NCBI RefSeq assembly: GCF_000730285.1
Contig: NZ_CP007174.1
Location: 1,612,001-1,676,000 of the forward strand
DNA: 64,000 bases
Origin: Candidatus Nitrososphaera evergladensis SR1
GTDB taxonomy: Archaea; Thermoproteota; Nitrososphaeria; Nitrososphaerales; Nitrososphaeraceae
Reading direction: 5' to 3'
Position numbers and translations under genes: made by a program. Below are positions 1 through 64,000 of the stretch, one piece after another (positions within the stretch are counted from its first letter, which is position 1; each line of letters starts with the position of its first letter). The notes below the pieces were generated by a model. The model ran no database searches. It was not told where the DNA came from and saw nothing but the letters and a program-made list of their open reading frames with translations.

Positions 1-186
1 TTCCTTGCGCTGGGTGGTAACTGCGGACTGGCCGGGCTTGCGCCTGTCAAGTTGGCCCTGTATGTCGTCCTCGGAAAGCAAGAGCCCTGCAGGGCAGCCG
101 TCGACTAGCATCCCTACGCAGCGGCCGTGGCTTTCGCCAAAGCTCACGGCAACAAAGCGCTCGCCGATAATGTTACCGCCGACCAT
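1..186 (-). CDS. aroC: Chorismate synthase, N-terminal part (cut by window edge)
   Basis: The last step of the shikimate pathway converts EPSP to chorismate with reduced FMN. Only about 62 N-terminal residues lie in the window. They begin [20 protein letters not shown] and contain the family signature FGESHG followed by VDGCPAG and RRKPGQS, all diagnostic of chorismate synthase. The ATG at 186 lies 57 bases downstream of the aroA stop, so the gene probably belongs to the same minus-strand shikimate transcript. The 3' end is outside the window. Confidence 0.9.
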
Positions 187-242
187 GTGTTATTACAGTA
201 GTATGCTGGCTTGCGCTCGGTATATTGGCTTTTTGGATTGCT

Positions 243-1541
243 TTACTTGGCAGGAGCTAGCTTTGCCCCCAGGTCCTTCATGTCCTGCACAAAGTTGGGG
301 TACGAGACGTCCACCGACTCGGCTCCTTCTACTATTGACCTCTCGGTCATCATGGACGCTATGGTAAACGCCATGAAGAGGCGGTGGTCGTTGTAGGCCT
401 CAAGCGACGCGTTTTTCAGTTTTTTTGGCGCTACAATGGTCAGCCCGTCGTGGAACTCGTCCACCTTGGCTCCAAACTTGACAAGCTCGCGTGCAATGTT
501 TGCCACCCTGTCGGTCTCTTTGACGCGGGCGTGCGCAACGCCGGTTATCTTGACCGGCGACCTTGCCTTGAGCGCAAGTATCGAGACCACGGGCAAAAGG
601 TCAGGCGTGTCTGCAAGGTTGAACTCGCCTCCCTCAAGTGATTCTGCGCCCTGTACGACGACTTCGCCCTTTGACTTGTCAGCCTTTATGACGCAGTCCA
701 TCTGCTTCATTATCTCCACTATCTGCGAGTCGCCCTGCGGCAGGTTGAAATTGAGCCCTTTTACCTTCAGCCGCTTGCCGGCAAGCGCGCCTGCCGAGAG
801 AATGAGCGCGGCAGTTGAAAAGTCGCTTGGCACGTCAAATTTTGTTGATTTGTATTCTGCCTGCTTGATGCGATATTCAAGCATGTTTGGCTCATGGTCA
901 ATCTTTACCCCAAACTGCTCCATAGTCGCCATCGTCGCCCTGACGTACGGCTTGGACACCAGGTCGCCTTTGATCTTTAGCACAATCTCCGAGTCAGCGT
1001 AGATGCCAGCTATCAAGAGCCCGGATATGAACTGGCTGGATATGCTGCCGTCAATCACGGTCGTCCCGCCCTTTATCCCGCCCCCTCGGACTATGAGGGG
1101 CGGAGTCCCATTGCCCTTGGTCGAGTAGGCCTCTACACCAAGCGGCCCAAGGGCGTCAAGTATTGGCTGCATCGGGCGCCTCCGGAGGCTCTCGTCTCCC
1201 GTAAGGACAACATGGCCGCTTTTGACAAGGCCGGACATGGCAGTCATTATCCTGATGGTTGTCCCCGAGTTTTCGCAGTTGAGCACGTTTTCAGGCGGCG
1301 GCAAGTCATGCCTGCCTTTCACCTGTACGATGTCGCGTCTTTCTTGCACCTCTGCCCCAAGTGCCTTGCAGCAGGCAAGCGTGGCAAGCGTGTCCCGGGC
1401 AAGCAGCGCGTTTGTTATTGTAGACTGGCCGCCGTCAGCAGCAAGCGACGCTATTGCAAGTGCGCGGTGGGTGTAGCTCTTGCTTGAAGGGCACCTGACA
1501 GTACCGTCCACGTTTGAGCGCCGGACCTGTATCTTGACCAT
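243..1541 (-). CDS. aroA: 3-phosphoshikimate 1-carboxyvinyltransferase (EPSP synthase)
   Basis: This enzyme transfers the enolpyruvyl group of PEP to shikimate 3-phosphate. The 432-residue length is normal for the family. Visible motifs are the N-terminal PSSKSYTHRA with the substrate-binding Lys, Ser and Arg, NSGTTIR near residue 90, SISSQFISGL near 165, an ETDRV segment and DHRLFMAF in the C-terminal domain. It starts 2 bases after the shikimate kinase stop, showing a tight operon order aroD-aroE-aroK-aroA-aroC. Nothing essential appears to be missing. Confidence 0.96.
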   Translation of the reverse strand: MVKIQVRRSNVDGTVRCPSSKSYTHRALAIASLAADGGQSTITNALLARDTLATLACCKALGAEVQERRDIVQVKGRHDLPPPENVLNCENSGTTIRIMTAMSGLVKSGHVVLTGDESLRRRPMQPILDALGPLGVEAYSTKGNGTPPLIVRGGGIKGGTTVIDGSISSQFISGLLIAGIYADSEIVLKIKGDLVSKPYVRATMATMEQFGVKIDHEPNMLEYRIKQAEYKSTKFDVPSDFSTAALILSAGALAGKRLKVKGLNFNLPQGDSQIVEIMKQMDCVIKADKSKGEVVVQGAESLEGGEFNLADTPDLLPVVSILALKARSPVKITGVAHARVKETDRVANIARELVKFGAKVDEFHDGLTIVAPKKLKNASLEAYNDHRLFMAFTIASMMTERSIVEGAESVDVSYPNFVQDMKDLGAKLAPAK

Positions 1542-1543
1542 TT

Positions 1544-2398
1544 TTACAGGACTTCCACACTTGCCTTCTGGTTATTAACCTTAGACACAAGCACCCTGCC
1601 ATTGAATTTCAAAAACGCGTTCTTGATGTCTTCGACCTCGTCATCGTACGCAACTGCCGCTATCGAAGGCCCATTTCCGGACATGCCAGCGGCAAGCGCC
1701 CCCTGCTCAAGGGCGGCAAGGACCGGCTTGTAGTTTGCGCCAAGCGCGGTTGAAGCAAGGACTCCGTTGAGCTTCATGGCCTTCCAGTACTCGCCTGCTT
1801 CTGCAAGCCCAAACGCGTCTGTAAACAGGTCGGAAAGGTCGCTCAGCTTGTGCACGTCTCCCCGCGGCGTGTTGCGCGGCAGAAATATCACCGCGTGCAG
1901 GTTGTCCGGCGCTTCCTCCCTTCTCAGCAGCTTTTTCGCGTAATTGTCCGTCACGACAAACCCGCCAAAGTAGCACGCTGTGGCGTCGTCGTACGCGCCG
2001 GTTATGGTGACCTTGGCGTCAAGCGATGCCCTTACCGCGGCGTCAAGGACGGCATAGTCGTCAACCTTTTCGTTTGCCAGCCTGCTGCATGCAAGGGCGA
2101 CTGCATTTGACACCGCGCTGGAGCTTTTCAGCCCAAAGCCTATCGGGATCTCTGACCGGAGTTTCACTATCAGTTGGTTGCGCTCAAGCGTGCCGGCAGG
2201 CATGGTGTTTTTGATGATGTTGTTGACTAGCCTGTCGTCGTTTTTGCCTGTCAGGAACCTCAGGCCTCTGCCCTTTGTCATCTCGACCTCTGCCGTGACT
2301 TTGAGCGAGATGCCAAGTGCCGAGCCGTTGCCGGTCGCTATGGCGTTTACTATAGAGACTGCGCCGTGCATCGTAGCCCTGACTTTTGATACTGTCAT
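1544..2398 (-). CDS. aroK: Shikimate kinase, archaeal GHMP type
   Basis: This enzyme phosphorylates shikimate with ATP. It is not the bacterial P-loop enzyme but the archaeal GHMP-superfamily replacement: the nucleotide-binding motif PIGFGLKSSSAVSNA lies about one third of the way in, and a glycine-rich GMSGNGPSIAAV lies near the C-terminus. The reading frame is open 23 codons further upstream, but I place the start at the ATG (MTVSKVRATMHG) that overlaps the aroE stop as ATGA. This gives 284 residues and is the usual sign of translational coupling. Confidence 0.93.
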   Translation of the reverse strand: MTVSKVRATMHGAVSIVNAIATGNGSALGISLKVTAEVEMTKGRGLRFLTGKNDDRLVNNIIKNTMPAGTLERNQLIVKLRSEIPIGFGLKSSSAVSNAVALACSRLANEKVDDYAVLDAAVRASLDAKVTITGAYDDATACYFGGFVVTDNYAKKLLRREEAPDNLHAVIFLPRNTPRGDVHKLSDLSDLFTDAFGLAEAGEYWKAMKLNGVLASTALGANYKPVLAALEQGALAAGMSGNGPSIAAVAYDDEVEDIKNAFLKFNGRVLVSKVNNQKASVEVL

Positions 2399-3249
2399 GT
2401 CGGCTCTCCAAAAATCCCAAGCAGGTTCTTTTTCATCACGTCCCGGGGCGCAGGCAGGCCCGTCCATATCTCAAACGCCTTTGCGCCCTGCTCCAAAAGC
2501 ATTTCATACCCATAGACTACGTGCGCCTGTGCAAACTTGGCCTGCTCCAGAAGGTCCGTCACGACTGGCCGGTACACGATGTCGTAAACTAGGCTTCCCT
2601 TTTTAATGTGATCAGAGTCAATTGGGCTAGGCTCGTTGTCAAGCCCGATAGAAGTGGCGTTTACTATCAGCCCCGCCTCGGGCGAGACCTGCACCGCGTC
2701 CTCAAGCGCAATGGTTTCGCACTGTATCCCAAGGTCGCCGGCAATCCTGGCAAGCTCTTTGGCCTTTGCCTGGTCGCGGTTTGCTATTATCACCCTGCCT
2801 GTCTTCTTTTCCTCGGACAGCGCGGCAATTATGGCCCGCGCGGCTCCCCCTGCCCCAAGGAGCAGGATTGTTATACCAAAGTCAAACTCGCGCCGGCGCA
2901 AGGGCTCTATAAAGCCGGCTATGTCAGTGTTGTATCCCTTGAGTATTCCTTCTATGTTGTTGACCGTGTTTACCGCCCCCGCCTTTTTTGCTGTAACGTC
3001 CAGCTCGTCAAGGTACTTTATCACCGCCACCTTGTGTGGGATGGTGACGTTAAAGCCGGCGACGTTTATTGCACGAAGCGAGTCTATCGACTCTTTAAGA
3101 TCTGGTGCAGGCACGCGAAATGAGATGTATGTGCAGTTCAGGCCGAGCGCAGAAAATGCGGCGTTTTGCATACCCGGCGAGAGCGAATGGCTTATCGGAT
3201 CGCCGATTATGCAGTAGGTCTTGGCAGGTGCTCTTTCTCCAGTCATCAT
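2395..3249 (-). CDS. aroE: Shikimate dehydrogenase
   Basis: This enzyme reduces 3-dehydroshikimate to shikimate with NADPH. The 284-residue sequence shows the substrate-site motif ISHSLSPGMQN near residue 20, the catalytic-Lys motif NVTIPHK near 68, the Rossmann motif GAGGAARA near 135 and NATSIG near 200. It sits between aroD (6-base gap) and aroK (ATGA overlap). The start could be either of two adjacent ATG codons. The enzyme is standard for the family. Confidence 0.95.
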   Translation of the reverse strand: MMTGERAPAKTYCIIGDPISHSLSPGMQNAAFSALGLNCTYISFRVPAPDLKESIDSLRAINVAGFNVTIPHKVAVIKYLDELDVTAKKAGAVNTVNNIEGILKGYNTDIAGFIEPLRRREFDFGITILLLGAGGAARAIIAALSEEKKTGRVIIANRDQAKAKELARIAGDLGIQCETIALEDAVQVSPEAGLIVNATSIGLDNEPSPIDSDHIKKGSLVYDIVYRPVVTDLLEQAKFAQAHVVYGYEMLLEQGAKAFEIWTGLPAPRDVMKKNLLGIFGEPT

Positions 3250-3255
3250 GTCCAG

Positions 3256-3939
3256 CTAGCGACTCCTTATGCTACCGTACAGCTGCTTCATCTGCGCTAT
3301 GGTCAGCTGCCCCGGCGCCACCGCCTTTTCCACCGCGGCGTACGTGTAGGGAGCGCCGTACAGCGCGCACAGGACCCTCGTCATGACGCCGGCCTCGCCC
3401 ATTGCAAATATTATTGGGTGCAGGCCAAGCATCGCGTTTTCATAGAGCGACATCAGCCTCACCGAGTCCTCGACGCTATTGGCCGTGGTGACTATCTTGA
3501 CGTAGTTGCTGTACAGGCGCATTTCCGTGATAATGTCTGCCAGGTTGTCGTTTGGAGGCGTCTTTTCAAAGTCGTGCCATGAGACAAGCGTCGGGATGCT
3601 TGCAAGTTCAAGATAGTCTGCCAGGTTGTCGTTTGCCTGCAGGGTTTCAAGCTCGACGTCAAGGAGCATAGGCCTCTTTTCTGCAAGCTTGCGAAGCAGT
3701 TTTACGCGCTCTTGCTCGGTGCCGGAAAACCTACCGCCCTGGCTCTTTGAGCGCAGCGTGAAAACTGCGCGGTCCTTGTCGATTCCATCTGCGGCCTGCA
3801 TCACCTGGTCTTGAGCGACAATAAAGTCAAGACGCGCCTCGATAAAATCCGCTCCAAGGTCAAACGCAGTTTTTGCTTGCGCTACGAGGTCGCTTGCGTT
3901 TTCCGCGGCAATGGAGGCGCAGATCTTGGCCAACGGCAT
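3256..3939 (-). CDS. aroD: 3-dehydroquinate dehydratase, type I
   Basis: This is a class I dehydroquinase, forming 3-dehydroshikimate through a Schiff base. At 227 residues it has the expected TIM-barrel size. Visible catalytic motifs are EARLDFI (substrate Arg/Glu), VSWHDFEKTP (general-base His) and YVKIVTTA (Schiff-base Lys). It heads the aroD-E-K-A-C run. A TATA-like AGAAATAAGG on the minus strand about 25 bases before the ATG suggests that the operon promoter lies here. Confidence 0.94.
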   Translation of the reverse strand: MPLAKICASIAAENASDLVAQAKTAFDLGADFIEARLDFIVAQDQVMQAADGIDKDRAVFTLRSKSQGGRFSGTEQERVKLLRKLAEKRPMLLDVELETLQANDNLADYLELASIPTLVSWHDFEKTPPNDNLADIITEMRLYSNYVKIVTTANSVEDSVRLMSLYENAMLGLHPIIFAMGEAGVMTRVLCALYGAPYTYAAVEKAVAPGQLTIAQMKQLYGSIRSR

Positions 3940-3966
3940 CCATCAGGCGTATGCCCCCTTATTTCT

Positions 3967-4110
3967 TTAGCTTACGCCTGCGGGTGGATGACCCTGCTTG
4001 CTGTGCTCCATTTGTTTGTGTGATTCCAAAAGTTCGGGCGTTGCGAAAACCTTGCCGCACAGGTTGCATCTATTCTCCGCTTTTCTGACAGACGAAGATG
4101 CGGTAGACAT
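3967..4110 (-). CDS. Small C2H2 zinc-finger protein (47 aa)
   Basis: This short frame begins MSTASSSVRKAENR and contains one classical finger, CNLCGKVFATPELLESH followed by a second His five residues on (Cys15, Cys18, His31, His36), then a basic, Pro-rich tail. A TATA-like CTTTAATA at about 4133-4140 on the minus strand sits 23-30 bases before the ATG, as for a leaderless mRNA. Single-finger proteins of this size are common in Thaumarchaeota; whether this one binds nucleic acid or protein is unknown. It lies between aroD and an exported protein. Confidence 0.75.
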   Translation of the reverse strand: MSTASSSVRKAENRCNLCGKVFATPELLESHKQMEHSKQGHPPAGVS

Positions 4111-4170
4111 GCACTATAATTGCCGCTTCTGGTATTAAAGATTAGCAATTCAGAAAAGAGAGAGATTTTT

Positions 4171-4668
4171 TTACCTTGTAGCACCTACAAAGAATTCCTT
4201 TGTCACGGTGGTAGAAACGACGCCTCCTTCTACCGTGACAGCGTATTTTCCGCCGTTCAGGATTATTGGCACGCTGCCCACGGTCCTCAGGCGCTCTTGC
4301 TCGTCTTTGTTGTATTTCTGGACATCGCCGATGTGCCTCTCCTTGTAAAAGTCCGTGGATTCACATACAGAACCTATAGCAGACAAGCGGATTTCACCCA
4401 TCCTTGACCACACTGGGATTTGCGTCTGATTCTCTTGCTTCATTATTACTACTGTCGGAAAACCCATGTCACAGCCATAGCCTTTAACCTTGACGACAAA
4501 ATCCACCGGCTCGCCTGCCTTGTACGTCTCTTTGAGGCCGTCGATTGTCACGTTGACAAAAGGTTCTTTAGCGGCAACAATGCTAGGGCTTGAGATAAAA
4601 ACGGCCGCCAGTATAGACGCAACTCCCACTGCGCCTGCCACAATCAACAGGCTTTTTGGCAGCACCAA
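4171..4668 (-). CDS. Exported or membrane-anchored protein of unknown function
   Basis: The 165-residue protein starts with a signal-anchor (residues 5-32, SLLIVAGAVGVASILAAVF) followed by an extracellular domain rich in beta-strand patterns (VNVTIDGLKETYKAGEPVDF), which resembles immunoglobulin-like intermediate chains of archaeal surface proteins. Two Cys residues (in GYGCDMGF and SVCESTD) could form a disulfide. The start is TTG; a TATA-like CGTATAGTTTTT lies about 30 bases before it. I recognise no family with certainty. Confidence 0.7.
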   Translation of the reverse strand: MVLPKSLLIVAGAVGVASILAAVFISSPSIVAAKEPFVNVTIDGLKETYKAGEPVDFVVKVKGYGCDMGFPTVVIMKQENQTQIPVWSRMGEIRLSAIGSVCESTDFYKERHIGDVQKYNKDEQERLRTVGSVPIILNGGKYAVTVEGGVVSTTVTKEFFVGATR

Positions 4669-4771
4669 CTAAAGCCAGTATGACGACCTAGAAGAAAAAC
4701 TATACGCAAAAAGACAGGACAATCCAGCGAGAGGATTTATTATGCCCCTCTGGTGCGGAGATAGGTAGTAA

Positions 4772-5113
4772 ATGTCAAAGGAAGACCACATTTCCCGCAT
4801 GAAGGCGCTTGGCTTTGACGGCGCGTCTATAGAGTCGTTTGAAAAGATGTGGAATCCGCTTGCCGACGAAAGTTATGAAATGTATGCGATGTATACCGGC
4901 GCCGAAGGCTCGGCGCTTGAGGACAAGGCAGGCTGCGTCATCTGCTCAAAAAAGTCTTTTCCGCTCCGGTGGGAAAAGGTCATAACGCCAAGCCAGGACA
5001 GCGCGGCCATATACACGGTCTGCACCGACTGCGACGCGGCGTACGTCGATGCGGCAATAAGGCAAAAGGCGCTTGGCAGGCTTCTCAAAGAGCGCAACAC
5101 GCGCCCCAACTGA
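4772..5113 (+). CDS. Hypothetical protein with two CxxC knuckles
   Basis: The protein has 113 residues. The N-terminal half is acidic and helical; the centre holds CVICSKK and, about 40 residues later, CTDCDAA, a spacing suited to one structural zinc. A TATA-like GATTTATTATG lies about 30 bases before the ATG. It is convergent with the DNA methyltransferase, with only 3 bases between the two stops. No function can be assigned. Confidence 0.75.
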   Translation: MSKEDHISRMKALGFDGASIESFEKMWNPLADESYEMYAMYTGAEGSALEDKAGCVICSKKSFPLRWEKVITPSQDSAAIYTVCTDCDAAYVDAAIRQKALGRLLKERNTRPN

Positions 5114-5116
5114 CAG

Positions 5117-5995
5117 CTAGGCCCTGTAGTGGTGGGACGATGGTATCTTTTTCCAGTTGGCTATGAGCGCCTCGTTGCGTATGTGTATGGGCTCGCTTTC
5201 TATCCGCGAGCGCGCAAGCTCGACGTACTCTTTTACCATGTCAATTCCGATGTAGCGCCTGCCGAAATGGTGCGCCACCTTGGTCGTCTGGCCGCTTCCG
5301 TTGAACGGGTCGAGCACGACGTCGCCCTTGTACGAATAGACCTTCATCAGGCGGTACGGTATCTCCTCGGGGTACGGGCACGGGTGGTCGATGTATCCCG
5401 GCGGGACCGGCGCGATGTGCCACACCGAGTTTGCAATCTCTTTGGTCCACTCCTCGTGCGTTGCAGGGAGCGCCTCTTTGCGTTTTCTCCCGCTGTTGAC
5501 GTCTCCCTTTCTCAGGACGAGTATGAACTCGTGCATCACGTTTGCGCGGTAGTATTTTGGGTATGGGTTGAGGACGAACGAGCCGTAGCGGTTGGTGCCT
5601 CCTGTGACCTTGTGCCAGATTATTTCCTCATGCAGCTGCCACTTGCCGAACGGCTGCACCAGCCTTGAAAGCAGCATGTGCGGCAGCGGGAGTATGGTGC
5701 CGTTTACGACCTCGTTTGCAATCACTACGCAGCAATAGCCTCCGTCCTTTGTGACGCGGTAGACCTTGTCGCCAAAAATGTCGGCCATCTCGTTCAGGTA
5801 ATCGCCTGTTTCAACACCGGCGTTTCCGCGATAGTAGCCTCCGCTTCCGGACGCGTGCATTTCATAGTTGATGGCGTTCCGGTAAGGAGGCGACGTTATC
5901 GTCAATTGAACAGAATTCTCAGGAAGTCTGTCCAAAATGTCCTTGCAGTTTCCGAGAAGTATCTGGTTTGTCAGTTGTTCTTCCTGAGCAAGCAT
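5117..5995 (-). CDS. Orphan site-specific DNA methyltransferase (beta-class order)
   Basis: This is a SAM-dependent DNA amino-methyltransferase of 292 residues. The catalytic motif IV TSPPYRNAINYE lies near residue 32 and the SAM-binding motif I DPFNGSGQTTKVA near residue 225, followed by YIGIDMVKEYVE. The order IV before I is that of beta-class enzymes, and TSPPY is most often found in N4-cytosine or some N6-adenine enzymes; the target site cannot be read from sequence. No restriction endonuclease or specificity subunit is adjacent, so a solitary epigenetic role is likely. Confidence 0.88.
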   Translation of the reverse strand: MLAQEEQLTNQILLGNCKDILDRLPENSVQLTITSPPYRNAINYEMHASGSGGYYRGNAGVETGDYLNEMADIFGDKVYRVTKDGGYCCVVIANEVVNGTILPLPHMLLSRLVQPFGKWQLHEEIIWHKVTGGTNRYGSFVLNPYPKYYRANVMHEFILVLRKGDVNSGRKRKEALPATHEEWTKEIANSVWHIAPVPPGYIDHPCPYPEEIPYRLMKVYSYKGDVVLDPFNGSGQTTKVAHHFGRRYIGIDMVKEYVELARSRIESEPIHIRNEALIANWKKIPSSHHYRA

Positions 5996-6184
5996 GTAGC
6001 GAACAACAACGCTTGCCTAGTTCGTCCATATCCCGCATACTTTAGAGTAATAGACCCGCAACTAAAAACGCGCTATAGCTCCAGCTAACTTTTTGAGCTT
6101 GCCGCGCGCATGTTGTTTCGAGGCTGAAACAACTCGCGCTCGTCGCAGTTGCGCATGTAAAGACGTAGCTAACCGCAGTCGACT

Positions 6185-7255
6185 TTACTTTTCGACGATG
6201 TACTCGTCCACTTCCATGCCAAAGTGCCTGCCGCTGGCAGGCTTGGCGTAGCCCATGACCTCGTCGCCGGGCTTGACTTCGGTCACCGACAACAGTTTTC
6301 CATCGGGCTTCATCAGGCGTATCGTCTCGGCGTTCTGCAGGATGACGGTCCCAGTCTCGCCTTCGATTTCTGCGCGCAAGAGGCGCAGGGGCCGCGTCTC
6401 TATCTTTGACCTGCCGACCGTCGCGCGCCTTGACTGGCCGTCCTTGTTGACAATCCACACCTCCGTCCCGGATTCAAGCTCTGACAGGTAGCGGGTGTTG
6501 CCGTCAGGCGTTATCGTGTAGCAATAGACGGCGCCGGCGTTTACGCGAAAAGGCCGTGGCGACGTAAAAGACGAGCCGACCGACTCGTTGTGCACGAGCA
6601 GCATAAAGTTGGACCTGCTTCCGATGAGCATCCCCTCGCCCATACCCATCATCGAGGCGGTGTCGACGCAGACGCGCTCGCCAGTGCCCACGTCCTTTAC
6701 CTCGGTTATCCTGGCGACCTTGATCGGGAACCGGACGGTTGAAAGCTGCTGGCTTGCCTTTTCCACCTCGTCTTCGCTGTCTGTCGAGAGTATGACGCCG
6801 TCGACTCCAAGCTCCAGCACCGAGAACATGGTCTTGACCTCCTTTGACGAGGATGCAGTGGTGTAGACCTTTGTCTTGGACTTGTGCAGCTTGGCGATGA
6901 TGTTCTCAAGCGGGATTATCTTCCAGTCGCTTGCGTCCACGACCACGAACGATGCACCCTCTGCTTGCGACGCGCGCTCGATCTCGTCGACGTCGGCGTT
7001 GCTCAGCACTTTTTTGTAGTAGCCAAAGGTCTTGCCTGCGGCCTTGGCAGCCTTCATCTGGTCAAACGTCTTGCATATCACAAGGTCGGCGTCGTTTGAC
7101 TCGAATATCGTCTGGAATTTCTTGCCTGCCACAACCTTGGGGTCGGCGTTTAGCATGCTGACGTTTTTTAGCTTTGAGAGGAATTTCTCAAGGCCCGCTT
7201 TTGCGACCGTAGGCTTTACGATTAGCTCTTTGCTCTTTGCTGCCTGTTCAACCAA
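6185..7255 (-). CDS. aroB': 3-dehydroquinate synthase II (archaeal)
   Basis: This enzyme makes 3-dehydroquinate from the aldolase product ADTH by oxidative deamination and cyclisation, replacing bacterial AroB. The sequence contains the family-typical DADLVICKTFDQMKAA region and a C-terminal half ending PGDEVMGYAKPASGRHFG. I start it at the TTG at 7255 ([15 protein letters not shown]), giving 356 residues, because this overlaps the upstream aldolase stop and is preceded by AAGGAGG at a suitable distance. An ATG 12 codons further upstream would lie inside the aldolase gene without support. Confidence 0.93.
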   Translation of the reverse strand: MVEQAAKSKELIVKPTVAKAGLEKFLSKLKNVSMLNADPKVVAGKKFQTIFESNDADLVICKTFDQMKAAKAAGKTFGYYKKVLSNADVDEIERASQAEGASFVVVDASDWKIIPLENIIAKLHKSKTKVYTTASSSKEVKTMFSVLELGVDGVILSTDSEDEVEKASQQLSTVRFPIKVARITEVKDVGTGERVCVDTASMMGMGEGMLIGSRSNFMLLVHNESVGSSFTSPRPFRVNAGAVYCYTITPDGNTRYLSELESGTEVWIVNKDGQSRRATVGRSKIETRPLRLLRAEIEGETGTVILQNAETIRLMKPDGKLLSVTEVKPGDEVMGYAKPASGRHFGMEVDEYIVEK

Positions 7256-8030
7256 GCTGCTTTGCAGCCTCCTTGGCGCTCTTGCCCTCAAATATCACCT
7301 TGTGCAGGGCGCGTACCATCGCAGGAGGATTCTTGTGCTGGAAAATGTTCCTTCCAAAAGTCACGCCCTTTGCTCCTGCCTTCATTGCACCGGCACACAT
7401 CTCCAGTATCTCAAGGTCGGTGGTCGCCTTTGGCCCGCCGGCTATTACAAGGGGCACAGGGACGCTCTTGACGACTTTTCTGAACGAATCAATGTCGCCA
7501 GTGTAAACTGCCTTGACAATGTCGGCGCCTGCCTCGGCTCCCACCCTTGCAGCGTGCGCTACAATCTCTGGGTCGTGCGGGTTCTTTATCCCCTCGCCGC
7601 GCGGATACATCATTGCCACAAGGGGAACGCTCCATTCGTCGCACTTGTCGGCAATCATGCCCAGTTTCTGGAGCATCTCCGGCTCTTCCTTGGCACCAAT
7701 GTTGATGTGAAGAGATACTGCGTCGGCTCCAAGCCTCAACGCCTCTTCGACGCTTCCCATGAGCATCTTGCGGTTTGGCGCCGGGCCAAGTGACGTGCTC
7801 CCGGAGAAATGAACGATAAGGCCTATGCTCGTCGGCCTTGGCATGGTCTTGACAATGCCCTTGTTGACGAGAACGCAGGTGAGGCCGGCGTCTTCGCACT
7901 GGTAAATCATGCCATGAGCGTCCTCAAGACCCCTGATGGGCCCATTGCTTATCCCGTGGTCCATCGGGATGCACAGCATCTTGCCGTCTTTGAGTATCCT
8001 GCTGAGCCTTACGTCCCTGCCAAACACCAT
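7248..8030 (-). CDS. aroA': ADTH synthase, class I FBP aldolase-like (first archaeal shikimate enzyme)
   Basis: This is 2-amino-3,7-dideoxy-D-threo-hept-6-ulosonate synthase, the archaeal route into dehydroquinate. It is a class I aldolase-like TIM barrel: [11 protein letters not shown] near residue 25, the probable Schiff-base Lys in [10 protein letters not shown] and the phosphate-site GGPKATTD. The start at 8030 ([12 protein letters not shown]) gives 260 residues; 36 extra in-frame codons upstream look non-coding. Its coupling to DHQ synthase II argues for this role over a glycolytic aldolase. Confidence 0.9.
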
Positions 8031-8183
8031 GTCTGAATAAAGAGTGAATCTTTTGGTCCTACTTATAAAACATCTTTTTGCCTTGAGCAATGCCTCAAAG
8101 GCCCGGAAGCGATCAAGGGTAATATTATTCCGGACCACTCACCATAAATCGTTTATAGTCGAAGCCCGTCTTTTATCGGGGGC

Positions 8184-8774
8184 ATGAAGTCTTTGCGAGA
8201 TCTGCGCGAAAGAAAGGACGATTCTGACGCAGCAGCAACTACTACAGGGCTGAGTAACCCTTATTTTCATTTTGATCCACAATCAAAGCAGATTAAAGAT
8301 TCAGTTTTCAACTGCAGGGGAATAATAATCAATGAAAGATTCTGGAACAGAATCCGCGACGAGCTGATGGAGCTTACAAAGGAGGCCGGCCCCGTCATAC
8401 TGTACCAGCTTGGGCTAAGTTATGGGCTTGAGGTGGGCATTCAAGGCAAAGAGGCCGTCAAGGACTCTGTGGCTGCAATCGATTTCCTAGAGTATTATGG
8501 CCTGTTGGCTGGCTGGGGACGCTTTGAGACATCCAAACTGCAGCTAAGCCAGGGGCAGTTAAATGGCTCTGCCGTTGTAAAGATATTTGATAATTTCTTT
8601 GCGCACGCTCCCCAGAATAGTTCTGGAAACCCAAGCTGTTTTTTTGTTGCCGGCCTGCTGGCAGGAATCACTGACGGGCTGTTTGGCGGCCACCACAACT
8701 GCCTGGAGGAACAATGCATTTCTGCAGGATCGAAATGCTGCCAGTTTGTGGTTGCAAGAGCATCTTCGTACTAG
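8184..8774 (+). CDS. V4R (4-vinyl reductase-like) domain protein
   Basis: The protein has 196 residues. The C-terminal 150 residues have the V4R fold pattern, with VILYQLGLSYGLEVG in the first helix region and the terminal Cys cluster CLEEQCISAGSKCCQF that in this family binds metal or small hydrophobic ligands. In archaea V4R domains usually act as sensors coupled to regulators; here the domain stands alone. A TATA-like CGTTTATAG lies 25-30 bases before the ATG. The ligand is unknown. Confidence 0.78.
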   Translation: MKSLRDLRERKDDSDAAATTTGLSNPYFHFDPQSKQIKDSVFNCRGIIINERFWNRIRDELMELTKEAGPVILYQLGLSYGLEVGIQGKEAVKDSVAAIDFLEYYGLLAGWGRFETSKLQLSQGQLNGSAVVKIFDNFFAHAPQNSSGNPSCFFVAGLLAGITDGLFGGHHNCLEEQCISAGSKCCQFVVARASSY

Positions 8775-8887
8775 CGGCAGCAGAACTACTCCTGTGATGA
8801 TGTGATTCTTTTGTACAATGATAATAATGGTTATTGCTGAAAATGGTCAGGTTTTTTAGAACGAATGATGTCAAGACTGCATACATC

Positions 8888-9211
8888 ATGAGTTACGAGC
8901 CGGACGACGGCGGAGGGGGCATGTTTGCCAGGACATCGGGCAAGAGGCTTGCCATCCTGTTTGGACTGGCGTTCTTTGGCGCATTCATGCTCATACAGGT
9001 GGTACAGGGCTTTCCGCTTCGCGACATCCTGATAAGGGAGAAAATCACCGAGGAGAGGGCCATTGCAATAAAGCAAGGCGACCTGTGCGTCATTGACACG
9101 CCCGACCACCCACGCGAGATAAAGAACTGCCCGTATAACGTGGGAGACCGCGTAATTGTCACTTATAGCAAGAACAATGCGGCAATAGAAGCGCACAGGC
9201 TAGCTGGCTAG
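8888..9211 (+). CDS. Small single-pass membrane protein with extracytoplasmic domain
   Basis: After a Gly-rich N-terminus (YEPDDGGGGM) there is one membrane helix (residues 20-40, LAILFGLAFFGAFMLIQVV), then about 65 residues with two Cys (DLCVID, IKNCPY) that could pair, resembling a small OB-like domain. The frame is open to 8834, but TTTTTTAG at 8852-8859 fits a promoter for the ATG at 8888, giving 107 residues. Its stop overlaps the endonuclease IV stop by 4 bases. I recognise no family. Confidence 0.65.
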   Translation: MSYEPDDGGGGMFARTSGKRLAILFGLAFFGAFMLIQVVQGFPLRDILIREKITEERAIAIKQGDLCVIDTPDHPREIKNCPYNVGDRVIVTYSKNNAAIEAHRLAG

Positions 9212-10077
9212 CTAACTAGCTCGCAGAACGCCTTTAGGTTCTTGGCGTCATCTCTCTTTTCGTCGACAGGGGTCTCCATTATTATTGGCAACTGCGCAAT
9301 TGCCTTGTGGCCTAGAAAAGCCGCGATGCCTGCCCTGCCGATGTTGCCAAGCCCGATGTGCTCATGCCTGTCAAGGTTTGAGCCGAGGGCGCCCTTTGAA
9401 TCGTTTAGGTGCACCACTTTTAGTTCCTTGAAGCCTACTGACTTGTCAAATGCACCTAGTGTCTTTACAACCTGTTCGGATGTTCGCAGGTCATAGCCGG
9501 ACGCAAAAGCGTGGCACGTGTCAAGGCAGACTCCCACATCATTGCCGTCCAGCTTGTCAAGGATTGTGCGCAGCTCCTCAAACGTCGCGCCGATGCTGTT
9601 TTTCTGGCCAGCGTTGTTTTCCAAAAGCACGGTCACGCCCTCGCCTTTTTTCTTGGTCTTGTCGCGGGCGGTGGTGATGGCGTTTACCAGCTGGCCCATG
9701 CCGGCTTCCGTGCCCTTGCCCAGATGGCTTCCAAGGTGTATGACCAGGTAGGGAATGCCAAGCTCGCCTGCGCGCTGGATCTCGCCGGCAAGCGTGTCTA
9801 CAGATTTTGTGTACATCTCGCCGGAAGGCCCCGACAGGTTGGGCAGGTAAGGCATGTGCACTACAGTCGAGGTCCTGTCGATGCCACTTGCAGCCATCTT
9901 GTTCCTAAACGCTGCCACATCGTTAGGCGCCAGAGGCTTTGCCGCCCACCCGCGTGGGTTTCGGCTGAATATCTGAAACGCGCTGCAGCCAATCCCTTTA
10001 GCATTGTCCACGGAATTTGATATGCCTCCTGCGATGGAAACGTGAAAGCCCACCTTGTAGCCGCCGTTCATTTGCAT
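9208..10077 (-). CDS. nfo: Endonuclease IV (AP endonuclease)
   Basis: This enzyme cleaves DNA 5' to abasic sites in base excision repair. The 289-residue TIM barrel shows the trinuclear-zinc ligand motifs of the family: GFHVSIAGGIS at the N-terminus, VIHLGSH, LLENNAGQ, CLDTCHAFASGYDL and LNDSKGALGSNLDRHEHIG. It is divergent from the primase large subunit gene. The start could be the ATG at 10077 or the one two codons later. Confidence 0.94.
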   Translation of the reverse strand: MQMNGGYKVGFHVSIAGGISNSVDNAKGIGCSAFQIFSRNPRGWAAKPLAPNDVAAFRNKMAASGIDRTSTVVHMPYLPNLSGPSGEMYTKSVDTLAGEIQRAGELGIPYLVIHLGSHLGKGTEAGMGQLVNAITTARDKTKKKGEGVTVLLENNAGQKNSIGATFEELRTILDKLDGNDVGVCLDTCHAFASGYDLRTSEQVVKTLGAFDKSVGFKELKVVHLNDSKGALGSNLDRHEHIGLGNIGRAGIAAFLGHKAIAQLPIIMETPVDEKRDDAKNLKAFCELVS

Positions 10078-10181
10078 GTACGCCCGCTAGTCTGCGAGTG
10101 CGCCGGCTACTAAAAAGTTATTGCGATGTCGTTTTATTGCAGTTCCGCAAACAGCTAGCCGTAAAGAAGTTGTCCATCAAG

Positions 10182-11180
10182 ATGGGAACTGGCGACCTTG
10201 CCAAGTACCCCTTCCTTAATGAGGCAGGAGAGTACCTGCGCCAGTCTGGGTTTGGCTGGGACGAGCTTGACCGGCCCGACACAAAGGACATCATCGAGCG
10301 CGCCGCAGAGCGCGTCAGGATAGCAGCGGCAGGAAACGTCTATGAAAAGCTTGACCGGTACGAGACGGAGATCCTCACCTTTATTGTCACGCTGATAATG
10401 GTCAAGTCAATTGGCCTGGAGCCAGTTCTGAGAAAATACGCCCTTGCAGAAGCAAGGCGCGCAGAAAAGTTCCTCACCGACGACTTGAAGAAGCAGAGCG
10501 ACGCGCAAAAACGCGCCCTGTTTTCCAAGATATTTGAGGACCTTTTTGGGCTAAAGATAGACGTGACTGAAGATGGCAGGCTCTTCAAGGTCAAAGTCAC
10601 GGACTATTTAATGCGCTCGTCGCACTTCCACGAGCAGGAATGGAAGATGATAAACAGGCTCGTACAGGGAGGCCAGGTGTTTCTCGACGCCGACGAGACC
10701 GTCAGGCTGGTGCGAAACGAGCTGTCGGTTCTCATTACAAGCAGGGTGAGGGCCATGAACCTCCCGACGCTCCCGCAGTCGATAAAGCAAAAGGTAGAAG
10801 AATTGAGGACAGAGCTTGCCCCGCGGTACGAATACAGGACCTATGCGGTGACGGATTACCCGCCGTGCGTCAAGCACGCGCTGGAAGTGATGGCCAGGGG
10901 CGAGAACCTGCCCCACTCTGCCCGGCTCATGCTTGCAACCTACATGCTTGCAATAGGCAAGCCGATAGACGAGATAGTAGAGATGTTCAAAAACGCGCCG
11001 GATTTCAACGAGCGCATTACCCGCTACCAGGTGGAGCACCTTGCAGGGTCAAAGGGCAGCAGGACGAAATACTCGGTTCCATCGTGCGAAAAGTTGCGCA
11101 CTGAAAACCTCTGCTTTGCGACGGCCGAATGCAACGGCATCATCAACCCCGTGCAGTTTGGCAGGAAAAAGAGGAAATAA
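10182..11180 (+). CDS. priL: DNA primase large subunit (Fe-S)
   Basis: This is the regulatory subunit of archaeal primase, which supports primer initiation with PriS. The C-terminal domain carries four Cys that should hold the [4Fe-4S] cluster: one in YPPCVKHAL, one in VPSCEKL and two in LCFATAEC. I use the ATG at 10182 (MGTGDLAKYPFL, 332 residues). A TTG four codons upstream is a close alternative, given TTTTATTG at 10132-10139. The small subunit follows after 5 bases, so both are co-transcribed. Confidence 0.92.
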   Translation: MGTGDLAKYPFLNEAGEYLRQSGFGWDELDRPDTKDIIERAAERVRIAAAGNVYEKLDRYETEILTFIVTLIMVKSIGLEPVLRKYALAEARRAEKFLTDDLKKQSDAQKRALFSKIFEDLFGLKIDVTEDGRLFKVKVTDYLMRSSHFHEQEWKMINRLVQGGQVFLDADETVRLVRNELSVLITSRVRAMNLPTLPQSIKQKVEELRTELAPRYEYRTYAVTDYPPCVKHALEVMARGENLPHSARLMLATYMLAIGKPIDEIVEMFKNAPDFNERITRYQVEHLAGSKGSRTKYSVPSCEKLRTENLCFATAECNGIINPVQFGRKKRK

Positions 11181-11185
11181 ATAAA

Positions 11186-12370
11186 ATGAGCAAAGGTGCA
11201 ACAGCGGCGGCAGACGCGGTAAGGGCGGCTTTTCGCGAATACTACTTTAGGCGATCCAAGATGATAGAGCCGCCAAGCGATGTTGAAAAGCGCGAGTTTG
11301 GCTACATGCAGTTTGGAGGGCATGGCATGGTGCGCCATCTTTCATTCAAAAGCATGGGCGAGCTGGTAGCCACGCTCATCACGCAGGTCCCGTCAGACGT
11401 CTACTGCTCAAACGCGCTCTACCGCTTTCCAACGCTTGCAATGCAGGAAAAACAGTGGCTTGGAGCCGACCTGATATTTGACATTGACGGCAAGGACCTT
11501 CAACTGCCATGCGTGCCGTCTCACTCGTATCCCGTATGCGCAAACTGCGGCCAAGTTTCATCCCCCCTTTTGCCAGATGACAAAGAAGAATATGCGTGCA
11601 GTGCGTGCGGCAACAAAAAGGCCGAGCACATAGTCATCCCATGCGCCAAGTGCATCGACGGATCGAAAAAGGAGGCAGGGCGCCTCTACGAGTTTCTGAC
11701 CGGAGACCTTGGAATCGACAGGCAAAACATCAACACCTATTTTTCAGGCAACAACGGCTTTCACTTTCATGTGCAGGACGACGCCTACAGGCCCCTTGAC
11801 TCGCAGGCGCGCTCTGACTTGGTGGGATACCTTGCAGGGGTTGGCCTCCTCGCAGAAAGCGTCGGCGTACGCAGGGCGCCTGGAGGCGGCGACCTTGCCT
11901 TTGTCAAGTTCCCAAGGAGCGGCCTTGGATATGGATGGCGCAAAAAAGTTGCCGACAAGTTAAAGATAGACACCACCTCGACTCTGCGGCTGACAAACAT
12001 TGTCAAGGAAAAAGGCGGATACGCCGGCTTTAAGGCAGAGCTTGACACGATGACTCGCCAGCTTGGCGTAAGGATAGACCCGCAGGTCACGACCGATGTC
12101 CACCGCGTTTTTCGAATGCCCGGAACGCTCAACAGCAAGAGCGGCCTTGCAAAAGTCAAAGTCAGCGACCTAGAGTCCTTTGACCCGTTTGCCGACGCTT
12201 GCCTGCTTGGCGACTCGAAGGTGAAAATAAGGCTAAAGGCGCACGCCAAGGTCCGGCTAAAGGGCGAAAACTATAACATTTCCAAAGAAACCGCCGAGCT
12301 TCCCGCATACGCGGCAGTGTATTTCATCTGCAAGGGCCTTGCAGAAGCACAGCTTGACAACACATTATAA
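11186..12370 (+). CDS. priS: DNA primase small (catalytic) subunit
   Basis: This is the catalytic primase of the archaeo-eukaryotic primase superfamily. The 394-residue protein has the metal-binding DxD in LIFDIDGKDL, a zinc-binding insertion (CANCGQ followed by CSACGNK and CAKC), the nucleotide-site GNNGFHFHV and the conserved HRVFRMPGTLNSKSG. The start is the first ATG after the priL stop, with an A-rich GAGGAAATAA leader. The complete priL-priS pair indicates a functional primase. Confidence 0.94.
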   Translation: MSKGATAAADAVRAAFREYYFRRSKMIEPPSDVEKREFGYMQFGGHGMVRHLSFKSMGELVATLITQVPSDVYCSNALYRFPTLAMQEKQWLGADLIFDIDGKDLQLPCVPSHSYPVCANCGQVSSPLLPDDKEEYACSACGNKKAEHIVIPCAKCIDGSKKEAGRLYEFLTGDLGIDRQNINTYFSGNNGFHFHVQDDAYRPLDSQARSDLVGYLAGVGLLAESVGVRRAPGGGDLAFVKFPRSGLGYGWRKKVADKLKIDTTSTLRLTNIVKEKGGYAGFKAELDTMTRQLGVRIDPQVTTDVHRVFRMPGTLNSKSGLAKVKVSDLESFDPFADACLLGDSKVKIRLKAHAKVRLKGENYNISKETAELPAYAAVYFICKGLAEAQLDNTL

Positions 12371-12396
12371 GACCCGAGCGCGTACTTCACAATTGC

Positions 12397-15351
12397 TTGT
12401 GGGACACGTACAGCAGCGGGGAGGACAAGGCACCCCGAGCCGACGTTGGCAGGCTTGTCAAGTGGGGCATCCTCGCAGCGATGGGCATCGTGATATTTGC
12501 AGTCGCCAGCAACCAGGCAGTCAACCTGCTCCTCAACTTGACAGAATTTGGAAACGCCTATTCCAAGACGCTCTATTATTCAATTACGTCAGGGCTTGCA
12601 CTTGCCGCAATAGCACTTGTGCGAGTAAACGTCGCCAGCAGGCACTCCATAGTCTGGTATTCAATCAGCCTCATAGCCAGGTTCGTCAAGAGAAACAGCG
12701 ACTTTGAGGCGCCGTCCCGGCCCGCCCGCTACTCGGACTTTCACATGAGCCCGCTCAGCTTTGGGCTGTGGCAGGCCACAAAGGTGGTGATCCTTGCCCC
12801 GCTCTTTGCCAACATTGGCTTTGGAATGGCAATAGCGTACATGGCGGAAGGAAACGACATCGGGATTTCAAGCGTCGGTTCAATATTCTCCATCCCGTTT
12901 GCCACCGTGCCTGCCGACAACGGCGCGTTTGCCCAGGAAAACGTCATCCCTGCGATACCTGTCCTTGCGCTCTTGGTGCCTCCACTGATTGGCGCAATCG
13001 GGATAAGGCTGCTTGTCTACGTGGGCGTGTCAGGCGCAGTCAACATCGTGTCTCAGTACATGGTAGACTCGGCAGAGCACAAGCCCAAGTTTCTCTCGTA
13101 CATATCGACAGTCGAAGTAATCGTGGGCGCGGCCATATTCTGGGCAGGCTTTACCCTCTTTTTCAGCGCAGGCATTGACTTTAACACAAAATACCTGATA
13201 GCAGGAGCCCTAGCGCTTGGCGCGGCGCTCATCTTTTACGGATTTATGGACAAAAGGCGCGCCCGCGTTATTATTTATCCGCCTAGAAGGCATGTCTACT
13301 TGCGCCTTCTGACAGTTGCCGCAGTCGTGGCAATTGTAGGCTCGATAGTCGCGGTAAACACCAGCATCGCAGAGGCAAAAAAAGTCGAGTGGCGCGGGCC
13401 GTACATCTCGCAGGAAATAGCGGTCAACCGCAATATGGCAGAACTTGACAAGGTAAGCGTCGTAAACTATGACGTCAAGCCGCCTTCGGTTGCGCCGGCA
13501 AACATACCGCAGATGGTAAACGCCAACCGCGACACCCTGAACAACATCCGGCTCTGGGACCAAGAAGCTGCGACCCAGAAGCTAAAGCCGGAGCTCGGCC
13601 AGCGAAACGACATTGTCTTTGCCGACACGGACATGCTGCGTTTTTCAGGCACGATGTACTGGACTGGAACAACCACTCCAAAACTGCCGGACACGGTCGC
13701 GCAAGGCACAGAGTGGTTCAACCGGCACCTTGTCTACACGCACGCAATCCCGGGATTCAAGATGCTTGAAGCCGACACTGGAAACATTGTCAGCGAAAGC
13801 AAGTTCTTCCCGCAGGAGCGAATCTACTATGGCGAAAGCGGAGACGAAGGGCTGTTCTCCCGCAGCTGGTCGGCGTACCCTGTCGGAAGGACCACAAGCG
13901 ACGAGATATCCCAGTTCTTTTACAACGGCACCGGAGGCATCGACGTGTCTCCGCCCATCAGCTGGATGTTTGAGCCAAACTTTATGCTGTCATACCCGGA
14001 CACCCCAATTCACATCATGAGGTACAAGGACATCCACGACAGGATGGACCTGCTGTACCCGTATTTCGTGTACGACTTTGCGTTCAGCAACGACGACACG
14101 GTTGCGCCCATATTCCACAAAGTAGGAGTGCTCCCGGTCACCGACGGCAAGAACACGTACTGGCTCATGCCACTTGTGGCGGCGCTTGACACTTCGCACG
14201 TGCCTTGGGGCTCGCCGTTCATGCTAAAACTGGTAGGATACTCGCTAATTGACACGTACAACGGCGACGTAAAGATAATAGTGACCGGAAACGACAAGTT
14301 CTCTGACATATTCTACGACCAGTACAAGGGCCTTGGCGCTACCCGCGATGTCCCTCACTGGCTTGACCAGCAGATCCGCTACCCGGAGGAGATGTTTATC
14401 TGGAAGATTGCAAAATTCAACCGTTACCACGTCACCGACCCCAAGGCGTTCATAGAGGCAAGGCAGTTCTACGACATACCAAAGGACGGCTCTAAAGACA
14501 TACCTCCTTACTACATCATGACCAAGCCCCAGGGCTTTGACAGTCCCCAGTTTGTAGGGTTCCAGTCGCTAGAGCTGAGCGGCTCGTCCACAAAGAACCT
14601 TGTCGGGTACATGATAGTCGAAAACGACCTGTCCACGCTTGGCAAGATGACGTTCTATTCCGTCCCGCTCGACTCGGCTACAAAGCTGATAGGCCCCTCT
14701 GCCGCCAAGGAAGCGCTTGAAAAAGACAAGGAGTACAAGAATGTCAAGACGCTCTTGCAGGGCAACCCAAGGGTCGGCGAGAATATACTGTACAGGATAG
14801 GCGACCAGGAAGTGTATTTCATACCCGTATACACCGCAAACACTTCGGGTGGAGTCGTCTCGCAGATAGGCACCATTGCGGCCGTGGGAGCGTCAGTCAC
14901 GGGCACGTTCAACGTGGGGCTCGGCGACAACCCCGTGCAGGCCTTTGAGAACTATTTGCTAAAAGCTGCCGGACAGCAGCCCACTGATGTCACGCCAGGT
15001 GGCCAGGGAACAACAACAGGCGGTGGTGGCGGTGGAGCGCCTGCACCTACGACTCTGGACGTGCAAGACAGAATAGATGCCATAGAGCGGGTCTTTTCCG
15101 ATGCCGGCGTGCAGGTTATCAAGCCTACTGCCATCTCGTCGCCACTAGAGTTCAAAGAAGCGGGAGCCACGTACAAGGCCGATACGGATTTCAAGCTGGT
15201 GCAGGAAGCAATAGCCAAGTTCATGCAAGACAACCCGCCGGATAACGGCAGGGTGTATGAATGGCAAGATGAAAACAAGGTGAACTTTGGCGTGCTCAAG
15301 GTTTCCGGCGGAATAGTCGAAAACCACTACATTTCAATCGAGGTAAGTTGA
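12397..15351 (+). CDS. UPF0182-family large membrane protein
   Basis: The 984-residue protein has about seven membrane helices in the first 310 residues (e.g. WGILAAMGIVIFAVAS, VVILAPLFANIGFGMAI) and then a large extracytoplasmic domain. ERIYYGE, DRMDLLYPYFVYD and FVGFQSLELSG match the UPF0182 family, whose function is unknown. A Gly/Pro-rich hinge near residue 870 precedes a C-terminal domain. The start is TTG, preceded by no clear ribosome site. It overlaps the next gene as TGATG. Confidence 0.88.
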   Translation: MWDTYSSGEDKAPRADVGRLVKWGILAAMGIVIFAVASNQAVNLLLNLTEFGNAYSKTLYYSITSGLALAAIALVRVNVASRHSIVWYSISLIARFVKRNSDFEAPSRPARYSDFHMSPLSFGLWQATKVVILAPLFANIGFGMAIAYMAEGNDIGISSVGSIFSIPFATVPADNGAFAQENVIPAIPVLALLVPPLIGAIGIRLLVYVGVSGAVNIVSQYMVDSAEHKPKFLSYISTVEVIVGAAIFWAGFTLFFSAGIDFNTKYLIAGALALGAALIFYGFMDKRRARVIIYPPRRHVYLRLLTVAAVVAIVGSIVAVNTSIAEAKKVEWRGPYISQEIAVNRNMAELDKVSVVNYDVKPPSVAPANIPQMVNANRDTLNNIRLWDQEAATQKLKPELGQRNDIVFADTDMLRFSGTMYWTGTTTPKLPDTVAQGTEWFNRHLVYTHAIPGFKMLEADTGNIVSESKFFPQERIYYGESGDEGLFSRSWSAYPVGRTTSDEISQFFYNGTGGIDVSPPISWMFEPNFMLSYPDTPIHIMRYKDIHDRMDLLYPYFVYDFAFSNDDTVAPIFHKVGVLPVTDGKNTYWLMPLVAALDTSHVPWGSPFMLKLVGYSLIDTYNGDVKIIVTGNDKFSDIFYDQYKGLGATRDVPHWLDQQIRYPEEMFIWKIAKFNRYHVTDPKAFIEARQFYDIPKDGSKDIPPYYIMTKPQGFDSPQFVGFQSLELSGSSTKNLVGYMIVENDLSTLGKMTFYSVPLDSATKLIGPSAAKEALEKDKEYKNVKTLLQGNPRVGENILYRIGDQEVYFIPVYTANTSGGVVSQIGTIAAVGASVTGTFNVGLGDNPVQAFENYLLKAAGQQPTDVTPGGQGTTTGGGGGGAPAPTTLDVQDRIDAIERVFSDAGVQVIKPTAISSPLEFKEAGATYKADTDFKLVQEAIAKFMQDNPPDNGRVYEWQDENKVNFGVLKVSGGIVENHYISIEVS

Positions 15352-15926
15352 TGACATCACCGCTGGCGACGCTGGTGGTCGACAACCTGTCGCCATTTAC
15401 CCCCGACATACTTGCGTGCCTTGACAAGCTCGGCACAACATACGTCTACAGAAAATATTCAGAGGTGACGCAGGACGACTTGACAACGAAATGCAAAAGG
15501 GTAATCCTGTCTGGAAGGCGCAGAAACGACCAGGCCATAAACGCTGCAAACTCGCAAATAGTGAGGCACTGCCATGATAACGACGTGCCACTTCTTGGAA
15601 TATGCTACGGCGCAGAGATAATCGCGCTGACGCTTGGAGGCTCGATACGCAGGATGCCCTCGCACTTGCATGGACAGATAGAGATCACCGCAACATCGCC
15701 AAACCCACTCGTTCCTGCAGAAAAAGACAGCAGGATATCCGTGTACGAAAGCCACGGCTTTTGCATAGCCCGACTGCCCGAAGGCTTTGTACGCCTTGCA
15801 GGGTCAAAGTACTGCGAGTACGAGATTTTTGCGCACAAAACAAAAAAGATCTATGGCACCCAGTTCCATCCTGAAAAGAGCGGGCCGGACGGCCTTGACC
15901 TCCTTGAAAAATTTACAAGGATTTAG
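15351..15926 (+). CDS. Class I glutamine amidotransferase (GuaA N-domain-like)
   Basis: The 191-residue single-domain GATase has the nucleophile elbow LLGICYGAEI and the His-Glu pair in TQFHPEKSG, so the catalytic triad is complete. It resembles the stand-alone glutaminase subunit of archaeal GMP synthase, but no synthetase subunit is near. Translational coupling to a UPF0182 membrane protein and a following TPR protein suggests a different partner. The call is confident for the fold and weak for the substrate. Confidence 0.85.
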   Translation: MTSPLATLVVDNLSPFTPDILACLDKLGTTYVYRKYSEVTQDDLTTKCKRVILSGRRRNDQAINAANSQIVRHCHDNDVPLLGICYGAEIIALTLGGSIRRMPSHLHGQIEITATSPNPLVPAEKDSRISVYESHGFCIARLPEGFVRLAGSKYCEYEIFAHKTKKIYGTQFHPEKSGPDGLDLLEKFTRI

Positions 15927-15974
15927 AGAGGGAGAAGGATTTATTTGCCCTGCGAGAGTTGACACGAAGCATAG

Positions 15975-16943
15975 TTGGAATCTTCGCAGCCAGAGCACTT
16001 TATCTCACTTCCGCTTGTAAGCAAGGGCGAAGAAAGCCCGCGGCTCCCGCTTGCAATCAACGTTGTTGCAAAATACTGGGGCGAGGACCTGGCGGCAGCA
16101 GAAGAGGGATCACAGCAAGGACAACAGCAACAGGCGCCAAGGGGCGCGGTCATGATAATAGACGGAATAGAACTTGCAGAAAGCCACGGGCTCGCCTGCT
16201 ATGTTTTCAGGGGCTCGCTCAAAGACATCAAAAAAAGAATAGACCAAGGCATACCACCAATTGTGGTGATGCCGGGCATCCACGACATTGCCCAGCATGC
16301 AACAGTGATCTCTGGGTACGACCTTGACGAGCGCAGGATCCTGACATACGTGCCAGAGCCGGACACAATAGGCGCAATCCCGGAGCAAAAGTTTGAGCAG
16401 GACTGGGAGCAGGACGACATGACAGAGATTATCCTGATCCCTGCAGACATGAAAAAAGACTTGATGAAAAACGAGGACTTGAAATTTGCAAAGTCCAACA
16501 GGGCGTGCTTTGAGGCAGAACGGCTCAGGCAGGAAGGCAAGACGGAAAAGGCAGTAGAGAAACTGCGGCAGGCAGCCGAGGCAGAGCCGGAAAACGCGCA
16601 GGCGTGGTCGCAGCTTGCCGGCATCTACAACGAGCAGGGCTCAGAGCAGGCAGTTGTCTGCTATGAACGCGCCATCAAGACAAACCCGCGCTACTACCTT
16701 GCCTACAGGGGGCTTGGCAACTATTACCTGAAAAAGAAGGACTATTCTCTTGCAGAAGCGTACTATACCAAGGCAATAGGCATCAACCCTACGCGCTATG
16801 GCCCGATATACAAAAACAGGGCGGTAGCAAGGATGCAGAACGGCAACAACGCCGGCGCCAAAGAAGACCTGGCAAGATACCTAGAGCAGACGCCAAATGC
16901 CGCAGACAGGGAGAGTGTCAAAGAGGCAATAGCGCAGCTCTAA
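15975..16943 (+). CDS. C39-peptidase-like domain fused to TPR repeats
   Basis: The N-terminal 150 residues look like a papain-fold C39-type domain: INVVAKYWGED corresponds to the helix after the active site, and GIHDIAQHATVISGYD supplies the His region. The usual catalytic Cys before that helix is absent (EESPRLPLAI), so it is probably a non-catalytic binding domain. Residues 170-322 form at least three TPR repeats (AWSQLAGIYNEQG, YYLAYRGLGNYYLKKKDY). The start is a TTG; TATA-like GATTTATTTG lies upstream. Partner proteins are unknown. Confidence 0.75.
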   Translation: MESSQPEHFISLPLVSKGEESPRLPLAINVVAKYWGEDLAAAEEGSQQGQQQQAPRGAVMIIDGIELAESHGLACYVFRGSLKDIKKRIDQGIPPIVVMPGIHDIAQHATVISGYDLDERRILTYVPEPDTIGAIPEQKFEQDWEQDDMTEIILIPADMKKDLMKNEDLKFAKSNRACFEAERLRQEGKTEKAVEKLRQAAEAEPENAQAWSQLAGIYNEQGSEQAVVCYERAIKTNPRYYLAYRGLGNYYLKKKDYSLAEAYYTKAIGINPTRYGPIYKNRAVARMQNGNNAGAKEDLARYLEQTPNAADRESVKEAIAQL

Positions 16944-17284
16944 GAAGAAAGGAGCACCTCGTAAAACGTCTCCACTACCGGAGGTTCTGACACGATTCCT
17001 TGCAGCCTCTGCGAGAGCGCCCGGATGTACGGCTTGGCGGCGTGCTCTTTTAGGGCCTGCATGTTTACCCAGATCTCGTCAAATACGAGGTGGCGAATGT
17101 CGTTTGTGTCTTGGTGCAAAATGTAGGCTATGCACCCAAGCTCGCTCCGGGTAGGTTCTACAAGCGACATAAGGATCTGCTTTAGCGCTTCCTGCTGCCC
17201 CGGCTTTGCCTTGAACGAGGCGATGACTCGGACAGATTCGCTAGTCACGAGCTTGTATTTTTCTGGGTCTGTTGTAGGCTTCAA
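16940..17284 (-). CDS. Antibiotic biosynthesis monooxygenase (ABM) domain protein
   Basis: The 114-residue ferredoxin-like dimeric alpha-beta barrel has the ABM pattern: VRVIASFKAKPGQQEALKQI, then EPTRSELGCIAY, then FDEIWVNMQALKEHAAKPYI. Members act on quinones or other small aromatics, or detoxify metabolites; the substrate cannot be read here. The gene is convergent with the TPR gene, with stops overlapping by 4 bases. Confidence 0.85.
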   Translation of the reverse strand: MKPTTDPEKYKLVTSESVRVIASFKAKPGQQEALKQILMSLVEPTRSELGCIAYILHQDTNDIRHLVFDEIWVNMQALKEHAAKPYIRALSQRLQGIVSEPPVVETFYEVLLSS

Positions 17285-17332
17285 CGATATTTTGTGACAA
17301 AAGGCAGGACATTTTTATCCTTTATCCTGTCA

Positions 17333-18496
17333 TCACGACATGGGCCTGTTCATCAGGGTGTCTATTGCCTGCGCAAACTCTTCCCTTGTCAGCGGCGGGA
17401 TGCTGGCGACTTGGATGTTTTCTCGTATGTGTTCAGGGCTTTTCTGGCCTAAAAGGGGTGCAACGACAGACGGGCTTGAGCGCAGCACCTGCACAAGTTT
17501 TGCCACTTTGTTGTTATCACCGACTCCAACATAGTCGGGTATCTGGGCGCGCAAGAGCCTCCCCTGAAACAGGGGCGCACTTGTAAACACGCCTATTCCA
17601 AGCTTGCCTGCCGCTTCAAGTATGGTTATCATGTCGGTGCCCGCCGGCTGGTTCTTTAGCAAAAGCGCCTCGCTGTAAGCAAGGTTGTACGGAAGCTGGA
17701 TGAACTTGAAGCCATGGCTATCACCGCCAACCTCGCGTGCTATCTTGACTGCGTCTTCAAGTGAAAAATGCTCTTTTTCACCCTTTGGGACCCTAAAGCA
17801 TGTCCACGTGGCCATGCCATAGTATCGCAGTTTCCCCGCCTTGCGGTACTTTTCATACAGCTCGAAAACCTTGGCAAGCATCTCTGCAAACGTCTTTCTG
17901 TCGACGTCTTCGTGCCAGCTCTCAAACGCGTTGTGAATGTAGACAAGGTCGATTGTCGAAAGGTGCATGTTTGCAAGCGATTTTTCGATGCATTTTGCAA
18001 GGTAGTTCGGGTTCATCACGTTGTAGCCAGAGCTGATGTCGTCTGCTGTCATGACATCGTTGGCGATGTACATCCTGTGCATGTATTCCATCACGTCGAC
18101 GTTTGGAAAGTCGCCGTCGTTTGTGATGTAGCCGTTCTTTGTTGATATAAAGATCTGGTCGCGTGATATCTTGCCCTCGCTTGCAAGTCGCAAGAGCGCC
18201 CGGCCGATGCTTTTTTCTGATTTCATGGCGCGGTAGTTTATCGCTGTGTCAATGACGTTTATTGCGCCGGACATGACCGACTCGTACACGGCGTTTTCCA
18301 CCGCAATGTCGTCTTCCTTTGTGAGGTCGCCAAGGTAGGTGCCCATGCCGATGCTTGACAGATAAAGACCGTCAAACTCGCGGAAATGCGTTGCAGGCAG
18401 GCCCTTTTTTGATACGCCATAGCTTGCGTATTTTTTTGTCCCTTCCGGCGTGGCGTGGCCCTCGATTACCTTGAAATCAGCAGCAGATGATGACAC
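17333..18496 (-). CDS. Aldo/keto reductase family oxidoreductase
   Basis: This is an NADPH-type AKR barrel. DTAINYRAMKSEKSIGRAL holds the Asp and Tyr of the active site, IFISTKNGYI the Lys, and IDLVYIHNAF the region of the catalytic His. The frame is open to 18550, but the TATA-like ATTTATTATT at 18518-18527 (minus strand) lies inside that extension and is 26 bases before the GTG at 18496, so I start there (387 residues). The substrate is unknown. Confidence 0.87.
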   Translation of the reverse strand: MSSSAADFKVIEGHATPEGTKKYASYGVSKKGLPATHFREFDGLYLSSIGMGTYLGDLTKEDDIAVENAVYESVMSGAINVIDTAINYRAMKSEKSIGRALLRLASEGKISRDQIFISTKNGYITNDGDFPNVDVMEYMHRMYIANDVMTADDISSGYNVMNPNYLAKCIEKSLANMHLSTIDLVYIHNAFESWHEDVDRKTFAEMLAKVFELYEKYRKAGKLRYYGMATWTCFRVPKGEKEHFSLEDAVKIAREVGGDSHGFKFIQLPYNLAYSEALLLKNQPAGTDMITILEAAGKLGIGVFTSAPLFQGRLLRAQIPDYVGVGDNNKVAKLVQVLRSSPSVVAPLLGQKSPEHIRENIQVASIPPLTREEFAQAIDTLMNRPMS

Positions 18497-18580
18497 GCAT
18501 TTGCGATCGCCTGCGGCAATAATAAATGTGTGCTCCCCTGAAGGGAGCAAGCCTTATCTTGACAATTGAGCTAATACAGA

Positions 18581-19351
18581 ATGTATAATATGGCGCTGGA
18601 CCCAAACGTGCTGAACCCGTACGTGCTTTTGGACCCGGCAATTGCGCCGATCGCAAGCGCCGTGTTTACGGCTGCATCCATCGCGCTTTCACTTGCCATA
18701 TCATGGTACTTTTTCCGCTCGTACAGGTTTGCAGGGTTTGGGTATTTGCTTGGCCTGCCGGCAGGATTCGTGTTTCTTGCCGCGTCGTTTGCGTTTGAAC
18801 ACGCAGGCTTTATGTACAGCGCAGACCCGCTCCTGTACCCCGCGTTTTTCTGGCTGCAGCTGGCGCTCCAGTCAGAGGCCCTTGCACTCATTGCGATTTC
18901 CTACTTTTTCAAGAACGCCGGCGAGCAAGAAGGCCACAGGCTTGGCATAAAGGACGCTGGCATGATACTGCTTCCCTTGGTGATGGTGGCACTGCCGTTT
19001 CTTCTGCCGACGTCAGAGATTGCAAGCAAGCCGTACTTTAACTACGCCAAGCTGGCTGATTTCAGCCTCTACATGCGCGTGTTCAACATGGCGGTGCTCG
19101 CGTACATATTCACAAACGCCGTGTCATCGCTTGCAAAATCCGGCATGGTCAAGATGCTGTACGTGCCTGCCGCGTTTGCGCTCCTGTGGCTTGAGCAATA
19201 CTCGCTTGTAATGGCGTACTTTGACAACAGCGTCTTTGCGTTTGCCGGCTCGATAATTGCAAGGGTCGGCGGGCTTGCGCTCTTTGCATACGTCATGCAC
19301 AGCGCGACTTCAAAGAGGAGGATAGAGGTTGAGGCAAGAAAAGCGACATAA
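18581..19351 (+). CDS. Multi-pass membrane protein, unknown
   Basis: The 256-residue protein has about seven hydrophobic helices evenly spaced from residue 15 to 245 (e.g. IASAVFTAASIALSLAIS, LLLP-type loops between) and a short charged tail, SKRRIEVEARKAT. Its 3' end overlaps the start of the winged-helix gene by 23 bases, implying co-expression and possibly a membrane sensor with a cytoplasmic transcription partner. The start may be the ATG at 18581 or 18590. Confidence 0.75.
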   Translation: MYNMALDPNVLNPYVLLDPAIAPIASAVFTAASIALSLAISWYFFRSYRFAGFGYLLGLPAGFVFLAASFAFEHAGFMYSADPLLYPAFFWLQLALQSEALALIAISYFFKNAGEQEGHRLGIKDAGMILLPLVMVALPFLLPTSEIASKPYFNYAKLADFSLYMRVFNMAVLAYIFTNAVSSLAKSGMVKMLYVPAAFALLWLEQYSLVMAYFDNSVFAFAGSIIARVGGLALFAYVMHSATSKRRIEVEARKAT

Positions 19352-19601
19352 ACTGCAGTTGTTCTACGAGATCCTCTGCGCCATCGAAGATGATGCGGCG
19401 CACAACGAAGTCGCAAGGCCGACCCACGTGCAGCACTCTACGCGGCTTTCGTACGACAAGATGATGAACCACTTCTCAGAGCTTGAGGTAAAGGGCATGA
19501 TACACAGGGTGAGCGGCCTCGTCGCAATCACGGCAAAGGGGAAAAAGTTTGTCGAGCAGTACGACGAGCTGACCCGGCTTATCGAAAGCGCCGGCCTCTA
19601 G
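19329..19601 (+). CDS. Winged-helix DNA-binding protein
   Basis: The 90-residue stand-alone winged helix is of the small archaeal type: YEILCAIEDDA, then TRLSYDKMMNHFSELEVKGM as the recognition region, then a wing with LVAITAKGKKFVEQY. The TTG start at 19329 has a strong ribosome site (GAGGAGGATAGAGG) just before it inside the upstream membrane gene, which decides the start. It is convergent with the UbiA gene by a 4-base overlap. Confidence 0.82.
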   Translation: MRQEKRHKLQLFYEILCAIEDDAAHNEVARPTHVQHSTRLSYDKMMNHFSELEVKGMIHRVSGLVAITAKGKKFVEQYDELTRLIESAGL

Positions 19602-20482
19602 AACAAGAGGCTGACTGCGAGCACAAAGCCGGTTATACGCGAGTACGTCACGGCAGAAGACATGGCCGGCACAAACTCTTGCGCACTTGCGGGGTTTTTC
19701 CTCACTGCAGAAATTGCCTTGATTGCAAATGGAAGCGACGCAAAGCTGGCAAGCGAATAGACCTTTGTAAAGCCGAGGAAAATGCCTGCCACTATCAGGG
19801 CGTACGCCGCAATGATGAAGATTGGAAAGGCTTGCACTGCTTTTTGCTTGCCCATCAATATCACAAGCGTCCTGCGGCCCTTTGACTTGTCGGCATCAAA
19901 GTCTGGAAAAGAGTTGACGAAAAGCACCGTCGCCGACAAGAGGCCGACAATGACGCCGACAAAAATCGCGGCAGGGTCAATCAGGCCGGTCTGCACAAAG
20001 AACGTGCCAAGCACTATCATGGCGCCCTTTATTGCGACAAACAGTTCTCCAAGGCCCGAGTTGACTATTGAAGTCGAGTAAAAGTAGATGGCAACCACGG
20101 CAAAGCCAAGTATGGCTGCAATTGTCACGCCGCGTACTGCGACAAAATACGCGCCGACTGCGCCTCCCAAGATAAGAAACATGACGCCGGCGGTGTAGAC
20201 TGCCTTTGGGGTAAGGACGTTCTCGGGAAGCACGCCGGTCCCGCCGGAGAACTTTGTCCTAGTCGTCGCCGAGTCGATGCCCCGCTTGTGGTCCCAGTAG
20301 TCGTTGAGGAGGTCGACGCTTGCGTGCAGGCACGCGACACCGGCGTAAGTCAGGCCGGCGTACAGCGGGTCAATAGTCCCAGACTTCCAGTAGGCAATCG
20401 CCAAGCCGTTTGACACGGCAATGACAGACGCAAGCAGGAACCTGATGCGTATGGCCCTAAGCCAGCTGGAAAGCAACACCAA
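19598..20482 (-). CDS. UbiA-family prenyltransferase (MenA-like)
   Basis: The integral membrane prenyltransferase has 294 residues and about eight or nine helices. The two Asp-rich diphosphate/Mg motifs are visible: LLNDYWDHKRGID near residue 60 and FPDFDADKSKGRRTL near 190. The arrangement is closest to 1,4-dihydroxy-2-naphthoate polyprenyltransferases, consistent with menaquinone-like quinones; other UbiA substrates remain possible. Confidence 0.85.
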   Translation of the reverse strand: MVLLSSWLRAIRIRFLLASVIAVSNGLAIAYWKSGTIDPLYAGLTYAGVACLHASVDLLNDYWDHKRGIDSATTRTKFSGGTGVLPENVLTPKAVYTAGVMFLILGGAVGAYFVAVRGVTIAAILGFAVVAIYFYSTSIVNSGLGELFVAIKGAMIVLGTFFVQTGLIDPAAIFVGVIVGLLSATVLFVNSFPDFDADKSKGRRTLVILMGKQKAVQAFPIFIIAAYALIVAGIFLGFTKVYSLASFASLPFAIKAISAVRKNPASAQEFVPAMSSAVTYSRITGFVLAVSLLF

Positions 20483-20561
20483 CTACAAGATCTTTAGCAG
20501 ACGCGGTGCCTTCTATGTTTTTTGAAAAGGTTCATTAATGATAGTTTTGCATGCATTTCCA

Positions 20562-20801
20562 ATGGCAGAGGCATACATTCTCATCAATTGCGAACTTGGT
20601 TCTGAAGACAACGTCATCAAGGAACTGAAGGCAATATCCGGCGTCTCGGAAGTAAAGGGCGTCTTTGGAGTCTATGACATTATCGCCAGAGTGAACGCGT
20701 CAAACGACGAGGACTTGAAAAAAGCTGTCGGCAAGATCCGCGGCCACCACGGCATCAAGTCAAGCCTCACCATGATGGTAATAGAAGGACAGGGCACGTA
20801 G
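20562..20801 (+). CDS. Stand-alone Lrp/AsnC ligand-binding (RAM) domain
   Basis: This is a 79-residue beta-alpha-beta-beta-alpha-beta domain without an HTH: AEAYILINCELGSED, ISGVSEVKGVFGVYDII and TMMVIEG match the RAM domain of Lrp/AsnC regulators. Such SraA-like proteins oligomerise and may modulate full-length Lrp proteins by binding amino acids. The first in-frame ATG is eight codons upstream, but MAEAYIL matches the domain start. Confidence 0.87.
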   Translation: MAEAYILINCELGSEDNVIKELKAISGVSEVKGVFGVYDIIARVNASNDEDLKKAVGKIRGHHGIKSSLTMMVIEGQGT

Positions 20802-20839
20802 AGCTACCTGCCCTCCCTCCCCCCTCCGTGCTACATTTC

Positions 20840-20847
20840 TTTTAAAC
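20840..20847 (+). promoter_or_regulatory. TATA-like box with no CDS in the correct place
   Basis: TTTTAAAC follows a C-rich tract (CCCTCCCTCCCCCC). The same arrangement, C-rich tract then TACAT then CTTAAATG, precedes the zinc-ribbon gene starting at 26730, where the box lies 27 bases before the start. Here the predicted transcription start is near 20868, exactly where a foldable sequence begins. Confidence 0.4.
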
Positions 20848-20868
20848 ATCCTGCGATAAACAATTCTT

Positions 20869-20926
20869 GCCTGTAGAACGTTGCCAACGATTCTTCCCAA
20901 TCCCCCGATTGGAGTGTTCTACAGGC
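20869..20926 (+). ncRNA. Candidate small structured RNA
   Basis: An 11-base perfect inverted repeat (GCCTGTAGAAC at 20869-20879 and GTTCTACAGGC at 20916-20926) encloses a 6-bp hairpin CCAATC-CCCC-GATTGG and a short CGTT/AACG pairing. A TATA-like box lies about 25 bases before the first arm. It is between two convergent genes, so it may instead be a 3' structure of either transcript. It does not fit tRNA, C/D or H/ACA box patterns that I can recognise. Confidence 0.35.
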
Positions 20927-20937
20927 TCACCCCCGAT

Positions 20938-21339
20938 CTATGGCTCGATTACGCCGGTGGTTTCAAGAGGCTTGCGGCCCATGAACCCTTCGTCCTTACC
21001 GTGCCAGAACTTGATTTCGTCCTCGCCGGCCTTCCAGCACAGCCACACCTCCTCGTCAAAGCGCTTTGAGGGAAAATCAAGCAGCCCCTCGTCCACGCTC
21101 TTTAGCATCACGCCCGTCGCCTCTAGCGTCTCGATAGCCTTGTATAGGTTGGTAATTGCGGTGTTTAGCTCTTGCTTCTTTTTCATAAAGCGCTCAAAAT
21201 CGCTGCCAGAATCGACTATCATTTGCAGTTCCTGCTGGAGCACCATCACATGGTTTTTCTGCGCGACAATGCCGGCAAACATGCGCTTTACCTCCGGCAG
21301 TGCCTTGTTTGCCGTCTGGGGCGTATAGAGCGTAAACAT
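20938..21339 (-). CDS. DUF2203 family protein
   Basis: The 133-residue protein has a long helical N-terminal half and the C-terminal signature EVWLCWKAGEDEIKFWHG followed by GFMGRKPL, which is characteristic of DUF2203. Its function is unknown; the family is found in archaea and some bacteria. The start is an ATG (MFTLYTPQTANK). The stop lies next to the foldable intergenic element. Confidence 0.85.
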   Translation of the reverse strand: MFTLYTPQTANKALPEVKRMFAGIVAQKNHVMVLQQELQMIVDSGSDFERFMKKKQELNTAITNLYKAIETLEATGVMLKSVDEGLLDFPSKRFDEEVWLCWKAGEDEIKFWHGKDEGFMGRKPLETTGVIEP

Positions 21340-21390
21340 TATTCACCCTTGAGAGCGGCCAGCATTAATTTATGCCTAGCGCACCTTTTT

Positions 21391-22665
21391 CTAGATGCCG
21401 TACGTGGCCTGGCCGCCGCTGCCGTCTCCGTCGCTCTGCGCTTCAACCGAGGTCTTGTCCCTCTCTTTTGCCCTTGCGACAAACGGCTTGGCGGTGATGG
21501 GCGCCATTATCGTAGTCGCAAAGCCTATGGCGACTGCTACCGAGAACAGCGTAATGTCGATGATGCCGGCGGCAAAGCCTATTGAGGCTATTACAAGTTC
21601 AACCATGCCCCTCCCGTTCATGAGAAAGCCGATTGCAATGCTCGTGTCCTTTGAAAACCGCACAAGCCTTGCGCCAAGGTAACTTCCGCCTATCTTGGCC
21701 GCTACTGCCACTGCAAGGAGCGCCAAAAAGAGGGGTATCGCGTTTACAAGCGACTTTAGGTCCATGTCGATGCCAATGATTGCAAAGAAAATGGGCGCAA
21801 AGAACCCAAACGTGATGGCAGAGATGATGTTGTAGACCCTGTCAAAGTTCTGCTTGCCGATTATCTCCTTGTAGATGATAAGGCCGGAAAAGAAGGTGCC
21901 TATGACAAAGTGCAGGCCGATGTCTTGCGCGATGAGCGATACTGCAATTGTGGTTATCAAGAGTATGCCAAACGCCGCCTCCTTTGTCTGCAGCTTTTTG
22001 AAATATGGCTCTACCCGGGCAGGCAGCCAGTGGCTGGTGCTGCGCAAGAGCAGGTCAAACAGGAATATCCCTGCAAGGAACGCTGCTATCTTGGCTCCGG
22101 ACCACGCAATGGCTCCGACGTCCATTACGACCTGACCCGCACTTCCTTCGGCTCCGATCTGGAGGACGATGGAGAGCACCACGAGCGACAGTATGTCGTT
22201 TATGACAGCGGCGGTTATCACGATGTTGCCAAGCTTGCTTCTCAGTATGCCAAACTGCATCAGGACTATGGCACTTACCGGCACGGCCGTTATCGAAAGC
22301 AAGAGGCCCATAAAGAGCGACTGGGAAAGCGCAAGGCCAAACGCCTGCGCCACCAGGGTCCCGGACGCAAACGGCACGAAAAATGCAATGAGCGAAATCA
22401 CGATGGCGTACTTGCCCACCCGGCGGATCTCCTTTGGGTCCATTTCAAGCCCGGCAAGGAGCATGAGGAAAAACACTGCCAAATCAGACAGGACGTCAAG
22501 GCTGGGACCGTGCTGTACTATGCCAAGGACAGAGGGCCCTATCAGCACGCCGGCAAGGATTTCGCCTATGAGCGGCGGCTGCTTTATGCGCTGGAACAGC
22601 TCGCCAAGCACCCTCGCCGCCACGAGTATGATTATTACGCTGACAAAAAGCTCTTCCGCGGCCAT
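21391..22665 (-). CDS. Cation/proton antiporter, CPA2 family
   Basis: This is a Na+ or K+/H+ exchanger of about 12 helices. IKQPPLIGEILAGVLIGPSVLG is the N-terminal family pattern (only part is quoted in any database sense), AAVINDILSLVVL contains the ion-site Asp, and MNGRGMVELV is the late helix. I use the ATG at 22665 (MAAEELFVS, 424 residues) instead of the GTG at 22686. The C-terminal tail is short, with no TrkA regulatory domain. It probably acts in pH or salt homeostasis next to the mannosylglycerate genes. Confidence 0.88.
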   Translation of the reverse strand: MAAEELFVSVIIILVAARVLGELFQRIKQPPLIGEILAGVLIGPSVLGIVQHGPSLDVLSDLAVFFLMLLAGLEMDPKEIRRVGKYAIVISLIAFFVPFASGTLVAQAFGLALSQSLFMGLLLSITAVPVSAIVLMQFGILRSKLGNIVITAAVINDILSLVVLSIVLQIGAEGSAGQVVMDVGAIAWSGAKIAAFLAGIFLFDLLLRSTSHWLPARVEPYFKKLQTKEAAFGILLITTIAVSLIAQDIGLHFVIGTFFSGLIIYKEIIGKQNFDRVYNIISAITFGFFAPIFFAIIGIDMDLKSLVNAIPLFLALLAVAVAAKIGGSYLGARLVRFSKDTSIAIGFLMNGRGMVELVIASIGFAAGIIDITLFSVAVAIGFATTIMAPITAKPFVARAKERDKTSVEAQSDGDGSGGQATYGI

Positions 22666-22722
22666 GTGGTCTTTTCTGCTGCACACTAGGGAGAGATAAC
22701 CCTTCTGGACTTTGGTATGCTA

Positions 22723-25344
22723 CTATAGGGCATAGCGACTGCTTTGCACCTGCGGCTTTTTAGGCAAATTGCCAAAGTCGACGGACAGTTTCTCGTTTTC
22801 AACGTCCAGAGTCATGGAAAACTTGGACTGCCTGCCTTTTACAAAAAGTGGGCCAGAAAATTCCATTTTCCCGCAGCCTGCCTTTAGCGATTCTGGGATT
22901 TGAGGGTTGATGCTGACAGTGTCATTTACCATGTCAATCTTCATGCCAAGGGCCATGTCAAGAAACGCCTTGACGTACATGCCGGCGGACCACGCCTGCA
23001 ATATGCACGAGTTAAAGGGCTCCGGCCTGTCTCCCCGGTACGTCTCGGCAAACATGCCGTTTTCCTCAAGTATCCTGTCAGCCATCATCCTGACATAGCG
23101 GTATGCCGCTTCCCTGCGGCCGAGGCGCAGCTCTGCCAGCGCCATCCACCCGGTAACAAGCGGCCACACCGCGCCGTCGTGGTAGAGCGCCGGCTGGTAC
23201 TTTAAATCAAGATTTGAAAGCGTCCTGACGCCCCAGGGAGTGGTAATGTCGTCCTTCTCAAGCCTCTCGACTACCAGCCTTGCCCTCTCTTCCTCTGCCA
23301 CGCCGGCAAGGACGAGCACCAGCGCGTTTGGCCGTATGCTTGCGTCCTTGGTCAGGTCCTTTCTTATCGTGTCAAAGTAAAAGCCGGCGTCCGGCCTCCA
23401 GTATTCCTCGTTTATCTTGCGTTTTAGCTCGTCAGCCCTGTGCGCCCACCTCTTTTCGCTTTCTGCGTCGCCGGCAAGCCGCGCAAGGTCGCTTCCTACC
23501 ACCAAACTCTCGTAAAAGAGCGCCTGGACGTCGTTTGCGCTTTTGCGCCTGTCGATGTGGTCCATCCAGGTCGAGTCCTGTATTGGAAGCTTCATGGCAA
23601 TGCCGGAAAAGCCGTGCTCGACAAAGCCGTCGTTGTCAAGGTCCTTGTGCAGGCCCCAGTCGACGAGGTCGACTATTTGCTTCCAGCGCTTCTTTAGGTA
23701 CGCAATGTCGCCGGTGGCAAGTGCGTATTCGCGGATGGCCCATGGAAAGAGAAAGGTCGAATCAGCCGAGCCGTACGTAGTAGAATGTAAAAAGGCCTTG
23801 CCGCTTATTATCATGGGAAGCTCGCCCCTTGTCACCCCCGGCACGTTTCTTGCCTGGTGCGATAGAAAGTTGTCAATCGTAGTCCGGGCAAAAGAGTAGT
23901 CGCCGATTGCAAGGTAGCCCCGGAGCGACCATCCCGTGTCACGCGCCCAGTAGTTTGGAAAGCGGGGCAGGCCGGCGCATATGCCCTCGCCAAGCCCGTC
24001 GTACTCTCCCTTTAGGTATTGCAGCGACGCCTTGGCCTTCTCGTACGCACTCAAAAGCCTGGCCATGTCGTTTCCCGGCGTTGACCCGGACTGCCTCAAA
24101 ACCACGGTTGAAGACGCATGGTCCCGGAACGACTGCTCGGTTTCCTGCAATAGCTCCTGGTAGTGGTTGCGCATGTGCAGAAACTCTGCAAGCGATCCCC
24201 TTGCGCTCGTAAAGCTGCCCGCACCCACCAGCGCGACTTGCACCGGTTCTTTGTTGCCGACTTCTACGTCGTACGACAATTCAGTGTCGTTGTCAAACGA
24301 GTTGACGAGTATGTTGCACGGCGAAAGCATCTTTGGCGCTACGCCTATTGTGCCAAAGTATTGCGCCGCCTTTTGGTGCGCGGTCCTGATGTGCAGGCAC
24401 TGGTTCTTGGTGTCAAAGCGGGCGACGTTGCTCTGCGAGACTGCGGCAAGGCCGTAGCTGGTGATGTTGCCGTCGATGATAAAGTGGATTCGCAGCTTGC
24501 GCTTTTTGCGGCTCCCGTTTGAGAGGCCGCCGGTGCTCATGCGCATCTCCATCGCAATGACAAAGCCCCGGCTTTCCGGCGGCACAAACAGCTTGCGCTG
24601 GACCTCGATGCCGCCCAGCTCGTGCCGGGTGGTAAGCACGCCGTTTTCATGCCTTGACCAGACTACGAAATTTGGCAGGCGCTTTCTCACGCCGTCGTCC
24701 ATGCTTATCTCGACTATTATCCTGCCAAAGACCCGGGCAGGCGGCACGTACAGCCCGCCGTTGTCGTACTTGACTCCCATCCATTCCCAGGGGGCCGAAA
24801 GCGAGCCGTTTGACGAGCAGAGGATGTATGCCCTCTTGCCAGAAAGCGCAAGTGGCGTTGAAAAATTGCGAAAGACCGAGTCAGAGACTGCGACAAGGTC
24901 GACTGACAGGTCCGACGGGAGCACTATTCGCTCATTCTGCCGGCCTGCCGTGTCGGAAAAAGTAAACGGGATGGCTATCAGCTCAAACCCTTCCAGCTTG
25001 CTCACGAGAGTTATCCTGTGCTTGCCCCTGCCAAGCCACGAGTCGTTTATCACGAGGAACCTTGCGCTCTGGAACGGCTTGAACGCAATCGGCCTGCTGT
25101 CTGAAAGCGAAGAGGCGTTGACGATGCTTTCCTGCGTCGCTATGTACACCATCTTTTTCTGCACTGGTATGTCGTCGACAAAGACGTCGAGGGAAACTAC
25201 GTTTCCGCCAAGCGGCACCGGCGGGTTCAGGAGCGAAAACGAAAACGCCTTGTGCTCCTCGCCCCCGACCACCACTGTAGCGTTCTTTAGGCTGCCCTTG
25301 ACGTAGGAAAGCGACGTATGTATAGAGTCGAGCGCACGCGTCAT
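22723..25344 (-). CDS. Glycogen debranching enzyme-like glycoside hydrolase
   Basis: The 873-residue protein has a beta-rich N-terminal region of about 400 residues and a C-terminal (alpha/alpha)6 barrel with ARDTGWSLRGYLAIGDY, DSTWMDHIDRR and ALYHDGAVWPLVTGW, typical of amylo-alpha-1,6-glucosidase and related GH63/GH15-like enzymes. The acidic residues in RDTGW and the late AETYRGD region are candidate catalysts. It is divergent from mannosyl-3-phosphoglycerate synthase, so a mannosylglycerate or storage-glycan substrate is possible (inference). The ATG start is clear. Confidence 0.8.
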   Translation of the reverse strand: MTRALDSIHTSLSYVKGSLKNATVVVGGEEHKAFSFSLLNPPVPLGGNVVSLDVFVDDIPVQKKMVYIATQESIVNASSLSDSRPIAFKPFQSARFLVINDSWLGRGKHRITLVSKLEGFELIAIPFTFSDTAGRQNERIVLPSDLSVDLVAVSDSVFRNFSTPLALSGKRAYILCSSNGSLSAPWEWMGVKYDNGGLYVPPARVFGRIIVEISMDDGVRKRLPNFVVWSRHENGVLTTRHELGGIEVQRKLFVPPESRGFVIAMEMRMSTGGLSNGSRKKRKLRIHFIIDGNITSYGLAAVSQSNVARFDTKNQCLHIRTAHQKAAQYFGTIGVAPKMLSPCNILVNSFDNDTELSYDVEVGNKEPVQVALVGAGSFTSARGSLAEFLHMRNHYQELLQETEQSFRDHASSTVVLRQSGSTPGNDMARLLSAYEKAKASLQYLKGEYDGLGEGICAGLPRFPNYWARDTGWSLRGYLAIGDYSFARTTIDNFLSHQARNVPGVTRGELPMIISGKAFLHSTTYGSADSTFLFPWAIREYALATGDIAYLKKRWKQIVDLVDWGLHKDLDNDGFVEHGFSGIAMKLPIQDSTWMDHIDRRKSANDVQALFYESLVVGSDLARLAGDAESEKRWAHRADELKRKINEEYWRPDAGFYFDTIRKDLTKDASIRPNALVLVLAGVAEEERARLVVERLEKDDITTPWGVRTLSNLDLKYQPALYHDGAVWPLVTGWMALAELRLGRREAAYRYVRMMADRILEENGMFAETYRGDRPEPFNSCILQAWSAGMYVKAFLDMALGMKIDMVNDTVSINPQIPESLKAGCGKMEFSGPLFVKGRQSKFSMTLDVENEKLSVDFGNLPKKPQVQSSRYAL

Positions 25345-25451
25345 GCTGTTATGGTCTGAAAGGATGCATACACGGATATTTGAAACCTTTTCGCGTAATC
25401 GGTTAGGATTGCATAACCATTTTAAGCAGTCAAACCATACGCTTGCATGGC

Positions 25452-26657
25452 ATGAAGCTGGACTTTCCCAGATACACTGAAAGGCTTGGAGCCGTAAGCA
25501 TCCACGGGGTGCAGAGGATCTACGAGCTTGACTCGGGCAAGTCCAAGGGGTTCCTCACGTCCCACCAGACGATAAAGAAATTCGACTATGACGAGATATC
25601 CAACATACTCCACGACATGGCAATCGTGGTGCCGGTGAAAGACGAGAAACTAAAGCTGCTCGAAGGCGTCCTCTCCGGCATACCAAACGAGTGCCTCGTG
25701 ATAATAGTATCAAACAGCCCGAGAAACCCCGTCGACAGGTTCACCATGGAGGCAGAGACAGTGAGGCAGCTTGGCCGTTTCATGGACAAGCGCATGATAG
25801 TGATGCACCAGCGCGATCCTGCGCTTGGCGACATTTTCAAGAAACTTGGCTATGACTCAATTCTTGCGCCCGACGGAAACGTCAGGAGCGGAAAAGCAGA
25901 GGGCATGGTTATCGGCATGTTGATTGCCAAGATGTACCAAAAGGACTATGTCGGCTTTATAGACAGCGACAACTATGTCCCCGGCGCCGTCAACGAATAC
26001 GTGAAAATATTTGCGGCCGGCTTTGGCATGGCAAGCACGCCGTACAGCAACATCCGCGTCTCGTGGGTCTTCAAGCCCAAGGTGCGCAACAACTCGCTCC
26101 AATTCTCAAAGTGGGGCCGCGTGTCAGAAGTCACCAACAAGAACCTCAACTCGATGCTCTCAGGCATCACGGGCTTTGAGACAGAGGTGATAAAGACAGG
26201 CAACTCTGGCGAGCACGCGCTTTCGATGCCGCTTGCAGAATCCCTCCACTACTCCAGCGGCTACTCGATAGAGCCGTACGAGTTTGTCGACATTTTTGAA
26301 AAGTTCGGGGGCCTCTTGCCGTCGCACTATCCAAACGCCATAGAAAAGGGGGTCGAGATATTCCAGATAGAGACGCGCAACCCGCACTTTCACGAAGACA
26401 AGGGCAAGTTGCACCTCAACGAGATGCTTGAAGCCGCCCTTGCGACAATAGCCGGAAGCAAGATATGCCCGCCGGACCTCAAGGAAGGGCTTGACGACCA
26501 GATAGCGCACATGTCCGGCGTCAAAGCGCACAAAAAGCCGGACTACCGCAAAAAGTATCCAGTCATCGAGCCGATAAGCGCCATCCCAATAGAGGAGTTT
26601 GGGAAAAACCTCAGAGAAAAGGTCGAGACCTTTTTCAGGTATGGCGGACTAAAGTAA
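25452..26657 (+). CDS. mpgS: Mannosyl-3-phosphoglycerate synthase
   Basis: This GT55-type transferase moves mannose from GDP-mannose to 3-phosphoglycerate, the first step to the compatible solute mannosylglycerate. The 401-residue sequence shows VVPVKDEKLKLLEGVLSGIP, IIVSNSPRNP, and the metal-binding GFIDSDNYVPGAV, all typical of MpgS. I start at the ATG at 25452 (MKLDFPRYTERLG); a TATA-like ATTTTAAGC lies about 25 bases before it. No mannosyl-3-phosphoglycerate phosphatase gene is visible nearby. Confidence 0.92.
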   Translation: MKLDFPRYTERLGAVSIHGVQRIYELDSGKSKGFLTSHQTIKKFDYDEISNILHDMAIVVPVKDEKLKLLEGVLSGIPNECLVIIVSNSPRNPVDRFTMEAETVRQLGRFMDKRMIVMHQRDPALGDIFKKLGYDSILAPDGNVRSGKAEGMVIGMLIAKMYQKDYVGFIDSDNYVPGAVNEYVKIFAAGFGMASTPYSNIRVSWVFKPKVRNNSLQFSKWGRVSEVTNKNLNSMLSGITGFETEVIKTGNSGEHALSMPLAESLHYSSGYSIEPYEFVDIFEKFGGLLPSHYPNAIEKGVEIFQIETRNPHFHEDKGKLHLNEMLEAALATIAGSKICPPDLKEGLDDQIAHMSGVKAHKKPDYRKKYPVIEPISAIPIEEFGKNLREKVETFFRYGGLK

Positions 26658-26729
26658 AACAAACGACGGCCCCTCCCTCCCCCCCGCAGTGCCCTACATC
26701 TTAAATGCGGCCGGCGGCATACCAGCCTT

Positions 26730-26951
26730 GTGGTAGCGGCATCGCCAGAAACCAAGCTTGAAGGGCTGGAAGCAAAAGAAGAAAAAGAGAATGAGAATGA
26801 TGAAAGCAAAGAAGAAAGCGTAGCGCTGTTGATGGAGCAGGACATCGAATGCCCTCGGTGCCACGGCTCGATGGTGCTATGCTCGGACTTTGACAGCCTC
26901 TACTATAGCTGCGAAGAATGCGACTTTACTCTGTATACAATAAAAAGATGA
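26730..26951 (+). CDS. Small acidic zinc-ribbon protein
   Basis: The 73-residue protein has an acidic, coiled N-terminal half rich in Glu, Asn and Lys followed by a zinc ribbon: ECPRCHGSMVLC then YYSCEECDF. The GTG start fits a leaderless transcript from CTTAAATG at 26700-26706, which follows a C-rich tract similar to that at 20811. The function is unknown; such proteins are often transcription- or translation-linked. Confidence 0.72.
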   Translation: MVAASPETKLEGLEAKEEKENENDESKEESVALLMEQDIECPRCHGSMVLCSDFDSLYYSCEECDFTLYTIKR

Positions 26952-26963
26952 GGATGAGGTTTT

Positions 26964-27533
26964 CTATCCTTCTGCGATCTTTTCTACGGGCTCGCCTGTC
27001 GGCAGCGGCGCGTCCCTGTCAACCTTGTACTTGAACACGTCCTTGTAGTCCATTCCCAGGATGATGTTTCTGCCAACCGCAATTATCTTTGACTTGGGGA
27101 CATCAAAGCGCCAGTCGTAATGTCCCCATATTACCACCTTGTCGTCGGTCTCTTTCATCACGTGGCCAACATGCTCTTCGTCTTGCGTTCTCACGCCCTT
27201 GTTGAACAGCGAGCGCGGATACTTGCCTTCGTATGTTGCAAGGTCTATGGGTTCAGGCAGGTCTGTGGCATGGACGTGTTCCTGATCAGTCGGCAGCGGT
27301 TCGTTTCTGCTCACCTTGTATTTCTTTACCACCTCATAGAACGGCAAGTCTACAAGCACGTTGGCTGCGGCAAAGCGAATCTTGTCCTTTGGAATATCGT
27401 ACCTGTCGTCGCCTTCTCCAAATACCACTATCTTGTCAGCTGTTTCTCTCACTACATGACCAATGTGGGGGGCATCAAGTGCCTTTACGCCCTTGTTGAA
27501 ATATTTTCCAGATACCATATGTCTGCTCATCAT
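26964..27533 (-). CDS. Protein of two PRC-barrel-like repeats
   Basis: The 189-residue protein is made of two homologous halves: FNKGVKALDAPHIGHVVRET with YDIPKDKI, and FNKGVRTQDEEHVGHVMKET with FDVPKSKI, each ending in a KYKV segment. The pattern of small beta barrels resembles PRC-barrel domains, which bind RNA or partner proteins. A single-domain relative is encoded at 33691. Several adjacent ATG codons make the exact start uncertain. Confidence 0.7.
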   Translation of the reverse strand: MMSRHMVSGKYFNKGVKALDAPHIGHVVRETADKIVVFGEGDDRYDIPKDKIRFAAANVLVDLPFYEVVKKYKVSRNEPLPTDQEHVHATDLPEPIDLATYEGKYPRSLFNKGVRTQDEEHVGHVMKETDDKVVIWGHYDWRFDVPKSKIIAVGRNIILGMDYKDVFKYKVDRDAPLPTGEPVEKIAEG

Positions 27534-27669
27534 AGATCCCGCCTTCCAGCTATTTCTGTTTGATAGAAAAAGTGTCTATATCTACATGTGCGGAAGCAGA
27601 TTTTTTACAACATCTTGCAACAGTAGCAGAACAAAGAAGAAATAGCAAAAGTATCGTATTGTTCACCGG

Positions 27670-29037
27670 TTGATTATCAAAAACCGCGCGGACCTTGAAA
27701 GGGCGCACGGCAAAGGCGCCAAGATAGTACTTGGCGCTGTCGAGGCCGCGATAAAAAGCGTCGAGCCGGGCATGCTTGTCAAGCGCGCAGTCAAGGCAGG
27801 CAAGGACTCGATCACATTTTCAGACATTTACAAAAAGTCCTTTACGATAAGGGATTTCAAGGACGTTTATGTTGTCGGCGCAGGCAAGGCGGCCGGACCA
27901 ATGGCCGCGGCCCTATCCAAGATGTTGAAAGGAAGGGTCACAGGTGGCGCCATAAACGTTCCAAAAAGAACGCGTCATGCAGCAGCAATCGACCGCATTT
28001 CAATCACGTACGCTTCGCATCCCGTACCCGACGAGAGCGGCGTAAGAGGAGCAAAAAGGATTACAGGCGTGCTAGAAAAAGCAAACGAGGATGACCTTGC
28101 AATAGTACTGATATCTGGCGGAGGGTCGGCACTTTTGCCGCTTCCTGCAGAAGGCATATCCCTCTTGGACAAACAACGCGTAACAAAGGATCTGCTTGCC
28201 TCTGGCGCGTCCATCTTCGAGATAAACACAGTGAGAAAGCACCTGTCAGCGGTCAAGGGAGGCCAGCTTGCAAGGCGCGCAAGGTGCAGAGTAGTTTCGC
28301 TTGTCCTGTCAGACGTGGTCGGCGACGACCTTGCAGTCATTGCGTCCGGCCCCACGTTCCCGGACCCGACCACGTATTCCGACGCGCTAGAGATCATCAA
28401 GAGGCATAAAATCAGAAACGCAAGAGTCGCAAGGCACCTTGAAAGGGGAGCAGCCGGCAAGATCGCAGACACACCCAAACCGGGCGACCCGCTATTTAGC
28501 CGCGTCAAAAACGTCCTTGTAGGAAACAACCAGGTCGCCTGCGAAAGCGCTGCGAGGTATCTTGCTTTGCGGCAAATACCTGCAGTCGAGAGCCTCGGGT
28601 CAGAATTTGACGGAGAAGCCCAGGACTTTGGCAGGTTTGTGGCAAGGGTCGCATCTGGCAGGTCCGGCCCGTTTGCACTAGTCGCAGGCGGAGAAACGAC
28701 CGTAAGGCTTGGAAACACGGCGGCAAATAATGGCAAGGGCGGAAGAAACCAAGAAGCGGCTCTTGCCTGCGCCCTTTCACTCAATGATCCAAAAGGCATA
28801 ACGGCGGCGTTTGTCGGGACCGACGGGATTGACGGCAACTCCGATGCCGCCGGCGCCATAGTTTCAGACAGGTCTGCAGCAGGGATTGCTGCAGTAGGCC
28901 CGGCAAACGTTCAGAACCACTTGCGCAGCCACGACAGCTATCATGCGCTCAAAAAGATGAAATCCCTGATCTTTACGGGCTATACGGGGACCAACGTGAA
29001 CGATATTGCGATAGCACTGAGGCTCAATACCTCATGA
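27670..29037 (+). CDS. Glycerate 2-kinase (MOFRL type)
   Basis: This enzyme phosphorylates glycerate to 2-phosphoglycerate. The 455-residue sequence has VVGAGKAAGPMAAAL near residue 70, LISGGGSALLPLPA, the MOFRL-domain SGRSGPFALVAGGETTVRLG and FVGTDGIDGNSDAAGA, ending FTGYTGTNVNDI. It lies 1 kb from mannosyl-3-phosphoglycerate synthase and could recycle glycerate released from mannosylglycerate (inference). It starts at TTG. Its 3' end overlaps the convergent BirA gene by 14 bases. Confidence 0.92.
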   Translation: MIIKNRADLERAHGKGAKIVLGAVEAAIKSVEPGMLVKRAVKAGKDSITFSDIYKKSFTIRDFKDVYVVGAGKAAGPMAAALSKMLKGRVTGGAINVPKRTRHAAAIDRISITYASHPVPDESGVRGAKRITGVLEKANEDDLAIVLISGGGSALLPLPAEGISLLDKQRVTKDLLASGASIFEINTVRKHLSAVKGGQLARRARCRVVSLVLSDVVGDDLAVIASGPTFPDPTTYSDALEIIKRHKIRNARVARHLERGAAGKIADTPKPGDPLFSRVKNVLVGNNQVACESAARYLALRQIPAVESLGSEFDGEAQDFGRFVARVASGRSGPFALVAGGETTVRLGNTAANNGKGGRNQEAALACALSLNDPKGITAAFVGTDGIDGNSDAAGAIVSDRSAAGIAAVGPANVQNHLRSHDSYHALKKMKSLIFTGYTGTNVNDIAIALRLNTS

Positions 29038-30073
29038 CGTGGACGTCGCCAGACACCACGTTTACAGTAGTTCCAGACTCTGTCTCTATCAAGAGCGAGC
29101 CGTCGTCGTTGATGTCAGCCGCAATGCCATCAACAAAAGAAGAAGCCTTGCCGTGCTGTGCCTGCGCGACTGACACTTTTTTGCCAAGCATGTCAGAGCG
29201 CCGGCGCCACTCTGCAACTATTTTTTCAGGCCCGCCGCTTTCCAGCAGCATGCCGTAAAACCGCTCCAGATGTTCAAAAAGCAGCCTTGCAAGCTCAAGG
29301 CGGTTGACATCGTGGCCAAGCTCTTCTTTTAATGAAGTTATGGCTGGCCTGCCCCTCCTGTCGCCAACAATTGTGTTTTTTATTCGCGACGTGTCGACGT
29401 TTGCGTTTATCCCGATTCCAATGACTGCATAGTTGACAGTCTCCGCCTCGGCGCTTATGTCAACAAGTATGCCGGCAGTCTTTTTGCCATTTATCATCAC
29501 GTCGTTTGGCCACTTTAGGGTCGCCAAAAGGCCTGTTTCTTGCCGTACTGCATCGCACACAGCAAGCGCTGCCACAAACGGAAGCATCGTGCTTGCGGCG
29601 GTAGGCACCGGCGGCTTTAGCACAACAGACACCCAGACTCCGCCTCGAGGAGAGAGCCACTTTCTTTTCATGCGCCCGCGGCCGCTGACCTGCTGCTCTG
29701 CAATCACTACCGCGCCGTGGACGTCCTCGTGCTTTTCTGCAAGCGCAATGGCGATGTTCTGCGTCGAATCGGCGCTGTCACGGTAGACAATTCTGCCCTT
29801 TCCCACAAACGACGTTTTTAGAATCTTGGCAAGCTCCCACGGCACCGGATGCGTCGTGCCGCCGGCAAGCCTGTAACCCTTGCCGTGCAGCGACTCGATT
29901 TTATAGCCGTACTGGCGCAGCCCGCGCACCTGCTTCCACACGGCGCTCCTTGATATGCCTGCTCTTTTTGCAAGCGACTGGCCGGATGCAAAATCCTGTG
30001 ATTTTTTTAACAGTTCCAGAAATTCCTGCAGCCGATGGTAACTGTTGTCACCACTTTGCGCGACGCGAACCAC
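29024..30073 (-). CDS. birA: Biotin-protein ligase with N-terminal HTH (BirA)
   Basis: This enzyme attaches biotin to the carboxylase carrier protein; the N-terminal winged helix (SLAKRAGISRSAVWKQVRGL) may also regulate transcription. The ligase motifs are GRGRMKRKWLSPRGGVW, LKWPNDVMINGKKTAGIL and VIGIGINAN. Biotinylation is needed for the acetyl/propionyl-CoA carboxylase of the thaumarchaeal 3-hydroxypropionate/4-hydroxybutyrate cycle. It is the last gene of the ychF-wHTH-birA run. Confidence 0.93.
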   Translation of the reverse strand: MVRVAQSGDNSYHRLQEFLELLKKSQDFASGQSLAKRAGISRSAVWKQVRGLRQYGYKIESLHGKGYRLAGGTTHPVPWELAKILKTSFVGKGRIVYRDSADSTQNIAIALAEKHEDVHGAVVIAEQQVSGRGRMKRKWLSPRGGVWVSVVLKPPVPTAASTMLPFVAALAVCDAVRQETGLLATLKWPNDVMINGKKTAGILVDISAEAETVNYAVIGIGINANVDTSRIKNTIVGDRRGRPAITSLKEELGHDVNRLELARLLFEHLERFYGMLLESGGPEKIVAEWRRRSDMLGKKVSVAQAQHGKASSFVDGIAADINDDGSLLIETESGTTVNVVSGDVHVMRY

Positions 30074-30079
30074 ATATTG

Positions 30080-30316
30080 TCACCGGTTCCACTTGTAGTA
30101 GACCGTCCCGCCCCTGCACGTCGCATAGACTTCTGACTTGGACTCTTTTAGCGAGCTTGCAACTTCAAGCTCGGCCAAGAGCCCGTCTATCTCATCATCG
30201 CTTTTCATCTTAGAAAGCAGGTTCAGGATTTCCTCTCTCGAGTACATCCTCTCTGGGTTTTTCTTTAGTATCTCTGTGATCTCTTGCAATAGCGCTTGTT
30301 TGGACTTGGTTGTCAT
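30080..30316 (-). CDS. Small winged-helix-like protein
   Basis: The 78-residue protein has helices ALLQEITEILKKNPERMYSR and EILNLLSKMKSD, and a terminal hairpin VYATCRGGTVYYKW, a pattern of small wHTH proteins. Its ATG overlaps the YchF stop as ATGA and birA follows after 6 bases, so it is translated with both. The function is unknown. Confidence 0.78.
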   Translation of the reverse strand: MTTKSKQALLQEITEILKKNPERMYSREEILNLLSKMKSDDEIDGLLAELEVASSLKESKSEVYATCRGGTVYYKWNR

Positions 30317-31524
30317 TTCTTTTTCTTTGCCGACACTATCGAAAGCACGTCCCTGTCCTTTAGGTGGTAGTTGGTTGGCAGGTGCAGTCCGTCGCGGGCG
30401 TCAAGCGCGTACAGCAGGCCCTTTGCAAGCTCGCTGTGTATCTCCCTTGCCAGGTCTTCTACCGTCGAGCCGGAGCGCATCAAGTAGACGTCAGGAAGCA
30501 CGTTTCCGTGCTTGTCCGACATTTTCTTGGCGTCTGCGACAGGGTAGACTGCGTTCATCTTTAGTAGCTTGAACACCGCGACGTTTATCGCAAACTGGAC
30601 GCCGGTTCGCATGTACTCGCCCAGGATGTCTTTGCGTATAAAGTTGAGGGCCCACTTTTGCTTGTCGTTAAGAGGCGTCTGCTCGTTTATCTCAAAGCGT
30701 TCGTCGCCGGGTATGTAGCGTATGAGCCCGCGGCTTTCTGCCCTTCTGAGCGTAAGCTCGGCGTCCGCGCTTGACGGGACGACTATCATGTCCTTGTACT
30801 CTTCGCGCAGGCGCCGGAAATTGTCAGTGGCAGTCGGCAGGTCGACCTTGTTTGCGACTATGAGCGTCGGCTTTGAAATGTCCCGGAGGCTCCAGCAAAA
30901 GTCCTTGCTCTGCTGCGGCCCAAAGTCGTCCAGCGGGACGCTTGCAAGGTTGTTCTGCGCAAGCGCCATCTGCACGTGGTCTTCCCTCACCCCGATGCCG
31001 CGGAATACCTCGGTGATTGCCGCAACCGGCTCGATGCCCGAGTCGACGTTTCGCGATATCTTGTCGCGGTTTGCTTCAAACAGCTTCAGATACCACATCA
31101 CAAGCTCCTCCTCGATGTCTCCCACGTCTGCCACAGGGTCGCCGGAGCCCGGCTCGGCTATCTTGCCCGACGCGTCGATGCTGCCGGACGCGTCGACGAT
31201 GTGCAACAGCGCGTCAGACTGCGCCGCTATGGACAGGAACTGGTTGCCAAGGCCCTTTCCTTCCCATGCGCCCTTGATGAGCCCCGGCAGGTCCACAAGC
31301 TCCACAGGGATGAACCGCCAGCCGTCTATGCAGCGAGAGTTTTTCGGGTTGTCCTGCACGCCAAACTCTTTGTGGACGCATACGGTGATTGCGTGCGCGT
31401 TTCCAATGTTTGCCTGCTTTGTGGTGAACGGGTAGTTTGATATCTCGGCTGACGCAAGTGTGGCGGAGTTGAAGAATGTCGTCTTGCCGGTGTTCGTCTT
31501 GCCGATCAGGCCGATTTTGATCAT
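30313..31524 (-). CDS. ychF: YchF/Obg-family GTPase
   Basis: This is a translation-associated P-loop NTPase of the OLA1/YchF group. The 403-residue protein has G1 GLIGKTNTGKTTFFN, G3 ELVDLPGLI, G4 VANKVDLP and a C-terminal TGS domain (SELAKGLLYALDARDG to the end). The archaeal form binds ribosomes. A TATATAAATA box at 31547-31556 on the minus strand lies 27 bases before the ATG, so this is the operon start. Confidence 0.93.
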   Translation of the reverse strand: MIKIGLIGKTNTGKTTFFNSATLASAEISNYPFTTKQANIGNAHAITVCVHKEFGVQDNPKNSRCIDGWRFIPVELVDLPGLIKGAWEGKGLGNQFLSIAAQSDALLHIVDASGSIDASGKIAEPGSGDPVADVGDIEEELVMWYLKLFEANRDKISRNVDSGIEPVAAITEVFRGIGVREDHVQMALAQNNLASVPLDDFGPQQSKDFCWSLRDISKPTLIVANKVDLPTATDNFRRLREEYKDMIVVPSSADAELTLRRAESRGLIRYIPGDERFEINEQTPLNDKQKWALNFIRKDILGEYMRTGVQFAINVAVFKLLKMNAVYPVADAKKMSDKHGNVLPDVYLMRSGSTVEDLAREIHSELAKGLLYALDARDGLHLPTNYHLKDRDVLSIVSAKKKK

Positions 31525-31546
31525 GCTCTAGCCTCCCCTCTGTTAT

Positions 31547-31556
31547 TATTTATATA
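31547..31556 (-). promoter_or_regulatory. TATA box of the ychF operon
   Basis: TATATAAATA on the minus strand is centred 27 bases before the ychF ATG, matching a leaderless archaeal promoter for ychF, the small winged-helix gene and birA. Confidence 0.6.
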
Positions 31557-31762
31557 CTTCTGGGGATCGCTTGCACGGCAAGAGATTCCGCCAAGGTTTT
31601 GCAAGCGGGTAGAATGCCGCATTTGGGGGCTGATAGGGTTGTAATAGCGGCCGATGCTTCTATACTTTTTGAGTACTATGTGCATGTCTGATTTTCTTGT
31701 TAAATGTAAGGATCTGGGATAGAAAAAAAAGAGATGAATGGACAAAAATAAAAAATGTGGAA

Positions 31763-31785
31763 GGGATGTGGCATATGCGCATCCC
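31763..31785 (-). terminator. Hairpin with T-rich tract after the exported-protein gene
   Basis: GGGATGTG and CGCATCCC form an 8-bp stem (one G-T pair) with a 7-base loop, 6 bases beyond the stop of the gene ending at 31791. On the minus strand it is followed by ATTTTTTATTTTTG (31744-31757), as in an intrinsic-like terminator. Confidence 0.55.
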
Positions 31786-31790
31786 GGTTT

Positions 31791-32450
31791 TTACCTTGTC
31801 ATGTTGCTTTGAGCGCTGCCAGTAGTGTTCTGCTGTATTTGTGGCAAGTGAGCGCCAAGTTCTTCCAGTTTTTCTGGACTTAATATCATGCCGTTAATCG
31901 GAGTCGGACCAAAGTGGTTGTCTATCTTGCCGGGGTTGACCCATATTGACATGATGTTGTTTTGGAAGTGAAGGTATCCAGGTACATTTTCTGTGGTGCC
32001 TTTTTCAGTAGTTACAGACATGGTGCCGTTGATGGCCGTGACATTGTTGCCCTGAAACAGCACTCCTGATTGTACGAAATTGTAGATGTGGTGAGTGTGG
32101 AACATTGTACCATTGGAAAGGAGCACCATGTCAACGGTGGCGTCGAAGCTTTTTACAGTTGGCTGCGTCTGGTTGTTTCCTCCAAATATCGGCTTATCCG
32201 TAACCAGTTTCCAGGAACCTGCCGAAAGCCACAGGGGTGCACCTGCGTTACTTATCTGCGTGCTTGCAATGATTCCTGATAGTGTAGAATTACCAGTTGT
32301 AGTTTGCTGTTGTGCGAAAGCAGCCGGCAGTAGCGATAATGTTGTTGTTGTCATGACAGCAGAAGCTGTTGTTGCAAGTACTGATGTAGTTACTGACAGC
32401 ACTGCAGCAAAAAGAAGACTCTTTGCAGCTAGTCCGCGTGTCAGATTCAT
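31791..32450 (-). CDS. Exported protein of unknown function
   Basis: The 219-residue protein has a signal peptide (residues 8-48, with Thr/Val/Ala-rich core ending near AFAQQQ) and a mature domain of beta-strand type containing MVLLSNGTMFHTHHIYNF and GTTENVPGYLHF. I start at the ATG at 32450 (MNLTRGLAAK), which has a TATA-like TATCTTTAGG about 30 bases upstream; 13 extra in-frame codons are less likely. Similar small secreted proteins are abundant in Nitrososphaera. Confidence 0.75.
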   Translation of the reverse strand: MNLTRGLAAKSLLFAAVLSVTTSVLATTASAVMTTTTLSLLPAAFAQQQTTTGNSTLSGIIASTQISNAGAPLWLSAGSWKLVTDKPIFGGNNQTQPTVKSFDATVDMVLLSNGTMFHTHHIYNFVQSGVLFQGNNVTAINGTMSVTTEKGTTENVPGYLHFQNNIMSIWVNPGKIDNHFGPTPINGMILSPEKLEELGAHLPQIQQNTTGSAQSNMTR

Positions 32451-32555
32451 TTTGCAAAGATATCTCTCGTCTCCTAAAGATATACGCATTTAGAACTAGC
32501 TTCTCATTTATCCGACGTCTTTTTCTTTTCTGTAGAGTTTTCAGGTACAGCAAAA

Positions 32556-32708
32556 TCAGTGCAGCATGTGGTGGCACATCATGCCAAGGTAGCCAACAAG
32601 GCTCACAAAGCTTCCCAGCATGAACAGGTGGACGCCAAACAAGAGGTTGTTCCTGCTTTTCTGGACGCGCTGTCTTGCAGTACTGTTAGTCGTAGGGACT
32701 TGCGCCAT
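32556..32708 (-). CDS. Small single-pass membrane protein (50 aa)
   Basis: MAQVPTTNSTARQRVQKSR precedes one hydrophobic helix (LLFGVHLFMLGSFVSLVGYL) and a short tail with Cys and two His. A TATA-like CTTTATCC on the minus strand is about 28 bases before the ATG at 32708, which decides this start over an upstream one at 32753. No family is recognised. Confidence 0.5.
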   Translation of the reverse strand: MAQVPTTNSTARQRVQKSRNNLLFGVHLFMLGSFVSLVGYLGMMCHHMLH

Positions 32709-32745
32709 GTTCACATTATTAACGCAGAACATGCGGATAAAGTTT

Positions 32746-33135
32746 CTAGCCATCTTGGTGATGATGAGGGTGCATGTCGCCGGCGCGCTCTAGCGCCATC
32801 CTTATCTCGTCCAGCCGCCAGCCTATCTCGCTTGTGTTGTCCTGCGACAGGTCCGAGTCCCATTTTTCAAGCAGTATTTTCGAGATCTCTGCCGCGTGGT
32901 ACAGCATACCCCAGTATGGGTGGTGCTCGGCCGTAGTGTAGGCAAGTTCCAGTATCTCGGCAAGGCCGGCAGACGCCTTTTTCAGCGCGTCAGATTTTTC
33001 CGTATAGACTTTGACGAGGCCGGCATCGCGGTCAATCCCGATCTTTGTCATTATTCCGTCCTTTTCGAGGTCGGAAAGCGCGGACTTGACCCGCTCTGCC
33101 ACCTGCGAAACGTTCCGGTCTGGCTCCTCTGACAT
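32746..33135 (-). CDS. Hypothetical helical protein
   Basis: The 129-residue protein has no membrane segment. The first half looks like a small winged or alpha-beta domain (VAERVKSALSDLEKDGIMTK, LVKVYTEKSD), the second is helical with EHHPYWGMLYHAAEISKILL, and the tail is His-rich (MHPHHHQDG), which may bind metal. A TATA-like AATAAATAAC lies about 35 bases before the ATG. Its function is unknown. Confidence 0.7.
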   Translation of the reverse strand: MSEEPDRNVSQVAERVKSALSDLEKDGIMTKIGIDRDAGLVKVYTEKSDALKKASAGLAEILELAYTTAEHHPYWGMLYHAAEISKILLEKWDSDLSQDNTSEIGWRLDEIRMALERAGDMHPHHHQDG

Positions 33136-33690
33136 TTTATGTGTAGACTAGCATGTAACATGTTGTTATTTATTATTCTTGCAAGCCATTCCTGCATAGG
33201 CAAGCTCTTTTGAGCGTGCATAAACGCATAATTTGAGCACGGCCGTGCATAATTGCGCGTTTGCATGGCTGGCCGGATGCCGGCGAGATCATCATCATGT
33301 TGTATGCGGCTCGTAGTATGTACACATACACGTGGTCAAGCCTTAAAAGAAATACTTGTCAACGAGAAGGATTGCGTCAAGTTCAAGCAAAAGTCATGGA
33401 TTGAAAAGCCTGGATGAAGAGAGAGAGAGAGAGAGATAAACGACATCCTGGGCATCAACGGGTTTGCTTGGCTGTTATACCAGTTTTGGTGTAGGAAGGA
33501 TATGTCCACCCTAGTATCACGCAGGGCTTGATGGTGTATGTGTGCGTGTGGCTAAAAATTACCAAAATTAATTAAAGCCCGGCGTACACACGCAGATTAC
33601 AAATAAATCAGCAATAACCGAGTTACTGGAACCATTTTACCAAGTCCTTAACTATTTCGCATCACATTATAGAGAGTAGTGGATTAGAGA
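33136..33690 (+). other. Intergenic stretch with a GA microsatellite and possible gene remnant
   Basis: There is no complete gene in these 555 bases. A (GA)9-10 run lies at about 33416-33436. Open frames on either side of it, with translations such as ALKEILVNEKDCVKFKQKSW before and INDILGINGFAWLLYQFWCR after, have a protein-like composition but are in different frames and end early. A TATA-like CATTATAG at about 33665-33672 probably serves the next gene. Confidence 0.4.
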
Positions 33691-33918
33691 GTGTCTGACA
33701 CAATACTGAACTGGGAATCGATAATTCACAAGAACGCAAGGACAAGCGACAGGGGCGACGCCGGGAACGTAATCGAGATAGAGGAAGACACGATAACCAT
33801 TGAAAGAGGGCCAACCGCCGAGTACGTAATCCCAAAGTCAAAGGTCGAAGGGTTTAACGGCGCAGAAGTCGCCTTGGATGTCACGCTCAAGGAGCTTGGC
33901 CAGTACAGAAGGAAGTAA
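33691..33918 (+). CDS. Single PRC-barrel-like domain protein
   Basis: The 75-residue beta-rich protein has GDAGNVIEIEEDTITIERG, then AEYVIPKSKVEGFNG, then LDVTLKELGQYRRK. The Y-x-IPK-x-K element and C-terminal helix match each half of the two-repeat protein encoded at 26964, so they are likely the same family. The start is GTG, 25 bases after a TATA-like box. The partner is unknown. Confidence 0.7.
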   Translation: MSDTILNWESIIHKNARTSDRGDAGNVIEIEEDTITIERGPTAEYVIPKSKVEGFNGAEVALDVTLKELGQYRRK

Positions 33919-33950
33919 AAAGAGAGAAAGAACCTTCAAACAGAAATACA

Positions 33951-33995
33951 ATATTCGGCGTATAATAATGCAGGGGCGGTCTGTACGCCGAATAT
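33951..33995 (+). terminator. 12-bp inverted repeat followed by a pyrimidine tract
   Basis: ATATTCGGCGTA (33951-33962) and TACGCCGAATAT (33984-33995) are perfectly complementary with a 21-base loop, followed by CCTTCTTTTTCC. It begins 32 bases after the stop of the PRC-barrel-like gene, so a terminator role is likely; an operator cannot be excluded. Confidence 0.5.
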
Positions 33996-34046
33996 GCCTT
34001 CTTTTTCCAATCTATAACGCACATATACACACGTTTTATCGATTTT

Positions 34047-34466
34047 TCAGTCGCCAAAAAGCCTCTGGTGCTCTTCTAGCATGCAGCGGTTGTACACCAC
34101 CTTGATGCCCTTTTCCTTGGCGAGTTTTTCTGCCTGCTCGTTGTAGATTCCAAGTTGCATCCACACCACCTTGATGCCGGCCTTTTTCACGGCATCCATC
34201 ACCACGGGCAGGACGTCGTCTGACGGCCTGAAAACATCGACGATGTCGATTTGATCTGGAACGCTTGAAACGTTCGGATACGATTTTCTGCCCATTATCT
34301 CTGGCGCCGTCGGGTTGACAGGTATCACGTTGTAGCCCTGCTCTATCAGGTATTTTGGGACATAGTTTGCCGGCTTGCCGTCGGCCTTGGACATGCCCAC
34401 TACCGCGATGTTTTTCAGCTTGTAGAATTCCCGGATTTCCGCGTCAGAGCACGAGTCGGTGTTCAC
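34047..34466 (-). CDS. CoA-binding domain protein
   Basis: This is a 139-residue Rossmann protein of the stand-alone CoA-binding family (YccU-like): KNIAVVGMSKADGKPANYVP, GYNVIPVNPTAPEIMGRKSY, DIVDVFRPSDDVLPVV and KVVWMQLGIYNEQA. The exact role of the family is unknown. The start is GTG. Confidence 0.9.
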   Translation of the reverse strand: MNTDSCSDAEIREFYKLKNIAVVGMSKADGKPANYVPKYLIEQGYNVIPVNPTAPEIMGRKSYPNVSSVPDQIDIVDVFRPSDDVLPVVMDAVKKAGIKVVWMQLGIYNEQAEKLAKEKGIKVVYNRCMLEEHQRLFGD

Positions 34467-34501
34467 AACGTGATTTTCGTCCAGATGTTATTTAAACGCA
34501 G

Positions 34502-34793
34502 TCAAGACATCTTGATCCTGATTCCCACAACGACAACTGCCGCCAGACTAGACGCAAGGACGACAGGCGCCAGAGGAAATTCTGGAATAGTCTGCTGCCT
34601 GTTTGTCGTCTTTAAAGCTGTACCTGACTGTGGCGTTTCCAGTTGCGCTGTGCAGCATGTTGTTGGGGCTGTTGGCCTGCTTTGCAGCATTGAATAATTC
34701 ATTGCCGGATGGATCTGACGAATTTGCGATTATGATATTGTAATTAACATCTTTGAGCGGCTTTATGCTGTCGGGCGCAAAGCAGGAAGGAGT
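34502..34793 (-). pseudogene. Remnant of a secreted protein with PEF-type C-terminal sorting signal
   Basis: One frame, open from 34793, translates to FAPDSIKPLKDVNYNIIIAN and continues through NSPNNMLHSATGNATVRYSF before stopping. Around 34580 coding character shifts by one frame into TIPEFPLAPVVLASSLAAVV with a basic end, a PEF-CTERM-like sorting and membrane tail. An upstream in-frame stop removes the N-terminus and signal peptide. The two pieces probably belonged to one surface protein that has decayed. Confidence 0.5.
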
Positions 34794-34992
34794 TCATAGA
34801 TAAGGAGTAAAAATAGTATCCCCTTGTTGAGCACAAAAACCTGACATGCTGTCGTAAACTGTAAAGCTTGGTAGATGGTATAATTTGCCAGCTCCGAGAA
34901 TGAGCATCGGCAAGATAAGCTAATCATTCGCTGTTGAAATGTCCTATGAAAAGCTAAAGTGAGTCTTACTTGTATATATTATCTCGGGAACA

Positions 34993-35967
34993 ATGCGCCA
35001 GCACGCTAGCAGACTATCTAAAAGACTGGTGTTCACAGCCACAAAGGCAGTGGCTTTGCTGGCAGTGTTGACGGCCGCCGTCTTGTCTCCCTTTGTGTAC
35101 CAGAGTGGGACTGATAGTGCAATGGCTATTGGCGCTGAAGATAATGATGGAATGGTACTAGATCAACAAGCAGCTAGTGGAAAAACACATTTCTTAAATC
35201 ATCCTAGTCCTGATGCGCCTGACGGATATTCTCTGTTGACCCTTAACACAATGGACACGAATGGCACTTCTATCAGAATTGGCAATGTAACTGTGGCGGA
35301 TATAAGTGAAAAGTCATCTGAAAATAGTGAGCCACAGAATAGGAATAGTGATACTGTTGATAACGAATCCTCCGTGTTATCCAACAATAATAGCAACAAC
35401 AACCACCCTCTCACTCCAAAGACATTCCTTCTAAAGGACAATCACCGTTACGACATCACCGTACCAGATCACTGGATTTACAATGGTACGTACTACATGT
35501 TTGACCATTGGCTTGGAATAGGCAAGAATGATGAAGTTATTGATGATGATGCTAAAGGTAATGGTTCGGGTTCCACTACCACGTTAAACACACTTGCGGG
35601 CAGTAATAATACTACTCTTACTGCTGTCTACCAAGCTGTTCCTATAACGGGAGAGCATTTCTCAGACAAGATCTATCATCAGTTCCTTACAAATAACACT
35701 GTGATTACACTAAGCGAGGGAGAATATTGTTGTGTCCCCAATGGCCCTGTACAAATTGAAAAGATATACCCCGACCATGTGGCGCTTAAAGTGTTTGGGT
35801 TTAACATAGTCAGGATCATTACTGAGAACGCGACATTGCATGTCGGTGAGAATATCACTGCTGGCTGTGGGGATTCGTGGGTTAACCTGAGGCTCTTAAA
35901 GATAAATGATAATGACAATACTGCGACATTCTACAAGATTTATACCGTGACTGGTTGTCCCGTTTGA
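34993..35967 (+). CDS. Secreted protein with InlB-like beta repeat
   Basis: The 324-residue protein has a signal peptide (residues 12-40, AVALLAVLTAAVLSPFV) and a low-complexity Asn/Ser stretch near residue 110. A region with YYMFDHWLGIG and ending TTLTAVYQAV resembles the divergent InlB B-repeat found in archaeal and bacterial surface proteins. Three or four Cys in the C-terminal part (EYCCVPNG, TAGCGDSW, VTGCPV) could form disulfides. Base composition is visibly more A/T-rich than in neighbouring housekeeping genes, which suggests accessory origin. Confidence 0.7.
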   Translation: MRQHASRLSKRLVFTATKAVALLAVLTAAVLSPFVYQSGTDSAMAIGAEDNDGMVLDQQAASGKTHFLNHPSPDAPDGYSLLTLNTMDTNGTSIRIGNVTVADISEKSSENSEPQNRNSDTVDNESSVLSNNNSNNNHPLTPKTFLLKDNHRYDITVPDHWIYNGTYYMFDHWLGIGKNDEVIDDDAKGNGSGSTTTLNTLAGSNNTTLTAVYQAVPITGEHFSDKIYHQFLTNNTVITLSEGEYCCVPNGPVQIEKIYPDHVALKVFGFNIVRIITENATLHVGENITAGCGDSWVNLRLLKINDNDNTATFYKIYTVTGCPV

Positions 35968-36051
35968 ACATAGATTAAACATTTGATGATAGTCAGAGTA
36001 TCTTCACGGGGAAAAGAAGAAAAGGGCGTTTTTCCCTTCCCCTCTTCCTCC

Positions 36052-36519
36052 TTAAGACTTTGTCCTATCTGAATATATATCGAAGTTTGCGGCGTTTGTT
36101 CCATTAATATTCCTACTATCTGTCCAGACAGTGTATGCTTCTCTAACAGTGGAAGTTGCTATGCCGTGGTAGTCATCGAGAAACCACGTGTTTCCGGATG
36201 TTTGTTTATTTGCACTGTCTACGGAGCTTATCTGCTGGTTGAACCATCCTTCTTGTGACGAGCGGCTTACAAAACTATCGTTGTAGCAGTAATAGTCGTA
36301 GGGTCTGTACAGTATGTTATTGGCATCGTTTCTTCTATCATAGGCTGTAATGTGTATAACATTTCTTACTTTAGACGCTACTATGGCAGGCTCCCATTGA
36401 TCGCGATTCAGTGTATCCTTAATTGGTTGAGAGAAGCTGCAGCAAGTGCTAGCAGTTGCCTTATCATCGATTGGTTGTTTTTTGGATAATTTTCCGGCCA
36501 ATGAAGAATTACCGCACAA
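36052..36519 (-). pseudogene. C-terminal fragment of a sialidase/BNR-repeat-like exported protein
   Basis: DQWEPAIVASKVRNVIHITA, YDRRND and especially FLDDYHGIATSTVREAYTVW followed by TDSRN and FDIYSDR match the last blades of sialidase-like beta-propeller proteins. Such proteins have several hundred residues and a signal peptide; this frame gives only 155 residues from a TTG and stays open upstream into the next gene without a start. It is probably a truncated gene, although expression of the fragment is possible. Confidence 0.5.
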
Positions 36520-36554
36520 TCGGATTTTGAAAAGACTCGGATTGGTAGTGGTAT

Positions 36555-36926
36555 TTAGGAGCCTATCATTCCCGGCAACTTTATCGGCGCGCGGTACGCC
36601 TGCACTATTTTGATGTCATGATCCGCAGTCACCGTCACAAAAGTCAGTTGCGTTCCTTCCGGCGGCGACACCGTCGTCTTGTGTCCCGGCGCCATCGTGC
36701 CGACAAATTCCGTCGAGTTGCCGCCATAGTTTACCATGACGTTTGTAAGGGGCATCCTGCCCGTGTTTGAAAGGACCACGCGGGCGTTTGTGAAAATCGA
36801 CTGCTCGTCCTTTAGCGCGTCAACGCTCAGCGAATAGTCCTGTGTGGGCAGCTGCGATGCGTACATGGCGACCACCGCGGCGACTATGATGCCGCCTGCA
36901 ATCGCGACTACAAAAGCGATCCGCAT
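36555..36926 (-). CDS. Membrane-anchored exported protein, unknown
   Basis: The 123-residue protein has an N-terminal anchor (FVVAIAGGIIVAAVVAMYAS) and a mature beta-sandwich-like domain with ARVVLSNTGRMPLTNVMVNY and LTFVTVTADHDIKIVQAY. The domain resembles archaeal CARDB-like or flagellin-like surface domains. A TATA-like TTAAATATTG lies about 28 bases before the ATG. No function is assigned. Confidence 0.7.
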   Translation of the reverse strand: MRIAFVVAIAGGIIVAAVVAMYASQLPTQDYSLSVDALKDEQSIFTNARVVLSNTGRMPLTNVMVNYGGNSTEFVGTMAPGHKTTVSPPEGTQLTFVTVTADHDIKIVQAYRAPIKLPGMIGS

Positions 36927-36971
36927 CTACAACAGATTATCTGCGCTTTTCAATATTTAAGAGCGTCGTCA

Positions 36972-38408
36972 TTATTCGCCCTTTATCTGGGCACGGGTCT
37001 TGAACACCGGCTTTATCCCAAGAGGCGCATAGTTGCCGGTCGAGCACGTAAAGCACAGCTCTTCTTCCGGCATTCCAATTGCACTTGCAAGGTTTGAAGT
37101 GTCGTTGTACGCGACATAATCTGCGCCAATCACCCTTGCGACCTTGCCTGCCACCTTTTCGTTTGCCTGCTCTTCTGCTCCGTGCTGGTACGCGATTAGT
37201 TCCTCCTGCGACGGAAAGTCGATGCCGGCGTAGCATGGGTAGCGTATGGGCGGGTACGTGACTACGAGGCTTATCCTCCTTGCGCCGGCAGAACGAAGCG
37301 TGCTTATTATTGACGCAGAGCTGGTCCCCCGCACGATGCTGTCGTCCACCACCACGACGTGCTTGCCCTCGATGACCTCCCGTATCGGGATTATGCCCTT
37401 GTTTATCTCGACCCTGTCCGTCTGGTATGGCTCGATGAAACTGCGCATCGAGCCCTTCTTGCTGTACCTGTCCTTCAGCAGGCCCTCCTCAAACGGCAGG
37501 CAGGATTCAAGCGCGTAGCCAAGCGCCGCGGGCCTTGCAGAATCAGGCACTGGCACGACTACGTCGGCATCCTGTATCGGGAATTTCTTGGCAAGGAACT
37601 GGCCTATCTTTTTTCTTGCCGAATAGACGTTTATCCCCTCCATGATGCTTGACGGGTGCGCAAAGTACGTGTATTCAAACGCGCAGTGGGCGTGCGGCTT
37701 TTCAGTCGCAAACTGCTGCGACTCGACCCCCGCCTTGCCCATCTTGACCAGTTCCCCGGGCTCGACGTCGCGGACAAGCTGCGCCCCGACTGCGGCAAGG
37801 GCGCACGATTCTGACGCCACCATGTAGGTGCTGGTTTCCTTGTGGAAGCCAAGGACAAGCGGGCGGAACCCCCGCGTGTCCCGCGCCGCATACACTGAAC
37901 CTTCGTCGGTGAGAAAAGTAAAGCAGAACGAGCCGACCATCTCGCTTTTCAGGATGGACATCGCAGACGCCATGTCGTCTTTTTCGGCAATGTGCATCAC
38001 AAGGCGCTGGGCCGCTACAAGCGTGTCGCTCATGGTCTGCGGCGTGAACGTGCAGCCGCCCACCATGCCTGAAAGCTGCTCCACGTTTGCAATCGTGCCG
38101 TTGTGGGCTATGCACAGGTCCTTGACCTTGAGGGGCTGGGCGTTTTCCAGATTGCTCTTGCCAAAAGTGGAATAGCGCACGTGGCCGATGGCTGCGCTTG
38201 ACTTGTACTTGCGCACAATCGTCTGGAAATCAGGCGCGGCCTGCGATACAAGGCCAAGCCTCTTGAACGGAGGCTTGTTTGGAATGGCAATGCCCCACGC
38301 CTCCTGGCCGCGGTGCTGGAGCGCGCGCAGCATGTCGACGGCAAACGGTATGACGTTGTGTCCGGCAAGCGAAAAGATGCCTACTACGCCGCAGTTTTCA
38401 TGTACCAA
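36972..38408 (-). CDS. purF: Amidophosphoribosyltransferase
   Basis: This enzyme makes 5-phosphoribosylamine from PRPP and glutamine, the committed step of purine synthesis. The N-terminal nucleophile Cys is residue 6 (MVHENCGVVGIF), so a five-residue propeptide must be cleaved. The glutaminase domain has RALQHRGQEAWG and GHVRYSTFG, and the phosphoribosyltransferase domain has VVVVDDSIVRGTSSASI. Cys residues near the C-terminus (LCFTCSTGNY) suggest a family Fe-S or metal site. It follows purL after about 105 bases. Confidence 0.96.
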   Translation of the reverse strand: MVHENCGVVGIFSLAGHNVIPFAVDMLRALQHRGQEAWGIAIPNKPPFKRLGLVSQAAPDFQTIVRKYKSSAAIGHVRYSTFGKSNLENAQPLKVKDLCIAHNGTIANVEQLSGMVGGCTFTPQTMSDTLVAAQRLVMHIAEKDDMASAMSILKSEMVGSFCFTFLTDEGSVYAARDTRGFRPLVLGFHKETSTYMVASESCALAAVGAQLVRDVEPGELVKMGKAGVESQQFATEKPHAHCAFEYTYFAHPSSIMEGINVYSARKKIGQFLAKKFPIQDADVVVPVPDSARPAALGYALESCLPFEEGLLKDRYSKKGSMRSFIEPYQTDRVEINKGIIPIREVIEGKHVVVVDDSIVRGTSSASIISTLRSAGARRISLVVTYPPIRYPCYAGIDFPSQEELIAYQHGAEEQANEKVAGKVARVIGADYVAYNDTSNLASAIGMPEEELCFTCSTGNYAPLGIKPVFKTRAQIKGE

Positions 38409-38513
38409 TGTTGTTTTTTATCCCCCAAGCACAAGCGGCCGAGCAAGTCATGCCCATGACCGGCAGTAGATAAACGCCATGCGTTAAAAAACGTATCTTG
38501 CTTTCTCTCCTCA

Positions 38514-40697
38514 TCATCCCATTATCTTTCCAAGCGAGTCAAAGGCGCCTTGCAGTTTTGATAATGGTAACGATATCTTGGCCCTCTTGCCCTGCACAAA
38601 CTCTGCCTTGCCGCGTACAGACTTGCCAATCTGGGCAAACTTGACCCCCTCTGACTGCAGCAGCCTGGCAACTTGCTCCGGCTTGGTCGTCCCGACAAGG
38701 TAGCGCGAGTGCGACTCTGAGAACAGCAGGTCGTCAAGCCTTGTGCAGGTGCTTGGGACAGAATCCAGCTGCACACGAAATCCAGTGTTTCCTGCAACTG
38801 CCATCTCGGCAAGTGCCACCGCAATGCCTCCCTTGCTGCAGTCGTGGGCGCACGACGCAAGGCCGCTTCTTATCAGCTTTAGCACGGCAGAGCCGTTTGT
38901 CCTGTCGGTCGCAAGGTCGACTGTCGGAAGCTGGCCTCCTGTTATCCCGTGCACGTATTCATAGTATTCCGAGCCACCCATCTCCGGGCGCGTCTGGCCA
39001 ACCACAAATATCGACTGGCCTGTGCCAAGCGCAGACTTGGTTATCCATTTTTCATCGTCGATGAGGCCAAGCGTGCCCATGACAGGCGACGGCTTGATCG
39101 GGCCCTTGGCAGTCTCGTTGTAAAAGCTGACCTTGCCTCCGACCACCGGAATCTCCATAAAGTTGCAATAGTCGACGATGGCGCTTACCGCCTGCGAAAA
39201 TGTCCAGAATATCTCTGGGTCTTCCGGGCTTCCAAACTGCAAATGGTCGACCACGCCTGCAGGCTCGGCGCCGGTGCAGATGACGTTTCGGCACCCTTCT
39301 GACAGGCAGCCAAGCGTCCCCTGGTACGGGTCAAGGTAGCAGTGCTTTGAGTTGCCGTCCAGCTTTACTGCGGCAAACTTTCCGTTGTCAAGGCGCATGA
39401 CGGCCGCGTCGGCCGCGCCCGGCTTGGCTACGGTGCGCACGCCCACCTCATGATCGTATTGCTGGTAGACCCACCTCTTGCTTGCTATTGTCGGGTTTGA
39501 GAGGAGCGCAAGCAGCGTCTTACCCAAGTTTGCAGGCATTTTTGGGGTCCGCACCTTTTTCAGCCGGTCCAGGTACGCCGGTCTGCTTGCCGCCCTGTCT
39601 GCAGGCGGCGCGTGCGCGACAAGGCTTGAGGGCATGTTTGCGACCACGGAATCGTTGTACGTGATTACAAGGTCCTGGTGCCCCTCTGCCTTGCCAAGTA
39701 CAGAATACCGGATCTCGTACTTGTCAAGTATTGACTGCAATTTTGGCAGTTTTTGCGCGTCGGTGACGTATAGCATACGCTCCTGCGACTCGGATATCAT
39801 CAGTTCTGCCGGCGTCATTCCGACTTCCCTTGCGTTGACCTTTGACAGCTCGACCTTAAAGCCCCGGCCAAGGTTGTCAGATGTTTCCGACAGGCAGCAC
39901 GAAAGCCCGCCTCCGCCAAGGTCCTTTATCGCCTTGACGCACCCCTGCTGCACCGCCTCCATCGTCGCCTCCAGCAGCAGTTTTTCAAGGAACGGGTCTG
40001 GTATCTGCACCGCCGAGCGGTTCTCAGCCTCCAAGGCGCGTGACGCAAACGACGCGCCGTGTATCCCGTCCCTGCCGGTGGAGCCCCCTGCAAGGACGAT
40101 GTAATCGCCGACTTCGGCGCGGTTTGAAATGACGTCTTCTTTTTTGCCGTGGCCTATCGACGCGACGTCGACAAGACAGTAATCCTCAAACGACTGGTCA
40201 AACTCTATTTCGCCTCCGACCGTCGGGATGCCGATGCAGTTGCCATAGTCTGCAATGCCCTTGACCACGTTTTTGAAAAGCCACTTTGATTTTGCCGTTG
40301 TTGCCGACTTTTTGCCATTGCTGCAGTCGATTGGCGCAAAGCGCAGAGCGTCGAGCACCGCTATCGGGCGCGTGCCCATCGACATGATGTCGCGGATAAC
40401 CCCTCCGACTCCTGTTGCGGCGCCTCCAAAGGGCTCTACTGCCGACGGGTGGTTGTGGCTTTCAATGTGCACCGTGAGAACATAGCCATCGCCGACGTCA
40501 AGCACGCCGGCGTCATAGCCGGGGCCGACAAGGACGCGCTTGCCCCTAGTCGGGAGAAGGCGGAGGAATTTCTTGGACGACTTGTACGAGCAATGCTCCG
40601 ACCACTCGGCTCCGACAATGTCCTGCTCGACTTCGTTTGCCTTTCTCTTTAGCTTGCCCTCAAGATAGGCCAGTTCTTGTTCTGTCAGGACGCCCAT
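38514..40697 (-). CDS. purL: Phosphoribosylformylglycinamidine synthase, PurL subunit
   Basis: This is the ATP-dependent FGAM synthase subunit, small type, working with PurQ and PurS. Motifs include AEWSEHCSYKSS, HIESHNHPSAVEPFGGAATG and TVGGEIEFDQSF. I start at the ATG at 40697 (MGVLTEQELAYLEG, 727 residues), which has a GAGAGAAGG ribosome site and lies 10 bases after purQ; the frame is open 17 codons further into purQ. The length is normal. Confidence 0.95.
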   Translation of the reverse strand: MGVLTEQELAYLEGKLKRKANEVEQDIVGAEWSEHCSYKSSKKFLRLLPTRGKRVLVGPGYDAGVLDVGDGYVLTVHIESHNHPSAVEPFGGAATGVGGVIRDIMSMGTRPIAVLDALRFAPIDCSNGKKSATTAKSKWLFKNVVKGIADYGNCIGIPTVGGEIEFDQSFEDYCLVDVASIGHGKKEDVISNRAEVGDYIVLAGGSTGRDGIHGASFASRALEAENRSAVQIPDPFLEKLLLEATMEAVQQGCVKAIKDLGGGGLSCCLSETSDNLGRGFKVELSKVNAREVGMTPAELMISESQERMLYVTDAQKLPKLQSILDKYEIRYSVLGKAEGHQDLVITYNDSVVANMPSSLVAHAPPADRAASRPAYLDRLKKVRTPKMPANLGKTLLALLSNPTIASKRWVYQQYDHEVGVRTVAKPGAADAAVMRLDNGKFAAVKLDGNSKHCYLDPYQGTLGCLSEGCRNVICTGAEPAGVVDHLQFGSPEDPEIFWTFSQAVSAIVDYCNFMEIPVVGGKVSFYNETAKGPIKPSPVMGTLGLIDDEKWITKSALGTGQSIFVVGQTRPEMGGSEYYEYVHGITGGQLPTVDLATDRTNGSAVLKLIRSGLASCAHDCSKGGIAVALAEMAVAGNTGFRVQLDSVPSTCTRLDDLLFSESHSRYLVGTTKPEQVARLLQSEGVKFAQIGKSVRGKAEFVQGKRAKISLPLSKLQGAFDSLGKIMG

Positions 40698-40707
40698 GCC
40701 TTCTCTC

Positions 40708-41403
40708 TCACGCAACCGCCTTTTGCTCTTTTTCAAGATAGCTGGCAAGCGACCGGAAAACCGTGATCGCGTCGTTTGCGCCCGTGGCAGAAAGCAGGCT
40801 TTCGCTTGCCCGCTCTGGGTGGGGCATCATGCCCATGACGTTTCCCTGCTCGTTGCATATTGCTGCTATCAGGTCAGTCGAGCCGTTGGGGTCGTCGTTT
40901 GAATACTGCAAGACAACCTGGTTCTTTTTCCTCAGCTCTTTTAGGATTGCCGAGTCGGCCACGTAGCGCCCCTCGCCGTGCGCGACCGGTATGTCAAACA
41001 CCTGCCTTTTTGCAAACTGGCCGGTAAAAGGCGTCCTGTTGTTTTCCACCTTGACCTTTGTCCACCGGCAGACAAAACGGAGAGAGTCGTTCATCATTAG
41101 CGCGCCCGGCAGCAGCCCAGATTCAACGAGTATCTGAAAGCCGTTGCATATCCCAAGCACGGGCATACCGTCCTTTGCCATCCTCTTTACCTCCTGCACG
41201 ATTGGGCTGTGCGCGGCGATGATCCCGGCGCGCAGCCGGTCGCCAAACGCAAAGCCGCCGGGAATGACCATGGCGTCATAGCCGGATATGCGGTCCTTTG
41301 TGTGCCAGATAAAGTCGGCCTGAATCCCGACAACCTTGTTCAGGACGTGGTGGACGTCGCGGTCGCAGTTGCTACCGGGGAAAACGGCAATGCCGATCTT
41401 CAT
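40708..41403 (-). CDS. purQ: Phosphoribosylformylglycinamidine synthase, PurQ glutaminase
   Basis: This subunit supplies ammonia to PurL. It is a class I glutamine amidotransferase with nucleophile PVLGICNGFQIL and the His/Glu of MMPHPERASE. The start at the ATG at 41403 (MKIGIAVFPGSNCDRD) gives 231 residues, the normal size; 27 upstream in-frame codons are not typical of the family. The CBS gene lies head to head upstream. Confidence 0.95.
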   Translation of the reverse strand: MKIGIAVFPGSNCDRDVHHVLNKVVGIQADFIWHTKDRISGYDAMVIPGGFAFGDRLRAGIIAAHSPIVQEVKRMAKDGMPVLGICNGFQILVESGLLPGALMMNDSLRFVCRWTKVKVENNRTPFTGQFAKRQVFDIPVAHGEGRYVADSAILKELRKKNQVVLQYSNDDPNGSTDLIAAICNEQGNVMGMMPHPERASESLLSATGANDAITVFRSLASYLEKEQKAVA

Positions 41404-41477
41404 TCTTTTATTCTTTAAAAAAGAATCGTCGGTGCTCGTATTAATATCTTGAGGGGAGTTCCGGAAAAGAGACTGTA

Positions 41478-41990
41478 ATGCCACTACGGCAAGGATTAAA
41501 TTTTCAGCCTTCCAAGGTAGCTCTTGTGGTAGCCGGCGTAGTCCGCGACATCATGACAAAAGAGATAGTCACAATCGACGCCGACAGGAGCGCCCTTGAA
41601 GCGGCAAAACTGATGACCGAAAAGGGCATAAGCTCGGTTTTCATCGTCAACAGGGACGGAAACCCGATTGGAATCGTGAGCGAGCGTGACTTTATCAAGA
41701 AGATCTGCGCCAAAGAGCTTGTCATATCGCAGGTCAAAGTCGGCGACATCATGTCAAAAATCCTGACCACCGCAGGGCCGGAGACGGCCATCGAAGTCGC
41801 CGTCCAGCGCATGGTAAACCACAAAATTCGTAGACTGCCCATAATGGAGGGAAACAAAGTAGTCGGCATCATCACGGTCACGGACCTAGCCAAGCACCTG
41901 CGCACGACGCTATTGCTTGAAGGCGCGCTGCGCGACACTGAAAGCATCGACGACGTCATTGCGACTATGGGCCACGACGAAAAGCACTAG
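41478..41990 (+). CDS. Two-CBS-domain protein
   Basis: The 170-residue protein consists of a CBS pair: VRDIMTKEIVTIDADRSALE with SSVFIVNRDGNPIGIVSERD, then VGDIMSKILTTAGPETAIEV with RRLPIMEGNKVVGIITVTDL. CBS pairs bind adenine nucleotides. The gene is antisense between purQ and purS, so an adenylate-sensing role in purine supply is an attractive but untested idea. The start might be one of the later codons, since the first 20 residues are not part of the domain. Confidence 0.9.
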   Translation: MPLRQGLNFQPSKVALVVAGVVRDIMTKEIVTIDADRSALEAAKLMTEKGISSVFIVNRDGNPIGIVSERDFIKKICAKELVISQVKVGDIMSKILTTAGPETAIEVAVQRMVNHKIRRLPIMEGNKVVGIITVTDLAKHLRTTLLLEGALRDTESIDDVIATMGHDEKH

Positions 41991-42269
41991 CTAGTCGGCC
42001 TTTTGCGCCTTTATGGTGCAGTTGCTGACAACGGGGTTGAATATGCGCAGCTCCTCGCAGAGCTTTTGCACGGTCTTTTCAGCCTCTTTTTCCGAGCCGG
42101 CGTTCACCGTCATCTTTAGCATCTTGGCGGACCTGACAGCCTTGACGTCGGAATAGCCGCCCTTGACAACAAGGTCGCGGTGGATGGTCTCGCCTTCTGG
42201 GTCGTTGATGTAGGGCTTGTTCTCTATGATGACCTGCACCAGGAATTTACCGTTGCTAGCTCGCGCCAT
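41991..42269 (-). CDS. purS: Phosphoribosylformylglycinamidine synthase, PurS subunit
   Basis: This is the small third subunit that bridges PurL and PurQ. The 92-residue sequence has FLVQVIIENKPYINDPEGET and VKAVRSAKMLKMTV, the PurS pattern. A TATA-like GTATTTAAATT on the minus strand lies 25-30 bases before the ATG. Its stop directly abuts the stop of the convergent CBS gene, and purQ lies beyond that gene. Confidence 0.93.
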   Translation of the reverse strand: MARASNGKFLVQVIIENKPYINDPEGETIHRDLVVKGGYSDVKAVRSAKMLKMTVNAGSEKEAEKTVQKLCEELRIFNPVVSNCTIKAQKAD

Positions 42270-42371
42270 CGGTTGCCTGTAATGCCGGCGGTAATTTAAA
42301 TACTCTCAAGCATCCTTGACTGGACGCAAAAGCTTTATGAAATTTGGAGCCGCACCAGTCATGGTTGAGAC

Positions 42372-42878
42372 ATGGACATTTTTGACGGCATTGCAACAAA
42401 ACTTGACGTACGGCAATACAGCCCGCAAAACGTTTCTTCGGAAATAAAGCAGAGCGTCCTTGAAGCCGCGCGGCTGACAGGGACCGGCCTTAACACCCAG
42501 CACTGGCGGTTTATCCTAGTTGAAGGCAAGGACCGCCTTGCAACTCTTGCAGAGGACAGCACAAGCGGGGGATGGGTGGCAGGTGCCAATTTCGCAGTCA
42601 TTGTCCTGACAAACCCTGACTACAAGTTCCACATGATAGACGCTGGAAGAGTATTGCAGAACATGCAGCTTGCGGCATGGAACCACGGCGTAGCGTCAGG
42701 GATTTTCACGGGGGTAAAAGAGGAAAAACTGCGCAAGGATTTTGCAATCCCAAAAGAGCTGAACATCACGCTCATTGCAGGATTTGGGTACCCTGCAAAG
42801 AAACTGGCAGGCAAGAAAAGCCGCGTGCCTCTGAACGAGCTTGTGTATTATGGAAAATACGGCAATGCCGCTGCCTGA
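42372..42878 (+). CDS. Nitroreductase-family flavoprotein
   Basis: The 168-residue short-form nitroreductase fold has VRQYSPQNVSSEIKQSVLEA, ARLTGTGLNTQHWRFILVEG (FMN phosphate region) and LAAWNHGVASGIF followed by GFGYPAKKL. Members reduce quinones, nitro compounds or flavins with NAD(P)H; the substrate is unknown. It lies upstream of the tRNA-Thr gene on the same strand. Confidence 0.9.
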   Translation: MDIFDGIATKLDVRQYSPQNVSSEIKQSVLEAARLTGTGLNTQHWRFILVEGKDRLATLAEDSTSGGWVAGANFAVIVLTNPDYKFHMIDAGRVLQNMQLAAWNHGVASGIFTGVKEEKLRKDFAIPKELNITLIAGFGYPAKKLAGKKSRVPLNELVYYGKYGNAAA

Positions 42879-42915
42879 TTTTTAGCAAATCATCGAGCAA
42901 AGCCGCAGCGAAACT

Positions 42916-42925
42916 ATTAATTATG
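42916..42925 (+). promoter_or_regulatory. TATA box of tRNA-Thr
   Basis: ATTAATTATG is centred about 32 bases before the tRNA 5' end, a normal archaeal tRNA promoter distance. Confidence 0.5.
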
Positions 42926-42952
42926 TTCTGAAATTGCCCTAACGTAAGCAGT

Positions 42953-43026
42953 GGTCACGTAGCTCAGCCTGGCAGAGCGGCTGACTTGTAATCAGCAGGT
43001 CGTGGGTCCAAATCCCACCGTGACCT
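42953..43026 (+). tRNA. tRNA-Thr (anticodon TGT)
   Basis: A full cloverleaf can be drawn: acceptor stem GGTCACG/CGTGACC, D arm GCTC/GAGC, anticodon stem GCTGA/TCAGC with loop CTTGTAA (anticodon TGT, reads ACA/ACN), a 5-base variable region, T stem GTGGG/CCCAC with loop TCCAAAT, and discriminator T. The T73 discriminator is typical of archaeal tRNA-Thr. No CCA is encoded and there is no intron. Confidence 0.95.
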
Positions 43027-43032
43027 TCCCTA

Positions 43033-43779
43033 TCATGCTTCCCGCCAAATCGCCTTTGTCTTTGCCAGCGTGACAAACCCCACCAGGTACGCGACCTGCA
43101 CTGCAAATCCAAGTCCAAGCGACCAGTCTGCAGGCGTCGGCAGGCCCATGATGTCTTGAAACATTATCGACGCGTGCGTTGTCGGCACCGCGTACGACAG
43201 GTAGCGCAGGCTGTCGCTTGGCAGGTTCGTGACTGGGTAGAATATCGGAGGCAGGACAGCAAGGACGACGTTTACAAACGATATCACCTGCGTTGCGTTG
43301 CGCATGTGCAGCATGTGCGACGACAAAAAGAAGCCCATCGCAGACATGGAGCTCCACAGGAGCACTATTGTCGCTATCAAGAGCGGTATCGCTGTCAGCG
43401 GTGCGCCAAAGTACACGACGAGCGCGGCAAGTACTGTCAGCGCCGGCAGGCCAAACAGCAGTTCAGAGAGCGCAAGGCCCATCATGTACGTCAGGGGCGA
43501 AACGGGCGAGGCGACAAAGATGTCCTGTATCTTGTATTCTGTCTTGTAAAACGAGATGTCCTGCCCAAGCGCAAGGCCATATCCTACGAGGGCCATGACG
43601 AGGCTCCCTGCCACCGCATAATGCGTGTACTGGCCGTTGCTGACCACAAAGAGCACGAACAGGAGCGAGAACGGGCTTATTGCGGTAAAGACAAGCGACA
43701 TCGGGTTTCTCTGCAGCCACAGTATGCCTGTCGAGTACGCAATCAGGCACGCCTGCCTGACAGGGAGCATGGCACTCAT
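43033..43779 (-). CDS. ABC-2 type transporter permease
   Basis: The 248-residue permease has six membrane helices, with a conserved VASPVSPLTYMMGLALSE loop and a FVNVVLAVLPPIFYPVTNLP segment of the ABC-2 family. It partners the ATPase encoded immediately upstream with a 4-base overlap. It likely exports a lipid, glycan or drug; the substrate is not determinable. Confidence 0.9.
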   Translation of the reverse strand: MSAMLPVRQACLIAYSTGILWLQRNPMSLVFTAISPFSLLFVLFVVSNGQYTHYAVAGSLVMALVGYGLALGQDISFYKTEYKIQDIFVASPVSPLTYMMGLALSELLFGLPALTVLAALVVYFGAPLTAIPLLIATIVLLWSSMSAMGFFLSSHMLHMRNATQVISFVNVVLAVLPPIFYPVTNLPSDSLRYLSYAVPTTHASIMFQDIMGLPTPADWSLGLGFAVQVAYLVGFVTLAKTKAIWREA

Positions 43780-44708
43780 CCTTCTTCTTCTGCCTCCTTG
43801 CCGACAAGAAACACAAAGACGTCGTCAAGCGTGACTGGCGATACCGTAAACGGCAGGTTCCGCCGTATCGCAAGCTCTGACAGCTCCCGCACGGCAGACT
43901 CGAACGCAAACACACGCAGCATGCCGGCTCCCGTGTCCACCACCGACCCGTACGATTTCAGCGCGTTGCTGTCAAGCCCGTCCTTGGCAATGTCCACTCT
44001 CGTGTTGTGCGGTATGACCCTGCGAAGCTCCTGTATAGTCCCTTGCGCGATTATCGACCCGTTGTCCACGATTACGATATAGTCGGAAAGCATCTCTGCC
44101 TCGTCCATGTAGTGCGTCGTAAGAAGTATCGACCGGCCCTTTGCCTTCCAGTCCTTTATGGCGGACCAGACCTGCCTCCTTGAGACGGGGTCAAGGCCAA
44201 TGGTCGGCTCGTCAAGGAACAAGAGCTGCGTGTCAACGGCCATTGCCATTGCCACCAGTATCTTTTGCTTCATGCCGCCGGACAGGTTCATGGCCGGCCT
44301 GTCCCGGGCGTCCCACAGCTCCAGCTTGCGCAAAAACTCCTCCGTCTTGTCCCTTGCAGACGCCTTGCCCTCGCCCCTTATCTGGAGCCAGTTGTAGACG
44401 TGGTCCCACGGCGTCAGTGCCCGCAATGGCCTGCCCTCCTGCGGGACGATGGATATGAGGTTTCGCACCTCCTTTGCCTGCTTTACCACGTCGTAGCCGA
44501 GCACCTTTATCGAGCCGGAGGTGGGCATGAGCTGCGTCGCGCACATCCTGACAAACGTGGTCTTGCCTGCGCCGTTCCGTCCAAGGAGCGTAAAGACCCT
44601 GCCCGACTCTACCTTCAGCGACACCTCAGAGAGCGCCGGGCGGCTGGAACCCTTGTACATCTTTGTTACGCACTCGGCCTCTATTGCAAGCACAAGGGGA
44701 TGATACAC
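43776..44708 (-). CDS. ABC transporter ATP-binding protein
   Basis: The 310-residue ATPase drives the ABC-2 permease. It has Walker A GRNGAGKTTFVR, signature LSGGMKQK, Walker B LLFLDEPTIGLD and the switch His in LLTTHYMDEAE, with the C-terminal extension typical of DrrA/CcmA-type exporters. The start is a GTG; a second in-frame GTG five codons later is possible. Confidence 0.93.
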   Translation of the reverse strand: MYHPLVLAIEAECVTKMYKGSSRPALSEVSLKVESGRVFTLLGRNGAGKTTFVRMCATQLMPTSGSIKVLGYDVVKQAKEVRNLISIVPQEGRPLRALTPWDHVYNWLQIRGEGKASARDKTEEFLRKLELWDARDRPAMNLSGGMKQKILVAMAMAVDTQLLFLDEPTIGLDPVSRRQVWSAIKDWKAKGRSILLTTHYMDEAEMLSDYIVIVDNGSIIAQGTIQELRRVIPHNTRVDIAKDGLDSNALKSYGSVVDTGAGMLRVFAFESAVRELSELAIRRNLPFTVSPVTLDDVFVFLVGKEAEEEG

Positions 44709-44796
44709 GCTGCGGTAATGTCAAGTTTTTGACCCTAGAGGCGGACAATAGACAGATTATCGACGACCCTTTTAAGCAAAGGCGCCAAATATACGC

Positions 44797-44886
44797 ATGT
44801 CAGGACCAACTAACTGACATCATACATCTGCCCTATAGAAAACCAGACCAATCCCCGGGATGCCCCTGTCAGGCTCTGGCAGGGTG
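44797..44886 (+). other. Two hairpins in an intergenic region
   Basis: ATGTCAG/CTGACAT (44797-44803 and 44814-44820) is a perfect 7-bp stem, and CCCTGTCAG/CTGGCAGGG (44864-44872 and 44876-44884) is a 9-bp stem with one G-T pair. A TATA-like TTTTAAGC at about 44770 would place a transcription start near the first stem. The region may be a leader or a small RNA; evidence is weak. Confidence 0.2.
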
Positions 44887-44940
44887 CTTCCTGGTACGAT
44901 ATACAAATAAGCCCCGATTTCCCAACTAGTACTACACATC

Positions 44941-45264
44941 ATGAAAAGAGAATTCATAGTAGCCCGCATTGAAGCTTCCCAAGATGGCAGTCCGTACGTC
45001 TATGTCACGTTCAACGACCCCAAAGACTACAAGCCTGACAGGCCCACGAACCCCTTTGGACAGAACACCATGGCGTTTTCTTCCATCGAGGACATGATGA
45101 AGAACATGCCAAAGGTGATAGCAAATATGCCAGGCATGTTTGGAGGCGGCCTAACAGACACCCCAATCATGAAGATGAGCATGAAGGAGTACCAGGACAT
45201 GGGGATAAAGGTTGGTGAAAAAGTCACCATCGAGATCCAAAAGATCGAGTCTTCAGGCATTTAG
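44941..45264 (+). CDS. Conserved-looking hypothetical protein
   Basis: The 107-residue protein has a beta-strand N-terminus (KREFIVARIEASQDGSPYVY), a Met-rich middle (MMKNMPKVIANMPGMFGG) and a C-terminal DMGIKVGEKVTIEIQKIE that looks like a small barrel. There is no membrane segment. A TATA-like GATATACAAATA lies about 37 bases before the ATG. I cannot name the family. Confidence 0.75.
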   Translation: MKREFIVARIEASQDGSPYVYVTFNDPKDYKPDRPTNPFGQNTMAFSSIEDMMKNMPKVIANMPGMFGGGLTDTPIMKMSMKEYQDMGIKVGEKVTIEIQKIESSGI

Positions 45265-45307
45265 CGAGCCCTTAATTTAAATACGCATTCAGTGATATAC
45301 CTGCTGT

Positions 45308-46552
45308 TTGGAACAGCAAAGAAAGGTGCGCGCAGAGGTCAAGCTGCCACTCATACTTATCCACACCCCGTTTGGTCTGGACTTCTTTGACAAGGTGGCC
45401 AGGGCTCCGGGGGCAAAAGCGTGGGCCAAGGTAAACACGTACCTCATGCCTGCCATAACTGTCCTTGCTATTTTTCTCATAATAGGCTCCCTTGCCGTGC
45501 TCTTTGCAAACTCGGAAGCAAGGACCAGCATCCGCGGAGTCGGACCGACGGCAAACCTGCTCATACCCGGCCTCAACCCGTACCTGCCCATAACATACGG
45601 ATGGGCCGCCCTTGTGATAACCATCATAATCCACGAGGCAGGCCACGGCATAATTGCGCGAGTGTACAACATCCGCGTGGATTCGACAGGGCTTGTGCTG
45701 TTTTTGGGAATACCGATAGGCGCATTTGTCAACATTGAAAGGGATGAGCTTGCCAAGGCCACGTTCAAGCAAAAGAGCGCGGTGCTTACGGCCGGCCCTC
45801 TCAACAACATGATACTTGCAGGCGCCTCGCTCCTCGCGCTTTTTCTGGTGATGACCACTCTTTCCCCGCTACCGCCAGCTCCCGGCGAGCCCCAGTTCGG
45901 AGTAGCCGTGGTCAGCGTCAATCCCGACTCGCTTGCCCAGTCCATAGGGCTCCCGCAGGGCGCCGTCATACAGGAGGTGGCAGGCCAGCAGGTAAGGAAG
46001 ATCGAGGATCTCGGCCCCATGCTTCGCGCCAACCTTGGCCAGACCATAGACATTACCTGGGTCGAGAGGTCCACTGGCGACGGCAATATCGCTTCTTTTG
46101 CGACAGTGACAAAGTCAGTGACACTTCCTGATGCAGTAGAGCCGGGCAAGGGCACACTTGGCATTGGCGTGGCAACCTTGGATACCACTGGCGCGGTCCT
46201 TGAGAGGTACAAGGGCGCGTTTGGTTCAAACCCGCTTGCAATACTCCTCCCGCCAACCATACAGGAGGGAGTAGTGCCGTACTCTGACCTGATGACGCCA
46301 AAGTACGAGTCAACCATCGGCCCAGTGTGGTCGCCGCTTGCAAACATGCTGTTCTGGCTGTGGTTTGTCAACTTTAACGTCGGCATATTCAACGCGCTCC
46401 CGATTGGCCCGCTTGACGGAGGCCAGCTGTACAGCGCACTTATCGAAAAGAAGATCAAGTCGCAGGTGATGGCCAAAAACGCTGCCACGATGCTCACGAT
46501 ACTGATGGCAGTAATCGTAGCGGCGGCGATACTGCTCCCGTACGTGATGTAG
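45308..46552 (+). CDS. Site-2 protease-like membrane metalloprotease (M50)
   Basis: This is an intramembrane zinc protease. The 414-residue protein has the zinc motif IIHEAGHGIIARV near residue 110, a PDZ domain in the middle (VVSVNPDSLAQSIGLPQGAV), and the third ligand motif NALPIGPLDGGQ near 365. It probably releases membrane-tethered regulators. The TTG start is 28 bases after a TATA-like TTTAAATAC. Confidence 0.9.
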   Translation: MEQQRKVRAEVKLPLILIHTPFGLDFFDKVARAPGAKAWAKVNTYLMPAITVLAIFLIIGSLAVLFANSEARTSIRGVGPTANLLIPGLNPYLPITYGWAALVITIIIHEAGHGIIARVYNIRVDSTGLVLFLGIPIGAFVNIERDELAKATFKQKSAVLTAGPLNNMILAGASLLALFLVMTTLSPLPPAPGEPQFGVAVVSVNPDSLAQSIGLPQGAVIQEVAGQQVRKIEDLGPMLRANLGQTIDITWVERSTGDGNIASFATVTKSVTLPDAVEPGKGTLGIGVATLDTTGAVLERYKGAFGSNPLAILLPPTIQEGVVPYSDLMTPKYESTIGPVWSPLANMLFWLWFVNFNVGIFNALPIGPLDGGQLYSALIEKKIKSQVMAKNAATMLTILMAVIVAAAILLPYVM

Positions 46553-46692
46553 AGTCAGAAGAAAAGAAAGCAGCGAACTTTGCTCTAGCCTCTTTGGAAC
46601 ATAAGCCCCGCCGGAACAGCCTTTTTGCTGCCTTGTCATCACGTTTGCCGCGGCGGCGCAGAACACACCCGCGCAGGCGGGGCAGTTAGCGC

Positions 46693-47073
46693 TTATTTTT
46701 TCTGCTGCTGTTGTTGAAGGAAGTGTCGCGGATCGAAAACCACCCTGAGCGAACTTATTTTCCCCTCATCGTTTACGTGGTACCAACCGCATACGAAAAC
46801 GGCCACAGGCGGAGTGCCGACGTTCAGGTCGTAGAACAGACAGACATCGTTGCCATCCGCAACTACCTTCTTGATCTCAAATTTTGGCAGGCGCAGGCGT
46901 TCCATGTCCTTAAAGTATGCGTCAGCGCTGTCATGCGAAGCAAGGGGCCCCAGAAACGACATGTTATCGCTTGCATAGCTTCTCGCAGATTTGTAATCCT
47001 GGTTCCCAAGAGCCTCGACAAACGACATCACGACTTGCTTTGCGTTATTTACAGATCCGATATTTTTTTGCAT
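46693..47073 (-). CDS. NTF2/SnoaL-like protein, copy 1
   Basis: The 126-residue NTF2-fold protein has VVMSFVEALGNQDYKSARSY, then DAYFKDMERL, then VCLFYDLNVG and VFVCGWYHVNDEGKISSLRV. It is divergent from a double Lrp-like regulator and is paralogous to the protein at 48106, which has the same arrangement. GATAAATCC on the minus strand lies 25 bases before the ATG. The function is unknown; the family includes stress-related and ligand-binding members. Confidence 0.82.
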   Translation of the reverse strand: MQKNIGSVNNAKQVVMSFVEALGNQDYKSARSYASDNMSFLGPLASHDSADAYFKDMERLRLPKFEIKKVVADGNDVCLFYDLNVGTPPVAVFVCGWYHVNDEGKISSLRVVFDPRHFLQQQQQKK

Positions 47074-47092
47074 GGCATTCCTTCGATGGCAT

Positions 47093-47143
47093 TGGATTTA
47101 TCTGCGCGTTAGACCAGCCTTTTGATTTAGGGAAACTTTATTC
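47093..47143. promoter_or_regulatory. Divergent control region of module copy 1
   Basis: GGATTTATC is the reverse TATA of the NTF2-like gene and CTTTATTC at 47136-47143 is the TATA of the Lrp-like gene. Between them lies CCTTTTGATTTAGGGAA, identical in copy 2 with the same spacing. Likely operator or shared BRE site for autoregulation. Confidence 0.5.
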
Positions 47144-47172
47144 AGTCGCCGGCGCAGACAAGAGGCATATCA

Positions 47173-48057
47173 TTGGACTCTAAGGACTTTCAGCTGCTTG
47201 TGGCGCTTGAGGATAACGCGCGTCAGAGTTACCGGTCGCTTGGCCGGCGAGTCTTGCTCTCTGCTCCTTCGGTCCGGGACCGGCTTGGGAGCCTGAAGCG
47301 CAAGGGGGTCTTGCAAGGGTTCATGCTGTCGATAGACCCGGGCGTATTTGGCCGCGACGACCTTTTGCTATTCTTCCGGGGCGACTTTACGCGGCAGGCG
47401 GTGCTGGCGGCACTTGCAGCGCCAGACGTGTCCTGGGCGGCCTGGAAACTGGACGAGCGCGTGACCGTGGGGATGTGGACAAAGGATGAGCGCAAGGCTG
47501 CAAACACCCTTGCAGATATCCTTGGAACCAGACCGTCGGGGCGGGCTTTAACGCCGCGCAAGAAAAAGGAAAAGAGGCTTGCGCCGGTCTCGATTATCGA
47601 CCTTTCCATAATGGATGCATTGGTAGACGATCCCAGGCTGCCATTTGGCGAACTTGTCAAATCTACAGGCCTGAGCCCAAAAACTGTACGCAAGCACCTT
47701 GAGCTACTTCTGGAGACGAAGACGATTTCCATAGAGCCCCTTCTTGGAGCGCTGACAGACTCCGGCAAGTTGATTTATCAGCTGCTGGTCGCCGGGACGG
47801 TCGGCATGAGCGAAGTGCGAAGGATAATGGGCGAGACTGCTCTGACTCACCAGACGCAGGAACCTCCGATGAAGTACATGCTCTGCATGGGAGGCTCTTT
47901 GACCGAAGTGATAGCCAAGACCCGGGCGCTGGAGAAGGTTTCGGGAGTCGAGTCTGTCACGATATCCCTGAATCGGGAAGTGCTGGTCTCCACCGACCTC
48001 CGGCACTCTCTGATCAGGGAGGAGATTAAAAAGCTGGAAAAGGACAGAGCGACCTAG
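47173..48057 (+). CDS. Double Lrp-like regulator, copy 1
   Basis: The 294-residue protein has two tandem HTH-plus-RAM-like units: DNARQSYRSLGRRVLLSAPS then RDRLGSLKRKGVLQGF in the first, and GELVKSTGLSPKTVRKHLEL in the second, followed by a beta-rich ligand domain ending REVLVSTDLRHSLIREE. The TTG start lies about 33 bases after its TATA-like box. Together with the copy at 48578 it forms a tandem duplication; each is divergent from an NTF2-like gene, which is the likely target. Confidence 0.82.
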   Translation: MDSKDFQLLVALEDNARQSYRSLGRRVLLSAPSVRDRLGSLKRKGVLQGFMLSIDPGVFGRDDLLLFFRGDFTRQAVLAALAAPDVSWAAWKLDERVTVGMWTKDERKAANTLADILGTRPSGRALTPRKKKEKRLAPVSIIDLSIMDALVDDPRLPFGELVKSTGLSPKTVRKHLELLLETKTISIEPLLGALTDSGKLIYQLLVAGTVGMSEVRRIMGETALTHQTQEPPMKYMLCMGGSLTEVIAKTRALEKVSGVESVTISLNREVLVSTDLRHSLIREEIKKLEKDRAT

Positions 48058-48105
48058 CACCGTCGTCGCCAAACATGGGATATCATCATTGGATTATCTT
48101 GGCAC

Positions 48106-48483
48106 CTATTGTTTTCTCTGAAGGAGAGGCCGCGGGTCATAGACCAACTTGAGAGATCGTATTTTCCCACCCTCTACACGATACCATCCACAAGCAAACA
48201 GGGTTACATCCCCCGCAATGACATCGTTAAAGACGCAGACATCGCTTCCATCCGTGAAAACCTTCTTGACGTCGAATCTATACGGTTCTTGGTGCGCCTG
48301 TTGCGCCTGTTCTGCAGCCTTAAAGTATGCTTCTGCGCTGTCAAAGGACCCTTGAGGAAGTTTGAACGTAAAGTCATCGCTCACGCAACTCCGGGCAGAT
48401 TTGAGATCCCCGTTGTTCAGGGATTCAAGAAAAGATATCACTACTTCCTTTGAGCTTTTTGCGGGTTGTTCGTTCTTTTGCAT
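48106..48483 (-). CDS. NTF2/SnoaL-like protein, copy 2
   Basis: This 125-residue paralogue of the protein at 46693 has the same start (MQKN), VVISFLESLNNGDLKSARSC, DAYFKAAEQAQQ and FACGWYRVEGGKIRSLKLVY, and ends in a Phe/Leu-Arg tail (PRPLLQRKQ). Regions of strong identity at both ends show recent duplication. GATAAATCC is again 25 bases before the ATG. Confidence 0.82.
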   Translation of the reverse strand: MQKNEQPAKSSKEVVISFLESLNNGDLKSARSCVSDDFTFKLPQGSFDSAEAYFKAAEQAQQAHQEPYRFDVKKVFTDGSDVCVFNDVIAGDVTLFACGWYRVEGGKIRSLKLVYDPRPLLQRKQ

Positions 48484-48502
48484 GGCATTCGATTAGTAGC
48501 AC

Positions 48503-48554
48503 TGGATTTATCTCCTCGTTAAGCGAACCTTTTGATTTAGGGAATCTTATATTC
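48503..48554. promoter_or_regulatory. Divergent control region of module copy 2
   Basis: This has the same layout as the region at 47093: GGATTTATC, a 34-base spacer containing CGTTA and CCTTTTGATTTAGGGAA, then TATA-like CTTATATTC. Conservation here while the flanks differ points to a bound protein. Confidence 0.5.
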
Positions 48555-48577
48555 AAGCTGGGCACATGAACTAGCTG

Positions 48578-49456
48578 GTGGACTCTAAGGACTTTCAGCT
48601 GCTTGTGGCGCTAGACGACAACGCGCGCCAGAGCTACCAGTCACTGGGCAGGCAGGTCTTGCTCTCTGCCCCTGCGGTCCGGGATCGTCTCAAGCGCTTG
48701 AAGAGCAAAAGAGTCCTCCAAGGATTCAACTTGATGATAAATCCAAGCGTGTTTGACCGTATCGGCCTTGTCTTGTTCTTTAATGGAGACTTTCAGCGAA
48801 AGACGGCGCTTGCGGCACTTGCTGCGCCGGACACATCCTGGGTGCGCTTGAAACTGGACGGGCAAATGATCGTGGGGCTATGGACCAAAGATGAAGACAA
48901 GAGTGCTGACCATCTCGCAAACATCCTGGGTACAAAACCATCTGGACGAATTTTTACGCCGCGCAAGAAGTGTGCGCCGGTTTCCATCACAGACCTGTCA
49001 ATAATGGATGCCCTCGTAGACGACCCCAAAATGCCATTTGGTGAACTCTTGAAAACTACTGGGCTAAGTCCAAAGACTGTACGCAAGCACCTTAACCTGC
49101 TCTTGGAGACAAAAACGATTTCCATTGTGCCTCTTCTCGGGGCGCTGGCAGATTCGGGCGAGCTGATATATCCGCTGGTAATTACCGGGACGGTCGGCAT
49201 GAGCGAGGTGCAAAGAATAATGGGCGAGACGGCGCTATTGCGCGATATTCAGGAGCCACCAATGAAGTACGTGCTTTGCAGGTCAAATTCCTTGGCCGAC
49301 GTTACAGCCAAGGTACGGGCGCTGGAGAAGGTGAGTGGAGTCAAGTCCGTTGAAATATCCTTGAATCGTGAGGTGATGGTTTCTACAGACCTTCGGCACT
49401 CTCTAATCAGGGAGAAAATCAAAGAGCTGGAAATGGTCCGGGTGGAAACTAGCTAG
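48578..49456 (+). CDS. Double Lrp-like regulator, copy 2
   Basis: This 292-residue paralogue of the regulator at 47173 starts MDSKDFQLLVALDDNARQSY. The two HTH units are SLGRQVLLSAPAVRDRL and LLKTTGLSPKTVRKHLNL; the C-terminal REVMVSTDLRHSLIRE is nearly identical to copy 1. A linker of three extra residues in copy 1 (KKKEKR region) is absent. The GTG start is about 28 bases after its TATA-like box. Confidence 0.82.
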   Translation: MDSKDFQLLVALDDNARQSYQSLGRQVLLSAPAVRDRLKRLKSKRVLQGFNLMINPSVFDRIGLVLFFNGDFQRKTALAALAAPDTSWVRLKLDGQMIVGLWTKDEDKSADHLANILGTKPSGRIFTPRKKCAPVSITDLSIMDALVDDPKMPFGELLKTTGLSPKTVRKHLNLLLETKTISIVPLLGALADSGELIYPLVITGTVGMSEVQRIMGETALLRDIQEPPMKYVLCRSNSLADVTAKVRALEKVSGVKSVEISLNREVMVSTDLRHSLIREKIKELEMVRVETS

Positions 49457-49476
49457 TGGCAAATCTCTGTCCCAAA

Positions 49477-49875
49477 TCACGCCATTCCCGACCTGTCCAC
49501 CACGTCCCAGTGCTCTGCAATCTTGCCATTCTCAATCCTGTACAGGTCGGCAGATTTTATGGTAACTCTTTTGCCTGTTTGCTTGTTGGTGGCAGTCGTG
49601 GTCAGCATGACAAGCACCCTGTCATCTTCGGCAACAATATGATCTATTGTTGTATGCGAATCTGGAAATTCCTGAAAGAATCTTTTGCGGTGTTCCTTAA
49701 AACCCTCTGTCCCCATTGCCTGCTGATTATTGTTTCGTATTGGGATTTGTCCAAGGTACTTGTCAGCAGTTGCAACGTCGTGCCTGTTCAATGTATCTTC
49801 GATAAAGTTGCGCACAAGTTGTTTGTTCTTTTCCAAGTTGGACGGTTGATTATCATGAGCCGTTGCTTCGCTCAT
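49477..49875 (-). CDS. SnoaL-like ester-cyclase family protein
   Basis: The 132-residue NTF2-fold protein of the SnoaL/ester-cyclase group has VRNFIEDTLNRHDVATADKY, RFFQEFPDSHTTIDHIVAED and YRIENGKIAEHWDVVD. This sequence subtype differs from the two NTF2-like genes nearby. It is convergent with regulator copy 2. The substrate is unknown. Confidence 0.87.
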   Translation of the reverse strand: MSEATAHDNQPSNLEKNKQLVRNFIEDTLNRHDVATADKYLGQIPIRNNNQQAMGTEGFKEHRKRFFQEFPDSHTTIDHIVAEDDRVLVMLTTTATNKQTGKRVTIKSADLYRIENGKIAEHWDVVDRSGMA

Positions 49876-50083
49876 GCAAACTTTGGGAAATTAAAGCTAT
49901 TAACCCTATAGCTCTTGCAAGACAGGTTGTTGGCAAGCAACCCGTGACTTGCAACAAAAGCCCGCAAGATACGACAGCCAAAGGAATTACCCATCGACAC
50001 GCATGTATGCAACAGAACTTGGAAACAGGCTCAAAAAGATAAGAAATAGCGAGTTCATTCTTATCATGCGGCAGTGACAGCGC

Positions 50084-50752
50084 ATGAAAGGCGATAATGA
50101 TGGCCCCTCATTCTCTAATATTCCTGCGAAGTCTGCGAGCTACTATGATAGAAATACTCAGAGCTATTCGGAGAGCAATCAAAATCCAGCAGACTTTATA
50201 GACGAATTTCTAGAATACTTGCAAAAAGGCAAAGGAAAAGCTGTCCTTGACCTTGGCAGCGGGCCGGGCATTAATGCAGGATACATGCATTCAAGGAACT
50301 TTCAAGTTATCGGAATAGACCTGTCTGAAAAGATGATCGAGTATGCAAGAAGCAGGTATCCTCATATTGAATTTCGATTAGGTGACATGACAAAGCTGCC
50401 GTTTTCAGCTAACAGCTTTGACAGCATACTTGCTTCATATTCCTTGATACACTTGACAAAAGATATTATCGGTTCCGTCTTGGCAAGACTCTATGAAATT
50501 CTAAGGCAGGGCGGGGTAATCTATCTCTCCGTTCAGTGTGGCAATTCCACACAAGGATTCTTTTCTCATCCCTTGATTCCAAGTGATCAGGTATTCCTCA
50601 ACATATTTGCTAAAGAAGAGATAGTTGGTTTGCTATCAGAACATCGGTTTGAAATAATCTCTCAACATGAAAAGCTGCCTCATGGCAAGGTATTCAATTT
50701 TACAAAACTGTTTATAATTGCCAAGAAAACCGAGCCTTTGCAACAGGCTTGA
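50084..50752 (+). CDS. Class I SAM-dependent methyltransferase
   Basis: The 222-residue Rossmann methyltransferase has motif I VLDLGSGPGINAGYM, motif II VIGIDLSEKMIEYAR and the post-motif FDSILASYSLIHL. It is a small-molecule type methyltransferase with no substrate clue. Base composition is more A/T-rich than its neighbours, compatible with acquisition. Confidence 0.88.
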   Translation: MKGDNDGPSFSNIPAKSASYYDRNTQSYSESNQNPADFIDEFLEYLQKGKGKAVLDLGSGPGINAGYMHSRNFQVIGIDLSEKMIEYARSRYPHIEFRLGDMTKLPFSANSFDSILASYSLIHLTKDIIGSVLARLYEILRQGGVIYLSVQCGNSTQGFFSHPLIPSDQVFLNIFAKEEIVGLLSEHRFEIISQHEKLPHGKVFNFTKLFIIAKKTEPLQQA

Positions 50753-50913
50753 AGCAACCGCGACGCAGCACTAGAAACCAAAGTGTAGCAGCCAGTCATA
50801 ACAGCCGACTTTGCAGCAGAACTCTGCGGGATAAGAATGCAGGAAAGAGAATAGATTATCTCTTTACATAACTGATAACTACTGCAAGGGCAAATCATTT
50901 CTACACACAACGA

Positions 50914-51327
50914 ATGGATGCCAAAGCACCAGCATACAACATTGGCAGGTGGCATAGACCGAGAGTCTATGGTACAATCGTTGCTTTGTATTTCCTTGTT
51001 GTAGGGGCTGTTGGATTTATCCCCCTTGGAGTAGTTTCTTTGATGTTTATACCGTTTCTAGGCTTGTCTATTCTTGCAGGTATTATTACGCTAAGAGAAA
51101 GTGAGGGAAAATATGTGAGGGCATTTCAATATGGCATGCTCATTGGCTGGTTACTGCCAAGCGTATGGGTCGTACATCTGGTCGCTGGCATTGGTGGCTC
51201 GCAGCCTGATGATGCTACAAGTACACCGATTATGGTCTCCATGTGGACGGCAAATATCCTGATGTACATATTCCTGTACAAACGATACTCTCGATCTCCA
51301 ACAAAATCTGCTTTATTTCAACAATGA
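50914..51327 (+). CDS. Four-helix membrane protein, unknown
   Basis: The 137-residue protein has four hydrophobic helices: GTIVALYFLVVGAVGFIPLG, VSLMFIPFLGLSILAGIITL, FQYGMLIGWLLPSVWVVHLV and MWTANILMYIFLY. A small ORF follows with an ATGA overlap. No family is recognised. Confidence 0.68.
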   Translation: MDAKAPAYNIGRWHRPRVYGTIVALYFLVVGAVGFIPLGVVSLMFIPFLGLSILAGIITLRESEGKYVRAFQYGMLIGWLLPSVWVVHLVAGIGGSQPDDATSTPIMVSMWTANILMYIFLYKRYSRSPTKSALFQQ

Positions 51328-51494
51328 ATATCGCTGCAAGCGATGTGCATCAGCCACCGAGCTCCAACGAAAACAACCGCGCTGAAGCAATAACTCCCTT
51401 GGTGAAGCGCGTTCCAGAAACTCCCGCGTACGAAGCAGAACTGAAGAGCAGTATGCTTTTATATCTGGAAGGTGGAGGTAAGCTTGACTTATAG
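51324..51494 (+). CDS. Possible small protein coupled to the membrane protein gene
   Basis: The 56-residue frame starts MNIAASDVHQPPSSNENNRA at an ATG that overlaps the previous stop as ATGA. It is soluble, polar and lacks motifs, ending LKSSMLLYLEGGGKLDL. The overlap is the only support; it may not be a gene. Confidence 0.3.
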   Translation: MNIAASDVHQPPSSNENNRAEAITPLVKRVPETPAYEAELKSSMLLYLEGGGKLDL

Positions 51495-51567
51495 CTGGCT
51501 CGTGCCGAGGCATTTTCTACAGCACAATACTTGGCATAGCTAGACGAAAGATAAATGAGGCAAGAAC

Positions 51568-53664
51568 TTGGAAAAAAATGAAATAAAAGAATTTGAAGAA
51601 CAGGCGCAAACCCAGCGCAGGCCCCGGCCGGAGCAGCAGCAAAGAAGGTCCGCGCAGGCTCAGGTCGCTTCTGCTGCAAACCACGTGACCAAGGTCACGA
51701 CTGAAAGCGAGGACGACGTTGCCAAGATAATACTGCAGTCCATACCGGCCGACTCGCAGATAACAAACGTCAGGTTTGAGGGCCCCAACATTGCGCTATA
51801 CACGAAAAACCCCAAGTTTGCACTCACCGACTTGACCTACTACCTTTCTTCGCTTTCAAAGACCCTGAAAAAGAGGTTCATAATACGCACTGACCCGGCA
51901 GTTCGCCTGCCAGAAGACGCCACGCGGCAGGCGGTGGTGAAGCTCTTGCCAAAAGACGTGCAGGTGTCGGCAGTGTTTTGCGACGACGCAACCGGCGAAG
52001 TCGTCCTTGAGGTGAGCAGGCCGGAGGCAATAGACCCGGCTATGATAGTAGAGATTGCCAGGACAACCGGCTGGATAGCCCACACGAGGCGCTCGCCCCA
52101 CATACCGTCGACCAGCATCAACACGATACATTCTACGCTAAAGGGCTCAGCAAAGGAGCGTACAGACTTCCTCCAAAAGCTCGGGACGAGGCTGTTCCGC
52201 GGGCCGCTTGTGGTCGGCAACGTATCAGAGAACGGAAACGGCAGGAGCGAGCCGTCTGACGTCTCGCCAAGGCCCCAGTGGTCGCAGAACCGCGAGGAAG
52301 TGATGCTGTTCTGCCTTGGAGGCGTCAAGCAGGTAGGGCGCTCGTGCTTTATCGTAGTGACGCCGGAGAGCAAGGTCATGCTTGACTGCGGCATAAACCC
52401 GGGCGAGATGTCCGGCCTTGACGCATATCCGCGGATTGACTGGCTCAACTTTAATCTGGACGAGCTTGACGCGGTTGTCATCAGCCACGCCCACATCGAC
52501 CACCAGGGGTTCTTGCCGGCGCTCTTCAAGTACGGCTACCGGGGGCCTGTGTACTGCACCGAGCCGACGCTTCCATTGATGACGCTTCTCCAGATGGACT
52601 CGGTCAAGATAGCAAATTCAAACGGGACGTACCTGCCGTACGAGGCAAGGGACGTCCACGAGGTAATAAAGCGCACGATAACGCTCCCGTACGGCAAGCC
52701 GACGGACATTTCGCCGGACATCACGGTCACTTTGAACAACGCCGGCCACATCATGGGAAGCGCAACCGTGCACCTGAACATCTCTGGCGCGCACAACATA
52801 CTCTACTCTGGTGACTACAAGTATGCGCGGACGCAGCTGCTCGACAGCGCGGTGGCGACGTACCCGAGGGTCGAGACGCTGATAACAGAAAGCACGTACG
52901 GCAATACCTCTGACATCATGCCGGACCAGGCGTTTGTGTACAGGACGTTTTCAGAGTCGATAAACAAGGTGCTGTCGGAGGGAGGCAAGGTGCTGATACC
53001 GGTGCCTGCTGTCGGCAGGGCGCAGGAGATAATGCTTGTAATGGCAAAGGAGATGAGCGAGGGAAGGCTCGTCGAGTCGCCCATATACATCGAGGGCATG
53101 ATATCGGAGGCAAGCGCAATCCACATGTCGTACGCCCACTACCTCGGCGCCGACGTGCGCAGGTCAGTCTCGCAGGGCATAAACCCGTTCACGTCAGAAT
53201 ACTTTACCGTCATAAGCGGAGGCAAGCGCGAAGAGGCGATAAACGACCAGAACCCGGCCATAATCATGGCGACGTCCGGTATGCTCGAAGGCGGCCCGTC
53301 TGTCGAGTATTTCAAGGAGCTTGCGCCAAACCCCAAGAACAAGATAATCTTTGTCTCGTACCAGATTAACGGCACGCTTGGCCGGCGCGTCCTTGACGGC
53401 AACGTGTCTGAAGTGAGCATGATGGACAAGTCCGGGAAGGTCAAGGTGGTGCCCGTGAGGTGCCAGACTCAAAAGATAGACGGCTTTTCAGGCCACAGCG
53501 ACTTTAACCAGATAATGAACTTTGTAGCCAAGATCAAGCCAAAGCGCGTCCTTATAAACCACGGCGAGCGGACCAAGTCAGAAAACGTCGCAAGCGCGAT
53601 ATACTCAAGACTAAAGATACGCTCCGGGGTCCCGGACAACCGCGAGATTGTCCGCCTGCGGTAA
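51568..53664 (+). CDS. aCPSF1/FttA: KH-domain beta-CASP ribonuclease
   Basis: This is the archaeal transcription-termination and RNA-processing nuclease. The 698-residue protein has a Gln/Arg-rich N-terminal extension, tandem KH-like domains (residues 50-200), a metallo-beta-lactamase core (VVISHAHIDHQG, SGDYKYA, ITESTYGN) and a beta-CASP domain (PAVGRAQE, ATSGMLEGGP, SGHSDFNQIM, NHGER). The zinc ligands are all present. The start is TTG; the extension makes it longer than the usual 630-650 residues. Confidence 0.94.
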   Translation: MEKNEIKEFEEQAQTQRRPRPEQQQRRSAQAQVASAANHVTKVTTESEDDVAKIILQSIPADSQITNVRFEGPNIALYTKNPKFALTDLTYYLSSLSKTLKKRFIIRTDPAVRLPEDATRQAVVKLLPKDVQVSAVFCDDATGEVVLEVSRPEAIDPAMIVEIARTTGWIAHTRRSPHIPSTSINTIHSTLKGSAKERTDFLQKLGTRLFRGPLVVGNVSENGNGRSEPSDVSPRPQWSQNREEVMLFCLGGVKQVGRSCFIVVTPESKVMLDCGINPGEMSGLDAYPRIDWLNFNLDELDAVVISHAHIDHQGFLPALFKYGYRGPVYCTEPTLPLMTLLQMDSVKIANSNGTYLPYEARDVHEVIKRTITLPYGKPTDISPDITVTLNNAGHIMGSATVHLNISGAHNILYSGDYKYARTQLLDSAVATYPRVETLITESTYGNTSDIMPDQAFVYRTFSESINKVLSEGGKVLIPVPAVGRAQEIMLVMAKEMSEGRLVESPIYIEGMISEASAIHMSYAHYLGADVRRSVSQGINPFTSEYFTVISGGKREEAINDQNPAIIMATSGMLEGGPSVEYFKELAPNPKNKIIFVSYQINGTLGRRVLDGNVSEVSMMDKSGKVKVVPVRCQTQKIDGFSGHSDFNQIMNFVAKIKPKRVLINHGERTKSENVASAIYSRLKIRSGVPDNREIVRLR

Positions 53665-53728
53665 AGGAAATCCTCCATAGCGTTTTTTACCCCGTGTATC
53701 CAATAGTGTGTGCGGGTAGAACCTTGAG

Positions 53729-53869
53729 ATGGCTATTAGGTACAGGTGCGTCAACTGCAACATTGTTTTGTCAGGTGAGGGGGCATCTAGGCACTACCTT
53801 GCAAACCCGACGCACAAGCTCGAAAAACTGCCGCCACCGCCCAAGCCGGTGAAAAGCCCTACCAGGTAG
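53729..53869 (+). CDS. Small zinc-binding protein (46 aa)
   Basis: MAIRYRCVNCNIVLSGEGAS continues with RHYLANPTHKLEKL and a Pro-rich tail. Cys7, Cys10, His22 and His29 can form one zinc site of finger type. It lies 65 bases after the aCPSF1 gene on the same strand. Such tiny proteins may pair with nucleic acids; the function is unknown. Confidence 0.65.
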   Translation: MAIRYRCVNCNIVLSGEGASRHYLANPTHKLEKLPPPPKPVKSPTR

Positions 53870-53958
53870 TAGAGGGCTATCACTGCGGCTCAAACATGCA
53901 AAATATTATAGAATGACGCGTCGTCGTGCTTTTATACAATGGACTGCCGCGTTACTCA

Positions 53959-54534
53959 TTGACTGCAGGAACAAAGCGCAGTACGGGAGAAACTTCTTCT
54001 GAACATGATGTTCGCGGTCAGGAATTTGATCCTGAAGAGGCTGCAGAAGCAGTAAAAGAGGTTGCAAAAAACATACGGGACACTTCTCGCACGGTCCGGA
54101 AAACCGTAACCACGCTTGACGAGAGCGGCGCCATAGAGGAGATAGCAGATGCCGCACGCGACACGACGCAGGACATCAGGGACACTGCAGAGGACATCCA
54201 GAGGAGCGGCGTAATTGAGGACACCGCCGGCGCCATAGAGGAGACAACCAAGGCAGCGTCAGAGACGGCCGAGATGGCCAGCGGCGCGTCGAAAAAGTTT
54301 GCAGCAAAAACGCCGAAAACAACAAGGGCAGTAAGGCGAGGCGCCAAGAAAATCAAAAAGCAGCAGGGCAGAAGAACGGTAGGGCGCCAGACAAGAAGAA
54401 AGATGACCAGAAAAGAAGGTGCAAAGGTGGATCACATTGCCCGCAAAGCAAAGCGGCGTGTCAAGTCAGTTCCAAAGGGCCTGAGGGGAAAAGCAGCCGT
54501 TGCAAAACGCAAGGGCAAGAACAGAAGAAAGTAA
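53959..54534 (+). CDS. Helical acidic/basic protein (apolipoprotein- or histone-tail-like)
   Basis: The 191-residue protein has an amphipathic coiled region with repeated 11/22-residue units (EIADAARDTTQDIRDTAEDI) followed by a very basic Lys/Arg-rich tail (KRRVKSVPKGLRGKAAVAKR). I prefer the TTG at 53959, 26 bases after CTTTTATAC at 53929-53937; the GTG at 53926 is an alternative. A chromosome-binding or membrane-surface role is possible, but nothing proves it. Confidence 0.65.
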   Translation: MTAGTKRSTGETSSEHDVRGQEFDPEEAAEAVKEVAKNIRDTSRTVRKTVTTLDESGAIEEIADAARDTTQDIRDTAEDIQRSGVIEDTAGAIEETTKAASETAEMASGASKKFAAKTPKTTRAVRRGAKKIKKQQGRRTVGRQTRRKMTRKEGAKVDHIARKAKRRVKSVPKGLRGKAAVAKRKGKNRRK

Positions 54535-54627
54535 TAGCAGTTGTAGTCTTTCCGTACACACGCGTCGTCATACAGATAGCAGTAATGCGTGCGTATGCAT
54601 ATGTATGACAGGATGAAAAAATTGTTT

Positions 54628-54930
54628 TCATTCCCGGATGCTTTCCAGCGTCGACACTACCTGCCACAGCATCGTGCGTATGTGCGACTGCATCTGCGGG
54701 CTCTGGGTTGCGCTGTCAAGCAGGCTTATGGCGTTTGCCGCTCGGACTGACATGCTCCCTGATTTTTCATCCTTGAGCGCCATCAGCACTTCCTTTATCA
54801 TGTTGCGGATGCTCTTTTGCACGTCGTTGTTCTTTGTAATAGTGTCAAGCGTCTCAACGGCGCGAGCAAGGCGCTCTTGGTTTTCCTTTTCTTTTTGCCC
54901 TTTCTTTGAAGATGATGAAGATGATGTCAT
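54628..54930 (-). CDS. UPF0147 family protein
   Basis: The 100-residue all-helical protein has VETLDTITKNNDVQKSIRNM and SVRAANAISLLDSATQSPQM, the UPF0147 pattern found across archaea. It begins with a Ser-rich stretch. The function is unknown. Confidence 0.9.
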   Translation of the reverse strand: MTSSSSSSKKGQKEKENQERLARAVETLDTITKNNDVQKSIRNMIKEVLMALKDEKSGSMSVRAANAISLLDSATQSPQMQSHIRTMLWQVVSTLESIRE

Positions 54931-54991
54931 CCCGTTTCCACCACAGCCGATGAGCGTTCAATAATCTTGTGGTTGCTTTTGAATGTTTTTA

Positions 54992-55309
54992 TCAGTATTC
55001 AGGGGCTGCCTGCTCGGCCTGCCTTGCCAGCTCCTCGATGTGCCTTGTGCCTTTGTCAGTCAGTGAAAATACCTGCGCGTCGCCGTCTTCTATTCCATCA
55101 GGCAGGCTTGACCTCACATAGCCCTTTGACATAAGGTCCTTGAGCGCTTCGTGCAGGAGCATCTCAAAGTACCCGTTGTTGATGCTGTAATCGTATTCGT
55201 GCTCGGCCTTTTGCGGGACCAGCCACATCCTTATCTGGCCAAGCGAAGCGCCTTCGGAGCCTCGCGTCAGGTTTGACAGTATTGCCCTTGCAGCAGGCTC
55301 GATTTCCAT
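54992..55309 (-). CDS. Winged-helix-like hypothetical protein
   Basis: The 105-residue protein has ARAILSNLTRGSEGASLGQI, HEALKDLMSKGYVRSSLPD and VFSLTDKGTRHIEELARQ, giving a winged-helix layout with the wing after the third helix. Divergent from a zinc-finger gene, with separate TATA-like boxes for each. DNA binding is inferred. Confidence 0.72.
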   Translation of the reverse strand: MEIEPAARAILSNLTRGSEGASLGQIRMWLVPQKAEHEYDYSINNGYFEMLLHEALKDLMSKGYVRSSLPDGIEDGDAQVFSLTDKGTRHIEELARQAEQAAPEY

Positions 55310-55391
55310 GCCACCCCCATGTACGCGCCCATCTCATAAATGGCTTTTGCCGCGTACGTCTTTTTATAGAACGGGCAGGTTCCTGTACATC

Positions 55392-55589
55392 GTGGCGCAG
55401 GCGGTAGAAAAGCTACGGTGCAACATCTGTGACATGACAGTCAGCCTGGCAGAGGCAAAGGAACACTCTGCAAGAAAAGACCACGCGCTGCGAAAGCAAA
55501 AGCTGGAAGGCGACCTGAAAGAGACGGCGTCCAGAAAATACGGCCACGACAGTTCTGTTATCGTGCAGTGGGCCGCAAGCATACGCTAA
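55392..55589 (+). CDS. Small C2H2-type zinc-finger protein (65 aa)
   Basis: One finger (LRCNICDMTVSLAEAKEH followed by a second His five residues on) is followed by a helical tail (ALRKQKLEGDLKETASRKYG). The GTG start is 26 bases after TTTTTATAG at 55361-55369, which decides it over an upstream in-frame codon at 55308 that overlaps the neighbouring gene's start. Confidence 0.7.
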   Translation: MAQAVEKLRCNICDMTVSLAEAKEHSARKDHALRKQKLEGDLKETASRKYGHDSSVIVQWAASIR

Positions 55590-55595
55590 AGAGAA

Positions 55596-56024
55596 CTATT
55601 TTACGATAAGGACGGAGCACTTGGCCTGGCGCAGCACCTTGCTTGTCGTGCTCCCAAGCACCATCTCCTTCAGCTTGCCATGTCCCCTGCTTCCCATCGC
55701 TATCATGTCAAAGCCGCCCTTTTCGCAAAACGCGACGATGCTTGCCGCAGGGTCGCCTTCTGCGACGATGGCAGTATCAATCCTAAACCCGAGCTCTTCT
55801 GCAGCAGCCTTGTATTCGTCAAGCATCCTTGCAGACTCGCTCTTGTATTTTGCCATCGCACTGTCAAGCACCTTCTGAGACTCGACGTATACGGTCGGAG
55901 GCGTTTCGATAACGTGGATGACAGTCACGCTTGCCCCTGTTCCTTTGGCAATCGACAGCGCTTGCTCCAGCGCTTTTTTAGAGTATTTCGAGCCGTCAAC
56001 CGGCACCAGGATCTTTGAGGGCAC
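55596..56024 (-). CDS. Universal stress protein (UspA family)
   Basis: The 142-residue protein starts KILVPVDGSKYSKKALEQAL and ends with the ATP-binding motif MGSRGHGKLKEMVLGSTTSK, so it should be the nucleotide-binding type. It is convergent with the small zinc-finger gene. A TATA-like AGGGTAAAATAG lies about 28 bases before the ATG. Confidence 0.93.
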   Translation of the reverse strand: MPSKILVPVDGSKYSKKALEQALSIAKGTGASVTVIHVIETPPTVYVESQKVLDSAMAKYKSESARMLDEYKAAAEELGFRIDTAIVAEGDPAASIVAFCEKGGFDMIAMGSRGHGKLKEMVLGSTTSKVLRQAKCSVLIVK

Positions 56025-56247
56025 GCCTTTACAATTGGTGGCGCGCTATTTTACCCTAGTGGCACGTACAACTTTTGCCGACGCATCGAATTCAGGCAGT
56101 TTTGCCATTTAATTACTTTCTTGCAGGCGAAAACTATACGATTATCGATCACCTTATGTTAAAAGGCATCAGTTGAGAACGATTATCACGTTTTACAACC
56201 CTGATTTTCTACCTGCAGGCCGATTAGCCAGGGCCATTGCGGTGGAC

Positions 56248-56433
56248 ATGATTTTGATGCCAAGAACTGAATCAGAACTAGAACGCCGCATTGTACGCGC
56301 TTTGGAAGAATATTATGCGTTGGACTTTGTAAGTTTGCTTAGACTGACGACTGTTTCCGAAAGTGCACTAAACAAGGCGCTAGAGTCTTTGAAAGGCAAG
56401 AATATAGTCGATTGGTTTGTTGTACCAAAGTAG
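56248..56433 (+). CDS. Small winged-helix-like protein
   Basis: The 61-residue core, PRTESELERRIVRALEEYYA, then LLRLTTVSESALNKALESLK and VDWFVVPK, has an HTH plus terminal strand. The open frame extends to a TTG at 56173. I choose the ATG at 56248 because a TATA-like GTTTTACAAC at about 56190 lies within that extension, but the longer 86-residue form is possible. Confidence 0.5.
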   Translation: MILMPRTESELERRIVRALEEYYALDFVSLLRLTTVSESALNKALESLKGKNIVDWFVVPK

Positions 56434-56491
56434 CACGTACCAAGTTGTTGCATCCTTATTGCACACAAAAAGTACGCAATCAAAAATTACC

Positions 56492-57535
56492 CTAGTGGAG
56501 CGTCAGGTCCTGCGGGAGAAGGAACTGGATGACGAGGCTGACGGCGTACAGGACTGCAAGTATGATGCCTATCTTTAGCCCTATCTCTTTTTTGAACATC
56601 ATGGCAACGGCGCCGATGGTCATCACCGTCACTAGAATCATCTGGTATTCCAAGAGCGGGTTTGCGTCAATGTGGGCAAAGAACCCGCCGTGGTACATGG
56701 CGCCAAACACCGCGACTGCAAGCAAGAGCGTGTTGTTAAGTATCTTTGAGCCAAGCACGTTTGCGACTGCGATTGAAGCGCCTGCAGCGCCTTTTCTTGC
56801 AAGCAGTATCATGGATATCTTTTCAGGCATCTCGCCTGCTATCGGGCTGATGATGACTGCAAGCACGATGACTGACACGCCGCTGTCCAGAGAAAACCCC
56901 TGAAGCGAGTGGATGAACGGCTCTGCGCCGATGAATATGCCGGCAGTGCCGGCGGCAAACGCAAGGGCGGCTTTTGTCATCTGCCTGCCGCTTACGGTAT
57001 GAGTTTCCACGGCGACCACCTCGTGGCTCCCTGCCGACTTGACTTCGTTTTTGGCCTTCTTTTTCTCGTTCTTCATCTCCCACAGGGCCATCACGAGGTA
57101 TGCGGCAAACATGCCGGCAAAGACAAAGCCGTCGATATAGTCATAGCCGTCCAAAAAGAGCGCGGCGCTTACCACCGCCGTTATAAGCAGGAATATCTTG
57201 TCCAGTTTGAACGTCGACACGTCTATGCCCTTGAGCGGCGCCTTTGACAGGCGCGTCGTCGCAACGATCAGCATGATTGCAAGGCCAAGTGTCATCATGA
57301 GCAGGTTGCTTCCAAGGCCTGCGCCAATCGCCGTGCCGTACGAGCCGGCCGCGGCGGCGTAGACCACGATAGCTATCTCGGGAAGCGTGGTGGCGACGCT
57401 CAAAAGGGTGCGCCCGACAAACTTGGCCCCGTACCTCATGGAAAGGTGCTCTGCGCCGTACGACAGGACCCAGCTGGCAAGCGTAAGCTCGCCAAGCCAG
57501 AGCAGCATCATGAGAAGGTTATTCTCTTCGGCCAA
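56492..57535 (-). CDS. Sodium/calcium exchanger family protein
   Basis: The 347-residue CaCA-family exchanger has ten helices and two inverted repeats; the ion-site segments are FVGRTLLSVATTLPEIAIVV near residue 40 and VIISPIAGEMPEKISMILLA near 230. The middle cytoplasmic loop is Lys/Glu-rich (EMKNEKKKAKNEVK). The TTG start lies about 33 bases after GATTTATATTG. The cation is probably Ca2+ or another divalent ion. Confidence 0.88.
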   Translation of the reverse strand: MAEENNLLMMLLWLGELTLASWVLSYGAEHLSMRYGAKFVGRTLLSVATTLPEIAIVVYAAAAGSYGTAIGAGLGSNLLMMTLGLAIMLIVATTRLSKAPLKGIDVSTFKLDKIFLLITAVVSAALFLDGYDYIDGFVFAGMFAAYLVMALWEMKNEKKKAKNEVKSAGSHEVVAVETHTVSGRQMTKAALAFAAGTAGIFIGAEPFIHSLQGFSLDSGVSVIVLAVIISPIAGEMPEKISMILLARKGAAGASIAVANVLGSKILNNTLLLAVAVFGAMYHGGFFAHIDANPLLEYQMILVTVMTIGAVAMMFKKEIGLKIGIILAVLYAVSLVIQFLLPQDLTLH

Positions 57536-57572
57536 AGAACAGCAGTTTTCCTAATGAAAGACGCAATATAAA

Positions 57573-58424
57573 TCACAAAGCGGTTCTCGCAGTCGTAGTA
57601 AAGGTAAAGACGTACGGCGTGTCGTGCGCCTGCTCGGCGGTCCAGTGCGTCGGAAGGGTCACGACCTCGGCGACCTGGAGCCCATAGTCGCTTATCACCT
57701 TGCCCCACCCCCATTTTGAAAGATCCCGTGCGTACTTGCGAAGCGAGTGGCTGCCCATGAACGCAAACCCCGCAGCGTGCTTTAGCTCCGGCACGGCAAG
57801 TATCCTCGCAATAGCGCTGTTTGCAAGCATCTCGCCCATCTCCGGCAGGCCGGAGATAAAGAACACCGGCCGTACAAGGCCAAGCGAATGGTAGTCAAAT
57901 TTCGTCGCATCCGCGCCCCTTGCGCAAAAGTCCACGCCTGTTGCGGAGGCGATCTGCTCCTGCAGCATCACGAGGTTGTCGTCTATTTCGATGCCGTGCG
58001 CCTGAAGCCCGGCGACCCTGGCGCAGTAGGCTATCCTGCCGTCGCCGGAGCCAATGTCCACCACCTGCCCAAAGCCAAGCCTCTTTGAGGCAAGGGCAAG
58101 CGCGTACGCCGAAAGTATCCATGTCGGGTAGAACGGCTGGTAGCCCGAGTCGTGCTTGATGCTTCCAAGCCAGTACTCGTTGATGTCACCTTCGTACACC
58201 CTGCACGGTACGCCGAAGAACTTTGAGTCGTGCCACTTGTAGTATATCGGGTTGTTTTTTGCAAAGTCATGGAGGGCGGCAAGCGCGCTCTTCTCTATCG
58301 GCAGGAACTCTGAAGTATCAAGCGGTATTGCTTCGTGTATCGGGCTTGTGCCCTTGAAGTTCAGGGCAAAGTCGGCCTTGAGCCTCACTATGCTTTCTGC
58401 AAGCGCGTCATTGTTTGCCATCAT
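57573..58424 (-). CDS. Class I methyltransferase-like protein
   Basis: The 283-residue protein has a SAM site VVDIGSGDGRIAYCARVAGL followed by HGIEIDDNLVML, and a C-terminal part with WTAEQAHDTPYVFTFT. The N-terminal 90 residues carry YYKWHDSKFFGVPCRVY, which I do not recognise. The frame is open 74 codons into the upstream zinc-ribbon gene, so the start is one of the two ATG codons at 58424 and 58421. It is co-directional with that gene, and their ends nearly touch. Confidence 0.82.
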   Translation of the reverse strand: MMANNDALAESIVRLKADFALNFKGTSPIHEAIPLDTSEFLPIEKSALAALHDFAKNNPIYYKWHDSKFFGVPCRVYEGDINEYWLGSIKHDSGYQPFYPTWILSAYALALASKRLGFGQVVDIGSGDGRIAYCARVAGLQAHGIEIDDNLVMLQEQIASATGVDFCARGADATKFDYHSLGLVRPVFFISGLPEMGEMLANSAIARILAVPELKHAAGFAFMGSHSLRKYARDLSKWGWGKVISDYGLQVAEVVTLPTHWTAEQAHDTPYVFTFTTTARTAL

Positions 58425-58426
58425 GA

Positions 58427-58609
58427 TCAGTACACGGACTCCGCGCTGGGCCGCAGGCCACGCTTGAAGCTCTTGTGGCCGCATTCCCTGCACCTGTAGA
58501 GCCGCCGGCGCTTGTAGGTGTATATGGCGTCCGGCTCCTCGATGACCTCGTGTGCCGTGCGGTTCATGCACCGGTCGCAAAAGCGACGCTCCTCCTGCTG
58601 CACGTACAC
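58427..58609 (-). CDS. Small zinc-ribbon protein (60 aa)
   Basis: MYVQQEERRFCDRCMNRTAH is followed by YRCRECGHKSFKRGL: two CxxC pairs of a zinc ribbon. A TATA-like TATTAAAAT lies about 22 bases before the GTG start. It is immediately upstream of the methyltransferase-like gene, so the two may act together. Confidence 0.72.
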   Translation of the reverse strand: MYVQQEERRFCDRCMNRTAHEVIEEPDAIYTYKRRRLYRCRECGHKSFKRGLRPSAESVY

Positions 58610-58732
58610 ATTTGCACCCTACTGTAATTTTAATACATATAGGCACACGTGTGTGTTGGCAATGTCACATCAAAAAAAGTGATTTAGAAACAAAAGAAGG
58701 TGAAAAAGAGAAAAGAGAGAGGTGGTTTGTTG

Positions 58733-58936
58733 TTACTTTACCTCTTCCTTGGCCTTGTTAAGATTGGCTTTGGCGGCGTCGCCTGCCTTTTGCCCCGCTT
58801 CTGTAGCCTTTTGCGTCGCCTCTTTTCCCATTTCACTAGCTTTGTCCATTCCCTTGTTAGCCATCTCAGCGGCCTTGTTTGTGCCCTCTTTGAGCTTTTT
58901 CTCTGCCTCTTTTTTAGCGTCCTCTATAAAACCCAT
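58733..58936 (-). CDS. Small LEA-like helical protein
   Basis: The 67-residue protein is almost entirely Ala/Lys/Glu and shows about five 11-residue repeats such as KAAEMANKGMDKASEMGKEA and ATQKATEAGQKAGDAAKANL, the LEA group 3 pattern linked to desiccation or osmotic protection. It has no membrane segment. A TATA-like AAATAAAGC lies 25-30 bases before the ATG. Confidence 0.72.
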   Translation of the reverse strand: MGFIEDAKKEAEKKLKEGTNKAAEMANKGMDKASEMGKEATQKATEAGQKAGDAAKANLNKAKEEVK

Positions 58937-59287
58937 TACACAATATACTAATGCGCTTTATTTTAGAAATTGGCTTAGAAATAATCCAAGATGAGGATAA
59001 CATAACAATATTGCAATGAGAAATTCGCAGTTTAGTATCATTACAAGCCGTTGCCGGGTTATGCAAATTTTTACTGATGTTTGTCAGGTAGCACGTACAG
59101 AGTCTTTGGGCGCGGTCAAACATGCGGCAGGTACTGCATGACCCTCCGTGCCAGATCCCGGTGTACATGTATTCATGCAAGCGCCAAAAAATATGCATAT
59201 GCGCGCGTTAGGGCAACAGAGTGGCTTTGAGATAGACTTGCATTGAAATTTTAATATGTGCATCATCTGAAAAAAATAACGCAAAAG
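58937..59287 (+). other. Intergenic stretch, no gene seen
   Basis: It is A/T-rich at both ends. It holds the promoter of the LEA-like gene (minus strand) and TTTTAATATG at about 59248 before the next gene. I see no RNA gene or significant repeat. Confidence 0.5.
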
Positions 59288-59830
59288 ATGGCGACGGTAT
59301 ACACAGAGCTTTTCCAGCGGGAATGCGAAAACAGGTTTGGGGTTACCCGCGACCTTGTACGTGACGCCATTGCGCAGCCTGACAAGGAGCAGCGCCTTGC
59401 GTCGCAGGGGCTGACCCTGATTCTATACAGCAAGAAAATACCCGGCTCTGACGACTACCTTGTTGTCAGCACGCACGTGCAGGGCCAGGACCTAATGGTT
59501 GACCTTGCGTTCAGGCTGAAAAAAGATCTGGTCGACGAAGCAAAGACCACGCTTCCCTTTCCGCTATTGCAGGCCCTTGCGCTCCAGTTCGGCCTGCCGG
59601 TCAAGATAGGTGACAGGGAAGGCAAGTTTGTGTACAACGAGATAATACCCACGACAAGCCGCGACGTCAAAAAAGTGCTTCGCATAAACAACCCCGACGG
59701 CAGGCCGCTTGTCTCGTCCATCTGGGTACGGATGCTCCAGAACAACATGGGTTTTCTTGCCCAGTGCGCGCTCGTCTTTTGCATCGACTCGCAAGCCTAC
59801 GCATCATGGCTTGAGAAGAAGCAGTGGTAG
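59288..59830 (+). CDS. Hypothetical protein
   Basis: The 180-residue soluble alpha-beta protein has LFQRECENRFGVTRDLVRDA, LILYSKKIPGSDDYLVVSTH and LLQALALQFGLPVKIGDREG. It has no signal peptide and no recognisable motif. The ATG at 59288 (MATVYTEL) is preferred to an upstream TTG-type start at 59258. A small ORF may overlap its end. Confidence 0.7.
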   Translation: MATVYTELFQRECENRFGVTRDLVRDAIAQPDKEQRLASQGLTLILYSKKIPGSDDYLVVSTHVQGQDLMVDLAFRLKKDLVDEAKTTLPFPLLQALALQFGLPVKIGDREGKFVYNEIIPTTSRDVKKVLRINNPDGRPLVSSIWVRMLQNNMGFLAQCALVFCIDSQAYASWLEKKQW

Positions 59831-60021
59831 AAGAGGTAAAAACCGATCCGAGCGATGATGACCTATCGAGACACTTCCATGAGCTTGGGTGTGTCTCTCG
59901 AAAGTACATACTCGTGTGCATCAAAAACAAGACCCGGTATATCCATTATATTCGACTACGAAAACTATTAGGATTCTTTTATATATTTTCGCCATGTTTA
60001 ATTACACAGAACCGTGCCTGA
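59824..60021 (+). CDS. Possible small protein after the hypothetical gene
   Basis: The 65-residue frame VEEVKTDPSDDDLSRHFHEL then SRKYILVCIKNKTRYIHYIR begins at a GTG overlapping the previous stop. The first half is protein-like and the end is hydrophobic. An imperfect inverted repeat GAGACAC/GTGTCTC lies within it. I am unsure that it is real. Confidence 0.3.
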   Translation: MVEEVKTDPSDDDLSRHFHELGCVSRKYILVCIKNKTRYIHYIRLRKLLGFFYIFSPCLITQNRA

Positions 60022-60138
60022 AATTTTTATACCTATTTTCTAAATATGAAAAAGGTGGGGAGCATCTGAAGGCAAGGTCCAGACTATTTCACATCTTTGA
60101 ATAATAGTCAGACCGCCTCACACATACCTTAACTGATG
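60022..60138 (+). other. Short intergenic stretch
   Basis: A/T-rich, with TTTTTATACC at about 60021-60030 that could be a promoter; no ORF or repeat was found. Confidence 0.3.
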
Positions 60139-60990
60139 TTAGTGTCCATAATTGATCTCCCATATTATAGGACCGCGAAGTGTTTCGCTCGATCCAGCGA
60201 TGTTCACGCTAAGTTCGCCGGTGCCCTTGAATCGCAGATATTCAGGATGTCCTAAAGCAGTGGCATTGGTAACCACAGTGGAGGATCCTGCCACGATAAG
60301 ATGAGGATCGCTAAGGGTTAAACGAACTGTGTCTGAGCCATTTTGATAATTGAAGGTCAGTTGACTAGGATAATCATGTCCGAGTGGAGATGTATTATTC
60401 CCTGTTCCTTGCACAGTAACGAATTTCATGCCCTCTGCCAAGACCTGATTTCCTTTGGCTAAAGTGAATGCAGGTAACTGCTGATAGTCATAGAACGAGG
60501 AAGCAACTCGCAAAGCGAGATCTAGGGTATAGTTACCAAAATTTGCCCTGCTCCAGTACCAGTGGTCCATGACCTTATTGTATTCGACTGTTCCCCAATT
60601 GTGGTCATGATAACCGCTCCCCTGCACCGGATGAGCCTCACCATCATAGGTCAAGGTGCCTTTAACTTTAGCAGAAGGCATTGCTACAAACCAAGCGCTG
60701 TATTGAGTTAATGATGGATCCCAGTATTCTTTGCCGGTTCCTCCAAATCTTGAGGATGGTGCCTCGCGGGTAAAGGTCAAATCGGCTCCATATCCCTTGG
60801 CAGATTGCACATGCAGTTGATAGTTGGTTAGATTGCCACGCACCCAGTTCTCTCCCATAGTTACATTAGTTTGGCCGCGTGCAGCCGAGAATTGGTCAGT
60901 ACTGACTTGAATGTGATCATTTATTACCGTGCCATTAGGAGTCGTAATGTCTACACCAATGTAAGGATCAAGGGGTAGCGGGGTCTCAAC
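60139..60990 (-). pseudogene. CrtC-like lipocalin, C-terminal part of a frameshifted gene
   Basis: The frame, readable from 60990, begins VETPLPLDPYIGVDITTPNG and includes HDHNWGTVEYNKVMDHWYW and WSRANFGNYTLDLAL, all typical of the hydroxyneurosporene synthase/CrtC-AttH lipocalin superfamily. No start codon precedes that point, and the N-terminal part lies in another frame (60986-61333). The first ATG within the part is at 60858. One base of change near 60986-60993 would rejoin both. Confidence 0.65.
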
Positions 60991-61333
60991 TCAAGGCTTT
61001 AAAGAAGGTAAAAATGGCAGTTGAATTATCGTCAAGTACTGCCTCAAAGTACCACCACTCATAAGTATTTGAAGTAGGATCCGTACGCATACCGTCTTCC
61101 CAAGGTTGCGGCTCAGGTTCTAGACCTTCATGTTTTACTAATTCCGGCGTGTCGCCCGTGATTACATGTGGTTTTGTGACTGCTGCATATACTTGAGCTA
61201 CGCTAGTATACATTGAAATGCTGATTAGTCCTGCTGCTAAAATTGCCACTACAGCCAATTTTGTCAAAACTGGTAGAGCCCTCCTTGTCCAGGCAGACGA
61301 TTTTACGCCTGCGATCTTTCTAACTGCGCTCAT
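60986..61333 (-). pseudogene. CrtC-like lipocalin, N-terminal part of a frameshifted gene
   Basis: MSAVRKIAGVKSSAWTRRAL leads to a signal peptide (LAVVAILAAGLISISMYTSV) and an N-terminal domain with TYEWWYFEAVLDDNSTAIF, the EWWY motif of the family. It stops after FFKALS exactly where the next frame picks up. The whole protein would have about 397 residues and be exported. The break is either a real mutation or a sequencing error. Confidence 0.65.
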
Positions 61334-61611
61334 ACGTCTTTATGGCAAATACGAAATTTAAGCTTGTGCTAACGTTATTCGCACTGGTGTTTAAGGGCTA
61401 ACCATACAAAATATAATTGCAACAAATGTGTATGCAAGGAATTACTGTTTCCAGTTAGTAACTATATAGAAAATAGTATATAAACGAAGGGATGAAATCT
61501 GTGGCTAATCGATTTTGCAACTGTTGCTACTTCAGAAAAACCTGTCAGAAACAAGTCAGGTAAAAATCAGAATAAATCCTAAAGTTATTCAAAGACGACA
61601 AGAGTACTACT
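61334..61611 (+). other. Intergenic stretch with a promoter and a tiny Cys-rich ORF
   Basis: TATATAAAC at 61478-61486 precedes an ATG at 61492 that encodes a 23-residue peptide MKSVANRFCNCCYFRKTCQK plus three residues, then a stop. It may be a leader peptide or chance. An A/T-rich segment with AAATTTAAGC at about 61350 is probably the promoter of the minus-strand lipocalin gene. Confidence 0.3.
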
Positions 61612-61827
61612 TTGGCAGAAGCCAGCAATTCAAAGGCGGAGAAGATACGCAAGAGAAAAGCCGCATGGGCCTACATAGTCGGGCTGTTTGCAGTCGTCTT
61701 TATGTGGAGGTCGATCTGGGATTGGTCTGATATGTACTTTTCAACGATGGGAAGTTTTATCATAGGCTTGATTCTGGTCGGCGTCGTCGCAGTATTGCAA
61801 AGGGACCACGTCAAGGACCTGTTCTGA
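61612..61827 (+). CDS. Small two-helix membrane protein
   Basis: The 71-residue protein has a basic N-terminus (NSKAEKIRKRKAA) and two hydrophobic helices, AYIVGLFAVVFMWRSIW and STMGSFIIGLILVGVVAVL. The start is TTG. I recognise no family. Confidence 0.6.
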   Translation: MAEASNSKAEKIRKRKAAWAYIVGLFAVVFMWRSIWDWSDMYFSTMGSFIIGLILVGVVAVLQRDHVKDLF

Positions 61828-61863
61828 CAGGTTTTAAAGCGCTCAAAAAGTCCTGCTTATTGC

Positions 61864-61912
61864 GATGCTGGGTAGTTAAGGGACATGAAAAACCTGAGCT
61901 AAGTAAACGTCA
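61864..61912 (+). repeat. Left arm of an inverted repeat (with 63147-63198)
   Basis: GATGCTGGGTAGTTAAGGGA begins a 49-base sequence that also occurs in reverse complement at 63147-63198, with one mismatch and a 3-base indel. The arms bound a 1.33 kb segment. This arm ends 50 bases before the VOC gene start. Confidence 0.7.
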
Positions 61913-61961
61913 TCTAACTTTTGGATATATTTATAAATTTTAAATGAATTTCAAGTTTACT

Positions 61962-62339
61962 ATGGAGATTATTCGTCAACTCAAAATGCTAAGTGTACCT
62001 GTAACTAACATGGTCAATGCAAAAAAGTTCTATGTAGATGCACTCGGACTTAAAATGATAAATGATTTCCGACAAGACGACAGCCACTGGTGGGTATCGC
62101 TTATTCTTCCTGAAGGGGGAGTTACTATTACCCTCGCTACGCATCACGAAAACATGAAGCCTGGCACGATGAAGGTGTACTTTGCGACTTCAGATGTTGC
62201 CGCAGCCCACAAAGAACTGAGCAACAAGGGCGTCAAAGTTGGCGAAGTTAAAGATGACCTGTTTGGCCCAGGCTCAGGCGTAAAGTGGTTTAACCTTGAG
62301 GATCCGGATGGTAATCAGGTACTCCTGGTACAGGCATAA
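61962..62339 (+). CDS. VOC-family (glyoxalase/bleomycin resistance) protein
   Basis: The 125-residue VOC domain has LSVPVTNMVNAKKFYVDALG, then VYFATSDVAAAHKELSNKGV and FNLEDPDGNQVLLVQA, with metal-ligand-like positions His and Glu. The frame opens at 61944, but TTTATAAATTTTAAATG directly before that ATG makes the ATG at 61962, about 30 bases after ATATTTATAAA, the better leaderless start. Its function may be detoxification or dioxygenase-like; unknown. Confidence 0.85.
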   Translation: MEIIRQLKMLSVPVTNMVNAKKFYVDALGLKMINDFRQDDSHWWVSLILPEGGVTITLATHHENMKPGTMKVYFATSDVAAAHKELSNKGVKVGEVKDDLFGPGSGVKWFNLEDPDGNQVLLVQA

Positions 62340-62432
62340 TCGAGGCAATGGTGGAATAGTGAAAGCGACGGGCCAAAAGGTTCTTCATAAACTCGTCGCA
62401 CTTGAATTCAAAGGAAAGAGGAGGAACGATGA

Positions 62433-62537
62433 ATGAGAAATTATAGCGCAAAAGACATTGATTCTTACAATGCCAGTTCAGGCATAGAAGCCTTTCCGAA
62501 ACTCAAAGAAATGATAAAATTCAAAGTCCAAATTTAG
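62433..62537 (+). CDS. Possible truncated DUF1801-like protein
   Basis: MRNYSAKDIDSYNASSGIEA continues FPKLKEMIKFKVQI and stops after 34 residues. The pattern is that of the N-terminus of DUF1801/YdhG proteins, normally over 100 residues. A good ribosome site (GAGGAGG) precedes the ATG. The frame ends against the DUF4256 gene and is probably a remnant. Confidence 0.3.
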   Translation: MRNYSAKDIDSYNASSGIEAFPKLKEMIKFKVQI

Positions 62538-63108
62538 ACCCTTAGCGAGCCACGGAACGCCCTAACGCCATAGTAAGATTGTGCACCGTTGTGATACACG
62601 AAGACATGGCCGTAGCGAAAATCAGCAAAGAGGGCGCCGCCGAGTTTTCTAATATCAGAAGGTGTTCTCACCCAGCTCGATGTCTTCGTATCGAAATTTC
62701 CAAGTTTCTGCAACTCTCGATATTGTTCTTCCGTTAAAAGCTCAATGCCCATGGCAGCAGAGCCATATCAATAGCGTTATTTTCTGATTTATGCTCCTTC
62801 CTTGACTCCTGCCCTTCACGGTCGTAACAAACACTTCTGCGGCCTTTAGGACTTTCCGCTGAACAATCATAAAAAATGTATTCGCCCGTCTTTTTATCAT
62901 GACCAACAACATCCGGTTCACCACCAGTTCTTTCCATTTCATTGAGTGACCATAGTTTTTCAGTATTAGCTTCCAGCTTTGCTTGTACTTTAGCCCATTC
63001 AAGACCTTTATGGCGGTTCATGTTTTTCTCAAAACGGGCTTTCAATGCTCTGAGTAGTTCTTCATGTTGTTCTGGTGACAACTCTTTTTGAAGCTTGGGC
63101 ATAATCAT
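62534..63108 (-). pseudogene. DUF4256 protein, frameshifted
   Basis: Two overlapping frames make one protein of about 190 residues. The first (62734-63108) has MNRHKGLEWAKVQAKLEANT, ERTGGEPDVVG and YDCSAESPKGRRSVCYDREG and ends NNAIDM. The second (62534-62752) has MGIELLTEEQYRELQKLGN and AFRGSLRV. The break is at about 62750 in a GCT-type repeat, ATGGCTCTGCTGCCATG; one added G restores MAAAAMGIELL. DUF4256 is mostly bacterial, suggesting transfer. Confidence 0.75.
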
Positions 63109-63146
63109 GGTATTTATCCCGAGTTCATAAGATCATCTATGCAGGG

Positions 63147-63198
63147 TGACGTTTACTTTAAAGCTCAGGTTTTTCATGTCCCTTAACTACCCAACATC
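63147..63198 (-). repeat. Right arm of an inverted repeat (with 61864-61912)
   Basis: On the minus strand this reads GATGTTGGGTAGTTAAGGGA and matches the left arm. It lies 39 bases before the DUF4256 start and 10 bases before the truncated hydrolase frame. Confidence 0.7.
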
Positions 63199-63207
63199 CT
63201 TTTTGCA

Positions 63208-63693
63208 GTGTCAAAAAAAGAGGAATATCTGCAGCGCAGGACAAAAGGCTTACGCATCGTTACAGACATCCTGTTTTGGAGCGTAAGGGACGCAGGCCCT
63301 ACGCTTGTTTCATACGTCGTTGGCAAAGGCGTTGGCGTAAAGCCGCCAGAGCAGCTAGTCGCGTCCATGATTTTTCTTTATAACGCAATTCGCCCGCTCA
63401 ACCCCGGCTATGGGTTCAATCTGGATGACGCCGCGCCGTACAAACATGTAGCGGAAATATCGCCCCGGGCCGTTTTTCTGATACAGGGGAGACTAGACGA
63501 TGTCGTACTGCACAACAGCGCAAACAGGCTGTACAATGCCGCTGCAAGCCCTAAAGAGATATGGTCGGGAATGGACGTGAGACACTGCGAGGCTTCTGTA
63601 AAGCAAGGTCCAGAATTTGTTGAAAAACTTCATTCTTTGAGAAATACCTTGGTATGGCAAATTCTACAAACATTCGATAAAAAGTGCAACTAG
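63208..63693 (+). pseudogene. C-terminal fragment of an alpha/beta hydrolase
   Basis: The frame (161 residues from a GTG) has VFLIQGRLDDVVLHNSANRL and YNAAASPKEIW, the strand with the catalytic Asp of alpha/beta hydrolases, and a possible catalytic His in DVRHCEAS. The nucleophile elbow (GxSxG) and N-terminal half are missing; upstream the frame stops inside the inverted repeat. It is therefore probably inactive as an esterase. Confidence 0.55.
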
Positions 63694-63756
63694 AGTTTTA
63701 CCACCTGTCGTCAGGATTTACATACAAATTATAACTTTTTATACTACCATTGACGA

Positions 63757-63936
63757 ATGCTATTCGTGCGTGAAGCCGAGCTCGTCAATATGCACTGGGA
63801 CATTGTCAAGCTTTTGTCGCTTGGCGTTGACGAAAAATTCCTTCAAGAATCAAACATCACTCCCGAGCAGGCAAGGGACCTTGTAAAGGGGCTCCTGTAC
63901 CTTCGCGAGCGCTATGCCGACCAGATCGGCCAGTAA
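63757..63936 (+). CDS. Small helical protein (59 aa)
   Basis: MLFVREAELVNMHWDIVKLL, then EKFLQESNITPEQARDLVKG, then LLYLRERYADQIGQ forms a fully helical small protein. The ATG lies about 25 bases after a TATA-like CTTTTTATAC at 63735-63744, and codon use fits the genome. No family is known to me. Confidence 0.55.
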   Translation: MLFVREAELVNMHWDIVKLLSLGVDEKFLQESNITPEQARDLVKGLLYLRERYADQIGQ

Positions 63937-63952
63937 TTTTGTAAAAAAACTG

Positions 63953-64000
63953 TTACTTGCGCATCTTTTGCGCAAGCAGTTCCGGCACTTCTCCGGGGCG
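63953..64000 (-). CDS. C-terminal end of an unidentified gene (cut by window edge)
   Basis: Only 15 residues are visible: RPGEVPELLAQKMRK and a TAA stop. The composition is protein-like and convergent with the small gene at 63757. The product cannot be identified. Confidence 0.4.
   Translation of the reverse strand, partial: RPGEVPELLAQKMRK

Follow-up and report, generated by a model that had tools for sequence, protein, structure and literature searches.

The question raised by this locus is whether a short stretch of inverted-repeat DNA in a Nitrososphaera genome encodes an RNA in its own right and, if it does, which process that RNA would serve. The stretch lies in a window of 64 kb (G000:C1:1612001-1676000; the window is the whole stretch of DNA that was analysed) of a source genome that consists of a single contig of 2.95 Mb. 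The 58-base sequence with an 11-bp closing stem that the original prediction had pointed out is present exactly as claimed (20869-20926, plus strand), and a direct reading of the sequence shows a perfect closing stem that encloses an inner 6-bp hairpin with a tetraloop. The third pairing, which had been put forward as possible, corresponds to a weak hairpin directly behind the 5' arm of the stem. The parts of the predicted RNA are the following:

20867-20938, plus strand: predicted small RNA of about 70 nt (covariance-model match), with the start placed to within about 2 nt and an uncertain 3' end
20869-20879, plus strand: 5' arm of the closing stem, GCCTGTAGAAC, complementary to the 3' arm GTTCTACAGGC at 11 of 11 positions
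20880-20888, plus strand: possible third, weak hairpin GTT-GCC-AAC (folds and alignment)
20897-20912, plus strand: inner hairpin CCAATC-CCCC-GATTGG with a C-rich loop; homologs have an inner hairpin or an open loop that exposes UCCC(C)
20916-20926, plus strand: 3' arm of the closing stem, GTTCTACAGGC, pairing with the 5' arm, with covariation in 11 sequences
20927-20938, plus strand: C-rich 3' tail TCACCCCCGATC, which resembles CCCCUUUU in several homologs (alignment of 11 copies)

The element has a folding energy of -23.4 kcal/mol on the plus strand, against -10.5 +/- 2.6 for shuffled sequences (z = -5.0), and its minus strand folds equally well (z = -5.05), so that folding by itself assigns no strand. 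Moreover, two places in the 64 kb (one of which is counted in two registers) hold a perfect 11-bp inverted repeat that encloses a short loop, where shuffling gives a mean of 1.4. Such a repeat alone is thus not exceptional in a stretch of this length, and the case depends on comparative evidence.

Plain DNA similarity revealed clear relatives of the element in two genomes (G015, 88%; G014, 72%) and a faint one in a third (G012). A covariance model made from two sequences (R1) recovered seven copies, one per genome (G000, G015, G014, G007, G011, G016 and G012), a model made from seven (R2) added four more, in G017 (two), G005 and G003, and the search with a model made from all eleven (R3) added no convincing further copy. 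The E-values of these searches are rough, and a sequence from which a model was built is bound to match it; out of sample, five copies were new with R1 and four with R2. In total, the covariance models yielded 11 copies in 10 of the 18 Nitrososphaera genomes, the match in the source genome being located at contig positions 1632867-1632938 (window 20867-20938) and the one in G015 at G015:C1:496848-496917, and no copy in 52 other genomes of the family. In G008, a nearly complete Nitrososphaera genome, the promoter motif described below occurs at many places and the RNA is not detectable by the covariance models. The RNA is present once per genome, except in the draft genome G017, which has two diverged copies (L180 and L183), both preceded by the promoter.

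The closing stem is 99.2% paired across the 11 sequences, and compensatory changes, on both sides of the pair, occur at 4 of its 11 pairs. For instance, the tenth pair changes from A-U to G-C in five sequences and the sixth from U-A to C-G in three. The stem holds 11 doubly changed cells, against a mean of 3.8 after shuffling, and none of 500 shuffles (a count that is not a probability, as the covariation comes from related sequences) matched the covariation score or the percentage paired. When the partner is shifted by 1-3 columns the pairing of the stem falls to 27-46%. Preservation of the stem in related genomes, on which the original prediction had staked itself, was thus found in 11 copies, with compensatory changes. 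The inner hairpins are far less conserved, and two subtypes differ inside the stem: the viennensis-type copies contain a GUUGCCAAC-like sequence and a hairpin whose loop is UCCCCC; in copies of the gargensis type the position of the small hairpin (the equivalent of 20880-20888) is taken by a GCCA(A)/(U)UGGC hairpin, and the loop is UCCC(C). GCCA or a close variant of it, the C-run of the loop and the C-run of the 3' tail are kept in all copies, the pairing of GCCA differing by subtype. The tail ends in CCCCUUUU in some copies, and this end, similar in several homologs, may act as a terminator.

The region upstream of the RNA contains a promoter of defined build, of which a second copy lies elsewhere in the window:

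20812-20822, plus strand: C-box CCTCCCTCCCC, with its core in 11 of 11 homologs and also upstream of radA, dinB-fusion and SPL-like genes
20828-20831, plus strand: GTGC element, 5 nt past the C-box core, at a position conserved both among the aligned promoters and in the genus-wide motif
20840-20845, plus strand: TATA box TTTTAA, which reads TTATAA in most relatives, located 8 nt past GTGC in the gap-free promoter alignment
26671-26706, plus strand: second copy of the promoter type (C-box, GTGC, TTAAAT), belonging to the zinc-ribbon ORF at 26730-26951; the motif is also present at the orthologs L238, L252 and L264

In all 11 copies the distance from the end of the motif CCCTCCCC-N5-GTGC-N8-TTATAA (matched with 0-3 mismatches) to the start of the RNA model is exactly 21 nt, so that the TATA-like box of the original prediction proves to be kept at a fixed distance, and the sequences upstream of the first seven copies align without a gap over 65 nt. 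As the promoter was not modelled in R1 or R2, the 21-nt spacing independently supports the copies, the strand and the start. The start near 20868 that had been proposed agrees with the position of the start codon in leaderless-type genes under the same promoter; the starts of the downstream genes lie mostly 22-29 nt past the motif, as in leaderless transcripts, and the RNA begins at the same offset. The arrangement of a C-rich tract, TACAT and a TATA box before the gene at 26730 is real as well (CCCTCCCTCCCC at 26671-26682, then GTGCCCTACAT and TTAAAT). What had been missed is that the C-rich tract marks, as far as can be read from the sequence, a promoter common to radA, dinB and other repair genes. 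We propose that the stretch from 20867 to about 20938 on the plus strand is a gene in its own right, which encodes a small non-coding RNA of Nitrososphaera; its transcription would begin near 20866-20868, driven by a TATA promoter of its own. With a covarying stem, a fixed promoter distance and differing gene neighbourhoods (see below) in support of it, we have very little doubt that the locus holds a genuine gene for a non-coding RNA, served by its own promoter.

In the 18 Nitrososphaera genomes the motif was found at 156 sites when up to 3 mismatches were accepted, against 11 for reversed-pattern controls, and at 99 sites against 0 with up to 2 mismatches. The 52 other genomes of the family gave 11 sites against 4 controls, and four of the 11 were located in a single genome (G020). 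The 31-bp signature has sites in every Nitrososphaera genome examined, and judging from these counts the C-box promoter is essentially genus-specific. The genes downstream were read and their domains assigned by Pfam, the paralogs of radA and dinB being used as controls. In all 16 radA orthologs (Rad51 domain; identity 86-100%) the motif lies 21-29 nt upstream of the start codon. It is absent from 13 other RadA-like genes, of which 12 have an identity of 48-52% and one has 78%. Likewise, six DUF72-DinB (IMS) fusion polymerases have the motif, which precedes none of the 9 copies of the second DinB paralog. A shared element is thus found upstream of repair genes across genomes, with the paralogs being devoid of it. 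The motif also precedes genes for SPL-like radical-SAM proteins ('SPL-like' is our own reading, where Pfam gives Radical_SAM), a RadA-like protein, DUF763, DprA, SWIM and small zinc-ribbon proteins, some TnpB proteins and small proteins without an assigned function. The sites in the source genome include radA and the DinB fusion, SPL-like and RadA-like genes; DUF763 and DprA are found behind the motif in relatives. We consider it highly probable that the RNA and the repair genes form a common promoter set. Since the promoter is common to radA, the DUF72-DinB translesion polymerase, the SPL-like gene and further genes of DNA processing, co-regulation with DNA repair is most likely for the RNA, and induction by damage is probable. 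Induction of both the RNA and the regulon by DNA damage seems a reasonable expectation, with the trigger read from gene content only.

The survey of motif sites yielded a number of separate observations. The motif-driven DinB carries an N-terminal DUF72 domain (L225, L251, L262 and L245 in G000, G014, G015 and G011, respectively) and has a length of 611 aa in G000. The window ORF at 26730-26951 encodes a 73-aa zinc-ribbon-like protein without a Pfam match that is motif-driven in G000, G011, G014 and G015, and its upstream sequence makes it a likely further, still nameless member of this promoter set. TnpB-like genes with a radA-type C-box promoter occur in G000, G011 and G014, where many of them were found (L227, L228, L241, L244, L248, L249, L250, L256, L259 and L260), a pattern that looks as if insertion elements took over the repair promoter. 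Most of the motif sites that were tested for folding did no better than shuffles. The stretch past the motif at L224 (G000:C1:212560-212590), which has no convincing ORF, folds moderately better (z -2.8), and two sites in G014 (L253 and L257) precede a related sequence (84% over 123 nt) with AGTCGATGAGGACTG and no obvious long ORF, which may be a second RNA or a small repeat.

With respect to function, the unpaired UCCC/CCCC runs in the loop and the tail of the copies are the kind of motif that typifies a UCCC-type small RNA. The rigid 11-bp stem would display two C-rich motifs in unpaired form, namely the UCCCC of the inner loop and the CCCC of the 3' tail. These would pair with G-rich stretches of target mRNAs during repair and lower the translation or the stability of those mRNAs, as UCCC-motif small RNAs do in Firmicutes. 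Action by base-pairing is proposed tentatively, by analogy, and action by binding a protein appears more doubtful. The genome has few SD-like sites: GGAG was counted at 7.7% of 300 gene starts, which had been called crudely, and at 3.3% of control positions. An RNA that pairs with SD sites would thus act on a small number of mRNAs, which weakens the masking of SD sites as a broad mechanism. As a whole, the reading of the locus as an independent small-RNA gene that is co-regulated with repair and acts through pairing of its C-rich motifs has, in our judgement, a slightly better than even chance of being correct.

The main rival keeps the same RNA gene and the same regulon and takes the C-rich loop and tail for a protein-binding decoy or scaffold that mimics the C-box, for example by titrating a C-box factor and so feeding back on the repair regulon. 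The RNA sequence CCCUCCCC indeed resembles the DNA sequence CCCTCCCC, the C-box core itself lies inside the loop of the copies from G007 (CCCUCCCCC) and G012 (CCCCUCCCCC), and both the retention of two C-runs in the copies and the scarcity of SD sites suit such a role. However, most copies hold only UCCC(C) and not the full C-box, the C-box factor is itself hypothetical, and a protein that binds double-stranded DNA need not bind single-stranded RNA; we therefore consider the decoy rather unlikely. In a wider proposal that comprises both modes of action, Nitrososphaera would have an SOS-like damage regulon on the C-box/TATA promoter, with the RNA as its small-RNA arm, which would either silence mRNAs by means of its C-rich motifs or, as a mimic of the site, exert feedback on the C-box factor. 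On this proposal we are evenly divided.

The tie to DNA damage would disappear if the RNA and its promoter were real but the C-box were a general strong or stress promoter element. The TnpB transposases and the uncharacterised small proteins among the downstream genes are compatible with that idea. Nevertheless, the 2.95-Mb source genome holds only about a dozen motif sites, several repair genes are among them, and the paralogs of radA and dinB are without the motif, which makes a general element improbable.

The genes around the RNA bear on the question whether the element could belong to its surroundings:

20538-20801, plus strand: Lrp/AsnC ligand-binding-domain protein (PF01037), upstream neighbour, outside the RNA unit; lrp orthologs exist without an adjacent RNA
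20938-21339, minus strand: DUF2203 protein, convergent downstream neighbour, outside the RNA unit; orthologs exist without an adjacent RNA

These two genes flank the element in the convergent orientation that had been described for them. The RNA is located downstream of lrp in G000, G015, G014 and G012, in G007 some 1.4 kb with other genes separates it from lrp, and in G016, as at the equivalent locus of G011, it adjoins a two-domain AsnC/NirDL-like gene and not lrp. The gene neighbourhood is, by this comparison, not the conserved feature of the RNA. A reading of the element as a hairpin of a 3' UTR, or as a terminator that serves lrp and DUF2203 from both directions, would explain the location between convergent genes, the symmetric stem that folds on both strands and the 3' end that is C-rich and then U-rich in some homologs. 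It does not explain the element's own promoter at fixed spacing, its presence in G011 and G016, where neither convergent gene adjoins, or the lrp and DUF2203 orthologs that lack it, and the own promoter and changing context lead us to reject it as highly improbable. Mobile or repeated DNA (a palindromic repeat or MITE), which the inverted-repeat shape and the variable context might suggest, is rejected as even more far-fetched, since all but one draft genome have a single copy and conservation spans promoter and RNA, with compensatory changes. Separately, an imperfect palindrome around CATTAATG was noticed at 20525-20548, immediately 5' of the Lrp-like gene, possibly an operator.

Other classes of element were rejected as well. 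The plus-strand frame from the TTG at 20867 is open for 153 codons, but the two closest copies differ by a 2-nt indel and the copy lengths vary without regard to frame, which disposes of a coding leader and of conserved coding. At the gathering thresholds of Rfam 15 only tRNA passes in the window, and a permissive search at the element region gave chance-level scores. An H/ACA guide RNA was dismissed on inspection of the 11 copies, which have no conserved ACA 3' of the stem and whose inner loop is short, and differs between copies, on its 3' side. The same holds for a C/D box guide RNA, as RUGAUGA and CUGA are not conserved in the aligned copies and no C/D family of Rfam matched above threshold.

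The RNA has no match in Rfam, and we regard it as a family of small RNAs that is new, as is its association with this promoter. Literature searches, of incomplete coverage, returned no small RNA, DNA-damage promoter element or regulon for Nitrososphaera. Ammonia-oxidising archaea are among the most abundant soil archaea, and for these organisms the searches brought up neither a DNA-damage regulon nor a promoter element nor a regulatory RNA. The present set provides a candidate for all three, namely a damage regulon, a 31-bp promoter signature and a structured RNA within the set. If true, this suggests that the programme with which an ammonia-oxidising soil archaeon and its relatives meet DNA damage has a regulatory RNA among its parts. 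It makes testable a coordinated damage response in archaea outside the Sulfolobales, a factor that reads the C-box, and the involvement of an RNA.

The RNA can be compared with several known systems. The UCCC-motif small RNAs of the Firmicutes (RsaE, RNAIII, SprD, FsrA and LhrC) pair through C-rich motifs with G-rich sites in mRNAs, and LhrC, which has several UCCC-type motifs, is induced by stress (PMC4132741). The Nitrososphaera RNA is likewise a small stem-loop RNA with exposed single-stranded C-rich motifs, whereas it is archaeal, has no sequence homology to them, meets few SD sites and engages in a pairing that is here predicted. Among archaea, precedent for a trans-acting small RNA is given by sRNA162 of Methanosarcina mazei (PMC3510493), and the stress-related small RNAs of Haloferax have been reviewed (PMC12186497). 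The likeness consists of an independent archaeal small-RNA gene with a possible role in stress; the lineage is a different one, Rfam revealed no homology, and a DNA-repair promoter element is not reported for those RNAs in the accounts cited. The DNA-damage regulon of the Sulfolobales is built on an ANTTTC element (DDRE) that is bound by Orc1-2 (PMC9738581). It resembles the Nitrososphaera set in that archaeal damage-response genes have a common short element in their upstream promoter region. The element is another one, however: no conserved ANTTTC was found in the promoter alignment of the first seven copies, CCCTCCCC-N5-GTGC-N8-TATA is essentially genus-specific, and the set includes a small RNA, radA and a DinB fusion. 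In the SOS response of bacteria, a recombinase and a Y-family polymerase are under the control of one promoter element. Although the Nitrososphaera set differs from it in having no LexA-type box, a different sequence, an archaeal TATA promoter and a damage induction that is here deduced, it shares with the SOS response the placement of a recombinase and a Y-family polymerase behind one element.
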